From: Bradymonas sediminis
GTDB taxonomy: Bacteria; Myxococcota_A; Bradymonadia; Bradymonadales; Bradymonadaceae
Length of the DNA: 64,000 nt
Assembly (NCBI RefSeq): GCF_003258315.1
Contig: NZ_CP030032.1
Span: 472,001 to 536,000 of the forward strand
Direction: 5' to 3'
Position 1 is the first letter of the stretch, and each line of letters opens with the position of its first letter. This document shows, one piece after another, positions 1 through 64,000 of this stretch. Position numbers and translations under genes: made by a program. The notes under the pieces were generated by a model. It worked only from the letters and a program-made list of their open reading frames with translations. It was not told the DNA's origin and did not search any database.

Positions 1-949
1 CGACATAGCCCCAATCGTCGCCGCCGTAGGGGCCCGCGACGCTGCTGCCCGACACAATCGCCGCGGCATAGGCCGCCGGCATCACCGTCACGGTATAGGT
101 GCCGTCGACCGGGATCAGGATTTGGCGCGCGGTGTCGGCGCCGCCAAGCTGCGGGCTCAAGCGCTGGAATCCATTGGGGCCTTCGACCAAAAACGCCGGT
201 GAGGGGATGCCGGTGGACTGCACCGACAGCTGCAGCAATTGTCCGGCCACCGCCTCGAAGTGGAAGATATCCAGGTCCTGGTCGACTTCGCCGTCGCCGC
301 TTAAATCGCTCGGCGCATCGATCTTGCCGGTGAAGACCGTGCGCTCGCCGATGCTCTTGAGGGTCAACGCGTTGGTCTGGCCGCCGTGGGCCGGGTCGTT
401 ATTCTCGACCTCTTCGACGTCTGCTTGGGCGGCCAACTCCTGGGCCGGGCTCACGCAGATTCCGCCCAGGAGCACATCGCCGACCTGGCAGGCGTCGGGC
501 AGGCAGAGGCCGGACGCCTCGTCGAAGACCGTGCCGCTGTCGCAGACATCGGCCGTGGGGACGCATTCGCCCGAGCCGCTGTCCAGGGCCGTTCCCTGGC
601 CACATTCGGGGCCGCCGGCGGCCACGCACTCGCCGCTGTTGGGGTCGAGGTTCTCCCCCGCCTGACAGGCGTCCGCCGCGATTACGCATTGGCCATCTTG
701 CAGCGTTGTCTTGGGGCCACAGGCGGTCTCGGCGCCGTCGGGCACGCAGGCGCCGTCTTGCTCGACGGTGCCCGCCCCGCACTCAAGCTCGTCACCGGGT
801 TGCTCACCGATGGTCTGGTCCGCCACGCATTGCTCGCCTTTTTGGACCGTCCCCGGCCCGCATTCGGTGCTGTCGCCACAGCCAGCGCTAGGCAGCGCCA
901 ATAGAACGGCGGCTGCGAGGATGAGATATAGATTCGTTTTCGACTGCAT
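1..949 (-). CDS. Cys-repeat surface lipoprotein, C-terminal part outside window
   Basis: Open from the ATG at 947-949 to the window edge, about 316 residues seen. Residues 1-24 form a lipoprotein-type signal ending ALPSAGC, so C24 is the probable lipidated Cys. Residues 29 to about 150 hold seven short repeats of the form C-x-x-G-T/E followed 6-9 residues later by G-x-C-V/L. After a linker rich in acidic and Asn residues comes a segment of about 110 residues that reads like a beta-sandwich of the PPC (bacterial pre-peptidase C-terminal) kind, with GxxxVDQDLDIFHFEA and FLVEGPNGF. Known: such domains occur on secreted or surface proteins. Inferred: outer-membrane or surface display. The function is unknown and the C-terminus is missing. 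A GGAGAA-like ribosome site lies just upstream. Confidence 0.75.
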   Translation of the reverse strand, partial: MQSKTNLYLILAAAVLLALPSAGCGDSTECGPGTVQKGEQCVADQTIGEQPGDELECGAGTVEQDGACVPDGAETACGPKTTLQDGQCVIAADACQAGENLDPNSGECVAAGGPECGQGTALDSGSGECVPTADVCDSGTVFDEASGLCLPDACQVGDVLLGGICVSPAQELAAQADVEEVENNDPAHGGQTNALTLKSIGERTVFTGKIDAPSDLSGDGEVDQDLDIFHFEAVAGQLLQLSVQSTGIPSPAFLVEGPNGFQRLSPQLGGADTARQILIPVDGTYTVTVMPAAYAAAIVSGSSVAGPYGGDDWGYV

Positions 950-1220
950 TGTTGTTCTCCAATAGAGGGAAATAATAATCAGCGCGAAGGTCTGACTGAG
1001 CGGATACTACGGATTATCGAATGCAGTATCAGCGCAACGTCGGCGCAATTCTGGCGCAATTATTTTGGCGCTTGATTTCCCCCCCAAATCGGGCCGCTGG
1101 GGCGCTCGAAGGTCGGCGAAAAGGGGCGAGGGATAATCGGCGTTTCGGATTGAATAAACCCATCGTGATTGATAGCTTGAGCGCCCCAATGGGTCCCCTG
1201 CACTGCAAAGAAGTAAGGTT

Positions 1221-2384
1221 ATGAGTCAATCGGCACCGGATATTCTGGCGCGCGAGGTGCCCTATCTCGGGCAGGACATCTCCAGAGCAGCCATCGAGTC
1301 CATGATCGTCAGTGAGCGCACGCGCCAGCGGCGCGACCTCGCGGCGCTGGAGAAGCTGCGCGAGCATAACGCCGAGATCCAGCAGACGCTTGTCGGCGAG
1401 GTTGAGAAATTGCGCCAGATCAGCGGCCAGCTCAGCAAGGAGCGCGAGCGCGGCGAGTTCTCGCGCAGCCTGCGTAACTTCCTGGCGAAGTTGCCCTGGG
1501 TGGGCGGGCAGGTGTTGACGCACCGCTCCATCGAGGAGATTTTGCGCGAGCAATACGAGCTCAGCGCGCGCCGGGCGAAGGAGGCCGCCGAGTTCGTGGA
1601 CCGGCTCGAGGCCGCCAAGGTGGGGCTATGGGATGAGATCGACCGCCTCAATCAAAAGATCGTCGAGTCTGCCAAAAACGAGGAGCTCGCCGTGGCGCAT
1701 ATTCGCCAGCTTGAGGCGCTCAAGAGCCGCCTGGAGGTCGAGCGCGCGGCGGTGGAGCTCAGCAGCGCCGACGGCCGCCAGGCCCAGGCGCTCTTGGACC
1801 GCACCCATCGCGCGCTCTCCGAGCACGCCACCAAATTAAAGCTCTACGCCACCGCCGAGAACCGCCTGGCGAAGCTGCAGGAGAATACCCGCCAACTGGC
1901 TGAAACCATTGGGCATTTGCAGTCAGATATCGTTGTCTATGTGACCGCGGCGACCGAGAAGCTCGACCTGATCTCCGGGCAAATTCAGGCCATCGGCGTG
2001 GCCGCCGACGCCTCGGTCGTCATGTTCGAGCTGCAGCACTCGCTCAAGGCCATGACCGAGTCGGTCAACCACGCCACGCGCTTTGTCTCGGAGACCCAGG
2101 TCTATTTCCGCGAGAACGTCGACGCGATGCTCGAGGAGATGGAGCTCTACGACGACGAGACCCAGCAGATTTTGGCCGGCAATCTCGCGCTTAATGAGGG
2201 CTACGACCAGATGGATATCGCAGGGGCGATGTCCCTGGCGTTGGCCGATAAGATCGAGCAGGCCGCCCGACAAGCCGGCGTGGGGTCGAACGCGGGCGAG
2301 GTTGTGCTGGATTTTGAGGGCGCCGAAGAGGCCGCGGCGCAGCAGGTGAGCCGGGTTCGTTCGACAAAGGAGCAGCATCGATGA
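1221..2384 (+). CDS. long coiled-coil protein, first gene of the GHKL-associated block
   Basis: 387 residues. AAGTAAGG lies just before the ATG. The protein is almost wholly alpha-helical with heptad-rich, Glu/Arg/Leu-rich stretches (about residues 30-75 and 100-215). There is no signal peptide or membrane segment, so it is probably cytoplasmic. Residues about 130-300 recall the TelA (toxic anion resistance) family: LW-x4-RLNQ-x-I, then V-x-YV, then a helix ending in SVNHATRFVSET. The likeness is weak and judged by eye. The stop codon overlaps the start of the next gene (ATGA), which indicates translational coupling. The partner genes are the unknown at 2381 and, beyond a repeat region, two GHKL-type proteins. 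No function is assigned. Confidence 0.8.
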   Translation: MSQSAPDILAREVPYLGQDISRAAIESMIVSERTRQRRDLAALEKLREHNAEIQQTLVGEVEKLRQISGQLSKERERGEFSRSLRNFLAKLPWVGGQVLTHRSIEEILREQYELSARRAKEAAEFVDRLEAAKVGLWDEIDRLNQKIVESAKNEELAVAHIRQLEALKSRLEVERAAVELSSADGRQAQALLDRTHRALSEHATKLKLYATAENRLAKLQENTRQLAETIGHLQSDIVVYVTAATEKLDLISGQIQAIGVAADASVVMFELQHSLKAMTESVNHATRFVSETQVYFRENVDAMLEEMELYDDETQQILAGNLALNEGYDQMDIAGAMSLALADKIEQAARQAGVGSNAGEVVLDFEGAEEAAAQQVSRVRSTKEQHR

Positions 2385-3394
2385 GCGCCGCCCAGACGCG
2401 TGAATTAAGCGGTCCGCAAGAGGCCGACTATATCGGCCGACTGGGGCGCATCATCCGCAGCGCGCGCCTCAACCTGCATTATCCCGAGGCGCGCGCGCTG
2501 CGCTCGCACCTTGGCTGCATGGACCCCCGGGTGCACCGCGGATTATACCCGGGCGTGCAGGTGAATCTCGCCTCGGGCCTGCCGAGCTACCGCGAGTGGA
2601 CGCGGGTGCAGACCGACGTGCAGATCGCCGCCGAGCAGCTTCAGAAGCTCGGCGCGCGCGCGGAGCTTGAGCGCCAGGCGAGGGCCAGCGACGCCTCGAT
2701 TTATCAGAAACTGCTGCATAAACACGATTATTATTCGCAGATTCAGGGGCGTGAATTGGCGTCGCTTGGTCAGATGACGGTCGCCCTGCGCAAGATCGAT
2801 GCGCGCAGCCGCACCGGCTATTTTAATATCGTGCTCGACAAGCTCGAGGCCTCCGGGCTCTTCGTGCGCTATTCCATCCAGCTCGCCCAGACCCACAGCG
2901 CCTGGAGTCAGCCGCTGGTGCGCCTGGACGCCGAGAACGCCGAGCATACCGAGCAATTAAAATCACTGGTCTATAAATGCACCGCCCTGGGCAGCGAGTC
3001 GACCTTTATCAAACTCGCCGCGCTCGGCGGGGTGCGCGTGGAGCGGGTCGTGCGCGGCAGCGTCGGGCCGATTATCTGGCGCGCCGAGGACGCCCCCGAC
3101 GTGCTCCGCCCGCTGATGGAGGCAGGCGGCCCGACCGGTTTTATCGCCCAATTCGGCCTGGATATGCTGGCCGATGACGTCGCCGAAGACCGTCAGAATG
3201 ACCCGCTCGGCGCTCGAGTACAGACGGACGCGCAATTTTCCTCGAAGATGCGCGCGGCCCTTAAAGTCGCGCGCCAAAAGTCGGGCGTGAATATCTTCGG
3301 CGACCGTAAATTCGTGGTGCCGCGTCATATGATGGCGCCGCTGCGCGATTTTTGCGCCGCGCGTGGCACTCAGAATTTGATTTATTCGATTTAG
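2381..3394 (+). CDS. conserved-looking protein of unknown function, coupled to the coiled-coil gene
   Basis: 337 residues. The start overlaps the preceding stop by 4 bases and has AAAGGAG 9 bases upstream. I recognise no family. The N-terminal 60 residues are basic and contain LGRIIRSARLNLHYPEAR. Residues about 70-130 are helical and charged. The rest looks mixed alpha/beta, with a motif VYKCTALGSESTFIKLAALGG (about residues 197-217). There is no signal peptide, membrane segment or obvious nucleotide-binding motif. It is probably a soluble partner of the coiled-coil protein. It is followed by the repeat-filled gap 3395-4129 and then the GHKL ATPase gene on the same strand. Confidence 0.78.
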   Translation: MSAAQTRELSGPQEADYIGRLGRIIRSARLNLHYPEARALRSHLGCMDPRVHRGLYPGVQVNLASGLPSYREWTRVQTDVQIAAEQLQKLGARAELERQARASDASIYQKLLHKHDYYSQIQGRELASLGQMTVALRKIDARSRTGYFNIVLDKLEASGLFVRYSIQLAQTHSAWSQPLVRLDAENAEHTEQLKSLVYKCTALGSESTFIKLAALGGVRVERVVRGSVGPIIWRAEDAPDVLRPLMEAGGPTGFIAQFGLDMLADDVAEDRQNDPLGARVQTDAQFSSKMRAALKVARQKSGVNIFGDRKFVVPRHMMAPLRDFCAARGTQNLIYSI

Positions 3395-3410
3395 CCGCAA
3401 CCGGTGATGC

Positions 3411-3590
3411 CACGTCCGCCGCCCAAGCCACGACCGCCACCCAAGCCACGACCGCCGCCCAAGCCACGAGCGCCGCCCAAGCCACGAGCGCCGTCCAAGC
3501 CACGAGCGCCGCCCAAGCCACGACCGCCGCCCAAGCCACGAGCGCCGCCCAAGCCACGACCGCCGCCCAAGCCCCGACCCCCGCCGAAGG
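3411..3590 (+). repeat. 18-bp tandem array, about 10 units
   Basis: Nine full units of 18 bp (consensus CACGACCGCCGCCCAAGC, with C/G alternating at the sixth base) run 3411-3572, and a degenerate tenth reaches 3590. The array starts 17 bases after the stop of the upstream gene. The period is a multiple of three and the array has no stops in several frames, so it produces long meaningless open frames on both strands (PPPKPR, AAQATS, GGARGL). None has a ribosome site or a non-repeat domain, so it is called non-coding. Confidence 0.85.
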
Positions 3591-3631
3591 CTACGGCCGC
3601 CAACCCTGGCGGGATTGGCGCCCTGCGCCCA

Positions 3632-3808
3632 CGGCTACTAATTCTGTCACGCCCCTGCGGGGCTTGCCGCGCGTGGGTCGTGCATGATCTACGAGCCTCG
3701 CGTGGCGAAATTGTGTGGCGAATCCGATTCATAACCGACCGCCTCCTCGAATCGGCGAACGCGTTTCGGACCACCAGCCCCAACGGGGCGCGACAGAATC
3801 GGTAGCCG
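3632..3808. repeat. REPIN-like inverted pair of REP-type elements
   Basis: The 33-base arms at 3632-3664 and 3776-3808 are inverted copies of each other, identical at 27 of 33 positions. Each arm has a conserved tail (CGGCTAC then TTCTGTC) and its own small hairpin, GCCCC-three bases-GGGGC. The differences sit in the hairpin loop, two tail bases and one stem-side base. About 110 bp of non-repeated DNA separates the arms. This is the layout of REP doublets (REPINs) mobilised by RAYT transposases. No RAYT gene is seen in the window. Confidence 0.7.
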
Positions 3809-3846
3809 GGGTCGTAGCGTTTTTTGCGTAGGCCTCGGCGGCGGTC

Positions 3847-4008
3847 GATGATGTGATGGCGGTCGATGACTCGATGGCGGTCGATGACACAACGGCGACC
3901 GATGACGCGACGGCGACCGATGACACAACGGCGACCGATGACGCGACGGCGACCGATGACACCACGCCGGTCGAAGACACCACGACACTCAATGACCCAA
4001 CCACGCTC
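3847..4008 (+). repeat. second 18-bp tandem array, 9 units
   Basis: Nine 18-bp units with a different sequence from the first array (consensus GATGACACAACGGCGACC, alternating with GATGACGCGACGGCGACC). The first two units carry TGATGGCGGTC variants and the last two are degraded. On the plus strand it reads as VDDTTATDDATATDD-like residues, but the frame has no ribosome site and no domain. It ends about 120 bp before the GHKL ATPase start. Together with the array at 3411 and the inverted pair it fills the gap 3395-4129. Confidence 0.82.
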
Positions 4009-4129
4009 GCCCCTTGTCTGCACCGCGCGATTCGGAGACACTTCTGCCAAATATCGCGAACCTTAGGTGTCGCTAGCACCACCTCAAATCCTGCAACGCT
4101 CCGATGAGCGCATAATTTCGTGAAGCGAG

Positions 4130-5854
4130 ATGCCCGTGAGCCAGAAAAATACCGGCCTTATCGAAAACCTGGTGACCCAATTTAGCTCTCCGCTGGATTG
4201 CTTCCGCGAGCTGGCCCAGAACGCCATGGACGCCGGCAGCCAGGTGGTCGAGGTGTGGAGCGAGTTTATCCCCGGCGACGATTATATCGGCACCATCGCT
4301 TTGCACGTCGATGATTTTGGCGAGGGGATGGATGAGCATATTATCGACACTTATTTGACCCAATTATTCTCGTCGGCCAAAGAGGACGACCTGACCAAGA
4401 TTGGCAAATTTGGCATCGGCTTTGTGTCGGTCTTCGCGCTCGAGCCGCGCGCCGTGTTGGTGCAAACCGGGCGCGGCGGCGAGTATTGGGAGGTGCTCTT
4501 TCACGAGGATCGCACCTTCACCAAGACCCGGGTGCAGATGCCGGTGGAGGGCACCCAGATCACCCTTTTTCTGGCCGGCGACATCCAGCGCTACAATGAA
4601 TTGGTGCAGGGGACGCGGGAGCGGCTCAAATTCTGGTGCGCGCACTCCGAGACCGAGATCACCTTCGAGGACCGCAGCCAGAACACCGACGCCTTCGCCG
4701 AGCCCGAGCGGATCAACCAGCCCTTTGGGGTCGAGGGGAGCTGCGTCACCCGGGTCGAGCACCAGGGGACCGAGATCGTGTGCGCCTACCAGCGCCGCCC
4801 GTCTTACGGGTTCTATAACGCGGGGCTGACCCTGGCGTACTCTCAGATCGGCGAGGACCTGCTCGGCGCGCGCGCCGCGCGGTTTCGCCATATCGGCTTC
4901 AAGATCAAGTCGCGCTATCTGGAGCATACCCTGAGCCGCGACACCATCATGCGCGACGCCAACTACGATAAGGCTATGCGCCTGCTCGAGGACGCGGTAA
5001 ACCAGGACCTCTTCGGGGCGCTGGTCGCCCAGCTCGAGTCGTTGGTGGCCGAGGATGGCTGGGCCTTCGAGCAAATGCAGGCCTACGGCGAGCTGTGCAA
5101 TTATCTGGCCCGGGAGCCCGCTGAATTGCTCAAATCCATCGGCGGGCGGCGCGTGATCCGCGGGCTCAACGGCTCCGCCCTGTCGCTCGACGAGCTCTAC
5201 GACGCCTGGGCCGACAGCGGGCGCGTGCTGGTGAGCGAGCAGCCCTCGGAGCTATGCGCGGCCCTGGAGCGCGCCGGCAGCCTGGTGGTGTATGGGCGAG
5301 GCGAGGGGGGGACGGCGGCGGCATCCCCGCTGGACGCGGTCAACCGGCTGGTGGATCGATTCGTGCGGCTGCGCTACCGCGACACGCTGGGCTCCAAGAT
5401 CCGCAGCGCGCTTAAGGTCTTCGGGGTCTCCAACGCCACGCCCAGCGTGCTCGTCGCCCCCGAGGATATCTATTTGCCCGTGGTCCTGGACGCCTCGCCG
5501 CCCGAGGTGGTGCGCGGGTTAATCGCGCACGCGTCGCGGATTCTGCGCGACGCAGGCGCCGGATACCGGCGCATGACCACCTGCCAGATCGGGTGGAGCG
5601 CGGGGGATGAGCAGCTCTTCGTGGTGGGCAATAAGCTCAGCTCATTTATGGCGCGCCCGCCGGTCGGCGCCGCGCGGGGCACGCGCAGCCTGGAGGCCGC
5701 GGTCAACCGCGATCACCCCCACTTCACCTATCTGCTCGAGGTCTACCAAAGCCAACCCGAGCTCGCCGCTTATTGCCTGGCCAAGAGTTTGTTGCTCAGC
5801 CAGGACCGCCTGCCGAGCTGTGATATGTCCATGATCGAGGCGGCTCAGGCCTAG
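4130..5854 (+). CDS. Hsp90-like GHKL ATPase with intact ATP site
   Basis: 574 residues. The N-terminal domain has the three Bergerat-fold boxes: N-box ELAQNAMDAG (E27, N31, D34), G1 box DDFGEGM (D62, G64, G66) and G2 box GKFGIGFVS (residues 92-100). The last resembles the Hsp90/HtpG form IGQFGVGFYS. Residues about 100-240 look like the following S5-type transducer region. The C-terminal 330 residues match nothing I know, and the protein is shorter than HtpG (about 630). There is no signal peptide, so it is cytosolic. It sits 63 bp before a much larger gene whose N-terminus is a degraded version of the same fold, which suggests an active/inactive ATPase pair. The ribosome site is weak. The substrate is unknown. 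Confidence 0.82.
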   Translation: MPVSQKNTGLIENLVTQFSSPLDCFRELAQNAMDAGSQVVEVWSEFIPGDDYIGTIALHVDDFGEGMDEHIIDTYLTQLFSSAKEDDLTKIGKFGIGFVSVFALEPRAVLVQTGRGGEYWEVLFHEDRTFTKTRVQMPVEGTQITLFLAGDIQRYNELVQGTRERLKFWCAHSETEITFEDRSQNTDAFAEPERINQPFGVEGSCVTRVEHQGTEIVCAYQRRPSYGFYNAGLTLAYSQIGEDLLGARAARFRHIGFKIKSRYLEHTLSRDTIMRDANYDKAMRLLEDAVNQDLFGALVAQLESLVAEDGWAFEQMQAYGELCNYLAREPAELLKSIGGRRVIRGLNGSALSLDELYDAWADSGRVLVSEQPSELCAALERAGSLVVYGRGEGGTAAASPLDAVNRLVDRFVRLRYRDTLGSKIRSALKVFGVSNATPSVLVAPEDIYLPVVLDASPPEVVRGLIAHASRILRDAGAGYRRMTTCQIGWSAGDEQLFVVGNKLSSFMARPPVGAARGTRSLEAAVNRDHPHFTYLLEVYQSQPELAAYCLAKSLLLSQDRLPSCDMSMIEAAQA

Positions 5855-5917
5855 TGGCTGCGCCCTCAATTGTTGCTCAAATACCTCAGCGCTACCCCTC
5901 TGAAATCCGTGGTTCCT

Positions 5918-8900
5918 ATGTCTAATATCGATGCGATTATCGCCCGTAGTCGGCAGGCTGGTGAGTTTAGCGAGCGCAAGAGCTTCCAGGTCTCGCGGGA
6001 GCGCGCCATCCGAAAGATGCGCGAATTTGCGCTGGCAGACCCGCATTATTATGTGCTCGAGCTCATCCAGGCGGCCATCGCCAGCGGGGCGACCCACGTC
6101 GATATGCAGATCGACGACGACACCTTTATCCTCTCCTATGTGGGCGGCGGGTTTAGCGAAGGCGAGCTCACGGCGCTCTTCGATTTCCTCTTCGCGGCCA
6201 AATCCGATGTCTCCACCGGCGCCATTCGCCAGCTCGCCCTTGGGGTCAACGCGCTGATGCGTTTTGAGCCCGACCAGATCATCCTGGAGTCCGGCGACGG
6301 CACCCTGGCCGGCACGACTCGCGTCGAGATCAACCCGGGCCGGGACCTGGTCGAAGTGGGCACGCCCGAGGCGGCGCTGAACGGGTCCTTTCTGCGCGCG
6401 CAGGGCCTTCGCCGGCGCAAGGTGCGCGGGCAGAGCTCGCTTATCGAGACTCCGTATGGCCCGCGCGAATGCTCGGCCATTGAGGAGCGTTGCCTGGCCG
6501 CGCCGGTGCCCATCCTGGTCAACTCCCACCCGGTCTTTGGCTATACAAGCATCCGCAGCCCGCGGCTGATCGGGTACGACGACGTCATCAAATTCGACGA
6601 GGGCGAGCTGTACGGGAGCATCGGCGTGGCGCGCCAGGTGCATAACCAGGTCTTCAAATTGCTCACCTGGGGGGTGTGGGTGGAGTCGGTGCACTTCCCG
6701 CTGGTCGAGGGAAAAGCCTACGGCGGAATCGTGACCTACAATCACCTCAATAAGACCGCCGACCACTCCGCGATCGTCCAGGATAAGCGCCTGAGCGACC
6801 TGTGGGCGCAGCTGCGCACCTACGCCCATATGGCGGCGAGCGACGGGGCGCGCGGCGAGGGCTTTCGGCTTAAATTTTTGGGCGGCGACACGCTTGAACC
6901 CCGCCATATTCGCCTGGTCCTCGACGCCCACTCCTGCCTGCTCGTGGTCGAGCCTAGCGTCGAGGCGGACACCCTCGCCGGGCTGCGCGCGTTGCGCATC
7001 GGCCAGGCGTTGAGCGCGCCGGTGTTTAGCGCGTCAGCGGCGGATGGCCAGATCCTCGAGGACCTGGCCGGCCCAAATATCCGGGTGATTCGCTTCGAGG
7101 ACTTAAAGGAGAGCGACGAGGCGATCTTTAACCAGGCGCTCGTCACCCCGCCCGAGCGCCCCTGGCTCCTGGGCGTGCGTGAGATGCCCGCGATGCGCGC
7201 CGGGGTGCTGGCCGCGCAGCTAAAAGAGGCGGCGTTTGCGGCCCAATTGCAGCGGGCTGAGGGCGAGCAGGACGGCGAAGACGCGCCCGGGCAGGGACGC
7301 CTTTTGGAGCGACTGGGCGGCGCGCGCAGCCAGTATAATGTGCGGATTTATACGCCCATGCGATTGCCCCGCGCCGCGCGCTCGGGCGGCGCGGACGGGA
7401 GCGCGCTGGGCGTCTGGGTGCGGGTGGTCGCCCTGGAGCGTGTCGTGTGGGAGGGCGCGGTGGAGAATCCCTACGCCGGGCATTTTATCGAGATCGACGC
7501 GCCCGTAGATCTGCCCAGCGACCTGCTCGCCGCCAACCCCTTCGACCCCTCTCAGGTGCTGGCCGAGTCCATCGCCCGCGCGATCGTGGCGGGCGCCCAA
7601 AAAAGCCTCGAGGAGACCAGCGCGCAGGCGCTTGAGCAGCTCAGCCACGCCCCGACGCTGCCGAATACCGCCGGGGCCTATATCGCGCTCGCCGCGCTGC
7701 TGCGCGACTCGACGATGCAAATCCGCGCCGGCCAGAATGCTCAGGGCGCCGCGATTCGATTCGACCTTCGCGGCGCATCCAAGCAGCATAACCTCGGCGA
7801 GCTCGAGCTCTTTTCGACCCTGGATGGCCGCACCATAAACCTGCGCGAGCTCGAGTCCATCATGGCCCACACCGGCGGGCTTGTTTACGGGACGGTGCCC
7901 GAAGTGCCGGCGAACCTCGACGGCCTGGACCAAAGCCGCATTCTGGCGCTCGACCCGCGCAGCGAGGCGCTGCTGGTCGAGCTGGTCGGCCACGGCGCCT
8001 ATATCCGGGTCGACGCGCGCGAGCGCCTGGCCCGGTCTTCGGACCGGCGCTGGGAGGTGCGCGACCTGGCTTTTGGCCTGCGCGCATACCCCAACGCGCC
8101 GCTATTGGTTGAGCCGGCGCCGGGCTCCAGTGGCGAGGCCTCGGGGGCTGCGCTGCCCGACGAGGCGGTGATTAAGGAATTGGTCCAGGCGCTATACCGA
8201 ACGTTGGTGGACGGCCTCGGCGATCCGCGACGCGAAGAGGCCGAAGAGGCCCGCCGACAGGCCGCGCGCCACCTTCGCCACTTCGTCTGCTGGCGCCGCC
8301 TATATCAACCCCACGCCCCGACCTACGGCGTCGAGCAGCTCGGGCTCTTCTGGGATGAGCAATTTCGCGAGGTCTCCCTTGCGCAAATTCTTCAGGGATT
8401 TCAGCGCTTTGGGAGGATAGTGATGCTCGACGGGCGCGTCTCAGAGAACCCTCAGGCGCCGGGGAGCGCCGACCCGAATCATGTGCCGCGCGCGCTGATG
8501 CTCAACCCCTGGTCTTTCCGATTATTGAGGCCGCTGGGGACGCTCGTCGGGGCGTTTGAGGCGGGAGAAGAGGGCGCGGAAAGCGGGCCCATCCCCCAGG
8601 ATTGGAGCAATCGCGCTGCCATGGTCGCCATCCGTGAGCTCGATACCCGGTATTATAAGGGGCGGATTGGCCTGCCGAAGGCGTCCGTCGAGGCGCCGAA
8701 TATACGGGTGATTTCGGTCGACAAGCGCCGCGTCGCCCTGCTGCGCCAGTCGAGCATCGAGTTTGGCCTGGTGGGCGTGGTCGAGCTCAAGCAGCCGTCC
8801 GATGACTGGGGGGAGACGCTCAAAAAACTCGACGCCGCATTGCGCGCAGAGAGCACCGCGCTGCTCAGCGATATGCTCGCCAGGCTCGCCGGGTTTGAGG

Positions 8901-9769
8901 ACTCCGCGCAGCTTTTGGTCGCCCTGGAGGTGCTGCTTGGATTTGCCGCCCGGCATTTGAAATTCGCACAGGCGCTCCAGGGGCCGATGCGCCCGATCTT
9001 CGTCGGTACGCCCCCCGAGCAGGAGTTGGCGCGTCGTGTCCTGGAGGCGCCGGTCTTCGCCACGCGCCATCGCCTACCGGTTGGCGCCATGAACTTTCTT
9101 CGCCAGGCATTGATTGAGCGCTACCGGGGCCAAAGGCTTGCCCCGGCCTCGCGTCTGGAGTTGCGCGAGGACGCCCCGGAAGTGCTCGCACGCTGGCTTG
9201 AGCGTCTGGTGGGGCGCATCCATGCGATGTCTCGGCGCCCGCAGCCGACTTCGACACCGTCTGCGCCGGCACCGCCGACGCCGTCTGCGCCGGCACCGCC
9301 GACGCCGTCTGCGCCAGCCGGCGGGCACCAACTCGCTGCGGCACCGCTGGCGCGCCGACTCGAGCGTTTGCTGGCTCAATTTCGCCCGGACTCCCTGGCC
9401 GAATCCCAGGCTCAGGAGCAAGCCGGCCAGGCGGGCGATCACCAGACGCGCATCGTTATCTTTGACTTCGATGGCCCGGCGCCGCAGGGCATTTTCCCGG
9501 CTGCGGTCAATTCGCAGATATATTTGCGCCAAAATGATGAGCCGTTTTTCTATATCGGCCACCAACCGCCCTATCTGCTGATTAACCAGAATAGCCCGGT
9601 CGTGCAGCGCGCGCTCGAGGCCGTCCCCGGCGACGATACCCCAGTGGCCTGGCTGCTATTAGCCGTCTACGCCCATATCAATTACCTCCTCACTCCGGTG
9701 ACCAACGACCACGAGTTTGGGTTCCAACGCCGCGTCCTCGACGCGCTGCGGGCCGGGGAGTTGCGTTGA
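5918..9769 (+). CDS. giant pseudo-GHKL protein, partner of the 4130 ATPase
   Basis: 1283 residues from ATG 5918. An upstream TTG at 5870 would add 16 residues but looks less likely. Residues about 45-115 align with the GHKL fold: ELIQAAIASGATHVDM has the shape of an N-box, but the metal-binding Asn and the Asp are Ala. The G1 position reads SYVGGGFS without its Asp, and the G2 position reads RQLALGVNALM. ATP hydrolysis is therefore unlikely. The middle is long, hydrophilic and unrecognised. Residues about 1108-1135 are a Pro/Ala/Ser/Thr linker built from 24-bp DNA repeats (9257-9316), followed by a C-terminal domain of about 150 residues. It ends one base before the convergent gene at 9771. 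Function unknown; regulation of the upstream ATPase is an inference. Confidence 0.78.
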   Translation: MSNIDAIIARSRQAGEFSERKSFQVSRERAIRKMREFALADPHYYVLELIQAAIASGATHVDMQIDDDTFILSYVGGGFSEGELTALFDFLFAAKSDVSTGAIRQLALGVNALMRFEPDQIILESGDGTLAGTTRVEINPGRDLVEVGTPEAALNGSFLRAQGLRRRKVRGQSSLIETPYGPRECSAIEERCLAAPVPILVNSHPVFGYTSIRSPRLIGYDDVIKFDEGELYGSIGVARQVHNQVFKLLTWGVWVESVHFPLVEGKAYGGIVTYNHLNKTADHSAIVQDKRLSDLWAQLRTYAHMAASDGARGEGFRLKFLGGDTLEPRHIRLVLDAHSCLLVVEPSVEADTLAGLRALRIGQALSAPVFSASAADGQILEDLAGPNIRVIRFEDLKESDEAIFNQALVTPPERPWLLGVREMPAMRAGVLAAQLKEAAFAAQLQRAEGEQDGEDAPGQGRLLERLGGARSQYNVRIYTPMRLPRAARSGGADGSALGVWVRVVALERVVWEGAVENPYAGHFIEIDAPVDLPSDLLAANPFDPSQVLAESIARAIVAGAQKSLEETSAQALEQLSHAPTLPNTAGAYIALAALLRDSTMQIRAGQNAQGAAIRFDLRGASKQHNLGELELFSTLDGRTINLRELESIMAHTGGLVYGTVPEVPANLDGLDQSRILALDPRSEALLVELVGHGAYIRVDARERLARSSDRRWEVRDLAFGLRAYPNAPLLVEPAPGSSGEASGAALPDEAVIKELVQALYRTLVDGLGDPRREEAEEARRQAARHLRHFVCWRRLYQPHAPTYGVEQLGLFWDEQFREVSLAQILQGFQRFGRIVMLDGRVSENPQAPGSADPNHVPRALMLNPWSFRLLRPLGTLVGAFEAGEEGAESGPIPQDWSNRAAMVAIRELDTRYYKGRIGLPKASVEAPNIRVISVDKRRVALLRQSSIEFGLVGVVELKQPSDDWGETLKKLDAALRAESTALLSDMLARLAGFEDSAQLLVALEVLLGFAARHLKFAQALQGPMRPIFVGTPPEQELARRVLEAPVFATRHRLPVGAMNFLRQALIERYRGQRLAPASRLELREDAPEVLARWLERLVGRIHAMSRRPQPTSTPSAPAPPTPSAPAPPTPSAPAGGHQLAAAPLARRLERLLAQFRPDSLAESQAQEQAGQAGDHQTRIVIFDFDGPAPQGIFPAAVNSQIYLRQNDEPFFYIGHQPPYLLINQNSPVVQRALEAVPGDDTPVAWLLLAVYAHINYLLTPVTNDHEFGFQRRVLDALRAGELR

Positions 9770-9770
9770 G

Positions 9771-10775
9771 TTAAGCCGGCGCCTCAATCTCCATGGCCTC
9801 GGCCAATAACTCATAGGAGCGAAGTCGTGCTTCGGGGCTGTGCAGGATCGTGGTGACCATCAGCTCGTCGGCCTGGTTGTCTTTGGCGAAGGCGCCGAGT
9901 TTGGCGCGAAGGGTCTCGGGGCTGCCGACGAAATTTCGCCTGCGCCCGTCCTCGATGATCGAGCGCTCAAACGCGCTGTATTCGCGCTTGCTGGCCTCCT
10001 CGGGCGGGGTGAGCGGCACGAATTGGCCGCGGCGCAGGTTCACCTGCATCAGATCGCCGGTGCTCGCCAAAAAGTCCGCTTCAGCGTCGGTCTCGGCGCA
10101 GACCACCGAAACCGCCAGGATCACATGCGGTTTAGGGAAGCGCTCAGACGGCACGAAATTGTCGCGATAAGCTGCCAGCGCCGGCCCCGCAGGGGTCTGG
10201 CTAAAATGACTCGCAAAACTATAACCCAGCCCCTGCTGCCCCGCGAATTTCGCGCTCGCCCCGCTCGACCCCAACAGCCAGATCGGCGGCAGGTCGACGT
10301 CCCCCGGCATCACCCGGATCGACGCGAATGGGTGCTCCGGCGGGAAGCCGCCGCTCGACAATAACATCAGCTCCTGGAGCTGCTCGGCGAATTTCGACGG
10401 GTCGAAGGAGCGCAGCGCGCGCACCGTCGTCTGGTCGGTCCCCGGCGCTCGCCCAATGCCCAGATCGACGCGCCCCGGGTAGAGCGCCTCAAGCGTGTGA
10501 AAACTCTCCGCCACTTTGAGCGGCACATGATTCGGCAGCATGATGCCGCCCGAACCCACGCGAATCGTCCGGGTCGCCGAGGCCACATGCGCCATCAGCA
10601 GCTCCGGCGAAGAGCTCGCGATGCTCGGCATGCCGTGGTGCTCGGCGAACCAGACGCGCGTATAGCCCAGGGCCTCAGCCCGCTGGGCCAGGGTGACGCT
10701 ATTTTGAAGAACTTCAGAGGATGTTTGGCCTTCGCCCACGGGGGCGAGGTCGAGGATGGAGAGTTTGTGGGTCAT
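9771..10775 (-). CDS. LLM-class flavin-dependent oxidoreductase (luciferase-like)
   Basis: 334 residues, the usual length. It begins with LSILDLAPVGEG, typical of the MsnO8-type LLM subgroup, followed by WFAEHHGMPSIASSSPELL, VGSGGIMLPNHVPLKVAE and DLGIGRAPGTD, which are hallmarks of bacterial-luciferase-like monooxygenases that bind FMN or F420. GAGG lies about 7 bases before the ATG. The protein is cytosolic. The substrate cannot be told from sequence. It is convergent with the pseudo-GHKL gene and is probably not in its operon. Confidence 0.9.
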   Translation of the reverse strand: MTHKLSILDLAPVGEGQTSSEVLQNSVTLAQRAEALGYTRVWFAEHHGMPSIASSSPELLMAHVASATRTIRVGSGGIMLPNHVPLKVAESFHTLEALYPGRVDLGIGRAPGTDQTTVRALRSFDPSKFAEQLQELMLLSSGGFPPEHPFASIRVMPGDVDLPPIWLLGSSGASAKFAGQQGLGYSFASHFSQTPAGPALAAYRDNFVPSERFPKPHVILAVSVVCAETDAEADFLASTGDLMQVNLRRGQFVPLTPPEEASKREYSAFERSIIEDGRRRNFVGSPETLRAKLGAFAKDNQADELMVTTILHSPEARLRSYELLAEAMEIEAPA

Positions 10776-10875
10776 TGCGATGCCTCAACATATTTGAAGG
10801 AGGGAGTTATCTGCAGGTGGGGTACAACCACGCGCAGATATCTAAACACCGGATGAAATAAATCCAGCGCCTCCT

Positions 10876-11757
10876 TTATGCCGGGGTCTTTTGCTCTGGT
10901 GGCGCCGAGCGCTGACGCAAGGTCTGCATCGCGGTCTCGAGCCCGGTGTGAACCTCCGCGCTCGGCACGCGCTCGCGATGGCATTCGGGGCAAAGCGATG
11001 CCTCGGCGCGCAGGTGATAGCCGCAGCTCTCGCAGGGCACGCGCGCCCGCTGGTCGGCGGCGCGCTCGGCGCTGCGCGCGACGAAGGTGAGCACGGCGAA
11101 GAGAACCGTGCTCAAAAGGAGGACGCCAAAGCCAATAAGCGGCAACAAAGGAAGCAGGACCAACACGCCCACCACGCCGCCGGTCTCGAGCTTCGCCCAG
11201 AGGCCGCCGAGGTCGAAATCATCGACGAAATCCAATAGTTGCGAGCGCATCCAGGTCAGCCCGAGGTTCAGGGCGACCGCCGCGCCGATGATGCCGCCCT
11301 GCAGGCCGAGGCTCTGCTCGGTCGTCGCAGCGCCGGCGGTTGCGCCCAATAAGCCCGTCGTGGCCTGTGTTAGGTTGGCGGCGGTGTCGGGGGCGGCGAC
11401 GGCGTCGTTGATGAGTCCGGCGGCTTCGGCCTCGGGCATGCCGAGGGCGGCGAAGAGCAGGGCGGCGCTGAACGCGCCGAAGGCCCCGGTGATATTATCG
11501 ACCCCGACGTCGCGCAGCACCCCCGCGATGTCCGGGTCGTGTTTGGCCGCGATCTCGGCGCCGGCCAGAACCCCCGCGACCACCAACGCCGCCGGCGACA
11601 CCAGCCATTGCATCGCCTGCGGCAGGCTCGCCAGGTCCTGATGCACCAGGACCGCCACGACGATCTGCACGCCCCAAAAAGTCGCGGCCGGGCGCGCGGC
11701 GGACGTGATGGCCGGGCCGAATATCATCGCCAAAAATCGTAATAATTGCAGCTCCAT
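10876..11757 (-). CDS. DUF4126-like membrane protein with C-terminal zinc ribbon
   Basis: About 293 residues from the ATG at 11757 (MELQLLRFLAMIFGP); a longer frame to 11892 overlaps the upstream gene and is not favoured. Several hydrophobic helices (about residues 15-35, 50-65, 95-110, 165-180, 200-235) suggest an integral inner-membrane protein, and the layout recalls the DUF4126 family. The C-terminal cytosolic part has CESCGYHLRAEASLCPEC, a zinc ribbon. The gene starts 19 bp after the stop of the upstream zinc-ribbon membrane gene, so the two form an operon. Function unknown. Confidence 0.75.
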   Translation of the reverse strand: MELQLLRFLAMIFGPAITSAARPAATFWGVQIVVAVLVHQDLASLPQAMQWLVSPAALVVAGVLAGAEIAAKHDPDIAGVLRDVGVDNITGAFGAFSAALLFAALGMPEAEAAGLINDAVAAPDTAANLTQATTGLLGATAGAATTEQSLGLQGGIIGAAVALNLGLTWMRSQLLDFVDDFDLGGLWAKLETGGVVGVLVLLPLLPLIGFGVLLLSTVLFAVLTFVARSAERAADQRARVPCESCGYHLRAEASLCPECHRERVPSAEVHTGLETAMQTLRQRSAPPEQKTPA

Positions 11758-11776
11758 CGCACACCTACTCAACGCT

Positions 11777-12469
11777 TCAGGGGATAAGCTCGGTGAGAAC
11801 CTCGGCGATCGCGCTGACCCCGGGGATATCGGCATTGGCCAGCATATAAGCCGCGCCCACCACCACGGCGACCGTCGCCGCCAACGCGCCAAACATCATA
11901 AGCAAGACGACCCCGGGCAGCGCCCACTCCGACACCCGCAGGGGTTGGCCCTCGGCCTCCAGGCGCCAGCGTTTCCGAAGAATCGCCAGCCCACCTTCGA
12001 TATAGAGCGCGGTCAACAGCGGCCCGAGCACGCCCAGCACCACCGCGCTCACCCCGATCAGCGGGACAATCGCCACGTTGATGACCACCGCGCTCATCGC
12101 GATCGCCGTGCCCAGCAGCCGCATGCTCACGCGCGCCAGAACCCGGCGCGCCGGCGACAGCCAGATAAGCCCGCGCCTGAGCACGATGATATGCAGAATA
12201 AACAGCGCCGCCACCTGCACCACCACCTGCAACAGCGGCACCACGCCCGCCAAAAAACTCGCCAGCGCCACCAGCGCATACCCCCGAAGCCGCCAATTCT
12301 GCTGGCGCGATTGCAGCGTCTCCAGAATATCGCCGCCCCGAAACCCCAGCGGCGAGCCGCACTGGGCGCAGTCGGCCTCGCGCACGATGGCAGTGTGTGA
12401 GACCCGCTCCGCGCAGCGTCCGCAGCGACCCGCGGCGAGTAATTTCATTTGGTGGTTCGATTGGTGCAT
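11777..12469 (-). CDS. small membrane protein with N-terminal zinc ribbon
   Basis: 230 residues from the ATG at 12469, chosen because AAGGA lies 6 bases upstream. An upstream extension would run into the repeat region at 12567-12778. Residues 8-40 contain CGRC and CAQCGSPLGF, two CxxC knuckles. Four or five hydrophobic helices follow (about residues 60-90, 105-150, 180-220). Its neighbour at 10876 carries its zinc ribbon at the other end. They are probably co-expressed subunits of one membrane assembly. No known family name is assigned. Confidence 0.72.
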   Translation of the reverse strand: MHQSNHQMKLLAAGRCGRCAERVSHTAIVREADCAQCGSPLGFRGGDILETLQSRQQNWRLRGYALVALASFLAGVVPLLQVVVQVAALFILHIIVLRRGLIWLSPARRVLARVSMRLLGTAIAMSAVVINVAIVPLIGVSAVVLGVLGPLLTALYIEGGLAILRKRWRLEAEGQPLRVSEWALPGVVLLMMFGALAATVAVVVGAAYMLANADIPGVSAIAEVLTELIP

Positions 12470-12566
12470 GAGGTCCTTGGCGTAACTTGCAATCACCATA
12501 TCGGATCGTGGGCGGTTGTGCGATCGGCGTGGTGATGCGCTCACGGATAGCCGGTATGTGGCCAAA

Positions 12567-12681
12567 GCGCCCAAAAGAACGACCCCAGCGGGCTCGCCCC
12601 GCTGGTGAGCGAGATTGCCGGCCAGAAGCGGCGCCCAAAAGAACGACCCCAGCGGGCTCGCCCCGCTGGTGAGCGAGATTG
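12567..12681. repeat. 51-bp direct repeat, two copies containing a hairpin
   Basis: The same 51 bases occur at 12567-12617 and 12631-12681, separated by 13 bp. Each copy contains the palindrome AGCGGG-CTCG-CCCGCT. The repeats lie in the 371-bp gap between the zinc-ribbon operon and DNA polymerase IV, where no gene is supported. Confidence 0.9.
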
Positions 12682-12693
12682 ATAGCCAGTGGC

Positions 12694-12778
12694 GCGTCGA
12701 GTTGGCGTGGCGTGACGTTTTGTAACGCATCGAGTTGGCGTGGCGTGGTGTTTTGTGGCGTATCGGGTTGGCGGGGCG
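12694..12778. repeat. 33-bp tandem repeat, 2.6 copies
   Basis: Units at 12694-12726 and 12727-12759, with a partial third at 12760-12778, share the core CGAGTTGGCGTGGCGTG. The array directly follows the 51-bp repeats. The rest of the gap to 12840 holds a short hairpin (AGCCGG-GCAAG-CCGGCT near 12802-12818) and no gene. Confidence 0.85.
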
Positions 12779-12840
12779 CTGTTGGCCGTCAGTTGATTCA
12801 CCAGCCGGGCAAGCCGGCTGGGGTCTTTGCGCGGGCGCGC

Positions 12841-14085
12841 CTATTCGCCCGGCTTTTGGCCCGACGAATTCCCCAGATGCTCGCCAAATAACGACTGCGC
12901 CGGCCCCTTCTCCACCGACGCACGTCCGATCTTATCGCCGAATTTGTCCCGAATGGCGTCCATCGTCTTCTCGAGCGTGGCTTCCTTGGCTACGTCGGTT
13001 TTGGGGGCTGCGCTGGGGCGCGGGGCGAAGAGGCCGAGCTGGACGCTGTCTTCGGGTTTGGCCAGGTCAAACCCGGCGGCGCCGACCAGGCGGATGGGGC
13101 GGTCGAGGTCCAGAGAGTTGAGCAGGTGGCGGGTGGTCTCAAAGAGGGTGCGCGCGTCGTCGCACGCGCGGGGGAGTGCGCCCTGGCGGGTGCGCAGTTG
13201 GAAATTCTCGCTATAGCGCAATTTCACCCGCGCCGAGCGCGCGCGTACGTCGCGTTTTCTGAGCGCCTTGGCGACCTCTTCGCATTGTTCGCGCAGGAAT
13301 TTTTCGACCTGCTCGCGCCCCTGGATATCCACCATGAGCGTGGTCTCGGAGCCGATGGATTTGCGCTCGCGGTCGGCCACCACGGGGCGGTCGTCCTGGC
13401 CGGCGGCCAATTGCTTGAGTTTATAAGCTCTTGATTTGCCTAATAAATGGGCGAGCCGGTGGGCGTCGGCCTGGCGCAGGTCCTCGAAGGTCAGGATCTT
13501 CTGGGAGTATAGCTTCTGCGCGGTCTTCTCGCCCACGCCCCACATCTTTCGCACCGGCATGGGGCCGAGCAGGTCGAGCTCGGTGCCCGGGCGGATGAAG
13601 CTGACGCCGTCGGGCTTTTGCATGGGGCTTGCGAGCTTGGCCATGAATTTATTGGCCCCGATGCCCACCGAGCAGGTCAGCCCGTCGGTGACATCAAAGA
13701 CGTCGCGCTTGATCGCCTGGGCGGTCTCCACCGGCGGGCCAAAGATGGCCTCGCTGCCGGTCATATCCAAAAACGCCTCGTCGAAGCTCAGCGGCTCGAC
13801 CAGCGGGCTATAATCGGCGAAGACCTCCATGATATCGGCGCTCACCGCCCGGTATTTTTCGATATTTGGTGGGATGACCACGGCCTCGGGGCATTGGCGC
13901 AGCGCCTTCGCCATCGGCATGGCGCTGCGCACCCCAAATTTTCGCACCTCGTAGCTCGCCGCGGCCACGACGCCGCGTTTTAAGCCGCCGCCGATAATCA
14001 CCGGGCGGCCGCGCAGGGCGGGGTTATCGCGTTGTTCGACCGAAGCGAAAAACGCGTCCATATCGACGTGGAAGATCAGGCGCAT
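12841..14085 (-). CDS. dinB: DNA polymerase IV
   Basis: 414 residues, close to the usual Y-family length with a C-terminal tail. The N-terminal palm shows HVDMDAFFASVEQ (first catalytic Asp) and SFDEAFLD (catalytic Asp-Glu). The finger region has SYEVRKFGVRSAMPMAKA. The helix-hairpin-helix region has MWGVGEKTAQKL. Near the C-terminus EDSVQLGLF is a match to the beta-clamp-binding consensus. It carries out error-prone translesion DNA synthesis. Transcribed alone; the upstream neighbour is a separate lipoprotein gene. No LexA-type box was identified by eye. Confidence 0.95.
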   Translation of the reverse strand: MRLIFHVDMDAFFASVEQRDNPALRGRPVIIGGGLKRGVVAAASYEVRKFGVRSAMPMAKALRQCPEAVVIPPNIEKYRAVSADIMEVFADYSPLVEPLSFDEAFLDMTGSEAIFGPPVETAQAIKRDVFDVTDGLTCSVGIGANKFMAKLASPMQKPDGVSFIRPGTELDLLGPMPVRKMWGVGEKTAQKLYSQKILTFEDLRQADAHRLAHLLGKSRAYKLKQLAAGQDDRPVVADRERKSIGSETTLMVDIQGREQVEKFLREQCEEVAKALRKRDVRARSARVKLRYSENFQLRTRQGALPRACDDARTLFETTRHLLNSLDLDRPIRLVGAAGFDLAKPEDSVQLGLFAPRPSAAPKTDVAKEATLEKTMDAIRDKFGDKIGRASVEKGPAQSLFGEHLGNSSGQKPGE

Positions 14086-14164
14086 GATAGAGCCGGCGAG
14101 GGGGCCGGGATGTGCAGGGAAGGAGGGTGCCCCGGGCGATACACTGCCCGGGGCGAGGGTTTAT

Positions 14165-14656
14165 TTAAGGGTTGAAATCGTCTTCTTGGCCGGCGCCGTC
14201 GAGGTCGTCGGCGTCTTCGGCCTCATCCGGGTCACAGGTATAGACGCATTGCAGGTCCACGCAGTCCATCTCGCCGGCGCACTCGGGGGCGTCCAGGCCC
14301 GCGCAATCCTCGACCACGTCGCAGGCCTGGGCATAGGTATGCGACTGATTCGACTCCTCGGCGTCCGGGTCTTCCATATCCGCGGCGTCGACGTTGGGGC
14401 GATTGATGACGATGGGCTGGGCGTCGTCATCGCCGTCGCCCAGGCCCAGGTCGATGGGACCCGCTTGAGCGGCCTCGGTATTCTGACTCTCGGCGGCGTT
14501 ATCCGCCGCGCGCTGGGGGGCTTCATCGCGCTCGACTTCTTCCTCGTCGACGCTCGAATAGCTTGTGCGCGGCGCGGGTTTGGCTTTCGGTGACGCGCAT
14601 GCGCTGAAGGTGAAAAGTCCGAGGCCTAAAACGAGGAGTGCGATACGACGACTCAT
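14165..14656 (-). CDS. small acidic lipoprotein with C-terminal Cys cluster
   Basis: 163 residues. The signal peptide has lipobox FSAC (C20). The middle is very acidic and low in complexity (DEEEVERDE, GLGDGDDDA, AADMEDPDAEE). The C-terminal 60 residues hold six Cys in CDVVEDCAGL, CAGEMDCVDLQCVYTC. This is typical of small Myxococcota-type surface lipoproteins. AAGGA sits 6 bases before the ATG. No function is known. Confidence 0.8.
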   Translation of the reverse strand: MSRRIALLVLGLGLFTFSACASPKAKPAPRTSYSSVDEEEVERDEAPQRAADNAAESQNTEAAQAGPIDLGLGDGDDDAQPIVINRPNVDAADMEDPDAEESNQSHTYAQACDVVEDCAGLDAPECAGEMDCVDLQCVYTCDPDEAEDADDLDGAGQEDDFNP

Positions 14657-14782
14657 AGAAAATCCTTAGTATTTTATCAAATCGGCCCGAGTGACCAGGC
14701 GTTAATATCTATTATCGAATGACTTAATAGCCGAAATCACGACGTCGTGCGCGTTCGGATGAAAAACTTATTTGGACCCAAC

Positions 14783-15196
14783 TTAAGAGCGCGTCGCGAC
14801 CCACGCAATGCACCAACCCCTGGGGTTGAACTTCCCCGCCATAATCGCGCAACCGCCACAGCCCTCGCCGCTGACTGGCTTCCAATGCAGGCAATTGGCG
14901 CAATCCTGGGCGGGTTTTGGGGTCTGCTCGACGTATTTGAGCTGCTCGCGCGTGCTGATTTCGGCGGCGTTCAAACCGCTGGTGTCCGAGCAGTCGAGCG
15001 CGCCCGCGTCGCCCGGGGCGCTTGCATCAACGGTGGGCTCGGTCGTCACGTCCTCTGTGGCGTTGCTCGCCCCATAAGCCGTGGTGCAGCCGCTAAGGGC
15101 GAGTCCAGAGGCTGCGCCCAGGAGCGCCGCGCGACGAATGAAATCGCGGCGATTAAGCTGCGCGTCTGGTTTTCTCGCTCCCTTTCGTGCCTGCAT
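14783..15196 (-). CDS. Tat-exported HiPIP-like iron-sulfur lipoprotein
   Basis: 137 residues from the ATG at 15196, chosen because GAGG lies 7 bases upstream and the length equals its paralogue at 17769. The twin-arginine motif NRRDFIRRAALLG begins at residue 15 and is followed by lipobox LSGC (C37). The C-terminus has the high-potential iron-sulfur protein pattern: CANC, then CGGC, then NPRGWCIAWVA, giving four Cys for one 4Fe-4S cluster. Known: HiPIPs are soluble or anchored periplasmic one-electron carriers. Inferred: folded in the cytosol with its cluster, exported by Tat and lipid-anchored. Confidence 0.85.
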   Translation of the reverse strand: MQARKGARKPDAQLNRRDFIRRAALLGAASGLALSGCTTAYGASNATEDVTTEPTVDASAPGDAGALDCSDTSGLNAAEISTREQLKYVEQTPKPAQDCANCLHWKPVSGEGCGGCAIMAGKFNPRGWCIAWVATRS

Positions 15197-15417
15197 ATAT
15201 TGCCTCGATTTACCCATACAAAACTAAGAATCAAACGCCGGCGATTATAGAAGGTCGCTCAACTTTTGTATATGCGTGCGATATTTATCGCCCGGACGAT
15301 CGCCGTGGGCACGCGGCGCGCGCCGCCGCCATGGAGGCTTCGATGCGCCGCATGCTATAGGATCGCCGGGCGCAGGGCCGCCGTCAGCGTTTATCACCGA
15401 GCAAGAAGGGGCAGAAA

Positions 15418-17685
15418 GTGTCACAGAAAAAAGATGAGATTATTCTGAGGGGCCTCAAAGAGAATAACCTCAAGGATATCGACCTCAACATTCCAAAGCA
15501 GTCCATCAGCGTGTTCACGGGGGTGTCGGGCTCGGGAAAGAGCTCGGTGGCCTTCGACACCCTCGCCCGCGAGAGCCGCCGCCAGATGACCCTGAATTAC
15601 CCGCTCTATGTCCGCTATCAGATGCCCCGATACGAGCGGCCCGCCGCCGACCTGATGCAGAACTTGAGCCCGGTCATCGTCGTGGAGCAACGGGCGGTGC
15701 GCTCCAACTCGCGCTCCACGGTCGGCACCTATATGGACATCGACCCGCTGATTCGCCTGCTCTTTTCGCGCATCGGCTCCCCCCAGATTGGCAGCGCCAC
15801 TGACTTCACCCGCCAGAGCACCTTCGGGCGCTGCCCGACCTGCGACGGCTTCGGTCAGGTGGTCAGCCCCGACGTGAATAAGCTGGTCGACTTCGACAAG
15901 TCGCTGCGCGATTACGCCGTGCAATTTAAGCCCCTGTCGCCCTCCGGCTGGCAGGGCCAATGGATGATGACCTGCGGGCTCTTCGACCCCGACAAGCCCA
16001 TCAAGGATTACCCGAAGGATCTCTACGATCTTTTTATCTACGGCCCGCCGGGCGGCGGCACGGTCGACGCGCCGTTTCACACCAAAGACGGCCCTCAAAA
16101 CGCCCAGTGGGATGGGTTGCTGCCGCGCTTTACGCGCCTGTATATCAATCGCGATATCTCGCGCCTAAAGCGCATATCCCAGGACGACGTGCTCGCCGTC
16201 TCGACCCACTCCCGCTGCCCGACCTGCGCGGGCAGCGGGCTCAACCCGCAGGTCCTAGAGTCGAAGATCAACGGCTTTAATATCCTGGAATACGCCGAGC
16301 TCGAGCTCACCCGCCTGCGCCGTGAACTCGGGCGCATCGACCACGCGCTCGGCGAGTCGATCGCGCGCCAGGCGATGGCCCCGCTGGGGCAATTGATCGA
16401 GATGGGCCTGGGGTATTTGAGCCTGTCGCGGCAGATGGCGACGCTGTCTGGCGGCGAGGCCCAACGCGTTAAGATCGCGCGCCATCTGGGCAGCAGCCTC
16501 AATAACCTGACCTATATCTTCGACGAGCCCAGCGCCGGCCTGCACCCCGAAGAGGTCGACAAGCTCATCGACATGCTGCGCCGCATTCGCGATGACCATA
16601 ATACCGTCATCATTATCGAGCACGACTTGTCGGTCATCAAAGCCGCGGATCAGATGTTCGAGATGGGTCCGGGGGCGGGGGTAAACGGTGGGCAGCTCGT
16701 CTATCAGGGGAGGCCCGAAGACCTGACCGACGCCTGCGGCGCGTCGACGAATTTGCAGCACCGCCTGGTGCTAAATCGAGCGCCGCGCAAGGCGGAGTCG
16801 TTCTTTAGGATCGAGAACGCGCAGCATAATAATCTCAAGAACCTGAGCGTCTCGATCCCCAAGAATGTCCTGGTCTCGGTCTGTGGGGTGTCCGGCTCGG
16901 GCAAAAGCTCGCTCATCTTGGAGGCATTCGCCCAAGAATACCCCGATACCATCAGCGTGAGCCAGGCGAGCATCGGGATCTCGAGCCGCTCCACGCTCGC
17001 GACCTATATGAAGATTATGGACGATATCCGCGCGTTCTTTGCCAAAGAGACCGGCCAACCCCCGGGGCTCTTTAGCTTCAACTCCACCGGGGCCTGCCCG
17101 GTCTGCAAGGGGAAGGGCGTGACCCAACCCGACGTCGCCTTCGCCGACCCGGTGACCATTCGCTGCGAGGCCTGCGACGGCACGCGCTATTCGGATAAGG
17201 CCCGCTCCTATCGTTACCGCGGCAAGAATATCGTCGAGATGCTCGCCCTGACCATCGACGAGGCGGTCGATTATTTTAAGGCCAAAAAGATCATCAAAAA
17301 GGTCGCCACGCTCAAGGATGTCGGCCTGGGCTACCTAACTCTGGGGCAGACAACGAGCTCGCTAAGCGGCGGCGAGGCGCAGCGACTCAAGCTCGCCAGC
17401 CAGCTCAAGAAAAAGGGGCAGATCTATCTCCTCGACGAGCCCTCCCTCGGGCTGCATATGCAGGATAACGCGACGCTGCTGGGGGTCTTTCAGAGCCTCG
17501 TCGACAAGGGCAACTCCGTCATCATCATCGAGCATAACCTCGACTTTATCGCGGCCAGCGATTGGGTGATTGAGATGGGCCCCGAGGGAGGAAAGAAGGG
17601 CGGGCAAATTATCTTCGAGGGCACGCCCGAGCAGATGTTGGGCGCCGATACACTCACCGCGAAGTGGCTTCGAGCCGAAGGCTGA
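15418..17685 (+). CDS. short UvrA-like ABC ATPase
   Basis: 755 residues, against about 940 for housekeeping UvrA. It has two ABC modules: Walker A GVSGSGKSS twice (about residues 33 and 493), signature LSGGEAQR twice, and Walker B FDEPSAGLHP and LDEPSLGLHM. Both zinc modules are visible (CPTC-CPTC in the first half, CPVC-CEAC in the second). The shortened region fits the loss of the UvrB-binding domain seen in UvrA2/DrrC-type paralogues, which are tied to DNA-damage tolerance or drug self-resistance. The start is GTG with GAAGGGG upstream. It is single and flanked by two HiPIP-like genes on the other strand. Confidence 0.88.
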   Translation: MSQKKDEIILRGLKENNLKDIDLNIPKQSISVFTGVSGSGKSSVAFDTLARESRRQMTLNYPLYVRYQMPRYERPAADLMQNLSPVIVVEQRAVRSNSRSTVGTYMDIDPLIRLLFSRIGSPQIGSATDFTRQSTFGRCPTCDGFGQVVSPDVNKLVDFDKSLRDYAVQFKPLSPSGWQGQWMMTCGLFDPDKPIKDYPKDLYDLFIYGPPGGGTVDAPFHTKDGPQNAQWDGLLPRFTRLYINRDISRLKRISQDDVLAVSTHSRCPTCAGSGLNPQVLESKINGFNILEYAELELTRLRRELGRIDHALGESIARQAMAPLGQLIEMGLGYLSLSRQMATLSGGEAQRVKIARHLGSSLNNLTYIFDEPSAGLHPEEVDKLIDMLRRIRDDHNTVIIIEHDLSVIKAADQMFEMGPGAGVNGGQLVYQGRPEDLTDACGASTNLQHRLVLNRAPRKAESFFRIENAQHNNLKNLSVSIPKNVLVSVCGVSGSGKSSLILEAFAQEYPDTISVSQASIGISSRSTLATYMKIMDDIRAFFAKETGQPPGLFSFNSTGACPVCKGKGVTQPDVAFADPVTIRCEACDGTRYSDKARSYRYRGKNIVEMLALTIDEAVDYFKAKKIIKKVATLKDVGLGYLTLGQTTSSLSGGEAQRLKLASQLKKKGQIYLLDEPSLGLHMQDNATLLGVFQSLVDKGNSVIIIEHNLDFIAASDWVIEMGPEGGKKGGQIIFEGTPEQMLGADTLTAKWLRAEG

Positions 17686-17706
17686 GAGAGGGCGTAAAAC
17701 CAAAAA

Positions 17707-17737
17707 CCGAGCGCCCTTCAAAAGAAGGAGCGCTCGG
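17707..17737. terminator. bidirectional stem-loop between uvrA-like and HiPIP-like genes
   Basis: CCGAGCGC at the left pairs with GCGCTCGG at the right, and the stem extends through CCTTC/GAAGG around a short A-rich loop. It lies between two convergent genes and has A-runs and T-poor flanks, so it may stop transcription from both sides. Confidence 0.65.
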
Positions 17738-17768
17738 AATTGGTATATGCGTCAAATGCTTGCGCGCG

Positions 17769-18182
17769 TTAGGCCGGTTTGGCAGCCCATGCGGAGCACC
17801 AACCTTTCGGGTGGATCGGACCCGGAACGGTGGCGCAACCGCCGCACTCGCCCTCAGCGGCGGGCTTGTAGAGCACGCAGTTGGCGCAGTCTTGGTCGGG
17901 TTTTTCCGTCTTGTCGACGTAGTTGAGCGACTCACGCACGCTGATTTGCGCCGGCTCGAGGCCAGTGGTGTCCGTGCAGCTCAGCTCGCCGCCGCCGCCG
18001 CCGCCGCCAGCGTTTGCTTTGGGGGCCGCAGCTTTGTCGCCGCCTGCTTCGCCGCCCTTGTCGCATGCGGAGAGCATGGTGACACCGCCGGCCGCGAGGG
18101 CGCCCAAAACAGCCGCGCGCTTGAAGAATTCACGACGATTCAACTGACCTTCGACCTGCTGGTCTCTTTCGTTGATGCTCAT
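17769..18182 (-). CDS. second Tat-exported HiPIP-like iron-sulfur lipoprotein
   Basis: 137 residues, a paralogue of the gene at 14783 (same length, twin-arginine QLNRREFFKRAAVLG at the same position, same Cys pattern). Lipobox LSAC gives C40. A Gly-rich linker (eight Gly in a row at about residues 59-66) leads to the HiPIP-like domain with CANC, CGGC and HPKGWCSAWA. AGAGGAAA lies before the ATG. Probable role: periplasmic one-electron carrier for a 4Fe-4S cluster. The redox partner is not encoded nearby. Confidence 0.87.
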   Translation of the reverse strand: MSINERDQQVEGQLNRREFFKRAAVLGALAAGGVTMLSACDKGGEAGGDKAAAPKANAGGGGGGGELSCTDTTGLEPAQISVRESLNYVDKTEKPDQDCANCVLYKPAAEGECGGCATVPGPIHPKGWCSAWAAKPA

Positions 18183-18439
18183 ACTGTGTTTCCTCTCGTT
18201 GATGAGAAAAAATGAAAATTACGCTGGTATCTGCCCGCGTCGTGCTCACATATTAGGAGCTAAAGATCGGATGGCAAGATGAATCTGGCCAAACGCGATT
18301 TTTGCGCTATTTCAGCGCGTGACGCGAAAAATATGCAGCTTGCGAAGCCGTCATTCGTACAAACCAGCGAAATCCGCACGAATTAGACGGCACGGGTGCA
18401 CCGTAGCAAATTTAATCACGAATGATTAGGAGAGAATTG

Positions 18440-20050
18440 ATGGGATCATCAGATAAAGTGAGCGCAGTTTCAGCAGACCCCGCCGCCCCGTTTGATGGGG
18501 GGCAGCCAGATGACTTTCTTCGATGCGTTGATCCGTCGAGCTCCCGGATGATCGCGCGCATGGCGATCGCGACCCCGCTGAAGGTCGAAGAGGCGGCGCG
18601 GGACGCACGGCGCGCGTTCGCAGCCTGGCGGCGCCTGTCGGTGCAGGAGCGCTGCGACGCGCTGATAAAGGCTGGCGATATCTTGCTGGAGCACCGCAAG
18701 GAGTTGCTCGACCTGTTGGTGGCCGAGACCGGCAAGGCGATCGTCGACGCCCAGGCCGAGTTTCTCAATCTCTTCGAGACGCTACGCTACTATACCAGCA
18801 ATGCCCCCGAGTTCTTGGCCGACGCGCGCCTGAGCCTGCATCTGCTCAAAAATAAGCGGGCGCGCGTGGAGTATATGCCCCTGGGAGTGGTGGTGAATAT
18901 CAGCCCCTGGAATTTCCCGCTGGACCTGTCGCTAACGCCGGCGATTCCGGCGCTGCTCGCGGGCAATGCGGTGCTGATTAAGCCTTCGGAGCATACGCCG
19001 CTGACGGTGTTTCGGGCGGTGGAGCTGATGAACCAATCGGGGCTGCCCGCCGGGATTCTGCAGACCGTGATGGGGCGCGGCGATGTGGGCGCGTTGCTGG
19101 TCGACCAGGCCGACGCCGTCACCTTCACTGGCAGCGTGTCGACCGGCCGAAAGGTCGCGGTGCGCGCGGCCGAGCGCCTCATCCCATGCACCCTGGAATT
19201 GGGCGGAAAGGACCCGGCGATTGTCCTTGAGGACGCCGATATCGAGCGCGCCGCCCGCGGCGTGGTCTGGGGCGCGTTCTTTAACTCCGGCCAGGTGTGC
19301 ATGTCCGTGGAGCGCGTCTTCGTGCACGAGGCCGTCTACGATGCCTTCGTCGAGCGGGTCGTCGCGCTGACCGCCGAGCTGCGCCAGGGCGTGCCGCATG
19401 ACTATAATATCGACGTCGGCGCGATGATCGACCCGGGGCAATTTGAGATTATCGAGGCCCAATTGCGCGAGGCGACCGCGCAGGGCGCGCGCGTTCTTAT
19501 CGGCGGGGAGCGGGTTCAACTCGAGTCCCAGCTCAATCATCATCCCGGCCACACCCCGATGATCGGCGACTTCTTCGCGCCCACCGTGGTGGTCGACGTC
19601 GACCCCGCGATGAAGCTCATGCGCGAGGAGACCTTCGGTCCGGTGCTTCCGATCATGAAAGTGCGCTCCGCTTTCGAAGCCGTGAAGCTCGCCAATGACT
19701 CCGAGTTCGGGCTCAACGCCTCGGTGTGGGGCCGCGATATCAAGCGCGCCCGAAAGATCGCATCGCAGGTGGAGGCTGGACAGGTCTGCATCAACGATGT
19801 GATCGTCAGCTACGCCGCGATTGAAGCCCCGTATGGTGGCATCAAAAACTCCGGCTTAGGCCGGCGCAAAGGCAGCGCTGAGATCTATAAATTCGTCGAG
19901 TCCAAGACCGTGCTCGAGGATATCATCGGGCTCAAGAAAGAACCCTATTGGTACCCCTACCATGAATCACTCGGCAAGGGGGTCGACAAGGTCATCGGTC
20001 TGCTGTATCAGCGCGGTGTAGCTAAGCGAATTAAAAGCTTTTTTCGTTGA
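18440..20050 (+). CDS. NAD(P)-dependent aldehyde dehydrogenase
   Basis: 536 residues from the ATG at 18440, preferred because AGGAGA lies just upstream; a frame start at 18422 overlaps that site. It has the aldehyde dehydrogenase landmarks: ISPWNFPLDLS (catalytic Asn), FTGSVSTGRKVA (cofactor loop), LELGGKDP (general-base Glu, about residue 253) and NSGQVCMS (catalytic Cys, about residue 287). The C-terminus has a tail of about 40 residues (HESLGKGVDKVIGLLYQRG) beyond the usual end. Closest by feel to succinate-semialdehyde or medium-chain aldehyde dehydrogenases. Cytosolic; substrate uncertain. A kinase gene follows with its own promoter. Confidence 0.9.
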   Translation: MGSSDKVSAVSADPAAPFDGGQPDDFLRCVDPSSSRMIARMAIATPLKVEEAARDARRAFAAWRRLSVQERCDALIKAGDILLEHRKELLDLLVAETGKAIVDAQAEFLNLFETLRYYTSNAPEFLADARLSLHLLKNKRARVEYMPLGVVVNISPWNFPLDLSLTPAIPALLAGNAVLIKPSEHTPLTVFRAVELMNQSGLPAGILQTVMGRGDVGALLVDQADAVTFTGSVSTGRKVAVRAAERLIPCTLELGGKDPAIVLEDADIERAARGVVWGAFFNSGQVCMSVERVFVHEAVYDAFVERVVALTAELRQGVPHDYNIDVGAMIDPGQFEIIEAQLREATAQGARVLIGGERVQLESQLNHHPGHTPMIGDFFAPTVVVDVDPAMKLMREETFGPVLPIMKVRSAFEAVKLANDSEFGLNASVWGRDIKRARKIASQVEAGQVCINDVIVSYAAIEAPYGGIKNSGLGRRKGSAEIYKFVESKTVLEDIIGLKKEPYWYPYHESLGKGVDKVIGLLYQRGVAKRIKSFFR

Positions 20051-20072
20051 ATCGCGGTACAAAAACGTTCGG

Positions 20073-20102
20073 TTGACATCGGGACGGCGATTTAGCTAGG
20101 AT
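20073..20102 (+). promoter_or_regulatory. sigma70-type promoter of the PEGA kinase gene
   Basis: TTGACA at 20073-20078 and TAGGAT at 20097-20102 are separated by 18 bases and lie 55 bases before the kinase ATG. The -35 box is perfect. Confidence 0.6.
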
Positions 20103-20157
20103 TTGACGCTATTCGGCACGTCAGAAATCTAAGTCCGTGTCAGCAATTTGAGGGCTC

Positions 20158-22725
20158 ATGAGCAACGAACCGGGTATTCTTCCTAAACCAGTCCCGTTCG
20201 GGAAGTATTATCTTCTTGAACGCATCAACGTCGGGGGTATGGCGGAGGTGTATAAGGCGAAAGCCTTTGGAGTGGAGGGATTCGAGCGTCTTCTGGCAGT
20301 CAAGAAAATCCTGGCGAGCATCGCCGAGGATGAATCCTTCATCAATATGTTTATTGATGAGGCGAAGATATCCGGAAGTCTAAGCCACCCCAACCTCACC
20401 AAGATCTTCGATCTCGGGAAGGTCGATGGATCGTATTTCATCGCCATGGAGTATATCAGCGGCAAAGATATTAAAACCATCTTTGAGCGCGCCCGCAGGA
20501 TCGGCGAAAAGGTCGATATCCCAAGGGTTTGTTATATTATCATGAAGGTCTGCGAGGGCCTGGCGTACGCCCACGATAAGGTCGATTCTCAGGGGAACCC
20601 GCTTAATATCGTCCATCGGGACGTCTCCCCGCAGAACGTGCTCATTTCCTATGAGGGCGAGGTCAAGGTCATTGACTTTGGCATCGCCAAATCTGCCGGG
20701 AAACAGAGCGAGACCGAAGTCGGCATCCTGAAGGGCAAATTCAGCTATATGAGCCCCGAGCAGGTCCGCGGCCTTCATGTAGACCACCGCAGTGATATCT
20801 TCAGCGTCGGCATTTTGCTCTACGAGATGCTCACCCTGGAGCGCCTATTCCTGGGCGAGAGCGACTTCGACACCCTCGAGAAGATCCGTAAGGTCGAGAT
20901 CAGCCCGCCCTCGCTTTATAACCCGCATATCCCCAAAGAGCTCGAGGATATCGTCCTCAAGGCGCTCGCCCGCTCCTCGGAAGAGCGGTTTTCGACGGCC
21001 CACGAATTGGCGGAGGCTTTGGAGCGCTTTATGCGTAACCAGGGCTATTATTTCACCAATAAAGACCTGGCCGCCTCGATGAAGGGGGCGTTCAACGCCG
21101 ATATCGAGTTCGAGAAAAAGAAATACGAATATTATCAGAGCCTCAACCTTCAGCCGCCGGATGAGCAGGGCGAGCCAGTGCTGGCCGCGCCTGACGGCGG
21201 AGGGGGCCTGAGTTGGGGCGAAGAAGAGATGGAGACTCAGATATTCGACCGAATGTCTGAGGAGATTGAGTTCGTCAGCGAGTCTCAAATCGTCTATGCC
21301 GACGACGCCGATGTCCTTGAGATCGACGAGTTCGAGGAATTCGATGACCTCGACGGCGCCACGATCGAGTTCGACCGATGGGACGTTAAAAAGCAATTTG
21401 AGGCTCATCACGCCGACGCGGCGCCCGACGCCTTTGACGGCGGCGCTCGCCTGGACATGAGCGATCTGCCCGCGCCGCGCCAGCGCAGCCACACCGCCTC
21501 CTTGCCGGTCATCCCGCAGGAGCGGCGCGACCCGCAGCATACCGTGCAGACGATGTCGCCGGTGACCGGTGAGAAGCGCAATCCGTACCTCGTGATCGCC
21601 CTGGTTTGCCTGTTGATCGTCGGGCTTGGGTTGGCCTTCTTCTTCATGAAGAAGCAGCCGACGAACCCGGTCATCACGTTTAATACCGAGCCTGAAGTCG
21701 TCGATATCTTTATCAACGGCGAGAAGATTTATAGCGGAAAAACACCGTATGTTTATGAACCCGCGGCCGGCGCCGCCGAGATCCGGATCGAAAGCGAAGG
21801 CTATGAGGCTTTTGTTACATCCCACGAGCTTAAGAACGGCGGGACCTATCCGCTGACCCACACGCTGCGTCAGTTGGCCCCCGAGACCGGGCAGTTGCTC
21901 GTGAAGACCGAGCCTGACGGGGCGATGTTGAAGTTGCAGGGCCAGTCTGAGGCGAAGAAGGCGCCGCTGACCCTCGAGGATATGGTGCCCGGAAGCTACG
22001 ACCTTGAGGCGACGCTCGACGACTATTTGACCGAGAATCAGAAGGTCGAGGTGAAGCCGGGCAGCAACGAAGTGACGATTAAATTGCGCCCCAAGAAGGT
22101 CTCGCTGACGGTCAAAAGTGAGCCGGCACGCGCATATTTTGGCATCTATGAGGCGGGCGAGAAGGGCAAGCGAATCGCGCGCGGACGCACGCCGCAGAAT
22201 GTCAAAGACCTGGATGGTTCGAAGAGCTATCGCGTCGTCATGGAGATGTCGGGCTACGATGAGTTCGAGCGCGCGTTCGAGCCGGGAACCAAGAAAGAAG
22301 ACGAATTGGTCGCCGAACTCGTAAAGGTCGAGAAGAAGCCCGCGCCTGAAACGGTGGTCGCGTCGGCATCGAGCTCCAAGCAGCCTGCGAGCGGGAGCAA
22401 GACGTCGCGAACCAATGATGATTCGCGTTTTGATCCGCCGCCGCGCAATACCACCAAGCCCGCGCCCAAGCCGGAGCCTAAACCCGAACCCAAGCCTGCT
22501 CCGAAGCCCAAACCCGCAGGCGTAGGCACCATCACCATTGGCTCCAAACCGGTCGCGCGCATCTATATCGACGGTAAGGACACCGGGAGATATACACCGT
22601 TGATCAAATTCAAGATTAAGGCCGGCAACCATAAGGTGCGCCTGGTTAACGAGGACTTTGGCCTCGATAAGACGGTTTATTTGGAAGTGGAAGCCGGCGA
22701 GAATAAGACGTATCGTAACCAATAA
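20158..22725 (+). CDS. membrane Ser/Thr protein kinase with PEGA repeats
   Basis: 855 residues. The kinase domain (about residues 15-290) has the Gly-loop INVGGMAEVYKA, the VAIK-type Lys in LLAVKKIL, the catalytic loop HRDVSPQN (near 153) and DFG (near 173). An acidic linker leads to one membrane helix (about 476-498, ALVCLLIVGLGLAFFFMKK). Outside follow three PEGA-like beta repeats (PEVVDIFINGEKIYSGKTP, then LLVKTEPDGAML, then LTVKSEPARAYF), a Pro/Lys linker and a last PEGA (GTITIGSKPVARIYI). It signals from envelope to cytosol by phosphorylation. It is followed at 107 bp by another kinase gene. Confidence 0.93.
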   Translation: MSNEPGILPKPVPFGKYYLLERINVGGMAEVYKAKAFGVEGFERLLAVKKILASIAEDESFINMFIDEAKISGSLSHPNLTKIFDLGKVDGSYFIAMEYISGKDIKTIFERARRIGEKVDIPRVCYIIMKVCEGLAYAHDKVDSQGNPLNIVHRDVSPQNVLISYEGEVKVIDFGIAKSAGKQSETEVGILKGKFSYMSPEQVRGLHVDHRSDIFSVGILLYEMLTLERLFLGESDFDTLEKIRKVEISPPSLYNPHIPKELEDIVLKALARSSEERFSTAHELAEALERFMRNQGYYFTNKDLAASMKGAFNADIEFEKKKYEYYQSLNLQPPDEQGEPVLAAPDGGGGLSWGEEEMETQIFDRMSEEIEFVSESQIVYADDADVLEIDEFEEFDDLDGATIEFDRWDVKKQFEAHHADAAPDAFDGGARLDMSDLPAPRQRSHTASLPVIPQERRDPQHTVQTMSPVTGEKRNPYLVIALVCLLIVGLGLAFFFMKKQPTNPVITFNTEPEVVDIFINGEKIYSGKTPYVYEPAAGAAEIRIESEGYEAFVTSHELKNGGTYPLTHTLRQLAPETGQLLVKTEPDGAMLKLQGQSEAKKAPLTLEDMVPGSYDLEATLDDYLTENQKVEVKPGSNEVTIKLRPKKVSLTVKSEPARAYFGIYEAGEKGKRIARGRTPQNVKDLDGSKSYRVVMEMSGYDEFERAFEPGTKKEDELVAELVKVEKKPAPETVVASASSSKQPASGSKTSRTNDDSRFDPPPRNTTKPAPKPEPKPEPKPAPKPKPAGVGTITIGSKPVARIYIDGKDTGRYTPLIKFKIKAGNHKVRLVNEDFGLDKTVYLEVEAGENKTYRNQ

Positions 22726-22747
22726 GAGCTAACGAGATTGACACAAG

Positions 22748-22765
22748 CCCGGGACGCCTCCCGGG
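22748..22765. terminator. GC-rich stem-loop after the PEGA kinase
   Basis: CCCGGGA-CGCC-TCCCGGG is a perfect 7-bp stem with a 4-base loop, 23 bases after the kinase stop. It has no T-run, so it is at best a weak terminator or an mRNA 3-prime stabiliser. Confidence 0.4.
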
Positions 22766-22832
22766 TGGGCGGGGATTGGTAAGGACCTGATATCCTGCCA
22801 TTGCGAGACATAGGAAGTACGCGGAGGGCAGG

Positions 22833-24839
22833 TTGAGTAGAGTCAAGATTACCAAGTCGGATCTCCAGGTATATTGCCCGGTGTGCACGCGATGTTTCGC
22901 GGAGGACCCCGAGCTTTGCCCGGAGTGCGCCAGCCCGCGGCCCGGCGAGGCGTGGCTGCCGATTCAGGACGCTTCGTATCACTATCTGGGGAAGGAGCTC
23001 GACGGGCGCTATGTCGTGGACCGGTTTATCGGCGCCGGGGCGACCGGCGATGTCTACCGTGCCATTGGCACCCGCATCCAGCGCCCCTTCGCCCTTAAAA
23101 TTGTCGACACCCGCCGCTACGGTCGCCAGGACATCGAGGAAGAGCTAGCTCGCCGGTTGCAGATGGAGGTCGACGCCATGAGCCGGCTGCGCAACCCGCA
23201 TGTCGTCAACGCCTACGAGTTGATCCAGATCAGCGACCAGATCTTCGTGATGGTCATGGACTTCGTGGACGGGGTCACCCTGTTGGAGCGCCTCGAGAAG
23301 ATCGGGCGCCTCGAGGTCGCCGAGACCGTCGAGATCGTGCGCCAGGTGGCCAACGGCCTCCACGAAGCCCACCAGCGCGGCATCATTCACCGCGATATAA
23401 AACCCGACAATATTATGATCGAGCAGATGCCCGCCAGCGGCGTCTTCGCGCGGGTGCTCGATTTTGGCATCGCCTATATGGTCGATAGCGTGAGGGTGAC
23501 CTCGGGTTTTCGGGGCACGCCGCTCTACGCATCTCCGGAGCAATGCCAGTCTTCAGGCAGCCTGGGGCCGCACAGCGACGTCTATAGTCTCGGGTGCGTG
23601 CTCTTTCATTTGCTGACCGGTCGCCCGCCGTACTCCTTTGACCGCGCCCTGGCGGTGATGGAGGCGCATGTCGAGGCGCCAATTCCGTCGCTCTTCGATT
23701 TTATTTCACCCGCCCAGGTGCCCGCCGAATTCGACGAATTGCTCAGGCGCATGCTCGCCAAGGATCCGTCCGAGCGCCCGCGCGACGGCGGGGCGGTGGT
23801 GCGTGAGTTGGACGCGATTTCGCGGGCGCTTCGCAGTCGTGGGCTCGAGCAGCCTGGCCCGCAAGTCCCCCGCGGAACCGATACCGAATTGGGAGACCAG
23901 GACACCAGCGTGCGTGCGCCCGCCCCGATGCTTCCCGGCTCGACGCTCTCGCGCGCCAGCGATATCTCGGAGGCCAAGCCGCCGCCCGCCCAGCGGATCG
24001 TTCGGCTGGTGGCGAGCATCGCGCTTCCCGAGCGGCTTTTGGACCCACCGCGCCGCATCAGCGCTCAATTTGTCGGCCCCGGAGGCGACTACGCCGTGCT
24101 CGCCGACGATTCCCGCCAACTTCACCTGATTGGGCTGAAGACCCATCTGGCGACCATGAGCTTCGCCAGCGTATCGGGGCTTTTGCGCGCGATTTGCGTC
24201 GACGCCAAGCGCGGCGATGTCTATGGCGGCGGTGATGACCATTGCGTCTACCGCTGGAGCATGGGGCTGACCAGCGGTATGCCGCACAAGGTCGTCGATG
24301 TCGGGGCGAAGATCCTGACCCTGGACTGTCATCCCGACGGCTTTAAGCTCGTGATCGGCACCGCCGATGGTCGCGCGCTGATCTATGATTTGCGCACCGG
24401 CCGCCTCGAGCCGATCTATATCACCGGCCTCAAAGTTCTGATGGTTAAATTCGTGCCCAACTCGACTCGCGTGCTGCTTGGCTGCGAGAGCGGCCGCCTG
24501 GGCACGGTGGTGATCGAGCGAGGAAAGGTCGCCGACAGTTCGCAGGTCGTGGAGCTTGAGCCCTTGGATAGCTTTCCGCGGTGCGGGGCCGTGGGCCCGG
24601 GCGGCGACGTCGCCGCGATCCTCGAGGGCACCGGCCGGCTTCGCGTCTTCGATATGATCGAGCGCTCGGCGTTTTTGCGTGTGGAGGCATCCTACGCGCC
24701 GCTGCGAGACCTTGCATTTTCGAGCAGTGGCAGCCTGCACGCCCTCGGCCTGACCGACGAAGATCTTCAGCTGTGGAGCATTCGTCAGGAGCAGTTAGTG
24801 CGCCATCTCAGCGGGATGAGCTCGGCTGCGACAACCTAG
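22833..24839 (+). CDS. Ser/Thr protein kinase with zinc ribbon and C-terminal beta-propeller
   Basis: 668 residues. The start is TTG, preceded by GGAGGG. Residues 15-35 form a zinc ribbon (CPVCTRCF and CPECAS). The kinase domain (about 50-330) has IGAGATGDVYRA, HRDIKPDN (near 185) and DFG. After a Pro-rich linker, residues about 400-660 hold repeats ending in short beta strands (YGGGDDHCVYRWS, LVIGTADGRALIYDL, LQLWSI), consistent with a WD40-like beta-propeller. There is no membrane segment. The propeller probably binds protein partners. It lies between the PEGA kinase and a membrane gene on the same strand. Confidence 0.9.
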   Translation: MSRVKITKSDLQVYCPVCTRCFAEDPELCPECASPRPGEAWLPIQDASYHYLGKELDGRYVVDRFIGAGATGDVYRAIGTRIQRPFALKIVDTRRYGRQDIEEELARRLQMEVDAMSRLRNPHVVNAYELIQISDQIFVMVMDFVDGVTLLERLEKIGRLEVAETVEIVRQVANGLHEAHQRGIIHRDIKPDNIMIEQMPASGVFARVLDFGIAYMVDSVRVTSGFRGTPLYASPEQCQSSGSLGPHSDVYSLGCVLFHLLTGRPPYSFDRALAVMEAHVEAPIPSLFDFISPAQVPAEFDELLRRMLAKDPSERPRDGGAVVRELDAISRALRSRGLEQPGPQVPRGTDTELGDQDTSVRAPAPMLPGSTLSRASDISEAKPPPAQRIVRLVASIALPERLLDPPRRISAQFVGPGGDYAVLADDSRQLHLIGLKTHLATMSFASVSGLLRAICVDAKRGDVYGGGDDHCVYRWSMGLTSGMPHKVVDVGAKILTLDCHPDGFKLVIGTADGRALIYDLRTGRLEPIYITGLKVLMVKFVPNSTRVLLGCESGRLGTVVIERGKVADSSQVVELEPLDSFPRCGAVGPGGDVAAILEGTGRLRVFDMIERSAFLRVEASYAPLRDLAFSSSGSLHALGLTDEDLQLWSIRQEQLVRHLSGMSSAATT

Positions 24840-24906
24840 ATGGCGCCCCGGGGATGCCATTGAGCGATGCCTTTATCTTCTGAACCGATACGTGAGCGGG
24901 AGCCCC

Positions 24907-25602
24907 ATGTCATCAAGTCATCAAGACACCGCGCAGCCCTACCGAGGGTCGCGCTCGCCCGTGGCGATGGGGAGTCTCGGCGTCGCGTTATTTTTGGCCG
25001 CCGCGCCTAATCTCTTCGGCGCGGATTTGCTCTTCAGGGATACATATTTCGGGTACCTGGCGTTTGGGAGCACGCTCTGGGCGTCGGCGTTTTTGGCCGC
25101 CTTCGCGATCCTGGCCGAGGTCGGGTCGAAAGACCGGGTGGTCAACGCCTGGAGCGCAGACGATGACGCGCGCAGCGGGTTTTGCACCACGGCGCTGATG
25201 GTCGGGCTGGTGAGCATCGGCATGCCGATGCTTCGCTATGGCGGGCATATTCCCCCGCCGAGTGTATTCCGAGCGATGATCCTCTTCGGTGCGACCTTCG
25301 CGCTCGGTACGATTTTCTGGCAGGGCCTGCTACAGGGGAGACTTCTCGCTGGATTGGGACACTCGACCTCCGCGCGTTTTCTGCGCATCTTTATCGTGAG
25401 CGCCGTCGCGGCTCTTCTGCAGTTGTCGCATCTGTTTACGTATGAATCTTCCCTGCTCGTGTTAAGGATTCGCGACTTCTTTATTATCTACCTGGTGGTC
25501 GCGCTATTCTACGAGCAGGGGTATGCGCATAAGCGTTGTGCTGGGGTCGCTGCGCTGCTGGGGGCGGTCTACGCCTTGGCGAATCATTTCGAATTCCTCT
25601 AA
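24907..25602 (+). CDS. polytopic membrane protein, degenerate CPBP-protease-like
   Basis: 231 residues from the ATG at 24907, chosen because GGGAG precedes it. About six hydrophobic helices are visible. FWQGLLQGRLLAGLG (about residues 137-151) has the spacing of the EExxxR motif of CAAX/CPBP intramembrane proteases, but the Glu pair is absent, so protease activity is doubtful. LQLSHLF and FFIIYLVVALFYEQGYA are further CPBP-like helices. Inner membrane. It may travel with the kinase genes around it. Confidence 0.7.
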   Translation: MSSSHQDTAQPYRGSRSPVAMGSLGVALFLAAAPNLFGADLLFRDTYFGYLAFGSTLWASAFLAAFAILAEVGSKDRVVNAWSADDDARSGFCTTALMVGLVSIGMPMLRYGGHIPPPSVFRAMILFGATFALGTIFWQGLLQGRLLAGLGHSTSARFLRIFIVSAVAALLQLSHLFTYESSLLVLRIRDFFIIYLVVALFYEQGYAHKRCAGVAALLGAVYALANHFEFL

Positions 25603-25641
25603 GGACGACCCTTTTTAGGGGTGAGGATACGCCGGCCAATA

Positions 25642-28600
25642 TCAGTCGAAGAAGCGGCGGGCGTTGGTGATCGGCGGCACAAGGGAGCCGATCCCAATCT
25701 CGGTGATCGTCGCCTGCATGGACTCTGTGGGGGCGGCATCGTGCGGTGAGTCGGCCCGCCAGATCTGGCGCTCCAAATCCCGCTCACGCCGGGCGATCGG
25801 GACAAGCAGCGCGTAGTCGTGTAACTCGGCCGCCCCGATGCGCGCTTCGGCGAGCAGCGCCTGCGCCTGACCGATCGCCCCGCGCGCGGTGTGTACATCG
25901 GCGTTAAATATCTGGCATAACACCTCGGCCCGTCGCAGGCCCTTGGCCTTGGCGGCGGCGAGCAGCGGCGCAAATGCCTCTCCGCGCGCGCGAAATTCAT
26001 GCTCCAATAATTGCAAATAAATCACGTGGGCGCGCACGGCCAATTCGGCGCCGGGGCTATTGCGCGACGCGGCCATTTCCATGGCCTCGCTCAATTGCTT
26101 GTAGGCCTGGTTCGAGTCGCCGGCGTCAAACGCGACATAGGCAAGGCGTATCGTCGCGTCGATCCACAACTCGGTATGCCCGATCAACTGTGCCATCGCC
26201 TCGGCGGCCTCAAAGTGGCGTGCGGCCGCGCGAAATTGCAGCCGCGCCAGGCTCAAATCACCCAGGTAGAATCGTATCCTCGCCTGTTGCAGCCGCTCCC
26301 CCGAGGCCAGCGAGCGAGCCAGGGCTTGCTCGTAGAATTCGGTCGCGGCGTCCAACTCGCCCAGCGCCGCGAAGGCGCGCGCCAGGCCAATCTGCGCCGG
26401 ATCTGGGTCGGCGAATTCTGCGAAATCGATATGCCCCGCGCGCTCCGCTTCCATCGGCAAGGTCTCGCGTGAAAACTCGCGTTGCGCCTGGCGCAGCCGC
26501 AGCGCGCGGTGATAATTGTCGCGCGACGCCTTGAAGTCCCCCTCGGCATAGTTCGCCTCGCCTAATTCGACCAAAACCTCTTCGATTTCGTCGGCCGAGT
26601 TTATCTTTTCGAAGACTTTAAGCGCCGATTGCAATTGTGCCCGCGCCGCCTCAAAGGAGCCCGCCTGCATATGCACCCTCGCCATAAATCGGCCCAGGCG
26701 CGCGTGGAGCACGGCGTTTTGCAAGCGCTGCGAGCGGTTCAGCGCGAGGCCCAGCAATTCCTTGGCTTCGCTAAATTTGCCGCTCATCAGCGCGCAATGG
26801 CCCATCGCGCCGATCGCGGCGACGAAGGCCGCAGGGTTTTTACTCTCGCGAAAACTGTCGCGGGCGTGGCGATAATGCGTACGCGCGGCGACATAGCGCT
26901 TCTGGGAGACCGCGAGGTCGCCGAGGATCTTAAACGCGCGCCCGCGCACCGAAGCTGGGCTCGGCCCATTGGGCGCCACCGCGCGGGCGAGCGCGTCCTG
27001 GGCTGCCCCCTGCTCGCCGAGCTTGGCATGTGTCTCGCCCAGGCGAATCCAAATCTCGCCGGGCTCAAACCCCAGCGCTTCTTCCTCGGCCTGGTCGGGC
27101 CAGGGCGAGAAGTCCTCCTTCAGCGACGCAAGCTTTAGATAATATTGGAGCGCCTCGCGGCCGTCAGCCTTCGCCGCGGCATCTTCGGCCGCCGCCCATA
27201 ATAGCCCCATTGCCTGACGGTGCTGCTCGGCGCGGACCAGGTGATCGACGACCCGGGTGAGGTTCTCCCCGCGCGGCGCCGGATCGTACTCGAGCAGCAG
27301 CGCCGCGATATCTCGATGCGTCTGAACTGGCTCGACCAGGGTGTCGAATCCATCGCGCAATTGGCGGGCAAAGCCCGGATTGCAAAACGACAGCGAGTCG
27401 CCCGAGGTCGCGCCGGTCCGGGTGGCGTGGGTGTCGCGTTTGATGATCCCGTAGCGCTCCGCCTGGTCGATGACGAAGTCGACCAGGCCCATATACTGCG
27501 TCGGGAGGACGCGCGCGCGCGCCATCGTCCACAGCTCCAGGGGCACCGCGTCGCCGAACTGGGCCAGGAATCCCAAGATCGTGTCGAAAGCGATATCACC
27601 CGCGTCCTTTTTGGGCGCTGCCGCGACAGGCTCGAGGTCTGAGAAGATCTCAACCGATGGAGGCTTGCTCCTTGGATCGGCTTCAACGGGCGTTTCGAGC
27701 GCTTGAGGAGCGTCCTGAGCGGCGGCCCGGCCGCCCAGATTCTTAAGGGTTTTGCGATCCTTCTTCGACCCCGGGCGCTCCTCGCCCATATAGGGAATGA
27801 AGGCGTCATGGAGCAGGTGCTCCAGGAGTTTCGCCGCGTTCGGGATGCGTTGCTCAGGGTCCTTGATGGTGCATTTGGCGATCAGCGGTGAGAAGGGCGT
27901 CTGGTCCAGGGGCGGCGGCAATTGAAGCGGCGGATCGTTGATCTGGCGCATCATGACGTCCATCGGCGTGAGCGTTTCGTCGTAGGCGGCATGGCCGGTG
28001 AGCATCTCAAAGGCGATATGCCCCAGGCCGTAGACGTCGACCGCCGTGGTGATGGTCTTGGCCATCGCCTGCTCGGGCGCCATATACAGTGGCGTGCCGA
28101 AGACGGTACCGCGTTGCGTCAGCGGGGCCATCGCGCGCGATGCATTGGTAAAATTCGTGATGGCCTTGGAGACGCCGAAGTCCAATACCTTGACGAACTC
28201 TGAGCCGTCAGCCTGCCTAACCAGAAAAATATTCTCCGGCTTTAGGTCCCGGTGCACCAACCCGAGCCGATGCGCCTCGGAGAGGCTGCGGCAGCATTGG
28301 GCCAGGATCCGCCAGGCCCGGCCGGGATCCATGGGCTTGCCGGTGCGCACGACATCGGCCAGGTCCTCGCCCTCGAGCAGCTCCATGGCGATATAGCACA
28401 GCCCGTCGTCGGTATGCCCGTAGTCGAAGAGGCGAATGGTGTTGGGGTGGGACAGGTGGCTGGCAAATAGGGCTTCGCGGCGGAAGCGCTCGACGGTCTT
28501 CTCGTCGTCGGAGGCCGTTGATTTGAGCACTTTGAGCGCCACAAAGCGTTGCATCGACTCCTGGTGAGCTCGGTACACGACCGAGAATCCCCCCAGGCCG

Positions 28601-28683
28601 ATCTGCTCGACGATGCGAAAACGCCCGGCGATCATATCGCCGGGCTTTAGCAATTCTTCGATCGCAGATGAACGCATGCCCAT
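25642..28683 (-). CDS. Ser/Thr protein kinase with long TPR-rich C-terminus
   Basis: 1013 residues. The kinase domain (about 20-290) has IGLGGFSVVYRA, ALKVLK, HRDLKPENIF (near 144) and DFG in VKVLDFGVSKAI. Residues 310-360 are a charged linker. From about 370 to 990 the protein is helical, with many 34-residue helix pairs (LAVSQKRYVAARTHYRHARD, LGEANYAEGDFKASRDNYH, AFAALGELDAATEFYEQAL), i.e. TPRs. There is no membrane segment. This layout is common in Myxococcota, where the TPR part recruits partners. It is the third kinase in 8.5 kb and is encoded on the opposite strand, divergent from the E2 gene. Confidence 0.92.
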   Translation of the reverse strand: MGMRSSAIEELLKPGDMIAGRFRIVEQIGLGGFSVVYRAHQESMQRFVALKVLKSTASDDEKTVERFRREALFASHLSHPNTIRLFDYGHTDDGLCYIAMELLEGEDLADVVRTGKPMDPGRAWRILAQCCRSLSEAHRLGLVHRDLKPENIFLVRQADGSEFVKVLDFGVSKAITNFTNASRAMAPLTQRGTVFGTPLYMAPEQAMAKTITTAVDVYGLGHIAFEMLTGHAAYDETLTPMDVMMRQINDPPLQLPPPLDQTPFSPLIAKCTIKDPEQRIPNAAKLLEHLLHDAFIPYMGEERPGSKKDRKTLKNLGGRAAAQDAPQALETPVEADPRSKPPSVEIFSDLEPVAAAPKKDAGDIAFDTILGFLAQFGDAVPLELWTMARARVLPTQYMGLVDFVIDQAERYGIIKRDTHATRTGATSGDSLSFCNPGFARQLRDGFDTLVEPVQTHRDIAALLLEYDPAPRGENLTRVVDHLVRAEQHRQAMGLLWAAAEDAAAKADGREALQYYLKLASLKEDFSPWPDQAEEEALGFEPGEIWIRLGETHAKLGEQGAAQDALARAVAPNGPSPASVRGRAFKILGDLAVSQKRYVAARTHYRHARDSFRESKNPAAFVAAIGAMGHCALMSGKFSEAKELLGLALNRSQRLQNAVLHARLGRFMARVHMQAGSFEAARAQLQSALKVFEKINSADEIEEVLVELGEANYAEGDFKASRDNYHRALRLRQAQREFSRETLPMEAERAGHIDFAEFADPDPAQIGLARAFAALGELDAATEFYEQALARSLASGERLQQARIRFYLGDLSLARLQFRAAARHFEAAEAMAQLIGHTELWIDATIRLAYVAFDAGDSNQAYKQLSEAMEMAASRNSPGAELAVRAHVIYLQLLEHEFRARGEAFAPLLAAAKAKGLRRAEVLCQIFNADVHTARGAIGQAQALLAEARIGAAELHDYALLVPIARRERDLERQIWRADSPHDAAPTESMQATITEIGIGSLVPPITNARRFFD

Positions 28684-28875
28684 GGTTTTATGTACTCAAC
28701 TTAACAGGTCGGTGAGATAATATTTCGCGCTGCAACAGCTCATCGTAAAGAAGATTATCATTGGCAGCGCTAAATCGGCAACCGGGGCTGTTGCGTCTTT
28801 GGAACATCGTGATAAAGATTGCCCCGTTCTGTCAGAATGTTGGAAGAAAATTACACTCAGCGAAGGATTCGAGAA

Positions 28876-30177
28876 ATGCGAACCGAAGTCGTTATGCCCC
28901 AGATGGGTGAGTCGGTGGCCGAAGGGACCCTGACCGTCTGGCTCAAAGAGGTCGGAGACCAGGTCGAGCGCAACGAGCCGCTTTTTGAGATCACGACCGA
29001 CAAGGTTGATGCCGAGGTGCCCAGCCCCGTAACCGGCGTGCTGGTCGAGAAGCTCGTAGAGCCCGGCCAGACGGTCGAGATTAATACGCTCGTCGCGATC
29101 GTCGACAGCGAGGCGAAGCCCGGTGAAGTGGTCGAGTCGGCCAAAGAGGCCGCGCCAAAGGCCGAGCCTGCTGCGCAAGCCGAAGCCGCGCGTCCTGCCC
29201 GCGGCGCCGCGCCGATGCGCGCAAACTTGGCCGCAGACGGCGCCGGCAGCGGTGAATTTCCCAGCCGCGCCGAGCTGCGCCGTACCCGCTCGACCCCGCT
29301 GGTGCGCCGCATCGCCGACGAGCATGGCATCTCCGATCTCTCGGCGATCCCCGGCTCCGGCTTGTCCGGCCGCGTGACCCGCGATGATATCGAGACCTGG
29401 ATCGACCAGGGGCGCCACAAGAGCGCGCCTCGCCCGGCGCCCGCCGCCGCCCAGCGCCCCGCGATTCACGCCCCCGACGTGCATATCGGTGAGCGTGACA
29501 CCGTCGAATTTATGTCCCCGCAGCGCAAGATGATCGCGGAGCATATGATCGCCTCCAAGGCCATCAGCCCGCACGCTTATACGATCCACGAGGTCGACTT
29601 CTCGCGCGTCGTGGCCGCGCGCAAGGCGCTCAAGGCCGAATTCGCCGAGCGCGGCGTGAAGCTTACCTTCACTGCCTTTTTGGTCAAGACCATCGCCCAG
29701 GCGCTGGCCGAATTCCCGATGATCAACGCCGCGATGAGCGGCGAGAGCATCGTGCACCGCGGCGACATCAATATCGGCATGGCGGTCGCGCTCGAGCAGA
29801 GCCTGATCGTCCCGGTGGTCAAAAACGTCGATGAGTTGAGCCTGCTGGGCGTCGCCCGCGCGGTCAACGATATCGCCGAGCGCGCGCGCACCAAGCGCCT
29901 CAAGCCCGACGAAGTCAAGGGCGGGACCTTCACGCTGTCGAACCACGGCGTCTTCGGCCCCGAGTTCGGCATCCCGATCATCAACCAGCCTCAGGCGGCG
30001 ATTATGAGCACCGGCGCGATTAAGAAGCGCGTGGTCGTCGACCAGAAGACCGACGCCATTATGGTGCGCCCGACCTCGCTGTGGTGCCTGTCCTTTGACC
30101 ACCGCATCATCGACGGGGCGAGCGCAGATAAGTTCATGCTGCGCATGCGCGAGATTATCGAGAATTGGTCGGTTTAA
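28876..30177 (+). CDS. 2-oxoacid dehydrogenase E2 (dihydrolipoyl acyltransferase)
   Basis: 433 residues from the ATG at 28876, with AAGGA 9 bases upstream. An upstream TTG at 28819 would add 19 unlikely residues. The lipoyl domain (1-78) has K43 in TTDKVDAE. An Ala/Pro/Glu linker follows. The E3/E1-binding domain lies at about 138-175 (TPLVRRIADEHGIS, GSGLSGRVTRDDI). The catalytic acyltransferase domain ends in SFDHRIIDG (H409, D413). By the single lipoyl domain and motif style it could be a branched-chain, 2-oxoglutarate or pyruvate type. E1 and E3 are not nearby. Thioredoxin follows. Confidence 0.92.
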   Translation: MRTEVVMPQMGESVAEGTLTVWLKEVGDQVERNEPLFEITTDKVDAEVPSPVTGVLVEKLVEPGQTVEINTLVAIVDSEAKPGEVVESAKEAAPKAEPAAQAEAARPARGAAPMRANLAADGAGSGEFPSRAELRRTRSTPLVRRIADEHGISDLSAIPGSGLSGRVTRDDIETWIDQGRHKSAPRPAPAAAQRPAIHAPDVHIGERDTVEFMSPQRKMIAEHMIASKAISPHAYTIHEVDFSRVVAARKALKAEFAERGVKLTFTAFLVKTIAQALAEFPMINAAMSGESIVHRGDINIGMAVALEQSLIVPVVKNVDELSLLGVARAVNDIAERARTKRLKPDEVKGGTFTLSNHGVFGPEFGIPIINQPQAAIMSTGAIKKRVVVDQKTDAIMVRPTSLWCLSFDHRIIDGASADKFMLRMREIIENWSV

Positions 30178-30330
30178 TGCCTTGATGCGGCGGCGGGCGA
30201 ACTTAATTTGAAACCCATCGCCGGGTTCTGCATCCAACAGGTTGAAGTGGCCCAGAGCGGGCTGCTTTCAATGCCACCAGCCGAAGCGCGAATTTCCAGG
30301 TTTCATTTTCAGAGTAACAAGGAGGACGTA

Positions 30331-30657
30331 ATGTCTGTTTTCGAAATCACCGCAGCAAATTTCAAAGAAGAAGTCGAAGAGAGCGAATTGCCGGTCATCG
30401 TGGACCTTTGGGCACCCTGGTGTGGCCCGTGCAAAACGCTCGGACCCGTGCTCGATAAGTTGGCCGCCGAATACGAAGGCAAGGTCCGCGTTGGCAAGGT
30501 CAACGTCGACCAGCAGCCCGACATCGCCCGCGCCTTCAACGTCTCGAGCATCCCGATGCTCGTCGCCCTCAAAGGCGCCGACGTGACCGGTCATCAGATT
30601 GGCTTCAACGGCGAGAGCGCCGTGCGCGCGCTCTTCGACAAGGCCTCCGAGTCCTGA
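30331..30657 (+). CDS. trxA: thioredoxin
   Basis: 108 residues, standard size. The start is set by AAGGAGG 5 bases before the ATG at 30331; longer frames lack this. The active site WCGPC is at residues 30-34 and the cis-Pro in SSIPMLVALK. It reduces protein disulfides in the cytosol using thioredoxin reductase. Two hairpins lie downstream. Confidence 0.95.
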   Translation: MSVFEITAANFKEEVEESELPVIVDLWAPWCGPCKTLGPVLDKLAAEYEGKVRVGKVNVDQQPDIARAFNVSSIPMLVALKGADVTGHQIGFNGESAVRALFDKASES

Positions 30658-30676
30658 TCGAATTAAAGACGTTTGG

Positions 30677-30715
30677 GGCGCCGCCCCGCGCAATGAACAG
30701 CGCGCGGGCGGCGCC
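30677..30715. terminator. GC-rich hairpin after trxA
   Basis: GGCGCCGCCCCGCGC pairs with GCGCGCGGGCGGCGCC around an 8-base loop, about 20 bases after the stop. It has no T-run, so it may be a processing or pausing structure. Confidence 0.5.
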
Positions 30716-30775
30716 AAGCGTCGCCAGGGATGCCATGAAATAGCAACCCGGTCCCCTACGTTTATAATGTGTAAG

Positions 30776-30812
30776 AACCCGAGCGTGGGCCCATCGCCCA
30801 CGTTTTTGGGTT
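30776..30812 (+). terminator. Rho-independent terminator ahead of the TPR gene
   Basis: CGTGGGC-CCATC-GCCCACG followed by TTTTT, with outer pairing AACCC/GGGTT. A TATAAT lies at 30763-30768, just before the hairpin. The structure lies between trxA and the TPR gene at 30844 and most simply ends trxA transcripts. Confidence 0.75.
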
Positions 30813-30843
30813 GTGCTATTTCACGTCTTGGTGAGGAAAAAAT

Positions 30844-32418
30844 ATGTCTGGTTTCGACCCCAGCTCGATCGCTCAATCTCAGGATGTCGACCTTTCTGAG
30901 CGCAGCCGTAAAAAACTCCACGCGATCTGCAAACGCCTGGAGGACCTGGGCCTGGAGGACAATTCTGAGGAAGCCTTCGATTATTTCGAGGCGACCCTGA
31001 GCGAGCTTGAAACGTCGAGCGATGAGCGCGGTGCGCGGGAGTCCAAACTTCTGCGGGGCGCGCTTTATTTTGTCTATGCCGAGCAGCATCTAGAATACGG
31101 CGAGTTTGACGAAGCCGGCGAGTATATCGACCAGGCGCTCGAGGCCGGGTGGCGTACCCGCGAGGCTTTCGATGTCGCCGGTTGGCTCCACTATACCGAC
31201 GAGCGCCCGGCGGTCGCCCGCGACTTCTTCAACAGCGCGCTGGCTCGTGACCCAGATTTTATCTCCAGCCTAAAAGGGCGCGCGCTGGCGCTGGTCGATC
31301 TCGAGGCCGTGGACCACGCCCGCTCGGACCTCACCCACGCGATCAACCTCAATAGCAATGACCCCGAGCTCTATGCGCTGCGTAGCGATATTTTCGTGCA
31401 TATGCAGCAGCTCGAGCAGGCTGAGCGCGACATTCGCCAGGCGCGTGAGCGTGACGAAGACCCGGAATACGCCCTTCAATACGCCCGAATCCTGCTGGTG
31501 CAGGGGCGAAATGAGAAGGCCGAAGAGCTCGTCAACGAGGCGCTTGAGACCGACCAGGGGCTGGAAGCCTTGCTGCTTCGCAGCCATCTGCACCTGCGCA
31601 AAGGCCGCCTCGGCCCGGCGCGCACCGACGCCATCCGCGCCTCCAATATCTACTCCGACGACGCCTTCGCCTTCGTCCAGCTCGCCCATATTCAACTGGC
31701 GGCCAAGAAGGCCAGCCAGGCGCTCAAGGCCGCCGAGCGCGCCGTGCAGCTCGACCCGAGCCTGTCGGACGCCTACCTGGTGCGCGGGGCCGCGCGCTAT
31801 TTCAGTGATATGGAGGAAGAGTCTCATAAGGACTTCGACCGCGCCCAGCAGGCGCCCGCCGAGCTTCCTTTCTTCCTATTGGGCCCCTGTTATGAGCTGC
31901 TCGGCACCCCCGGGTTCGAGGGGGTCTTGGACGAGATCTCGGCCCAATATACCCGCGTGAACGTGCCGATCGAGGCGCAGAAGCCAAAGCCGCGCCCTAA
32001 GCCGGCGCCCGGCGCCACCCCCAGCCCGAAGCCCAAAGCCGCGCCGTCTTCCGCGCGAAAGCAGCCCGCAAGCGCCCCCGGCGCCGGCCCGACGATGCCG
32101 CCCGGTATGGGTGATTTCGACCCCATGACCTTGCTCGGCCAGGTCTTTGACGACTCGGGGAAGATCAAGAAGAGATTTAAGCCATTCCTTAAGATGGCGA
32201 TGAAGAACGCGCCGAGTATCCTGAAGAAAATGCCGCCCGGGATGATCCCAAACGTCGACGGACTTGACGCTGAGGCCCTTGAGTCGATCGATTTCTCGCA
32301 GATGTCGACCGAGCAGATCGAAGAGCAAATGCGCGAATTCTACGAGAAGATGCAATCCGGCGAAGACCCCTTCGGCGGCAATTCCGCGGGCAATAAACCA
32401 CCCGGGAAAGCAGACTAG
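30844..32418 (+). CDS. TPR-repeat protein with Pro/Lys-rich linker
   Basis: 524 residues, GAGGA upstream. About residues 15-330 are tandem TPRs (GEYIDQALEAGWRTREAFDVAG, LVQGRNEKAEELVNEALETD, AKKASQALKAAERAVQLDPSL). Residues 375-420 are a low-complexity Pro/Lys/Ala linker. The C-terminal 100 residues are helical with many Met and Pro (KKMPPGMIPNVDG) and unlike anything I know. There is no signal peptide, so it is probably cytosolic. It is likely a scaffold. topA is 171 bp downstream and probably separate. Confidence 0.85.
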   Translation: MSGFDPSSIAQSQDVDLSERSRKKLHAICKRLEDLGLEDNSEEAFDYFEATLSELETSSDERGARESKLLRGALYFVYAEQHLEYGEFDEAGEYIDQALEAGWRTREAFDVAGWLHYTDERPAVARDFFNSALARDPDFISSLKGRALALVDLEAVDHARSDLTHAINLNSNDPELYALRSDIFVHMQQLEQAERDIRQARERDEDPEYALQYARILLVQGRNEKAEELVNEALETDQGLEALLLRSHLHLRKGRLGPARTDAIRASNIYSDDAFAFVQLAHIQLAAKKASQALKAAERAVQLDPSLSDAYLVRGAARYFSDMEEESHKDFDRAQQAPAELPFFLLGPCYELLGTPGFEGVLDEISAQYTRVNVPIEAQKPKPRPKPAPGATPSPKPKAAPSSARKQPASAPGAGPTMPPGMGDFDPMTLLGQVFDDSGKIKKRFKPFLKMAMKNAPSILKKMPPGMIPNVDGLDAEALESIDFSQMSTEQIEEQMREFYEKMQSGEDPFGGNSAGNKPPGKAD

Positions 32419-32589
32419 CACTTGGAATCGCGGCGCCCGCTGATTTTCATGGGCGCTGGACAAATGCCTGTTCATCCTCCATATGAAGCGGTCAGACGCA
32501 AACCGGGTCACCGTGAAAATTGCGGTTTTTGGCCCGATCGCGGTCGATTTCACCGTGTTCAAAGTCCTTGTATTTGAGAGCGTATCCGC

Positions 32590-35334
32590 ATGTCGAAACT
32601 CGTTATTGTCGAGTCGCCAGCCAAGGCGAAAACGATTGAGAAATATCTTTCCGGAGACTTCCGTGTGCTTGCATCGGTGGGTCATGTTCGTGACCTGCCC
32701 GATAATGCCAGCCAAATGCCGGAGAAATATCGCTCCGAACCCTGGGCCAAACTCGGCGTCAATACCGAGAAAGACTTCGAAGCTGTGTATGTCGTCAAGG
32801 ATGCGAGCTCCAAGAAGGCGGTCGCCGCGCTGCGAAAAGAGCTCAAAGATGCTGATGAACTCTACCTCGCAACAGACGAAGACCGTGAGGGAGAGGCGAT
32901 CAGTTGGCATCTTGTTGAGTTGCTTAAGCCGAAGGTTCCGACCCGCCGCATGGTCTTTCATGAGATCACCAAGTCGGCGATTCAGAACGCGCTGAGCGCG
33001 ACCCGTGACATCGATATGGACCTGGTTCAGGCGCAGGAAGCGCGCCGAATCTTGGACCGGCTGGTCGGGTATCCGCTCTCGTTGCTGGTGGGCCAGAAGA
33101 TCAAATACGGGCTGTCGGCGGGGCGTGTTCAATCCGTCTCGGTGCGCCTGCTGGTGGAGCGCGAGCGCGAGCGCCGCGCATTCCGCACCGGTTCCTATTG
33201 GGATATCGACGCCGAGCTCGACAAGTCCGGCAATAATTTTCCGGCCTCGCTGCGCTCCATCGACGGCACGCGCCTGGCGACCGGTAAGGACTTCGACAAA
33301 GACACTGGTAAGATCATCGAGGGCAAGGACGTCCTGCTGTTGGGCGAGAAGGAGGCGAAGAGCCTGCTCGACACCCTCAAGGACAGCCCGTGGGAAGTCC
33401 TGTCGGTCACCAAATCGCAGTATACGACCTCGCCGAAGGCCCCGTTCATCACCTCCACCTTGCAGCAGGAGGCCAGCCGTAAGCTGGGCATGTCGGCCCG
33501 CCAGGCGATGAGCATCGCGCAGCGCCTCTACGAAAGTGGGCGCATCACCTATATGCGTACCGACAGCACCAACCTGTCCAAGCAGGCGCTGAGCGCCGCG
33601 CGCGCCGCCGCCACCGCCCTGTACGGCGCCGAATACGTCAGCGATGCGCCGCGTATTTACGCCTCGAAATCCAAGGGCGCTCAGGAAGCTCATGAGGCGA
33701 TTCGTCCCGCCGGTGAGACCTTCGTGGAGCCCAAAAACACCGGGCTGCGCGGCCAAGAGTATAAGCTCTATGACCTGATCTATAAGCGTACCATCGCCTC
33801 GCAGATGGCCAACGCCAAAAAGACCCGCACCTCGGTGGACCTTAAGGCTGAAGTCGACGGCAAAGAGTTGGTCTTTCGGGCCAACGGTCTGCAGACCGAC
33901 TTCGCCGGTTTCATCAGCGCGTACCTCGAGAGCAGCGACGATCCCGAGGCCGAATTGGCTGAGCGCGAGCGTCTCCTTCCCGAAATGAAAGAAGGCGACA
34001 AGGTCGATTGCACCGCGGTTGACGCCAGCGGCCACGAGACCCAGCCGCCCGCTCGCTACACCGAAGCGTCGCTGGTCAAGGCGCTCGAGGAAGCAGGCAT
34101 CGGACGCCCGTCCACCTACTCCTCGATCATGAGCAAGATCACCCGTGACGAGCGATTCGCGCGTAAAAAAGGCAAAGCGCTCGTGCCGACCTATACGGCG
34201 TTCGCCGTTATCGAGTTGTTGGAGGGGCATTTCAGCAACCTGGTCGACCTCGACTTCACCGCGAGCATGGAGGACGACCTCGACGCGATCGCCCGAGGCG
34301 CGACCAGCAAGGTCGATTATCTGCACTCGTTTTATCGTGCCAAGGGTGCCTTCAACGACCAGCTCAAGGCCGGTGAAGAAGGGATCGACGTCGGCGAGGC
34401 GCGCATCGTCCACCTGGAAGACTTCGACGCCGTGCTGCGCGTGGGCAAAAACGGTCCCTACGCCGAGTGGGAGAGCGACGGGGAGGTCAAAAAGACCGAC
34501 GTCCCCGAGGATATTCCGCCGGCTGACCTCACGATGGAGGACCTCGAGAAGCTCTACGCCGAGCGCGCTCAATGGCCGAAATCCCTGGGCGTCGACCCCG
34601 AAACGGGCAAAGAAGTCATCGTCAATACCGGACGCTACGGGCATTATTTGCAGCTCGGTGAGCCTGAGATCGTGGAGCCGGAAGATCCTGGTTTCTATAA
34701 GAACGGCAAACCGAAGCCCAAGAAAAAGCCGAAGACGATTAAGCCCAAGACCGCGTCGGTTCCCAAGCATATTCACCCCGAGGAGATTACCCTCGACGAG
34801 GCCCTCTCGGTGCTGCGTCTGCCGCGCATCATCGGCGCTCACCCCGAAGATGGCGAGCCGATCGAGGCGACCATTGGTCGCTATGGACCGTATCTGCGTC
34901 ACCTCAAGAACTCGCGCAGCCTCGAGAACCCCGAGCAGGTCTTTAGCCTGAGCGTCGAAGAGGCGGTCGCCATCCTGAATAAACCCAAGGCTCGCCGCGG
35001 CGGCCAGAAGGTGCTCAAAGAGATCGGCGAAGATCCCGACAGCGGCGACATGATCAACGTGCTCGACGGGCGCTACGGTCCGTATGTGAAGCTTGGCAAG
35101 ACGAACGCCTCGCTTCCCAAGGGCACCAACCCGGACGAGATTACCCTCGAGCGGGCGCTTGAGTTGATCGCGGAGCGTCGGGCTAAAACCGGCACCAAGA
35201 CGACCAAAAAAGCGACTAAAAAGAAGACGACAAAGAAGAAGTCTACGTCGAAAAAGACCACGAAAAAGAAGCCGGCCAAAAAGGCGGCGAAGAAGACCAC
35301 CACCAAGAAAACCGCGGCGAAGAAGAAAGACTGA
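32590..35334 (+). CDS. topA: DNA topoisomerase I with lysine-rich tail
   Basis: 914 residues. The Toprim domain starts KLVIVESPAKAKTIEKYL and has ATDEDREGEAI for Mg. The type IA core has the catalytic Tyr in GRITYMRTDS (about residue 320). In place of the zinc fingers of E. coli TopA the C-terminus has four copies of the Toprim_Crpt repeat, with NGPYAEWE, GRYGHYLQLGE, GRYGPYLRHLK and GRYGPYVKLGK. It ends with about 45 residues made mostly of Lys, Thr and Ala (residues about 870-914). The enzyme relaxes negative supercoils. A strong terminator follows. Confidence 0.95.
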   Translation: MSKLVIVESPAKAKTIEKYLSGDFRVLASVGHVRDLPDNASQMPEKYRSEPWAKLGVNTEKDFEAVYVVKDASSKKAVAALRKELKDADELYLATDEDREGEAISWHLVELLKPKVPTRRMVFHEITKSAIQNALSATRDIDMDLVQAQEARRILDRLVGYPLSLLVGQKIKYGLSAGRVQSVSVRLLVERERERRAFRTGSYWDIDAELDKSGNNFPASLRSIDGTRLATGKDFDKDTGKIIEGKDVLLLGEKEAKSLLDTLKDSPWEVLSVTKSQYTTSPKAPFITSTLQQEASRKLGMSARQAMSIAQRLYESGRITYMRTDSTNLSKQALSAARAAATALYGAEYVSDAPRIYASKSKGAQEAHEAIRPAGETFVEPKNTGLRGQEYKLYDLIYKRTIASQMANAKKTRTSVDLKAEVDGKELVFRANGLQTDFAGFISAYLESSDDPEAELAERERLLPEMKEGDKVDCTAVDASGHETQPPARYTEASLVKALEEAGIGRPSTYSSIMSKITRDERFARKKGKALVPTYTAFAVIELLEGHFSNLVDLDFTASMEDDLDAIARGATSKVDYLHSFYRAKGAFNDQLKAGEEGIDVGEARIVHLEDFDAVLRVGKNGPYAEWESDGEVKKTDVPEDIPPADLTMEDLEKLYAERAQWPKSLGVDPETGKEVIVNTGRYGHYLQLGEPEIVEPEDPGFYKNGKPKPKKKPKTIKPKTASVPKHIHPEEITLDEALSVLRLPRIIGAHPEDGEPIEATIGRYGPYLRHLKNSRSLENPEQVFSLSVEEAVAILNKPKARRGGQKVLKEIGEDPDSGDMINVLDGRYGPYVKLGKTNASLPKGTNPDEITLERALELIAERRAKTGTKTTKKATKKKTTKKKSTSKKTTKKKPAKKAAKKTTTKKTAAKKKD

Positions 35335-35394
35335 GTCGCGCAATTCTAAGGCCATAGCACCACCGCTCTAAAACAGAAGGGCGTGTTTGGTCCC

Positions 35395-35437
35395 AGAGGC
35401 ATCAACAACTCCTAAGTTGTTGATGCCTCTTTGTTTT
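35395..35437 (+). terminator. strong Rho-independent terminator after topA
   Basis: Arms AGAGGCATCAACAACT and AGTTGTTGATGCCTCT pair perfectly over 16 bp with a 4-base loop (CCTA) and are followed by TTGTTTT. Confidence 0.92.
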
Positions 35438-35557
35438 CTTGGGGGGGCCTGCGGACGCTCCGAAATTTATTTTTGCGATCTACGCAACAGATCCTCCGGT
35501 TTTGTCGAAAACAATAGAGGAGCAAACCGCGCATCACTTTATTGAGAGGGCAGAACC

Positions 35558-36460
35558 TTGAAGATCGATCACCAAAAAGAAACGCTGATTGCCGCGCGAA
35601 AAAATGAAGCGGCGAAGAACCCTTCACCGTCAAAATCAAAAAAGTCCGAGTCCCTCGACTTCAAAAGCATGCTCGCCCAAAAAGCAGGCGCCTCATCGGA
35701 TGGCAAAAGTCGAGGCGCGTTCGGAGAAAAGCTGCGAGACGGTCGGGTGCAGATCGGGGCGCAGGCCGAGGCGTCCGGTCGTGCGCGCACGGAGCGTCAG
35801 GTCGGGGAGGGGCACCGCGAAAAGCGGGTGGAACAGCGCCAGGTCGAGGGGCATCAGCATCGGGTTGGGCGCGAAGCCGGGGAGGGCGAGCGCGCCCAGA
35901 CCGCCCGCGAGATCGGCGCGAAGCGCGACGAGCAGATTCAGCAGAAGGTGCATCATAAAATGGAGGATCGCGCCGCTGAGCAGCAGGGCGCGCGACGAAA
36001 TCCCGGGGCGAATCAATCAGCCTTGGGAGCCAGAGATGCGCAAAAGAGCGACCCCGCCACGAGCCGCGCGGCGCTTGAGGAGGCTAGCGGCGCGGCAGGC
36101 GCCGAAGGCGGCGGTATTTCTCAGGCACAGCCAGGGAGTGAGCCTCGCGTCGAGACGGCCGCCACAAAGTCCTCCAATCAAGCGGAGCGGCGCGAGCAGG
36201 TCGCCAAGATCGCGCGGGCGCTGGTTGAGAAGACGCATATCGGCACCGATAGCGCAGGGCGACAGGTGATGTTGATGGAGTTGGAGGTGCCCGGGCGCGG
36301 CCAGATTCGTGTCCGCCTGCGACGCCGCGGAGAGGGCTACGAGCTTCGCATGCGGCCCGAGAACCAGGACCTGGCCCGTGACCTGCGCCAGGAGCGCGAC
36401 ACCTTTCGCGAGAGCGCTGCCAGGAATGGCGTGAGCTTCTCAAGCATCGAGATCGTCTAG
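35558..36460 (+). CDS. FliK/SctP-like hook or needle length-control protein
   Basis: 300 residues. The start is TTG with GAGAGGG upstream. Residues 1-190 are polar, Gln/Arg/Glu-rich and low in complexity, as in the N-terminal half of FliK and SctP. The C-terminal 100 residues match the pattern of the Flg_hook domain: MELEVPGRGQIRVRLRRRG, YELRMRPENQDLARDL, NGVSFSSIEIV. Known role: measures hook or needle length and switches substrate of the type III export gate. The next gene is a SctQ-like C-ring protein, which supports a type III role. No other export gene is in the window. Confidence 0.7.
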   Translation: MKIDHQKETLIAARKNEAAKNPSPSKSKKSESLDFKSMLAQKAGASSDGKSRGAFGEKLRDGRVQIGAQAEASGRARTERQVGEGHREKRVEQRQVEGHQHRVGREAGEGERAQTAREIGAKRDEQIQQKVHHKMEDRAAEQQGARRNPGANQSALGARDAQKSDPATSRAALEEASGAAGAEGGGISQAQPGSEPRVETAATKSSNQAERREQVAKIARALVEKTHIGTDSAGRQVMLMELEVPGRGQIRVRLRRRGEGYELRMRPENQDLARDLRQERDTFRESAARNGVSFSSIEIV

Positions 36461-36510
36461 GTCTATTTGAGCGCGATCGTTTTTTTCCTTCTTTCCGATG
36501 AATCGCAGCG

Positions 36511-37845
36511 ATGAAAAGTCCCCAAATATCCCCGCCCCGCTCACCTTCGCGCCCGCGGCGAAAGGTCATTCATCCTCTGACGCCCGACGCATTCGAATCG
36601 CTGCGCGCCTCTCAGGTTCGCTGGGGGAATCGCCTGCTGCGGCTGCTCGGTGCGCCGGTGCCCGGAGAGCGTCTTCTGGACGCGTTGGCCGACCAACTCG
36701 CCACGGTCCTCGGTGCGCCCTACGATGTCTTTTTCCACGCGTCGCGGACCTATGCCGGGGCGAAATTCAACGCGCCGGTCGACCGGGCTTTCTCGACGAG
36801 CTTCGCCCTGGAGCCCGACCCCGATATGGGGGTGATAAGCATTGATATGAACCTCGTTCAGGGCTGTCTCGAAGGGCTTCTGGAGGACGAGCCGGCCGAG
36901 GTGCGAAGTCTTCTGCCGGTGACGCCGCGCGATTTCGGGCTGATGAATTTTGTTCTATTGGAGCTGCTCAATTGGCTCTGCGCGCGGGGTTTGCCGCCGA
37001 TCAGTATTCCGGCGAGCGCTCCGGATATGGGCGTCATCGCGCGCCAATTGAGCCAGCAGGCCGAGATCGTTGAGCTTGTCTACGCGGTGAGCACGCCCAG
37101 CAGCGCGGGGCTTGTGCGCATCTACGTCCCGTCGGCGATGGTCCAGTCGATGGAGATCTTCGTGACCCGGGGCACCCACCTCAATCGGCAACGTCGCCGG
37201 CTTGTCCATTCGCGCCTGGCGCCGCTGCGAACTCGACTTCAGGTCGAGGCGGCGCGGGTTACCCTGGGGGCGCAGGACTATCGGTCCCTGGCCCCTGGCG
37301 ACATTCTATTGCCCGAGCGGCACGGCTTTGAACTCGGCCAGGCAGCCGCCGAAGTCACCGGCTATCCCCCCGGCGGCCGAGACGCCTCGCCGGCAGGGAA
37401 GACCTATCTGAGCGGGCTGGCCGGGGCTCACTTTCCATGTCGGATTCGTCCCAACGCGCAGGTTCCCTGGGAGCTTGAGTTCGGCGCGAATCTGCCCGTC
37501 ACGCCCGCGAAAAAATCATCCGCGATGCCGACCCAGGCCATCGATATCTCCAAAATAACCGAGGAAAAAATGATGCCCTCCGAAGAGATTCAAAAACAGC
37601 GCGAAGACGCCGCTCAGATGGCTCCGATTCTCGAGCAAACCGAGGTCGATATTCTGATCGCGGTTGGCCAGGTGACGCTGTCGATGTCCGAGTTGGCCCA
37701 GCTTCAGTCGGGCTATGTGCTCGAGCTCGAGCGGCGTATTCAGGACGGCGTCGATCTGGTCGTCGATGGGGTTCGGGTGGGGGTTGGGGAGTTGGTGCTC
37801 GTGGAGCAGCGCCTTGGGGTGCGCGTGCTGTCGATCGACGCATAG
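36511..37845 (+). CDS. SctQ/FliM-FliN-like C-ring protein
   Basis: 444 residues. The C-terminal 75 residues form a SpoA (surface presentation of antigens) domain: VDILIAVGQVTLSMSELAQL, then LELERRIQDGVDLVVDG, then GELVLVEQRLGVRVLSI. A first SpoA-like half lies at about residues 255-325 (LAPGDILLPERHG). The 250-residue N-terminal half resembles SctQ or FliM adaptor regions. The product builds the cytosolic sorting platform of a type III secretion or flagellar machine. It starts 50 bp after the SctP-like gene. No strong ribosome site is visible. Confidence 0.8.
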   Translation: MKSPQISPPRSPSRPRRKVIHPLTPDAFESLRASQVRWGNRLLRLLGAPVPGERLLDALADQLATVLGAPYDVFFHASRTYAGAKFNAPVDRAFSTSFALEPDPDMGVISIDMNLVQGCLEGLLEDEPAEVRSLLPVTPRDFGLMNFVLLELLNWLCARGLPPISIPASAPDMGVIARQLSQQAEIVELVYAVSTPSSAGLVRIYVPSAMVQSMEIFVTRGTHLNRQRRRLVHSRLAPLRTRLQVEAARVTLGAQDYRSLAPGDILLPERHGFELGQAAAEVTGYPPGGRDASPAGKTYLSGLAGAHFPCRIRPNAQVPWELEFGANLPVTPAKKSSAMPTQAIDISKITEEKMMPSEEIQKQREDAAQMAPILEQTEVDILIAVGQVTLSMSELAQLQSGYVLELERRIQDGVDLVVDGVRVGVGELVLVEQRLGVRVLSIDA

Positions 37846-37872
37846 GCCGGTCGGCAGCACGCGCTGCATCTT

Positions 37873-39156
37873 CTACGCAGCCAGGCCCTCGCCGGTGCGG
37901 AGTTGTTTGGACGCCACGTGTAGCGCGTCGATGAGACGGTCGATGCGGCGCGGGTCGAGGTCGTGCCAGCGCCAGTCTGCGTCGAGGTGAACCGCGAGGG
38001 CTGCGCCATTTCGCAGCGGCTTGAGGCGCAGGCTGCGCAAAAAATCGATGTCGAGGTCGCTCAACTCCTCGGCGCGGGCGCGCCAGCATCGGAGCTGCGG
38101 CACTGCCCGCAGCGGTCGGCCCGCCGCGTCTTTGGTATGCGTGGTGCGCGCCAAGGATTGCTGGACCGCGCTCCACTGCTTGTGTGCCCGCGCTGAGTCG
38201 AAGAGGGTCGCGACCCAGGACTCGCCGGCTTCTTCAAGGCATAAGACCTGGCCATCGCCCACCGCGAAGGGAAACGGGAAGGCGACGCCCGGGCGGCTCG
38301 CGGCCGAGACCTCGAGGACCGAGAAGGCCTGGGCGAGGCGTCGCCAACAATCGCTGGGTAGGTCAGACTCCGACGGGGAGACGAGCGCGTCGACCTTTCG
38401 AGAGGGTGCCGGCTCTCGGGTTTCGCAATGGCGATGCCTCATCGAGCGAATGCAATGGTTTATCAACAGAAGCTCGCCGCGCTCGCGCATATAGTCCCTT
38501 CGGGCCTGCGGCTGGTTCCCCCACCCGGATGCTTCAAGGGAGAGTTGACTGAGAATCGTGGCGACCGAGTCCTTTGGCAGCTGGAGCGCGCGGGGCGCGG
38601 CGAGGAACCCGCCGGCATCGAAGACACGCCAGGCGGCGATTTCGCCGATCTGCGGGCTTGAGTCTGATTCCAGCGCGGTGACCTCGACGAAGGCCTCGTC
38701 ACAAAGTCGGCGCAACTCAACCCGATGGGGCGCCCCGGGGGATGGGAGCCCCACGACTTCGTAGAGTTCCCAGGCGGAGGCTGCGAGCGCCGGCAAATAT
38801 GCCTGAACCTCGCCGGGGAGGGCGTCGGATTGCAGCAGGGCACAGTCCATCAGGCTATGTCCGCGGGAATTGGCCACCGCGAAAGCCGCAAACTCGTGCA
38901 CCGACGTTTGCAGGCGGAGCAACCCCGCCTCGCCGCTGCCTCGGGGGACCGGGCCTCTTTGAATCTCGCGAATCGTCGCCGTCGGCATGCGCGCCAATGA
39001 TGGGCAGGGATTGCGCTTCAGCGCGCGCGCGCCGAGGCGTCGGAATTGCTCCATTAATTCGGCGAAATTCAGGTGCCAATAAACGTCTGGCATGTTAGCG
39101 ATGGGAAGCTGTAATGCTTCGAATTTCGAAGCATTTGTCGTCTCGAAGTCGCGCAT
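37873..39156 (-). CDS. unknown protein, divergent from 39383
   Basis: 427 residues from the ATG at 39156, which has GGAG 8 bases upstream; ATGs at 39183 and 39237 lack one. No family is recognised. It is Cys-poor, with no signal peptide or membrane segment. The sequence has mixed alpha/beta character, with a central basic region (RRDYMRERGELLLINHCIRS) and a Trp-rich C-terminal third (SWVATLFDSARAHKQWSAV; DADWRWHDLDPRRIDRLI). A perfect 23-base palindrome lies inside its first 20 codons (39113-39135). It is convergent with the SctQ-like gene, 27 bp away, and may be linked to type III functions. Confidence 0.72.
   Translation of the reverse strand: MRDFETTNASKFEALQLPIANMPDVYWHLNFAELMEQFRRLGARALKRNPCPSLARMPTATIREIQRGPVPRGSGEAGLLRLQTSVHEFAAFAVANSRGHSLMDCALLQSDALPGEVQAYLPALAASAWELYEVVGLPSPGAPHRVELRRLCDEAFVEVTALESDSSPQIGEIAAWRVFDAGGFLAAPRALQLPKDSVATILSQLSLEASGWGNQPQARRDYMRERGELLLINHCIRSMRHRHCETREPAPSRKVDALVSPSESDLPSDCWRRLAQAFSVLEVSAASRPGVAFPFPFAVGDGQVLCLEEAGESWVATLFDSARAHKQWSAVQQSLARTTHTKDAAGRPLRAVPQLRCWRARAEELSDLDIDFLRSLRLKPLRNGAALAVHLDADWRWHDLDPRRIDRLIDALHVASKQLRTGEGLAA
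39113..39135. promoter_or_regulatory. perfect 11+1+11 palindrome inside the start of gene 37873-39156
   Basis: Arms AATGCTTCGAA and TTCGAAGCATT face each other across a single T. The site lies in codons about 8-15, in coding sequence. Its geometry equals that of the palindrome at 41234. It could be an operator or chance. Confidence 0.4.
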
Positions 39157-39234
39157 CTTTATATCTCCATATTCTTGGTTCATATTCGAGTTTTCGGGCG
39201 CGCCACGTCGCAAGCCCGTTATTATTGTTTTCGG

Positions 39235-39250
39235 CAATTTCTCGAAATTG
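39235..39250. promoter_or_regulatory. 16-bp palindrome in divergent promoter region
   Basis: CAATTTC-TC-GAAATTG is a perfect inverted repeat in the AT-rich part of the 226-bp gap between two divergent unknown genes. Its place fits a dimeric repressor or activator site. Confidence 0.45.
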
Positions 39251-39327
39251 TTTCTAAATTAGTGGAGAATCGGCCATTGAGGCCTGCGCAGGTGGGGTCG
39301 GCCTATTTGGGCCGCCGGGACATTTGA

Positions 39328-39360
39328 GACGCACCGCACCATCGGTGCGAGTCTTTTTTT
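39328..39360 (+). terminator. Rho-independent hairpin in the leader of gene 39383
   Basis: GCACCG-CACCAT-CGGTGC with outer GAC/GTC pairs and a run of seven T. It ends 22 bases before the GTG start of the gene at 39383. The nearest plus-strand gene upstream ends at 37845, so it is not that gene's ordinary terminator. It suits transcription attenuation. Two small hairpins (GGCC-ATTGA-GGCC and CGGCC-TATTT-GGGCCG) lie just before it. Confidence 0.6.
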
Positions 39361-39382
39361 CGGCCAAATTTGTGGAAAAAAC

Positions 39383-40480
39383 GTGAAAGATCAGAAGATA
39401 AATCAGAACGACGAGCCCGCTGAAAACACTGCCATCCGCCTTGAACCGGAGCATATCGACCAGATCTTGGCCTCCCCGGCGCTCGAGGCCGCGCATATCT
39501 CGGCGTTGCTCGGCAACGGCGCGCCGAATATCGATCTCCTGCTATATATCGCGGAACACCCCATGCTGGTGCGCTTAGAGCGCGATAATCGACTCCCCGA
39601 GGCGTTGGAGACGACGCTGGTGGAGGCGTTCTTTAGCGCGATGCCCCAGCTTGGGCTTCGCGCCTACGGACCGCTGGCGAGCCTTAAGGCCCGCACGCGA
39701 GCGCGCCTCGACGCCGAGCGGCGTAAATACGAATTGACCGCAAAATATGTGGCGAAATGCGTCGAGAAAGAGGACGCGGCGCTGCAATTATTAAGGAATT
39801 ATCTGGAGACCGACCCGGCGCCGATCTTCGTGAGCGCGATGCGCACGCAATGGTCCGACTGGGTGGCGCGGGCAGAAGATGCGCGCGATCGCGGCGAGGG
39901 GTTGGAGATTTTGCAGGAGTCGCCGGCGTTGATCGCGGCGCTGCAAGCGCCGGGGGATGCTTCGGCGGCGATGGTCGCTGAGGAGTTGGCCAAACTCACG
40001 GCGAAGCTGAGCGAAGCGGTGGCCGGGACAGGCGCGTCCGACCTGATCTTGCGTCGGGCGCTGCGGGTCGGAGAGCCGCAGGCGAAGTTGGTCGCTGCGG
40101 CGATGGCGACCTTCGGTGGACGGGTCGATCTGGTGCGAGAAATCCTGGGCGTGTTCCTGTCGGGAGCATCCCATGCCCCGCACTATGCCGTGATGGCCGC
40201 GCGCCTCGCCCCGTTGACCACGCGCAATACCTTCGCCCAATATCTGGTCGATATCGCGTCCCAAAACCCTGAAGAACCCGAGGCTAAGATCACGGCTGAG
40301 CGCACCCATACAATCCTGAGCGCCCGGAGCGTGCTGCCGCTCATTGGCAGCCCCCTGCCCGCGGTCGATGTGGCTCAATTCCCCGACACCGACGAATATG
40401 CGCTGCTCCGAAGCATCCCGCCCACCGTGGAGGCGATGTGGAAGATGTGGGATGAGATTACACCCGTCGGCAACTCGTGA
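39383..40480 (+). CDS. helical protein of unknown function with leader attenuator
   Basis: 365 residues, GTG start. No family is recognised. It is largely helical and soluble, with no signal or membrane segment. Residues 28-60 (ILASPALEAAHISALLGNGAPNIDLLLYIAEHPMLV), 90-150 and 190-310 look like paired helices, possibly HEAT-like, e.g. RRALRVGEPQAKLVAAAMATF and VREILGVFLSGASH. It is preceded by a terminator-like hairpin and divergent from another unknown gene. The small unknown gene at 40523 points toward it. Confidence 0.7.
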   Translation: MKDQKINQNDEPAENTAIRLEPEHIDQILASPALEAAHISALLGNGAPNIDLLLYIAEHPMLVRLERDNRLPEALETTLVEAFFSAMPQLGLRAYGPLASLKARTRARLDAERRKYELTAKYVAKCVEKEDAALQLLRNYLETDPAPIFVSAMRTQWSDWVARAEDARDRGEGLEILQESPALIAALQAPGDASAAMVAEELAKLTAKLSEAVAGTGASDLILRRALRVGEPQAKLVAAAMATFGGRVDLVREILGVFLSGASHAPHYAVMAARLAPLTTRNTFAQYLVDIASQNPEEPEAKITAERTHTILSARSVLPLIGSPLPAVDVAQFPDTDEYALLRSIPPTVEAMWKMWDEITPVGNS

Positions 40481-40522
40481 TGCTGACCGACGAAGCCGCC
40501 TCAGTGTCGGCCCCCGGGGAGC

Positions 40523-40822
40523 TTAGACGCTGGGGAGGTCGCCCAGGTTATCGGCGCATAAGCGCTCCTCATCCAGGCGAAGGTAGATTTCGCCGCTGAT
40601 ACCGATAAGCTCGATCATCTCCCCGATATTCTCGGCTTCGTAATCCCACACGAAGATGAGCTTGTCGTCTTTTAATAGCTCGATGATCTCGGCGCGTTCG
40701 ACCAGCTTTCGGTCTTCGAATTCCCCGGACGCGTCGCGCACGAGCAGCCGAAGTTGTGCCACGCGGCCGGTGTCGGGATCTTCGCGGTAGTGGGTCGCGA
40801 TATAGGTATTGGTGTCTTCCAT
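40523..40822 (-). CDS. small acidic protein of unknown function
   Basis: 99 residues; AGGAG about 9 bases before the ATG gives a firm start. The composition is acidic, with alternating beta-like segments (VAQLRLLVRD, KLIFVWDYEAENIGEMIELIGISGEIYLRL). It is cytosolic and has no recognised domain. The 500-bp gap that follows (40823-41322) contains no convincing gene: it holds AT-rich promoter-like DNA, one isolated AAGGAGA, and the palindrome at 41234. Confidence 0.7.
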   Translation of the reverse strand: MEDTNTYIATHYREDPDTGRVAQLRLLVRDASGEFEDRKLVERAEIIELLKDDKLIFVWDYEAENIGEMIELIGISGEIYLRLDEERLCADNLGDLPSV

Positions 40823-41233
40823 CGGGTCGCTCCTGGGGGAGAAGAATTGGATGCGTCGTGATTTTGGCGAATCGTGTTACCGATCGCGCTCGGCAGGCGC
40901 GTGGCTAAAACGCCAGCGGCCAAATTGCAACATTATAACGCGCGCCAACGCTTTAGGCCGCCTTTTTACAGTATTTTAACGTGCAGAATTCACATTGTTC
41001 GCTACTCTAATAGGCACCTGTATAGCGTCCACGGCGGTTTAAGGTGAGGGAACTCATCCATATATACGCCGCCAAGGAGAGTTTTTCGTGATTGTTGAGC
41101 ACGAATGACGCGATAACAATGCTACGCACTCGGTGGCCCCTGGTCACTTTATTTCAGAATGATGTGGCCGCTCGGCTCAATAGCTGCTATATTTATCAGT
41201 ACAAGCAATAACTCAACCACGATGTGGGATTAA

Positions 41234-41256
41234 ATTCGAGATCTTAGATCTCGAAT
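41234..41256. promoter_or_regulatory. perfect 11+1+11 palindrome, probable operator of the response-regulator gene
   Basis: Arms ATTCGAGATCT and AGATCTCGAAT are separated by one T and lie about 67 bases before the ATG of the OmpR-type regulator, at the end of a 500-bp AT-rich gap. This fits a site for a dimeric DNA-binding protein, possibly the regulator itself. Confidence 0.55.
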
Positions 41257-41322
41257 GGCGTCATTTTGGAAGCGCAAAATTAGTTGGATGTTATTTATTA
41301 CCGTCGTTAACCCCCGATACTT

Positions 41323-42024
41323 ATGTCTGCAAAGAACCCATTGATCCTCTTGATCGAAGATGACCCGAATATGCGCGAGATATTACGCTCGCTGCTGAAG
41401 GCCGGCGGCTATCGTGTCTTGGAGGCCGAGGCCGGGGAAGAGGGGATTCGTCAGGCAGCGGAGCAAACCCCGGACCTAATATTATTGGACATGTGTTTGC
41501 CCGATATCCTCGGGTTGGAGGTTTTGAGCCGGCTGCGCACCTGGACGGACACCCCGGTTGTGATCGTGACCGGGGAGGATTCTCAAGACCTTAAAGTGAG
41601 GCTGCTCGACGCGGGAGCCGATGATTATTTGACCAAACCCTTTGGCGCCGCGGAGCTATTGGCTCGGGTGCGCGTGGGCCTGCGTCACGGCGCGCGGATT
41701 CAACCCGACGATGCGGACGCGGTGTTCGTCAACGGCGAGTTGCGCGTGGACCGTGCATCGCGCCAGATATTTATGGGGGACGAAGAGATCAAGTTGACGC
41801 CCACGGAGTACCGACTCTTGCAGATCTTTATCAAACATCTCAACCAGAGCCTGACGCACCGGGAGATTCTCGAAGAGGTTTGGGGCAAAGACTGCGTGGG
41901 TCGCGATCATTATGTACGCGTGTATATGGCTCATCTGCGGCGTAAAATTGAGCAAAATGCGGCTGAACCGGGGTTGCTAGTGACCGTCCCAGGCGTCGGC
42001 TACCGCATGCGCAGTGTGTCCTAA
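41323..42024 (+). CDS. OmpR/PhoB-family response regulator
   Basis: 233 residues, standard size. The receiver domain has the acidic pocket E12-D13-D14, phosphoacceptor D56 in LILLDMCLPD, T83 and K105 in YLTKPF. The C-terminal winged helix (about 140-232) ends GLLVTVPGVGYRM, typical of the family and closest in style to KdpE. It should activate or repress transcription when phosphorylated. No histidine kinase is encoded near it, so it is an orphan. A second receiver protein follows 70 bp downstream. Confidence 0.93.
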   Translation: MSAKNPLILLIEDDPNMREILRSLLKAGGYRVLEAEAGEEGIRQAAEQTPDLILLDMCLPDILGLEVLSRLRTWTDTPVVIVTGEDSQDLKVRLLDAGADDYLTKPFGAAELLARVRVGLRHGARIQPDDADAVFVNGELRVDRASRQIFMGDEEIKLTPTEYRLLQIFIKHLNQSLTHREILEEVWGKDCVGRDHYVRVYMAHLRRKIEQNAAEPGLLVTVPGVGYRMRSVS

Positions 42025-42094
42025 ATGGTGGGTTGCTGGGGGGAAGTGGTCGACGTCTTCTCGGATTCTATTAACCTGATGACTCGTGGAGTAA

Positions 42095-43018
42095 ATGGAG
42101 ATGCTTATTTCCAATAAATTACAAAGCGAAAAAGAAGAATCGGTCGAGCAGTCAGCGATTCGTGTGTTGGTCGTTGACGCGAACTCACGTCAGGCCGCCG
42201 CGACACGGCGCGCGCTCAAGGAGCCGCCCGCAGACTTTGTGGTCTCACCTGCGCGCCAGATATGGTCGGCCGTTCAAATCCTGTCGGGCGTGCCGATCGA
42301 TGTTGTTTTATTGAGCCTTGATTTGGCGCGCGGCGAAGGTAGCAGTGCCAAGGGCGATCAACCCGCCGATTTTGCGGGGCTCAAGAGTTTGCAGCGCGTC
42401 TCCGATGAGATGCCGATTCTGGTGATGGGGAGCGACCTTGAGCAGGGCGAGAGCGCGCTGGGGGCCGGGGCGGCCGACTTTCTGAACACCTCGACCCATT
42501 TCGGCACGGACGTCTTGCGCCAACGAATTCTCGAGGCCTTCGAGCGCCGCGCCGCGGCCATCGCGGCGGTTTCCCAGGGAGCACAGACCGCGACCCCGAT
42601 GCGGATTCTCCTGGTGGACGAGGACTCGCTTGTGCTCCGATTATTGCGGCGCAATCTGGAGCATCGAGGGCATCTGGTCACCCCGCTACAATCTCCGCAT
42701 GAGGCCATCGAATTCGTCAAAGGAGCGAGCTTTGGCTTTGATTTGCTTGTGTGTGACGAGCGCCTTGGGGGCATGGAAGGCGAGCGGCTGAGGCAACTTT
42801 TGCGACGCTACGCGCCGGCGCTGCGCAGCCTGTTTTTCTGTAGTCAGGTGGGCTCATTCGGCGTCGAAAACTCGTCGCCGATGAGCAGTGAATTTTATCT
42901 GCGAAAGCCCTATGACCTGGAGGAGTTTGGCGAAGTGCTTGATGTGATCGAGGCTGGCTATCCGTGGGTAGATGGCCGGGCGAGCGGGGCTGGTTCCGAT
43001 TCCGTATTCCGCCCCTAA
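42095..43018 (+). CDS. tandem receiver-domain protein, first receiver degenerate
   Basis: 307 residues. The first receiver-like domain (about 22-145) keeps VLVVDANS but has Ser where the phosphoacceptor Asp should be (DVVLLSLDLA). The second (about 168-300) is intact: ILLVDEDS, phosphoacceptor in LLVCDERLGG and Lys in YLRKPYD. There is no output domain. It probably acts by protein contact, perhaps with the regulator just upstream. GTGGAG lies before the ATG. Confidence 0.85.
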   Translation: MEMLISNKLQSEKEESVEQSAIRVLVVDANSRQAAATRRALKEPPADFVVSPARQIWSAVQILSGVPIDVVLLSLDLARGEGSSAKGDQPADFAGLKSLQRVSDEMPILVMGSDLEQGESALGAGAADFLNTSTHFGTDVLRQRILEAFERRAAAIAAVSQGAQTATPMRILLVDEDSLVLRLLRRNLEHRGHLVTPLQSPHEAIEFVKGASFGFDLLVCDERLGGMEGERLRQLLRRYAPALRSLFFCSQVGSFGVENSSPMSSEFYLRKPYDLEEFGEVLDVIEAGYPWVDGRASGAGSDSVFRP

Positions 43019-43060
43019 GCTTCGCGCAGGTGCAGCCAATCCATCGCTCTGGTCGATGAG

Positions 43061-44938
<1,878 letters not shown>

Positions 44939-45043
44939 GCGCGTGGGGCTCCATATCTCAGGGGTAGGTGGCCGGTGAAGGCCGAGTCTCACGCGACGAA
45001 ATTGCGCGCAAAATTGGCGTGTGCCAATCTTGGTGACCGACGT

Positions 45044-45919
45044 TTAAAATTCAACACTAATTCCGGCCACCGGCGCGACAGTGAACCCGCTTAAGTTGCG
45101 CTTTCGATCGAGAATCAACGGGTTGAATAGGGTGTACATCACGGTCGCTTCCAGGTGCAGCCAGATCCATTTATACCCGATCATCGTGCCAATGGTCCCG
45201 CCGAGATACAGGATATTCTCGTCTCTAAAATACTGGTCAGGGCGATATTTCTGGTACTCCTCCGGAATTCGCTCCAAGAGTTCGGGGCTGAGCACCGGGT
45301 CAACCGTCAGCCAGGTGTGAATCAGGCGGGGGCCGGCGTAGACGCGGAAGAAGTCCGCCTCCTCGTAGCCGTACATGATCGATAACTCGGCGTCCAAGCG
45401 ACTAAACTCTTGCCAGGTAATATATTTCAGGTTCGACGGGCCCAGGCTGCCGCCTTGGCCGATGCCGGCGGTCACCGAGACCACCGAACTTTCGTCTGGC
45501 GACTGCCAGACCCGAACCTTCGCGTCGCCCTTCAGGATGCTCGCGTTATAGCGGATGCCGACGTCTGCACCCTCAAAAACACCCACGCGCATCGCCACCT
45601 CGCCGGCGACGCTGGGCCGAAATAGCGCGTAGGCCACCACGGCGTCGAGCAATTCACGATACTCCTCTTCGGTGAGATCATCGGAGTCGGTGGCGTAATA
45701 ACCCGCGATCTTCAGGGTGTCGATCCCCTTGTCGACCACCGTGGTGTTCAGGGAGAACTGTCCGGCGATCCCGCCCGAGACCTCGCCGGGCTCAAGCGTC
45801 TGGGGCGATGTGCTATAGCTCATTGAGGTCGCGCAGCCAGCGCAGGTTAAGAGGGCAAACATACTTAATGCGGCCACGCGGCAGGTCAGGTGGGCGCTTT
45901 TTCGGGGGGCAAATTTCAT
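45044..45919 (-). CDS. outer-membrane-type lipoprotein, beta-rich
   Basis: 291 residues from MKFAPRK at 45919. The signal is followed by lipobox TCAGC (C29). The mature part has alternating hydrophobic/polar strands (LKIAGYYAT, VAMRVGVFEG, LHLEATVMYTLFNPL, GFTVAPVAGISVEF) and ends in Phe, like a small outer-membrane beta-barrel, with a long loop rich in Asp/Glu. A longer frame to 46027 has no ribosome site. Function unknown. It lies between recQ and the M20 peptidase gene. Confidence 0.75.
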   Translation of the reverse strand: MKFAPRKSAHLTCRVAALSMFALLTCAGCATSMSYSTSPQTLEPGEVSGGIAGQFSLNTTVVDKGIDTLKIAGYYATDSDDLTEEEYRELLDAVVAYALFRPSVAGEVAMRVGVFEGADVGIRYNASILKGDAKVRVWQSPDESSVVSVTAGIGQGGSLGPSNLKYITWQEFSRLDAELSIMYGYEEADFFRVYAGPRLIHTWLTVDPVLSPELLERIPEEYQKYRPDQYFRDENILYLGGTIGTMIGYKWIWLHLEATVMYTLFNPLILDRKRNLSGFTVAPVAGISVEF

Positions 45920-46050
45920 ACATATTCCAACAGTCTGGATGGTAAAGTTGGCTTCGATTGTATCTTCGAAAAGCCCGGCGTATCGTCGCGCATTCATTTG
46001 CGTGTTATTTATACGACGCGTATCCACGAAATATTTAAGAGTTTTTCGCC

Positions 46051-47286
46051 ATGAGCGAGCTACATTCTATCATGTCTGAGTCTGATATTTCAGTCGACAG
46101 TGGGCTGAGTCAAGTTGCCGAAGAGCGATTGGTGGCCTGGCGGCGCCATCTGCACGCGCACCCGGAGCTCTCGAACCAAGAGGAGCAGACGGCGCGCTAT
46201 ATCGAAGCGCAACTCGAGGCGATGGGCGTCGCGGATATCCAGCGGGTCGCCGGCACCGGTGTGGTCGCGCTTATTGAAGGCGCACATCCCGGGGCAACGC
46301 TGGGGTGGCGCGCCGATATCGACGCGCTGCCGATCCTGGAGAGCAACGAGGTTGCCTATCGCAGCACCAATCCCGGGGTGATGCACGCCTGCGGGCATGA
46401 CGTGCACACGAGCGTCGGGCTGGGGCTGGCGGCGCAGTTGCAGGCGCGGCGAGGGGAGCTGCACGGGCGGGTGAAGTTCATCTTTCAGCCGGCCGAGGAG
46501 GCCAGCCCCGAAGATGAGCCGATCGGCGCCGAGAAAATGGTGCTCGCCGGTGTGCTCGAGGCCCCCAGGGTCGACGCCATCTTTGCGCTCCACTGTATGC
46601 CGACGCTCGACGTGGGAAAGATCGGCTATACCAGCGGCGGCGTGTGGGCGGGCTCGGACCTGGTCGAGATCACGGTGCACGGCCAGAAGGCTCACGGCGC
46701 GTACCCGCACGAGGGGGTCGACGCGGTGCTGGTGTCGGCGCATCTGGTCTGCGCGCTGCAGTCGATCGTGAGCCGGGGCGTCGACGCGCGCCGCGCCTGT
46801 GTGGTGACGATTGGTCAGGTTCGCGCGGGCAATTCCTATAATATTCTGGCCGACCGCGCTGAGCTCACCGGCATTGTGCGGGCCTTCGCCGAGGAAGACT
46901 CGAACCTCGCGATCGCCCAGGTTCGCCGAATCGCGCATAATATTTGCGAGGGTTTTGGCGCCTCTTGTGAGGTTAAGATCACCCAGGGGGCGCGTCCGGT
47001 CATCAACGACCCGGTGCTTCAAAAGCAGACGGTCGACGCGTTAGTCAAGCGTTTTGGCGCCGAAGAGATCGTCTCCCATGAGGCGCAATTGGGGGCCGAA
47101 GACTTCGCCGCGTTCTCGCGTGAGGTGCCCGGCTGCTATTTGTTTCTGGGGATTCGTGACGCCTCGCGCGGCATCGTAAACGCCCTGCATACCCCGAACT
47201 TTAATGTCGATGAGCGCTGCCTGGCGTTTGGCGTCGCACGATTTGCGCCCATATTATTGGAGCTTGGGCGCAGCTGGAAAGCGTAG
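46051..47286 (+). CDS. M20 family metallo-amidohydrolase
   Basis: 411 residues. HACGHDVHTSVGLGL (metal-binding His/Asp), FQPAEEASPEDEPIGAEKM and the bimetal region GQKAHGAYPHEGVDAV are M20D motifs of N-acyl-amino-acid or hippurate amidohydrolases. It is cytosolic (no signal). It likely removes acyl groups from amino acids or related conjugates. A second ATG at 46072 is possible. The gene for YbaB follows. Confidence 0.93.
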   Translation: MSELHSIMSESDISVDSGLSQVAEERLVAWRRHLHAHPELSNQEEQTARYIEAQLEAMGVADIQRVAGTGVVALIEGAHPGATLGWRADIDALPILESNEVAYRSTNPGVMHACGHDVHTSVGLGLAAQLQARRGELHGRVKFIFQPAEEASPEDEPIGAEKMVLAGVLEAPRVDAIFALHCMPTLDVGKIGYTSGGVWAGSDLVEITVHGQKAHGAYPHEGVDAVLVSAHLVCALQSIVSRGVDARRACVVTIGQVRAGNSYNILADRAELTGIVRAFAEEDSNLAIAQVRRIAHNICEGFGASCEVKITQGARPVINDPVLQKQTVDALVKRFGAEEIVSHEAQLGAEDFAAFSREVPGCYLFLGIRDASRGIVNALHTPNFNVDERCLAFGVARFAPILLELGRSWKA

Positions 47287-47432
47287 GGCGTCGAAAAGAG
47301 GGCGGGCGCGGCGCGCTGGCGGCGCGGTCAATTCTGCCTATCCTCTGTTTACGCCACGCCCGAGCTATTCTATAAGCGCCGGGAGAGTTTTTATTACCCG
47401 AACTAGAATTTCAAAACTCAAAGGAAAATATC

Positions 47433-47747
47433 ATGAAAGGTGGCTTCAATAATATTGTTCGTCAGGCCCAGCAAATGCAGTCCAAGATCGGCAAGGTCCA
47501 AGAGGAGATGGCCGACAAAAAGATCGAAGCGTCCACCGGCGGTGGCGTGGTGACGGCTGTGGTGACCGGCGACCAGAAGCTCGTCGAGATCAAGATCAGC
47601 CCGGACGTCGTTGACCCCAATGACGTCGAAGTCCTCGAGGAGATGATCCTCGGCGCGGTCAACCAGGCCATGAAACTCGCCGGCGACATGATGAACGAAG
47701 AAGTTGAGAAGATCACCGGTGGCATGAGCATCCCCGGCTTGTTCTAA
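47433..47747 (+). CDS. YbaB/EbfC family nucleoid-associated protein
   Basis: 104 residues, AAAGGA upstream. It starts with the family form NNIVRQAQQMQSKIGKVQEEM and has TGGGVVTAVVTGDQKLVEIKISPDVVD. It binds DNA as a dimer. The classic ybaB-recR order holds, with recR 23 bp downstream. Confidence 0.95.
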   Translation: MKGGFNNIVRQAQQMQSKIGKVQEEMADKKIEASTGGGVVTAVVTGDQKLVEIKISPDVVDPNDVEVLEEMILGAVNQAMKLAGDMMNEEVEKITGGMSIPGLF

Positions 47748-47770
47748 GTCGCATCTACCCAAAAGGTTGC

Positions 47771-48460
47771 ATGAAACCCACCGACCCCATCACTCGCCTG
47801 GTCAACGCGTTCGCCCGGCTTCCCGGCGTGGGCGAGCGCACGGCGAGTCGCCTGGCGTTCTTTATTCTAAGCCAGCCCGCCGAGATCGCCGGCGAGCTGG
47901 CCGAGGCGTTGGTCGAGATCAAGCAGAAGGTCGGGATGTGTCAGCGCTGCTGCAATCTCACCGATGCGACCTTTTGCTCGATCTGCACCTCGCCGCGGCG
48001 GCGCCGCGACATCATCTGTGTGGTTGAGAATACCCCGGACCTGCGCGCCATCGAGAATACCGGCGAGTTTCGCGGCACCTACCATGTCCTCCACGGGCTC
48101 ATCAGTCCGCTGGAGGGGGTCGGTCCCGATGATGTGCATATTATGGAGTTGCTCCAGCGTTTGGAGCCCGGGCAAAACGCGCGATGTGTTTTGCCCGGTG
48201 ATGCCGACCCATCGGCGGACGCTCAGTCCGCGGGGTATGATGGCGCCGACGCAGACCAAGAAGACCGGGTCACCGAGATTATCATTGCCACGAGTCCGTC
48301 GATCGACGGGGAGGCAACTTCGCTCTATCTATCCCGGCTGATTCGCCCCCTGGGCGTTCGCCTTACGAGGATCGCGTCGGGGGTTCCGATCGGCAGCGAA
48401 TTGGAATATACCGACAAGTCGACCCTGTCGCGCGCGCTGAGTGAGCGCCGCCTTTTGTGA
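47771..48460 (+). CDS. recR: recombination mediator RecR with acidic insert
   Basis: 229 residues, against about 200 for most. The N-terminal helix-hairpin-helix is FARLPGVGERTASRLAFFIL. The zinc finger is C57/C60/C69/C72. The Toprim domain (VVENTPDLRAIENTGEF to IATSPSIDGEAT) is split after LQRLEPGQ by an acidic, low-complexity insert at about residues 136-167 (DADPSADAQSAGYDGADADQ). It helps RecO and RecF load RecA at gaps. AAAAGG precedes the ATG. Confidence 0.95.
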   Translation: MKPTDPITRLVNAFARLPGVGERTASRLAFFILSQPAEIAGELAEALVEIKQKVGMCQRCCNLTDATFCSICTSPRRRRDIICVVENTPDLRAIENTGEFRGTYHVLHGLISPLEGVGPDDVHIMELLQRLEPGQNARCVLPGDADPSADAQSAGYDGADADQEDRVTEIIIATSPSIDGEATSLYLSRLIRPLGVRLTRIASGVPIGSELEYTDKSTLSRALSERRLL

Positions 48461-48468
48461 GGACTGAA

Positions 48469-48498
48469 TTGCGCAGACTTTGGTTTGTGTGCTAGGGT
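48469..48498 (+). promoter_or_regulatory. possible promoter of mglB
   Basis: TTGCGC at 48469 and TAGGGT at 48493 are 18 bases apart, about 140 bases before the mglB start. The match to consensus is weak. Confidence 0.35.
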
Positions 48499-48641
48499 CC
48501 GAGATAAGTTGATTCTCGCGTAATCGGTCGCAGTGCTGATGCGTCGAAAGGCATAGAAAGCGGGCCGGTCAAGGTAGGGTTTTATGCGCGGTATTCAGAA
48601 CTATTCGCTCCCGATAAATGAGGGAACTCAGGAGTTCCTAT

Positions 48642-49133
48642 ATGGTTAGTGGTCAGAGGGTTATTTACGAGGAAGAAGCCCACCAGCTTCAAGCGATTAT
48701 TGAGCGACTGGTGCGCGATGCCCTTGCCAAAGCCATTTTCATTGTCGATCCGGACGGGCAACTCGTTGCCTCCACCGGAGAGATGGGCGAAATTGACACC
48801 ACCGGACTCGCGTCCCTGGTCGCAGGTGCGACCGCGGCGACCGGCGGATTGGCAAATATGATCGGTGAGGAAGAGTTCCCCGTGCATTTTCATGAGGGGC
48901 GCGACATTCACCTGCATGTGTCGTTAATCCGTAGCCAACTTATTTTAGTTGTCATTTTCGACGAACGCTCCAATCAGGGTCTAGTGCGCTTGCGTGTTAA
49001 GCGAACCTATCCCAAGATTGAGGAAGTTCTCGACTCGCTCCAGCGTCGCCAAGAGTCTGGGCAAGAGAATGATGATATCTTCGGTGGCATCAGCGACGAT
49101 GACATCGACAGCCTATTTAATGATACATTTTAA
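48642..49133 (+). CDS. mglB: MglB-type Roadblock/LC7 GTPase-activating protein
   Basis: 163 residues from the ATG at 48642, with AGGAG upstream; the ATG at 48618 has none. The Roadblock/LC7 fold is seen in IFIVDPDGQLVASTGEMGEIDTTGLASLVAGATAAT, with an amphipathic N-terminal helix. The C-terminal tail is rich in Glu and Asp (NDDIFGGISDDDIDSLFNDTF). In Myxococcus MglB is the GAP of MglA and sets cell polarity. Here mglA follows after 191 bp. Confidence 0.9.
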   Translation: MVSGQRVIYEEEAHQLQAIIERLVRDALAKAIFIVDPDGQLVASTGEMGEIDTTGLASLVAGATAATGGLANMIGEEEFPVHFHEGRDIHLHVSLIRSQLILVVIFDERSNQGLVRLRVKRTYPKIEEVLDSLQRRQESGQENDDIFGGISDDDIDSLFNDTF

Positions 49134-49324
49134 AGCTTTAGAAGCGTAAAGTACGGGCGTCACCAAGAAAGGAATATGACAGGTTTGTTGGACGTGGTAT
49201 AAACATCGCGTTCAATAGCTTTGGCAACGCTGGGATTTCGCCCCCCGCGCCGAACCGCTAAAATTCCTGAGGAATCCGACGAGCCGCTTTTCACAAGCGT
49301 TGCTCAGCCACGAGAAAGGTTCTT

Positions 49325-49927
49325 ATGTCGTTCATCAATTGGGCTCAGCGTGAGATCATCCTCAAGATCGTGTATTACGGTCCCGGTCTCTGCGGTAAGA
49401 CGACGAATATCAAATTCATCTTTTCGGGTACCAATCCGGACGCGCGCGGTAAACTGATCAACCTGGAGACCAAGCAAGAGCGCACGCTCTTCTTTGACTT
49501 CCTGCCGTTGAGTTTGCCCGCCATCCGCGGTTTTAAGACCCGTTTGCACCTTTATTCGGTTCCCGGCCAGCTCTTTTATAGCGCCAGCCGGAAGCTGATT
49601 ATGAAGGGCTCCGATGGGGTTGTATTCGTCGCCGATAGCCAGCGCGCTCGTAAAGAAGCAAATATTATCTCCTTGGAAGATCTTAAAGAGAATTTGCACG
49701 AATACGGCTACGATATCGACAAGATTCCGTTGGTCATCCAGTACAATAAGCGCGATTTGCCCACGGCGATGCCGCTGGAGGAGTTGCGCGCGGACCTTAA
49801 CCCGGACGGGAAATACCCGGACTTCGAGGCCTGCGCGGTCGCCCCGGATGGCCCCGGCGTCTTCGAGACCCTGAAGGCTGTGGTTAAGCTCATTCTTATG
49901 GAATTGAGGAAGTCCAAAAAGACCTGA
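49325..49927 (+). CDS. mglA: MglA small GTPase
   Basis: 200 residues, very like Myxococcus MglA: INWAQREIILKIVYYGPGLCGKTTN at the start with the P-loop at residues 19-27, the segment LFFDFLPLSLPAIRGFKTRLH, VPGQLFYSASRKLIMKG, and the guanine-specificity NKRD near residue 144. It switches at the cell pole and controls motility or polarity. It is paired with mglB upstream and has its own terminator downstream. Confidence 0.94.
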   Translation: MSFINWAQREIILKIVYYGPGLCGKTTNIKFIFSGTNPDARGKLINLETKQERTLFFDFLPLSLPAIRGFKTRLHLYSVPGQLFYSASRKLIMKGSDGVVFVADSQRARKEANIISLEDLKENLHEYGYDIDKIPLVIQYNKRDLPTAMPLEELRADLNPDGKYPDFEACAVAPDGPGVFETLKAVVKLILMELRKSKKT

Positions 49928-49956
49928 TGGGTCGCTGATAAGAAGCGTTTTTAAGA

Positions 49957-49990
49957 GCCGTCCTTCCGACATCGGGAGGGCGGCTTTTTT
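49957..49990 (+). terminator. Rho-independent terminator of mglA
   Basis: GCCGTCCTTCC pairs with GGGAGGGCGGC (one G-T pair and a short mismatch) and is followed by TTTTTT, about 30 bases after the stop. Confidence 0.85.
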
Positions 49991-50204
49991 GGTTCGCATG
50001 AGACAAAATTGGTGGGCGACTCGGTCGGCTTGACGGTGGACGCGTTGGTGCCAAGCTTTATGAGGGCTCAAACGCGCGCGACCCGGGGCACGGGTGCGGG
50101 CCGCGATGGAATATCTATGAGCGATACCGCGTTATCTCTGCATCACACTCAACACCGGCCTACGGCGTCCTGCACGCGTGGTGCTATGAAGAAGGAGACG
50201 TTTC

Positions 50205-50663
50205 ATGAGTTACTCAATGCAGCTCACGTTGCAGCACGCGAAGATAGATGCCCATATCTCGGTGATGCGTGAGCCCCTGCACTGCAAATCCGAATCGCTG
50301 CTCAATGACGCTGAGAGACTTCTCGAGCTCAAAAACTATAGCCGCCGCATTGGCCAGATGCTGGACGAATACGTTCACGAGCAGCAATGTTCGTTGCTCC
50401 TGAAGGCCACCCGTATTCTGGGGGACTCACTCGAAGAGGTCTGCGCGATTCATGAGCAGAACGCGAAGCTGATCGCTCAGCATCGCCACTTTGACGCGCT
50501 ATTGAACGACGCGAACTTGACCCTGGATAGGCAATGGCTGGCTGAAGTACGGGCCCAGTTTGACCGCCTATGCGCGTGTTTCGAGCGCCAGAGCGCGGCG
50601 GAACGTGAGTTCTACGCGCAATATTCCACGATCATCTTCCCCGCCGGTGCCGCGACTGACTGA
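50205..50663 (+). CDS. small helical protein of unknown function
   Basis: 152 residues; AAGGAGA lies 6 bases before the ATG. All-helical, with several His and Cys (HAKIDAHISVM, HEQQCSLLLKA, IHEQNAKLIAQHRHFDALL) that could be metal ligands, as in hemerythrin-like bundles, though I cannot confirm it. No signal or membrane segment. It has a good ribosome site and its own gap, so it is a real gene. The next small gene is 127 bp downstream. Confidence 0.72.
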   Translation: MSYSMQLTLQHAKIDAHISVMREPLHCKSESLLNDAERLLELKNYSRRIGQMLDEYVHEQQCSLLLKATRILGDSLEEVCAIHEQNAKLIAQHRHFDALLNDANLTLDRQWLAEVRAQFDRLCACFERQSAAEREFYAQYSTIIFPAGAATD

Positions 50664-50790
50664 GCGGGGGAGGGCCGCCCCGCGAAGTCTTTTTCTGCGC
50701 AACGATTCAGATGTGTCTAAATTGCCAATAGACGAGTGTAAATCGACGTGGAAGCGCGCGTTGGCGTGTCCAATAAGCCGGGGGGACGGC

Positions 50791-51045
50791 GTGGTAGAAG
50801 GCAGCGGTGACAAGGGGATTCAATTCCCATTTATCAGCGAAGCGGCCGACGAGGCGCTCGAGATCATCTTCGAGCACGCCGACGGGATCGCTTCCGAGCA
50901 CCTCGCGCGCGCCCTTGGGTTCAAGGACTGCGATTTTCTTATCGAGGAGTTGGACCTGGCCGGGATTCATATTCGCCGCCAGACCCGACGAGATACTCTC
51001 TATTATCTGGCGCCGCTTCGCTTTCCTGCGCAAGGCGATAACTAG
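50791..51045 (+). CDS. small winged-helix-like protein
   Basis: 84 residues from GTG at 50791, preceded by GGGGGA. Upstream parts of the open frame are non-coding in look. The sequence FEHADGIASEHLARALGFKDCDFLIEELDLAGIHIRRQTRRDTLYYLAP reads like a helix-turn-helix followed by a beta wing, so it may bind DNA. The start is uncertain. A strong hairpin follows. Confidence 0.55.
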   Translation: MVEGSGDKGIQFPFISEAADEALEIIFEHADGIASEHLARALGFKDCDFLIEELDLAGIHIRRQTRRDTLYYLAPLRFPAQGDN

Positions 51046-51053
51046 CATCGAAA

Positions 51054-51098
51054 AGCCCGCGTGGCCTGCCGAAACGGCAGGCCACGCGGGCTCCTTTA
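51054..51098. terminator. bidirectional terminator between 50791 gene and nucleoside phosphorylase
   Basis: AGCCCGCGTGGCCTGCC and GGCAGGCCACGCGGGCT pair perfectly over 17 bp with a GAAAC loop, followed by CCTTTATA. A-runs precede it on the plus strand, so it also serves the minus strand gene. Confidence 0.9.
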
Positions 51099-51124
51099 TA
51101 CTCTGCTGCGCGCCGACGCGGTGA

Positions 51125-52426
51125 TTAGCTCAGGCGCTCATAGATAAGCGGCTTGTCTTGTGCGGGACCTTCGCCAATCTGGAAGGCCGCGTGGAGACGC
51201 TCGATGCATTTCTCCAGGCCCGTTCCGTTGTGATAAATCTCCAAGATCGGCTCGCCTTTTTCCACACGTGCGCCCCGTTTTTTCTTCAGGATTAACCCGA
51301 CCGCGTGGTCAACATCATCTTCCTTGGTGCGTCGCCCGGCGCCCAATTCCAGCGCAGCAAGCCCCACCTGTTCGGCGTTGATATGCTCGATGATGCCGCC
51401 CTGAGGTGCGTCAAACGTGATCTTGGTGTCGGCCGCCTTCATCACCGAGGGGTCGTCGCAGACGCTGCCGTCGCCGCCCTGGGCGATGATGATCTCGCGG
51501 AAGACTTCGAGCGCGGAGCCGTCTTTCAGCAATGCGTAGAGCATCTTTTTGGCGTGCGCGCGGTCATCGACCTTGCCCGCGGCGTCGAGCATGTCGACGA
51601 CCAGCTCAACCGTGAGCTCGGTGAGGTCCTCAGGGCCTTCGCCGCGCAGCGTCTCAATGCTCTCAATCACCTCCAGCGTGTTGCCGATGGCCAGCCCGAG
51701 GGGTTGGTCCATATCGCTGATGAGCGCGCGCACCGGCGTGCCCATTGCCTTGCCGATCGAGATCATTGTCTCGGCAAGCTCGCGCGCCTGGTCGACCTCT
51801 TTCATGAACGCGCCGCTGCCGACCTTCACGTCGAGCACGAGCGCGTCGATGCCTTCGGCCAGCTTCTTGCTCATGATGGAGCTCGCGATGAGCGGAATAC
51901 ACTCGACGGTCGCTGTCACATCGCGCAGCGCATAAATGCGCTTGTCGGCCGGGGCAATCTCGCCGGTCTGGCCAATCAGGCCCAGGCCAATCTCGTCGAC
52001 ATGCTTTCGGAAGGTCTCGACGGTCTGGTTGACGTTGAATCCCGGGATGCTCTCAAGCTTATCGAGCGTTCCGCCGGTATGCCCAAGGCCGCGCCCCGAG
52101 ATCATCGGAACCTTCAGGCCTGCAGCGGCGGCGAGCGGAGCGAGGATGAGCGAAACCTTGTCGCCCACGCCACCGGTCGAGTGTTTGTCGACCTTCGCAC
52201 CCTTGATCGCAGACAGGTCCAGAACCTCGCCCGAGTGCAGCATCGCCTCGGTCCAGGTGCCCAGCTCTTCCGGATCCATTGATTGAAAAAAGACCGCCAT
52301 CAGAAACGCCGACATTTGATAGTCGGGGATTTTGTCCGCGGTATAGCCGTCAATGAGAGCACGAAGCTGCTCAGCGGTAAGTTTGTGACCGTCGCGCTTT
52401 AATCGAATCAATTCAGGAATATGCAT
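51125..52426 (-). CDS. pyrimidine-nucleoside (thymidine) phosphorylase
   Basis: 433 residues, usual size for DeoA/Pdp. Phosphate- and substrate-site motifs are visible: VDKHSTGGVGDKVSLIL, SGRGLGHTGGTLDKLES, SSIMSKKLAEGID and LDVKVGSGAFMK. The last marks the family that splits thymidine or uridine with phosphate. It acts in nucleoside salvage in the cytosol and is transcribed alone. A gap of 1.25 kb lies upstream. Confidence 0.94.
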   Translation of the reverse strand: MHIPELIRLKRDGHKLTAEQLRALIDGYTADKIPDYQMSAFLMAVFFQSMDPEELGTWTEAMLHSGEVLDLSAIKGAKVDKHSTGGVGDKVSLILAPLAAAAGLKVPMISGRGLGHTGGTLDKLESIPGFNVNQTVETFRKHVDEIGLGLIGQTGEIAPADKRIYALRDVTATVECIPLIASSIMSKKLAEGIDALVLDVKVGSGAFMKEVDQARELAETMISIGKAMGTPVRALISDMDQPLGLAIGNTLEVIESIETLRGEGPEDLTELTVELVVDMLDAAGKVDDRAHAKKMLYALLKDGSALEVFREIIIAQGGDGSVCDDPSVMKAADTKITFDAPQGGIIEHINAEQVGLAALELGAGRRTKEDDVDHAVGLILKKKRGARVEKGEPILEIYHNGTGLEKCIERLHAAFQIGEGPAQDKPLIYERLS

Positions 52427-53678
52427 GATGCCTCATCCGAAAAAATTAAAATGATTGGAAACAACGTCGACAATGTAGCTGTAGGGACGCGGCGGGTGCA
52501 AGGCGCACTTATCACTTCGAGGGGTTCTCGTTTTTGCGATATGAATTGAGTTCTAATTCGGCTGGGACCCGGGCCGCGATTTGACGCCGGCAAGATCAGA
52601 TATTGGGCCTTGTTTTTAAATGTGGATCTTCGTCAACCTGCCGAAATATAAGGGCTATTCATGAATCTTGCGCAGCCGCATCGGTTTGGGGCGCAACAAA
52701 TCAACGCAAATTGTCGATAACTCTATACAGAGGGTGCAAACTCGTGCGCACGAATCATCCTTTCGAGAAAATCCGAAGCCCTGAGAGTTCGTCGGATACG
52801 ATCAGGGTTTATTGAGTTAAGGTTTTGGGCGATTGGGCTTGTCGATGGTTTTGAGGGGAGCAACTCCTCGGGCCCAATCCCAAAACACTGAGCGAAGTGA
52901 GCGCAACGAGGTGCTCAATCGCAATCTCTTATGGGCTTCGGGCAGACTCAAAAAGGGTGGGTGGTTCTAGAATTTCGATGGTTATAATCACCCCCTGGTG
53001 GCCGAGCCGATTGTGGGCACAGGCCGCGGCGGAACCGGTTTTCCCGGTCCGAAAATAAAGGCCTTCCCGGCTTTGAAGACATCTCGCGCGATCTCGATTT
53101 TCGCGTTCCGAAGTCTAGGAGAGGGAGGGGGCCGTCTGCGGGGTTGTTGGCTATACCGTGGGCGGAGGAAGCCCGGTGTGGGTTTGTAGGAGCGCCAAGG
53201 GTGTAGACAGTCCTGGAGGTCTTGGCGGTAGGTGGACCCATACCAATGGGAGTCGCCGCGGCGGCAGTCGGTGTTTCGGAGTGGCTGCTGAGCGAGGTTG
53301 GCTTCAAAACCGGGACGGCGTCGCCCGCCCGATATGTACCGGTGTGTTGTCGGTTGATCTGGCTAGTTTAGCGGACGAGCGGCTGTGCGCCGGAGGTGTA
53401 CGGGTGGTGTGTTCGGATGTCGTGATTGTCTCATCGGTCGGACCCCGGGTGCTGCGCAGTTTGGTGCGCGCCCGGGGCGGCAGGTGAGGAGTGATTGCTA
53501 CAGATTGGGGAGGGGGTACGGCCGGTCGAGTTGTGTTGTATCGAGAAGTACCGGGTGGCTCCAAAAGTACAGCGCTGGCGCGATACCGGTGAGGACGGAT
53601 TGTGAGGCTGACCCGGCCCTGGGTGTGCCTCGTAGGCAGCGGTGCGTCCAGGGCCAGGACTTAATCCAATGGGTGAGA
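52427..53678. other. gene-poor intergenic region, G+T-rich on plus strand
   Basis: No frame here has a ribosome site or recognisable domain. Short open frames on both strands (for example 53158-53487 plus, 52948-53307 minus) have no sign of selection. Roughly 53140-53660 is clearly richer in G and T than in A and C on the plus strand, unlike the coding DNA around. A hairpin lies at 52822-52886. The region may be decayed sequence or hold an untranslated RNA. Confidence 0.6.
52822..52886. other. long stem-loop in intergenic region
   Basis: GTTTTGGG-ATTGGGC on the left (with a 2-base CG bulge) pairs with GCCCAATCCCAAAAC on the right, 15 bp in all. The 33-base loop holds a second small stem, GAGG and CCTC around GGAGCAACT. 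It could be a terminator or a structured RNA for the minus strand. Confidence 0.5.
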
Positions 53679-56057
53679 TCAGCCGTCCATCGGCAGGCAT
53701 TCGCCGGTTGAGGCGCAGAATTCGCCCGGATCGCAATCCCGGTTTTCCGTGCATGCGCACGAAATCGCGTTGGAGATCTCGTTATTATCCTCGTGGCATT
53801 CGTTATGCTGGGCGTTCCCAAGTTCGTCGCTGTCGGCCACCGCTCGAATCGAGATCTCTTGGCCGGAGGGGCTTGGCGCGTCCGGCCAGTCGTACTCGAT
53901 GGTCTCGCGTCCACCCGGGGGCAGATCCTGGGTGGTAGTGAGCGTGGTCAGGTATTGCTCGACGCCATCGATCGTGATCCAGACGGCGACGTTGACCCCG
54001 GCGAGAACGCCGCGGGTACCGCGGTTGGCGATGGTGAGGCGAAGGCGAAGTCCCTGGCCGTCGCAATCGGTCTTCGCGTTGCTGATCTCGAGGTCAGGCG
54101 CGTTGAATAGTCCTTCGCCTTGCACGTTCTGGCGGAAGTTATTCATATAGCTCATTTCCCAGTTGTTCTTCTGGCCGATCGGGATGGCGCCGGGTTTGTT
54201 GATGCGGCCGGGGCAAAGGCTGTCGTCGACGCCGTCGCAGACGTTGGTGACGTGATAGGCATGTTGGTTCCAGACCTGTCGGGTTGAAACCCAGCGATTC
54301 TGCGCGTCCTTGGCGACAAAGACGCCATGCTCGATACCGTTTTCGGCGTCGAACTCCTCCCAGCGCGCGCTGCAGCCGGCGCCGACGCCTGAGTAGTCGT
54401 TGGAGATATAGACGATGTCTGCGTGATAATCGCCGTCGACGTCGACAATCACCGGCAATTCTCGGGTGGTTCCGGAGGTGTGCGAGCGCTTATAGAGGAT
54501 TTCGGTTGTGCCGTCGTCGTTTCCTGCGCCGTCATAGACCCTCAAGAAGCACTCGTCGGCGTAGACGACTTCGGCCTTTCCATCGCCCTGGAAGTCGAAG
54601 ACGCTGGAGCCGGTGACGCGGCTGGAGAAGTCCTGAGATGAGTGTTTCCATCGCATGGAGCCGTCGGTCTCGTAGACGACATAGAAGCACGCGCCGGCCG
54701 CGCCGATCTCGGGGGCGCCGTCGCCGTCAAAGTCGGCGACGGTGGGCGGGCCAATGCCGTTGGTGGTGCATTGGGCGGGGGTATAATATTTGTGTCCATC
54801 GGAGGGCAAAGTTGCGGTCCAGATATTCTCGCCGGTTTGACCATTGCTCAGGTGAATGCTGGAGCCGCTGGTGGTGACGACCTCGGGGATTCCGTCGAGT
54901 TGGCCGAAGACCGGGGTGTCGCCGGTGAAGGTTCCGAAGTCGCCCACGGCTGGATAGCCGCCGCCGCCGCCGGAGTATTGCCAGTAGACGGGGCAGTCAT
55001 AGCCGCCGGAGCCGTCCGGGATGAATTGGAAGGCGCCATTGTCCGCGATGACTTCCTGGTTGCCGTCGCCGTTGAGGTCGACCGCGGTGGAGTCAACGGC
55101 GGTGGTGGCCAGGCCGGAGGCGATGCATTTGAGTGCGCCGGTGGCGGCATCGTAGACGCGGTTGGCCGCGATGACTTCGACCGAGCCGTCCCCGTCGAGG
55201 TCGACGAGTGCTGGGCCGGCCCAGTGCATGCCGAAGGCGTCGGTTTCCCACTTCACGGCCCACCCGGTCGTGTGATCGTCGATGGCGATGAGGCCGCGTG
55301 AGGAGCTTGGCAGGACCGCGACGATCTCATTGCGCCCGTCGCCGTCGATATCGCCCAGCGCGATGGAGGCGGCGCCGCTGACGCGCTTGGCGACGTCGAC
55401 CAGGTCAAAGATGGGCTCAAAGGTGCGCCCATCGATCCCGCGCAGGATGCTCTCCGCGGTATAGGCGCCCCCTCTAAAGGTTGAGAAGACGATATCGGGG
55501 ACGCCGTCCTCGTTCATATCGAGGACCGCCGGCGTCATCATGACCTGGTGGTAGTCGGGCTCCGGGGTCGTCTCGTCCTCGACCCAGGCGGTGGCGACTT
55601 CAGGTTCAAAGACGTGCGTGGGAGGGCGGAACTCGCAGACAACGCCGGAGTCCGGCAGGCATTTGCCGAAAGTCGGCTCACAGACCTCTCCGGATGGGCA
55701 CTCCAGGTTATGCGCGCAGTCGGCGCCCGGGCTGACGCAGGCCTCATTGAGGCACAATTGGGCGCTGGTGCAACATTCTTCGCCGCATTGATTCGCCGGG
55801 TCGCAGACTTCGGTCGTCGTGTCAGGCGAGGTGTCTGCGTCGGGCTGTTGGGCGTCGGGTTGCGCGGCGTCGGTGGCGTCAAGGCCGGTGTCCGAAACTC
55901 CGCTGTCTAAGCACTCGGCGTCGTTGCAAAGCGGTGAGTCCGTCCCATCGCCCTGAGTCGCGGTTCCTGCGCAGTCCCCGCAGCCAATGCTAAAGGCCGC
56001 CAGCGCAAAAAAGAGAAGGATTTTTGTGCTGGCATGGCAGCGCAATAAATAAGTCAT
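53679..56057 (-). CDS. FG-GAP/VCBS-repeat lipoprotein with CARDB domain
   Basis: 792 residues. The signal ends in FSIGC (C26). Residues 28-150 are Asp/Cys-rich (many TDATDAAQPDAQQPD-like repeats and a Cys cluster). Residues about 165-590 contain FG-GAP repeats with calcium-type loops such as LGDIDGDGRNEIVAV, LVDLDGDGSVEVIAA and VDLNGDGNQEV, which build an integrin-like propeller. The C-terminal 130 residues form a CARDB adhesion domain (LEISNAKTDCDGQGLRLRLTIANRG) and a final Cys module. Surface-exposed; probably adhesion or binding. No ribosome site is evident. Confidence 0.9.
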   Translation of the reverse strand: MTYLLRCHASTKILLFFALAAFSIGCGDCAGTATQGDGTDSPLCNDAECLDSGVSDTGLDATDAAQPDAQQPDADTSPDTTTEVCDPANQCGEECCTSAQLCLNEACVSPGADCAHNLECPSGEVCEPTFGKCLPDSGVVCEFRPPTHVFEPEVATAWVEDETTPEPDYHQVMMTPAVLDMNEDGVPDIVFSTFRGGAYTAESILRGIDGRTFEPIFDLVDVAKRVSGAASIALGDIDGDGRNEIVAVLPSSSRGLIAIDDHTTGWAVKWETDAFGMHWAGPALVDLDGDGSVEVIAANRVYDAATGALKCIASGLATTAVDSTAVDLNGDGNQEVIADNGAFQFIPDGSGGYDCPVYWQYSGGGGGYPAVGDFGTFTGDTPVFGQLDGIPEVVTTSGSSIHLSNGQTGENIWTATLPSDGHKYYTPAQCTTNGIGPPTVADFDGDGAPEIGAAGACFYVVYETDGSMRWKHSSQDFSSRVTGSSVFDFQGDGKAEVVYADECFLRVYDGAGNDDGTTEILYKRSHTSGTTRELPVIVDVDGDYHADIVYISNDYSGVGAGCSARWEEFDAENGIEHGVFVAKDAQNRWVSTRQVWNQHAYHVTNVCDGVDDSLCPGRINKPGAIPIGQKNNWEMSYMNNFRQNVQGEGLFNAPDLEISNAKTDCDGQGLRLRLTIANRGTRGVLAGVNVAVWITIDGVEQYLTTLTTTQDLPPGGRETIEYDWPDAPSPSGQEISIRAVADSDELGNAQHNECHEDNNEISNAISCACTENRDCDPGEFCASTGECLPMDG

Positions 56058-56236
56058 GAGGATACCAGGGAGGCGTGGTTATTGAGGGAGCAATACGACG
56101 AAGTTTCGTTCGTGGCGTAAGTATTGCGTCAATTAACGTCGCAGTTCAAGCCATGGGCCCCAGAATCAGTGATTTTTTGCGCGTGAAGGAGACGTCGAGG
56201 CCGATGTTCTACTCTCGGCATCATGTTATCGTGGGT

Positions 56237-57193
56237 CTAGCCGTGAGGGGTTAGCTCGTCGACGATCTGGGCTGCCGCGCTCTCGATAAATCCGTCGGCG
56301 CGTGGCGGCGACAGGCCCGCGACCATGCGGATGCAGTCGTAGCGGTGTGAGCCGCGCACGTACCATCCTGGCAGGTATGCGACCGGTCGGAATCCCAAAT
56401 CGACCAGGTCCACGAAGGCCTGCACGTGGTTGACCGGCAGGGTGAGGCGGATGTCTGAGACGCCCTTTTTCTGCACCTTCGCCGTGAATTCTCGCAGGAT
56501 TTCGATGGGGTATCGACCCGCGGAGTTCTCGATGGTGATATAATTGCCCTTGGAATAATAATTCGGCCAAATATGCCCCGAGATGACCGGGGTGCCGCTG
56601 CCGCGGGGCTCTCCGACCGGGTAGGTCTTGGGGTAGCTCATATTATGGTCCCCCTCGGGGAGCTTATTGAGGAGGCGGCGCGCGAAGGGCATTTGGGTGA
56701 TCAGGTTGGGCGGCGGGGCGACCCGGGGCATCGAGGGCTCGTGGTTGACGAAGCCGGCGATCAGCTGGGCGTCCTGGAGGTTTCGGGAGCCCGGCTTTGG
56801 GCGAAACCCCCAGATCGTCGCGCCGATGCGATTGGCGCGTTTCACCGTCGCCTGCGTGCTCGCCAGGACATAGACCAGCCCGTAGCGCTTGAGGGCGTGA
56901 AGACGCAAACTTTCAAAGAGTGCCTTGCCGATTTTTCCGCGCTCGGGGACGTTGTCGACCGTGAGGCTGCCAATCTCAAAGGAGTGATTCCACAGCCGTG
57001 GATACCCAATGCCGCAGCCGGTGATGCGCCGATTGGAGGAGGCGATGGCGACGGCGAGTTCTTCGTCGCGCAGCATGCGCTCGACGGTCGGCCCCGAGAG
57101 GAGTTCCTGGTGGGCGAATTTGGGGCCGTGAGTTGCCTGGTAAAAGTCGGCGATATACTCGGCGTGCTCGGGGCTGGCGATGATAATATTCAT
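56237..57193 (-). CDS. GNAT-family acetyltransferase
   Basis: 318 residues from the ATG at 57193, which has AAGGAG upstream; the longer frame to 57298 is not favoured. The first half has acetyl-CoA-type features (IGSLTVDNVPERGKIGKALFESLRLHALKRYGLVYVLASTQ). The second half holds a GNAT-like strand-helix unit (SDIRLTLPVNHVQAFVDLVDLGFRPVAYLPGWYV). The substrate is unknown. A cupin gene lies just upstream in the same orientation. Confidence 0.75.
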   Translation of the reverse strand: MNIIIASPEHAEYIADFYQATHGPKFAHQELLSGPTVERMLRDEELAVAIASSNRRITGCGIGYPRLWNHSFEIGSLTVDNVPERGKIGKALFESLRLHALKRYGLVYVLASTQATVKRANRIGATIWGFRPKPGSRNLQDAQLIAGFVNHEPSMPRVAPPPNLITQMPFARRLLNKLPEGDHNMSYPKTYPVGEPRGSGTPVISGHIWPNYYSKGNYITIENSAGRYPIEILREFTAKVQKKGVSDIRLTLPVNHVQAFVDLVDLGFRPVAYLPGWYVRGSHRYDCIRMVAGLSPPRADGFIESAAAQIVDELTPHG

Positions 57194-57261
57194 GGTCGAA
57201 ACGTCTCCTTCATACGGGGATGCGGTGGGCGGACACCCGTGTAAAGGCTGGGGATAGGGGG

Positions 57262-57591
57262 TTATTCGGTGCGGCCGTGGACGGCGAGCCAGAGACACGG
57301 TGGGTCGTTGCTGGTTTGCGCAACCCGGTGGCGCTGGTGGGCAGGGATCATCAAGGATTCACCTGCTTTAAGTCGGGTTTTTTGGCCATCAGCCCATTCG
57401 AGCGTCGCCTCTCCCTGCAGCAGGATCACCCACTCATCGTTGGGCTGATCATACCATTGGCCCGCCGGGGTTTGGTGCCCGTGCGAGATGATGCGCTCCA
57501 CTCGAAAACCCTCGCTCTCGGCGAGGGTTTCGATGAACTCATCGGGCCCCGGAAGGCCCGATGGTAACTCAAAAAAATGAGGTTTATTCAT
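57262..57591 (-). CDS. small cupin protein
   Basis: 109 residues, one cupin_2 domain. The two conserved boxes are visible: EWVILLQGEATLEWADGQ and LKAGESLMIPAHQRHRVAQT. It is a small metal-binding beta-barrel. It sits 68 bp before the GNAT gene (in transcription order) and 19 bp after the TM2-protein gene, so it is probably co-transcribed. Confidence 0.85.
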   Translation of the reverse strand: MNKPHFFELPSGLPGPDEFIETLAESEGFRVERIISHGHQTPAGQWYDQPNDEWVILLQGEATLEWADGQKTRLKAGESLMIPAHQRHRVAQTSNDPPCLWLAVHGRTE

Positions 57592-57610
57592 GGGTTAGGC
57601 GGGCGCTAGA

Positions 57611-58012
57611 TTAGAACGCGTCGTTGAGGTCGGGGAAGAATTCCCAATCATCTACTGGACGTTTTTTGCGGGCTTTGGCCAGGCAAAAGGTGTCCAGGAG
57701 GGACGCGAATCCGAGAAGTCCTCCCAGGTAGCAAGTCATGATGGAGACCACCAAGATGACGATGCCCTTGGTTTTCTGGCCGAGCATAATCTGACCAACG
57801 CCCGGAAAGAACCAGGACAGCGCCAACGCGATAAAGTCATTGTTATCCAGCGACGCGTTCGACCCTGGTTGGTGGACCGGCGGCTGATTGGGCGGCTGGT
57901 TCTGGAATTGATTCTGCTGGGGTTCGCCCCAGGCCGAATCCACGGGTTGCTGCGGCTGCTGGTGCGGTTGATTCGGGTCGGATGGGCCCTGCTGCCAGTC
58001 GTTGTTGCTCAT
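57611..58012 (-). CDS. TM2-domain membrane protein
   Basis: 133 residues. The N-terminal 50 residues are Gln/Pro/Asn-rich. Then comes the TM2 pattern ALALSWFFPGVGQIMLGQKTKG, followed by two helices ending GLLGFASLLDTFCLAKAR. Inner membrane with a disordered cytosolic tail. No role is known. Part of the run 59392 to 56237. Confidence 0.85.
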   Translation of the reverse strand: MSNNDWQQGPSDPNQPHQQPQQPVDSAWGEPQQNQFQNQPPNQPPVHQPGSNASLDNNDFIALALSWFFPGVGQIMLGQKTKGIVILVVSIMTCYLGGLLGFASLLDTFCLAKARKKRPVDDWEFFPDLNDAF

Positions 58013-58060
58013 GTTTTAGACTCCCTGTGTTTTGGACATCGGTGGAAAGAAGAATATGGA

Positions 58061-59392
58061 TTATGACTGCGCATTTTGACCGACCAGCGCCTCGATATCT
58101 TCGACGCTTTTGGGGCAACTCTTGGTCATATTCTCATAGCCGTCTTCGGTAATTAAAATATCATCTTCGATTCGTACGCCAACGCCGCGCAGGGCCTCGG
58201 GGGCGTCCTCTTCGTCGGGGAGCACGTAGAGGCCGGGTTCGATGGTGAGCACCATGCCGGGCTCAAGTTTGCGTGAATCGCCGTTGGGCTCATAATAGGA
58301 GCCAACGTCGTGGACGTCGAGGCCCAACCAGTGGCCAATCCCGTGAGGGTAGTACTTTTTGAAGCTTTCTTCTTCCATCAATTGGTCGACCGTGCCCGAG
58401 AGCAGGTTCAGGTCGAGCATCGCCTGGCAGAGGCCGCGGTTGGAGTGCTCGCGGATCGCGTCATAGGGCAGGCCGGGGCGCAAGATCTCGATGGTGCTCA
58501 TCTCGACCTCGAGCACGGCCTGGTAGAGGTCGCGCTGGGCAGGGGTGAATTTACCCGAGGCGGGGAAGCTGCGGGTGATATCGCCGGCATAAAAGCCCAA
58601 CTCGCAGCCCGCGTCGATCAGCACGATGTCGCCGTCTTCGATGCGGTCTCGGTTCTCGTTATAATGCAGGCAGGTGGCGTTGGCGCCCGTGCCGACGATG
58701 CTCGTATAGGCCGGGAAGTCTGCGCCATTGCGGGTAAAGTGGTATTCGATGAGCGCCTGCAATTCGTATTCGTAAATGCCGGGATGGCAGTGCTGCATCG
58801 CCAGGATATGCGCCTCGGCGGAGACCTTGGCGGCCTCGCGCATTTGCGCGATCTCGGCGTCATCTTTTCGCACGCGCATCTCGTGGATGATATCGCGCAC
58901 GTCCAAGATTGCCTTGGGGGCCCCGGAGGGTTTGAAGCGGCGGTGGCGAAGCGAGTGGACCCAGCGGATCACGCGCTCGTCGAACTTCGGCTGCTGGCCA
59001 AGGGTATAGTGGAGCTGCTCGCGGTCGGCGAGGTAGCCGGGGAGCTTCTCATCGATCTGGTCGACGGTGTACGCGACGTCGGCGCCGTATTGCGCCACGG
59101 CGCCTTCGGTTCCAGCGCGGCGCCCCTCCCATTGCTCGCGCAGCGGGTCGCGGTCCTGCACAAACATCACTACTTCGCCGTCCGGGTGGCCCGGGGCGAT
59201 GACGAGCACCGTCTTCGGCTCGCTAAAACCCGTGAGATAGAGGATATCGCTTGACGCGCGGTAGGGGTATCCGCTGTCATTATTTCGAGTGGACTCCGGG
59301 CTTGCGACCAGAATGGCAACCCCCTCGGGGCCGATACGCTTGATATATTCGCGCCGGCGCATCGCGTAGGTTTCGGCTGATACGGTGTTCAT
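58061..59392 (-). CDS. Xaa-Pro aminopeptidase (M24B)
   Basis: 443 residues from the ATG at 59392. The N-terminal creatinase-like domain (1-175) is followed by the pita-bread catalytic domain with all five metal ligands: Asp in VLIDAG, Asp in YAGDITRSF, His in GIGHWLGLDVHD, Glu in LTIEPGLY and Glu in RIEDDILIT. It removes N-terminal residues ahead of Pro. Cytosolic. The next three small genes follow on the same strand. Confidence 0.93.
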   Translation of the reverse strand: MNTVSAETYAMRRREYIKRIGPEGVAILVASPESTRNNDSGYPYRASSDILYLTGFSEPKTVLVIAPGHPDGEVVMFVQDRDPLREQWEGRRAGTEGAVAQYGADVAYTVDQIDEKLPGYLADREQLHYTLGQQPKFDERVIRWVHSLRHRRFKPSGAPKAILDVRDIIHEMRVRKDDAEIAQMREAAKVSAEAHILAMQHCHPGIYEYELQALIEYHFTRNGADFPAYTSIVGTGANATCLHYNENRDRIEDGDIVLIDAGCELGFYAGDITRSFPASGKFTPAQRDLYQAVLEVEMSTIEILRPGLPYDAIREHSNRGLCQAMLDLNLLSGTVDQLMEEESFKKYYPHGIGHWLGLDVHDVGSYYEPNGDSRKLEPGMVLTIEPGLYVLPDEEDAPEALRGVGVRIEDDILITEDGYENMTKSCPKSVEDIEALVGQNAQS

Positions 59393-59567
59393 GGACGTTC
59401 CAATCAAAGAGTGACAAAAGATAGATTGAGACAGTATTCACCCGCGATATACGCGGCGTGGAGATGATGTTAACGCGTGTGTCGCGCATCCTCCATCGAG
59501 ACTGCGCGTTATTCATAATAGAGTCCACCGCCCAAGTGCAACCTGACCTGAGTTTTCCTGGAATAAT

Positions 59568-60962
59568 ATGCTCGACTTAGAGAAAAATTTGATCGCTTAT
59601 CCGGCCCTGTGGCGTTTGCGTGCCCTGATGCCCCGCGGCCTCAATTCGGTGCGCCCCGGCGTGCTGCGTTCCTTGGACGACGAAGACTATTCGATGGCCC
59701 TGAAGCTGGCCAACGAGAGCTACGCGCGCCGGCGCGAGCAGGACTACGATGCGGCCCTTACCTATGCTTGTTTGTTGGTGGGGCGCGAGTTGGTCGTGGA
59801 AGCCCGCGGCATTTTGATGCGCGCGCTCGAGACCTATCCGCTGGACCCAGCCCTTTCGGCCCTGCTTGCCGACGCGATGGTCATCGAGGGCAATATCGAC
59901 GGTGCGCGCGAGATCTTGGCCGGAATTTCGGGAAAAGGCGCCGAGATTAAACGGTTCTCGCGGCCCAATATTATGAGCTTTGTCGCCGATATCTTTCTTG
60001 ACCTCGGTGATGATGAACTCGGAGACGTCGACAGCGCGGTTGAGCTGTATCAATGCGCGCTCGACGCCGATGTCGACGACCCGGAACCCGCGATTCGACT
60101 CGGTCAACTCTACGAGGGGCGCGGTGAACTCGACAAGGCCGCGGCTGCGCTTGAATACGCGGCGAAGTTGAGCCGCACGCGCGTGGGATTGTGGCAGATG
60201 ACCGCGGAGATGTGGTTCGAGGTCGGAGATGAATTGCGCGGCCTAAACGCCAAGCAGCGCCTGCTCGAATTGGGCGAGGCTGGGGCAGAGGAGTGGCTGG
60301 AATTGGGTTTTGAATTTGCCCAATTCGGCCGCTACGAGCGCGCGCTCGATGCCCTCGATAAGGTCGGAACTATCCTGCATCATTCGATCCGCTCCCCGGA
60401 GGTCGACGCGATCTATCGCGACTCGCTGCTGGTGCGCGGCGGGGTCCTGCTCGAGCTGGGGCGGGCCGAAGTTGCGCTCGCCGTTTTCCGTGACCTCGAA
60501 GAGCGCGTCGGCGAGCACCCGGGCGCTCAGCGCGGCATGGCCGAGGCGGCCTTGCAGATCGGTGATATTATGCTCGCCGAGACCCACGCCACCCGCGCCC
60601 TTGAGCTTTCGCCGGAGGACACCGAGGTGCTCGCGGTTTATGGCCAGATGAAGCAGCAATATGGCCGCCACGCTGACGCGATTGACGCGCTCGGCAAGGC
60701 GCTCGTAGAGCACCCGGACCAGGCCGGTTGGCGCAGCGCCCTGGCGCTGTCATTGGTCAAGCAATCCGAGGTCGACCAGGCGCGCGAAGCCCTCCAGCAG
60801 GCCGTCGAGTCGGCCAAGACCTACCCGGAACTTCTGCCGGTCGCGGTGGATATTCAGGGGTGGTCGCGCCTTATCGCGCAGCTTCGCGCCGCCTCGAAAG
60901 AAGAGCTTGCGTCCTGGATTGAGACGCAGATAAATTTTTTGTCGGCGCCGGCGTCTGAATAA
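59568..60962 (+). CDS. TPR-repeat protein
   Basis: 464 residues, TPR helix pairs from about 40 to 430 (ALTYACLLVGRELVVEARGIL, LGQLYEGRGELDKAAAALEYA, YGQMKQQYGRHADAIDALGKAL, LSLVKQSEVDQAREALQQA). No signal peptide or membrane helix. The ribosome site is weak (TGGAA). Upstream of envelope genes on the same strand, it may be a scaffold for them. Confidence 0.85.
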   Translation: MLDLEKNLIAYPALWRLRALMPRGLNSVRPGVLRSLDDEDYSMALKLANESYARRREQDYDAALTYACLLVGRELVVEARGILMRALETYPLDPALSALLADAMVIEGNIDGAREILAGISGKGAEIKRFSRPNIMSFVADIFLDLGDDELGDVDSAVELYQCALDADVDDPEPAIRLGQLYEGRGELDKAAAALEYAAKLSRTRVGLWQMTAEMWFEVGDELRGLNAKQRLLELGEAGAEEWLELGFEFAQFGRYERALDALDKVGTILHHSIRSPEVDAIYRDSLLVRGGVLLELGRAEVALAVFRDLEERVGEHPGAQRGMAEAALQIGDIMLAETHATRALELSPEDTEVLAVYGQMKQQYGRHADAIDALGKALVEHPDQAGWRSALALSLVKQSEVDQAREALQQAVESAKTYPELLPVAVDIQGWSRLIAQLRAASKEELASWIETQINFLSAPASE

Positions 60963-61025
60963 CCGACTTTTCTTTGAGTCGTTCAGGCGCTCTGGCGCAT
61001 TTCTTCAGCCGCTTAGTGGGAACAT

Positions 61026-62183
61026 ATGAGATATCGAATTCTTCATCGAATGCCGAAGCTTGTAGGGGCGCTGGGCATCGCCTTAGCGCTCGGCGCGTGC
61101 ACCGAAGAGAACCGATATTATCAGCCCGAGCCGCTGCTCTCAGATGAGTGCCGGCGCGGCGAGGAGGTCACCGAGACCTTCGATGATTTCGAGTCTCCCG
61201 ACGCGCTCGATATTCTGGTCGTGGTTGATAATACGGCCGATATGGAGCGCGCCCAGGAGGCCTTCGCCGACGCGGTGCCCGACTTCTTGGAAGGCATCGC
61301 GGAGCGCGGCATTTCGCTTCGCCTGGGCGTCATCACCACCGACGCGAACCTCCCCGCAGGCCTCGCAAACCCCGGCACCCAGCGCGCCGGGTGTGCGCAG
61401 AACACCGGCGCCTTCGCCGACTCCGAGAGCCCGGGCGATTGGACCCGCGTCGCCGCCTGCAATAGCGTTCGCACCGACGCCGGCACGCCGCGTCAACAGG
61501 CTCTGAGCGCGATCAAAAGAAACCTCGTCGACCAACCCGACGCGCTCTCCGAGTTTTTAAGACCCCGCGCCCGACTCTTATTGCTCGTGCTGTCGAATGA
61601 GGATGATTGCTCTTCCGACGCCCCCTATCGCCCGAGCGGTCAGTCGGCGCGTGATCAATGCGCGAAAAAGGCCGATGAGTTGGATGATATCGCCGAGTGG
61701 GTGACCTCGGTGCGTGCCCAGAGCATCACCGAAGAGGGCGTCGCATTGGCGGTGCTGAGCGGCCCTCCAAGCGACCAATATGACGGCGCAAACGGGACGC
61801 TTCGCCCGGTGTGTCAGGGGACCTTTGGCCCGGCATATCCGGCCAATCGCCTCTGGCAGGCGGCGGGTTTGATGGGCCCCTTTGGCCTGTTTCAGAGCCT
61901 CTGTACCGACACAATCGCGTATAATTTGAGCACCATCGCCGACGCGCTGGTCGCCCCGGCGCCGCTGACGCTGTGCCCGTCCGAGAGGTTGGTTCATGAG
62001 CCCCTCGATGTCTCGCTGATGGGCGCCGACGCGTCGGTGAGGAGCATCCCGCTCGGCGAGAGTGGGTTTTTGTACTCGGGGGCAAGCGGGGCGTGCACAA
62101 ATGGCGCGGTGCGTATTTCTCCGAGCGTGTTGACGGGCGTTGAGGCTGTTGAGATGCGCTATTGCGTCGATAAGGGCGACTAA
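61026..62183 (+). CDS. VWA-like lipoprotein
   Basis: 385 residues. Signal peptide with lipobox LGAC (C25). From about residue 62 the sequence has ILVVVDNTADM, a D-x-N-x-D-like metal site in von Willebrand factor A style, then LRLGVITTDANLPAGLANPG, LLLLVLSNEDDCSSDAPY and ten or more Cys likely forming disulfides. Extracytoplasmic. It may bind a partner protein in the envelope. Its 63-bp distance from the TPR gene suggests co-transcription. Confidence 0.8.
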   Translation: MRYRILHRMPKLVGALGIALALGACTEENRYYQPEPLLSDECRRGEEVTETFDDFESPDALDILVVVDNTADMERAQEAFADAVPDFLEGIAERGISLRLGVITTDANLPAGLANPGTQRAGCAQNTGAFADSESPGDWTRVAACNSVRTDAGTPRQQALSAIKRNLVDQPDALSEFLRPRARLLLLVLSNEDDCSSDAPYRPSGQSARDQCAKKADELDDIAEWVTSVRAQSITEEGVALAVLSGPPSDQYDGANGTLRPVCQGTFGPAYPANRLWQAAGLMGPFGLFQSLCTDTIAYNLSTIADALVAPAPLTLCPSERLVHEPLDVSLMGADASVRSIPLGESGFLYSGASGACTNGAVRISPSVLTGVEAVEMRYCVDKGD

Positions 62184-62297
62184 GTGGTGACGGTCGCGTG
62201 GTCGCGCGTCGCCCCGCGCAATAGCGATGCCCGCGCGCTTATGCTACCCAGATACGCCAAGAAGTAGGGAGTCGATTTCGACGGCTGTGGAGAATAG

Positions 62298-63383
62298 ATG
62301 GTCGAGCATCCTCATAAATTAGGCCGAGTCATTCGGCGCCTGGCTGCGCTGAGCGTGGTCGGCGTTTTCGCGTCCGGGGCGCTGGCGTGCGCGCCCGAGA
62401 AGCCCTCAAAGGCGAAGCTCGAGGGCAATGAGACCTCCGCGCGCGCCTCGGAGTCGGCGCAGGATAAGGCGACTATCGAGGCGTCGCCGGTGGCCGTGGT
62501 CAACGGCGAAGAGATCTCATTGGCTGAGTTCAATCGTCGTGTCCGCGAGTTGCCCGAGTTCGCGCGGGTGCGCTACGCGACCGTTGCTCAGCAGCAGGAG
62601 TGGCTCGACAGCGTCGCTCAATTCGAGGTGATGGCCGACGTCGCCGAGAAGAAGGGCATGGGCGAGCACCCGGAGGTCTATTTTGCCCTCAAGCAGGCGA
62701 TGGCCGACCAACTTATCGAAGACATCGTGCGCGAAAAGCTCTCGATGGATGATATCGACGAAGACGCCATCGCGGCCTATTATCAGGCGCATAAGGCCGA
62801 TTTTGAGCGCCCTGAAGCGCGGCGAGTCGTGTTGATCGAGGTGGGCACGCGTGAGGAAGCCGCCCGGATTCGCGAGCGCGTGCTCGTTGAGATGGAGCGG
62901 GCCGAGGACAGCGCGGTCAACGCGTTTCGCCGCGCCGCGGCGTCTTATTCGACGGATCGCGCGGTGGGAATCAAAGGCGGCGATATCGGGTTTATATCGC
63001 CCGGTGAGGCCCTCGCTGAGGCGGACGAGGCCCAGCAAAAGCGGGCGCGCATCGCCGAAGCCATCGCGCCGCTTGAGCAAATCGGCGAGCTGACGCCCGT
63101 CTTTGCGCTCGACCCGGGTTGGGGGCTGGCTACCTTTATCGAGGAGCGCGCCGCCGAGGTGACTTCCATGGACGAAGCCGCCAGTGAGATTCGCCAAAGT
63201 TTATATCAAGAGCGGCGCGAGAAGATCGTGGCGGAGTTTATCGCCTCGCTTCGAAAAGACGCAGAAATTAAGACCTTCCCGGAGGTCATCGACGCCCTGG
63301 CGCCGCCGCCGAAGCCGGCCGCGCGCGATATTTCGGAGATCACACTTCGCAAGCAGGCCGCGTTCGGAGTACAGAAGCCCTGA
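62298..63383 (+). CDS. SurA/parvulin-like peptidyl-prolyl isomerase lipoprotein
   Basis: 361 residues. Lipobox ALAC (C31). N-terminal SurA-type helices carry PVAVVNGEEISLAEFNRRV and DQLIEDIVREKLS. A parvulin-like domain at about 175-290 contains RRVVLIEVGTREEAARIRERV and GIKGGDIGFISPGEA. It should assist folding of envelope proteins in the periplasm. A second SurA-like gene follows 73 bp downstream. Confidence 0.87.
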   Translation: MVEHPHKLGRVIRRLAALSVVGVFASGALACAPEKPSKAKLEGNETSARASESAQDKATIEASPVAVVNGEEISLAEFNRRVRELPEFARVRYATVAQQQEWLDSVAQFEVMADVAEKKGMGEHPEVYFALKQAMADQLIEDIVREKLSMDDIDEDAIAAYYQAHKADFERPEARRVVLIEVGTREEAARIRERVLVEMERAEDSAVNAFRRAAASYSTDRAVGIKGGDIGFISPGEALAEADEAQQKRARIAEAIAPLEQIGELTPVFALDPGWGLATFIEERAAEVTSMDEAASEIRQSLYQERREKIVAEFIASLRKDAEIKTFPEVIDALAPPPKPAARDISEITLRKQAAFGVQKP

Positions 63384-63456
63384 GCGCCGCGCCTCCCCTA
63401 TATTCTCAAATTTAAAGCGACGCATTTGCCAGCATCTTTCAGATAGATAGAAGGCC

Positions 63457-64000
63457 ATGATGAATAGAGAGTCCAAAATTTCGACCTGTCCCGTCCCCGC
63501 GCAATCGCGCGCGAAGCTGGCCTGGCTCAAGCGTGCGCTGCTCGTCGGGCTGTGCGCAGGCGCCCCCATGCTCGCGACCCTCAGCGCGCCATCGCCAGCC
63601 CAGGCCGAGGTGATCGACCGGATCGTCGCGCAGGTTAACGACGAAGTGGTGACCTTTTATGAGGTCAAGAAAGCCGCGATTCCCTATATGCTTCAGCAGG
63701 GTATCAACCCCGCGATCCTCGATAATCCGGAGGGGCGCGACGCGATCTATCGCGACGTGCTTCAAGACCAGGTCGACCGATTCTTGCTGGCCCAGGAGGC
63801 GTCCACCCTGGGCATGGACGTCAGTAAAGCCGAGGTCGACGAGTGGCTCGCCCGCACGCGCCAGCAACAAAACCTCAGCGAGGCCCAATTTCGCGAAATG
63901 GTCTCGGGTTATGGCATGGACTACGAGACCTATCGCGGGATGATCCGCGATAACCTGCTTAAGATGCGCGTGGTGAAGGTCAAGATCGGCAGCCAGATCA
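63457..64000 (+). CDS. SurA-type periplasmic chaperone, C-terminus outside window
   Basis: 181 residues seen, start ATG 63457 (a second ATG at 63460 has better AGAAGG spacing). Signal peptide: RALLVGLCAGAPMLATLSA, then cleavage after AQA. The mature start EVIDRIVAQVNDEVVTFYEV is typical of SurA, with the long helical arm DQVDRFLLAQEAST to LSEAQFREMV. Only the N-terminal chaperone domain is inside the window. It pairs with the preceding isomerase gene. Confidence 0.85.
   Translation, partial: MMNRESKISTCPVPAQSRAKLAWLKRALLVGLCAGAPMLATLSAPSPAQAEVIDRIVAQVNDEVVTFYEVKKAAIPYMLQQGINPAILDNPEGRDAIYRDVLQDQVDRFLLAQEASTLGMDVSKAEVDEWLARTRQQQNLSEAQFREMVSGYGMDYETYRGMIRDNLLKMRVVKVKIGSQI

Follow-up and report, generated by a model that had tools for sequence, protein, structure and literature searches.

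Gene D lies in the window, by which we mean the whole stretch of 64,000 nucleotides of Bradymonas sediminis DNA that was analysed, directly downstream of gene I. From the sequences and from structural models, we put at roughly 60% the probability that gene D encodes a pseudo-ATPase of HSP90-like architecture that serves as a dedicated noncatalytic partner of the gene I product in an HSP90-like heteromer. On this view, gene D would resemble an elongated HSP90 whose ATP site is dead, and gene I a compact, live one. The positions of both genes, their parts, and two neighboring genes are collected in Table 1.

Table 1. Features of the gene I and gene D region (window positions; residue numbers refer to the gene D product unless stated).
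Feature	Position	Strand	Description
P0004	1221..2384	+	Conserved helical / coiled-coil-like protein; overlaps P0003 start by four bases; same operon in several relatives
P0003	2381..3394	+	Conserved protein, no known family; same operon in several relatives
Gene I (P0002)	4130..5854	+	574 aa; intact boxes ELAQNAMDAG, DDFGEGM, GKFGIGF and middle-domain Arg
Gene D (P0001)	5918..9769	+	1283-aa pseudo-GHKL / HSP90-like protein
GHKL N-terminal domain and HSP90-type middle domain, residues 4-310	5927..6847	+	AlphaFold2 model
Degenerate N-box ELIQAAIASGATHVDM, residues 48-63	6059..6106	+	Glu48 kept, Asn to Ala52, Asp to Ala55
Degenerate G1 box SYVGGGFS, residues 73-80	6134..6157	+	Asp to Tyr74
Degenerate G2 box RQLALGVNALM, residues 104-114	6227..6259	+	First Gly to Arg104, second to Ala107, third kept (109)
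KTADHSAIVQD loop, site of HSP90 Arg380-type residue	6752..6784	+	Arg to His
Tandem middle-domain-like modules, residues ~316-1100	6863..9217	+	hhalign, models
Final HSP90-middle-domain-like module, residues ~891-1102	8588..9223	+	1y6z match
Pro-rich linker before the C-terminal domain	9252..9315	+	Encoded by 24-bp repeats, 2.7 copies
C-terminal domain, residues ~1136-1279	9323..9754	+	Resembles HSP90/HtpG dimerisation domain

Fold, domain layout, and conservation of gene D

The gene D frame starts at the ATG at 5918 and not at the TTG at 5870 chosen by the ORF lister, M1 being near-invariant among 24 orthologues. An AlphaFold2 model of residues 1 to 1108 had a mean pLDDT of 81.9, with values mostly of 85 to 92 across the GHKL and middle part. 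Superposition with VIA-align of residues 4 to 310 on residues 73-430 of TRAP1, its N-terminal and middle domains, aligned 273 residues at a Z score of 17.0 and an rmsd of 4.4; the Z scores were 16.8 with HtpG and 16.4 with MORC2. The GHKL-like fold that the initial annotation had proposed from the letters is therefore borne out by the model, which has a Bergerat-type alpha/beta ATP domain followed by a transducer/middle domain, as defines GHKL proteins at the level of fold. Matches to the gene D fold among viral proteins (RIIA proteins, topoisomerases, and HSP90s) were general GHKL matches.

Sequence comparisons also link gene D to its neighbor. Profile-profile comparison of the D family (66 rows) with the I family (47 rows) gave an E value of 8.5e-16 over 261 columns spanning the N-domain and middle domain, and a BLASTP alignment of gene D with the adjacent gene I, at E 0.034 for this one comparison, covered precisely the three ATP-site boxes. 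In shuffles of gene D residues 1 to 330, an N-box-like pattern was reached 5 times in 2000. Pfam found no family in gene D at E 1, and the NCBIfam sacsin-type ATP domain (NF047352) scored only E 0.12, at residues 45 to 97 over the N-box.

The region beyond residue 310 is largely repetitive. With hhalign, residues 625 to 705 matched residues 803 to 891 (E 4e-6), and weaker copies of this alpha/beta module were seen near residues 316 to 360 and 1030 to 1060. A second model, of residues 465 to 1283 (pLDDT 79), retrieved HSP90 middle and C-terminal domains from the PDB (Foldseek E 2.5e-4). Its middle-like and dimerisation-like domains at the C-terminal end matched with borderline Z scores of 7.6 to 8.6: residues ~891 to 1102 aligned with 1y6z, an HSP90 middle domain, at a borderline Z of 8.3 (rmsd 5.7, 178 aligned), and residues ~1136 to 1276, in the C-terminal domain, aligned with 1sf8 (HtpG) at an equally borderline Z of 7.6 (rmsd 4.3, 98 of 120 residues aligned). 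The order of the domains is that of HSP90, as far as borderline Z scores at the C-terminal end allow, and it is because the middle-like repeats and the C-terminal matches follow this order that gene D looks like a stretched HSP90. A conserved C-terminal motif, HINxxLxxVTNxHExxFQ, was considered as a metal site or enzyme and dropped, since the model puts it in the HtpG-C-terminal-like domain.

Relatives of D were found in 23 of 112 genomes across the phylum. Within the window's order they occur in 16 of 26 genomes, all belonging to the window's family, and a further set comes from species-level genomes, in which 24 contig loci were collected; Plesiocystis pacifica, Enhygromyxa salina, and Paraliomyxa miuraensis are among these species. 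An alignment was needed as the query, as single-sequence scans with P0001 of genome contigs, viral contigs, plasmids, and phages returned no relative. No Pfam family was common to the 24 D members scanned, among which Pfam does not recognise the D family consistently. This absence would fit a decaying pseudogene product or a chance resemblance to GHKL proteins, an explanation to which we assign a negligible probability and which is refuted by the fold match (Z 17) and by dN/dS values well below 1, and which is also at odds with conservation across the phylum. Among close relatives, dN/dS was 0.21 to 0.38 for the whole of D, 0.10 to 0.34 for its N-domain, and 0.19 to 0.26 for I, so D is not a decaying gene.

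Residues at the ATP site

Translation of 5918 to 9769 shows the three degraded boxes of gene D as they had been written earlier, with the metal Asn and the Asp of the N-box both replaced by Ala, the G1 Asp gone, and the G2 box altered. Two elements can be added to that account: E48, the catalytic Glu, is retained, and the middle-domain Arg, a fourth element of the ATPase, is lost as well. In HSP90, the Arg380-type residue makes contact both with the gamma-phosphate and with the catalytic Glu (PMC9880540). Gene D thus lacks the boxes that define GHKL catalysis (the Asn and Asp of the N-box, the G1 Asp, and G2 GxxGxG) and the HSP90 middle-domain catalytic Arg.

Intact boxes were not found in the orthologues either. 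In residue counts from which one shortened, misaligned N-domain (row L101) was left out, the N-box Asn, the N-box Asp, and the G1 Asp were kept in 0 of 64 D rows. The Asn position held Ala in 44 rows and Ser in 12, the Asp position Ala in 29 and Leu in 25, and the G1 Asp position Phe in 26, Tyr in 23, and Trp in 11, which makes the last aromatic in 60 of 64; other residues account for the remainder at each position. At the first G2 Gly, a basic residue stood in 57 of 64 rows and lay four residues later in 5 more, while the second G2 Gly was Ala in 62 rows and was kept in 1. The middle-domain Arg position, for which 61 rows had a letter, was His in 31, Gln in 24, and Arg in 2. The catalytic Glu was kept in 63 of the 64 D rows. 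In the I rows, by contrast, all boxes were intact and invariant (44/44), as was the middle-domain Arg (44/44), and the loop that carries this Arg reads LEHTLSRD in gene I versus KTADHS or NLSQS in D. One D gene is broken by an in-frame TAG within the N-box region (locus L123, 5339-8725).

The D rows share a replacement signature, RxLAxGxNA together with an aromatic residue for the G1 Asp. Because the lost boxes are conserved anew and the Glu is nearly always retained, we conclude that the ATP site of D was replaced by another conserved signature and not randomly eroded. D is an enzyme homologue that has lost its catalytic residues under purifying selection, which is what defines a pseudoenzyme, and the pseudo-ATPase reading of the initial annotation is well supported by the sequences and the model, on which it rests.

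Such conservation could also reflect a repurposed pocket, in which D has a different ligand, be it a peptide, a metabolite, or a nucleotide-derived signal, and acts as a sensor feeding I and not as an inert partner. The altered boxes do not drift, and Glu48, Arg104, Asn111, and Lys279-Thr280 are conserved within gene D's clade. Lys279-Thr280 is, however, not kept in the second D clade, and the exchange of the base-contacting G1 Asp for bulky aromatics and of the G2 residues for Arg and Ala looks like filling of the pocket and not remodelling; we regard a repurposed pocket as unlikely.

Some pseudoenzymes still bind nucleotide, and D might in principle be a noncanonical ATPase that still binds ATP in an unusual manner, a view with which the retained catalytic Glu agrees. 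The precedent is sacsin, in which the G1 Asp is Asn and the lid Gly is Lys, yet ATP binding has been argued (PMC9880540). In sacsin, however, the metal Asn and the catalytic Arg of the middle domain are still present (PMC9880540). D lacks both, and in addition its N-box Asp and two Gly residues of the G2 box have been lost. We consider ATP binding by D improbable, much more so than a repurposed pocket.

Gene I and the pairing of the two genes

Gene I, on the same strand immediately upstream of gene D, matched Pfam SACS and HATPase_c_3 above the cut-offs and NCBIfam P_loop_sacsin (NF047352) just under its cut-off (E 6e-13). All 37 tabulated I-D pairs lie on one strand, with I first in 32 and D first in 5, and at another 16 loci, drawn from other families in the phylum, every D adjoins an intact I gene. 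Two I genes (L083 and L084) had no D neighbor in the stretch read, and no I was seen near a few D genes (L079 and L081), others lying at contig ends. The distance matrices of D and I correlate with an r of 0.88, a value matched in 0 of 2000 permutations and partly inherited from the species tree, and the two trees run parallel even for paralogous sets inside one genome. The C-termini of D and I also match weakly (E 4.5e-5, 156 columns). Since D is kept phylum-wide right beside a related intact gene, the sequences suggest that D and I probably work together as a live/dead pair, and since the paralogue beside it is active, D likely has a partner role, in which it may regulate, as the initial annotation had proposed, scaffold, or recruit.

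The same data bear on whether D could instead be a stand-alone scaffold or structural protein, sharing an operon and regulon with I and making no contact with it. D is far longer than I and consists mostly of repeats, as such a protein might. Against this, the two genes remain neighbors across the phylum, whichever of them comes first, and the D and I trees are parallel, also for paralogous sets in one genome; we hold the scaffold explanation to be quite unlikely, somewhat more so than the repurposed pocket.

Maximum-likelihood analysis placed D and I on opposite sides of a single branch with support of 100/90, to be read with the caveat that long branches meet at the D/I split and that row L101 is a shortened artefact. 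Judging from these sequences, the ATP site appears to have been lost once, long ago, in the D family.

Some loci carry one I gene and two or three D genes in a row (L057, 2596-11556; L010, 5041-14311; L045, 5418-18353; also L054), an arrangement of one live and two or three dead genes that suggests variable stoichiometry or client specificity. Copies are numerous in some genomes. One metagenome-assembled genome of the window's family (G016; for example loci L069, L071, L072, L078, and L082) has ~21 matching places on many contigs, some intact genes being included in this number, and by its sequence represents an apparently unusual expansion of live/dead GHKL genes.

The neighbors of the pair are less constant. 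In three loci (L009, L103, and L105), P0003 and P0004 join I and D in a tight operon of four genes; in L090 and L106 they lie some kilobases off, on the opposite strand, and they were not detected near the I-D pair in Nannocystales loci; a search for a convincing family for either found none. In the window, tandem arrays of 18-bp units at 3409-3601 (10.7 copies) and 3840-4001 (7.7 copies) take up much of the 735 bp that separate P0003 from gene I, a gap not present in L009. Downstream of the studied region, at 12567-12778, a 64-bp unit in ~2 copies lies beside a 33-bp unit in 2.6 copies.

Known systems and a proposed mechanism

The best structural matches of D are HSP90, HtpG, and TRAP1, with which it shares a GHKL N-domain, a middle domain, and probably a C-terminal dimerisation domain in the same order. 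D differs from them in lacking the ATP-site residues and the middle-domain Arg, in having extra middle-domain-like repeats, and in being encoded alongside a separate active partner. HtpG and eukaryotic HSP90 are homodimers. In style, the closest well-known protein is sacsin, since sacsin and the bacterial sacsin-type proteins (NF047352), like D, hold an HSP90-like domain inside a long repetitive protein; no ubiquitin-like, DnaJ, or HEPN domain was detected in D with Pfam, however, and we do not count D as a sacsin. MORC proteins have an N-domain and transducer fold as in D (Z 16.4 to MORC2), and differ in that Pfam detects no CW domain in D. The ATP site is intact in MORC2.

A defence role for D was considered and provisionally set aside. 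Gene I matched Tiamat TmtA in PADLOC over the GHKL part only (E 3e-8) and not over the whole protein, and D matched no PADLOC model at E 1. Ten ORFs near second-clade loci had no Pfam family or belonged to ordinary metabolic or helicase families, and none of these neighbors bore a defence signature. In ternary conflict systems, inactive STAND or FtsH-type ATPases make up enzyme/pseudoenzyme sets (PMC7159879), and the likeness to D is that an inactive ATPase homologue is encoded beside other components (PMC7159879); the difference is that here the dead D is paired with its own active paralogue, I. A text search of PMC7159879 found no mention of Hsp90 or GHKL. We place D within the GHKL/HSP90-like group as a new branch of pseudo-ATPases and do not file it as HSP90, and text searches of a collection of papers found no earlier description of such a live/dead pair.

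For the dedicated noncatalytic partner that we favor, the following mechanism can be proposed from the sequences and the model. D would neither bind nor hydrolyse ATP and would form a heteromer with I, probably through the N-terminal GHKL faces, the C-terminal domains, or both. ATP binding and hydrolysis in I alone would open and close the clamp, and D would supply the second clamp face, its long repeat arm holding or recruiting the client. Glu48 may have a new partner in Arg104, which stands at the position of the first G2 Gly; this Arg would then substitute for the one missing from the middle domain and fill the pocket, and such a pairing would offer one possible reason for the conservation of the dead site.

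More tentatively, the pair may represent a natural obligate hetero-HSP90, with one ATP-competent protomer and one in which ATP binding was lost once and permanently, that is, an asymmetric clamp in much of Myxococcota whose client range was widened in some genomes when the pair was duplicated. HSP90-type clamps have been studied as dimers with an ATP site in both protomers, and the contribution of each site is debated. If our reading is true, a lineage in which the live and dead protomers are fixed as separate genes would provide a natural test of a clamp with one ATP site, and likewise of what the second protomer is for.
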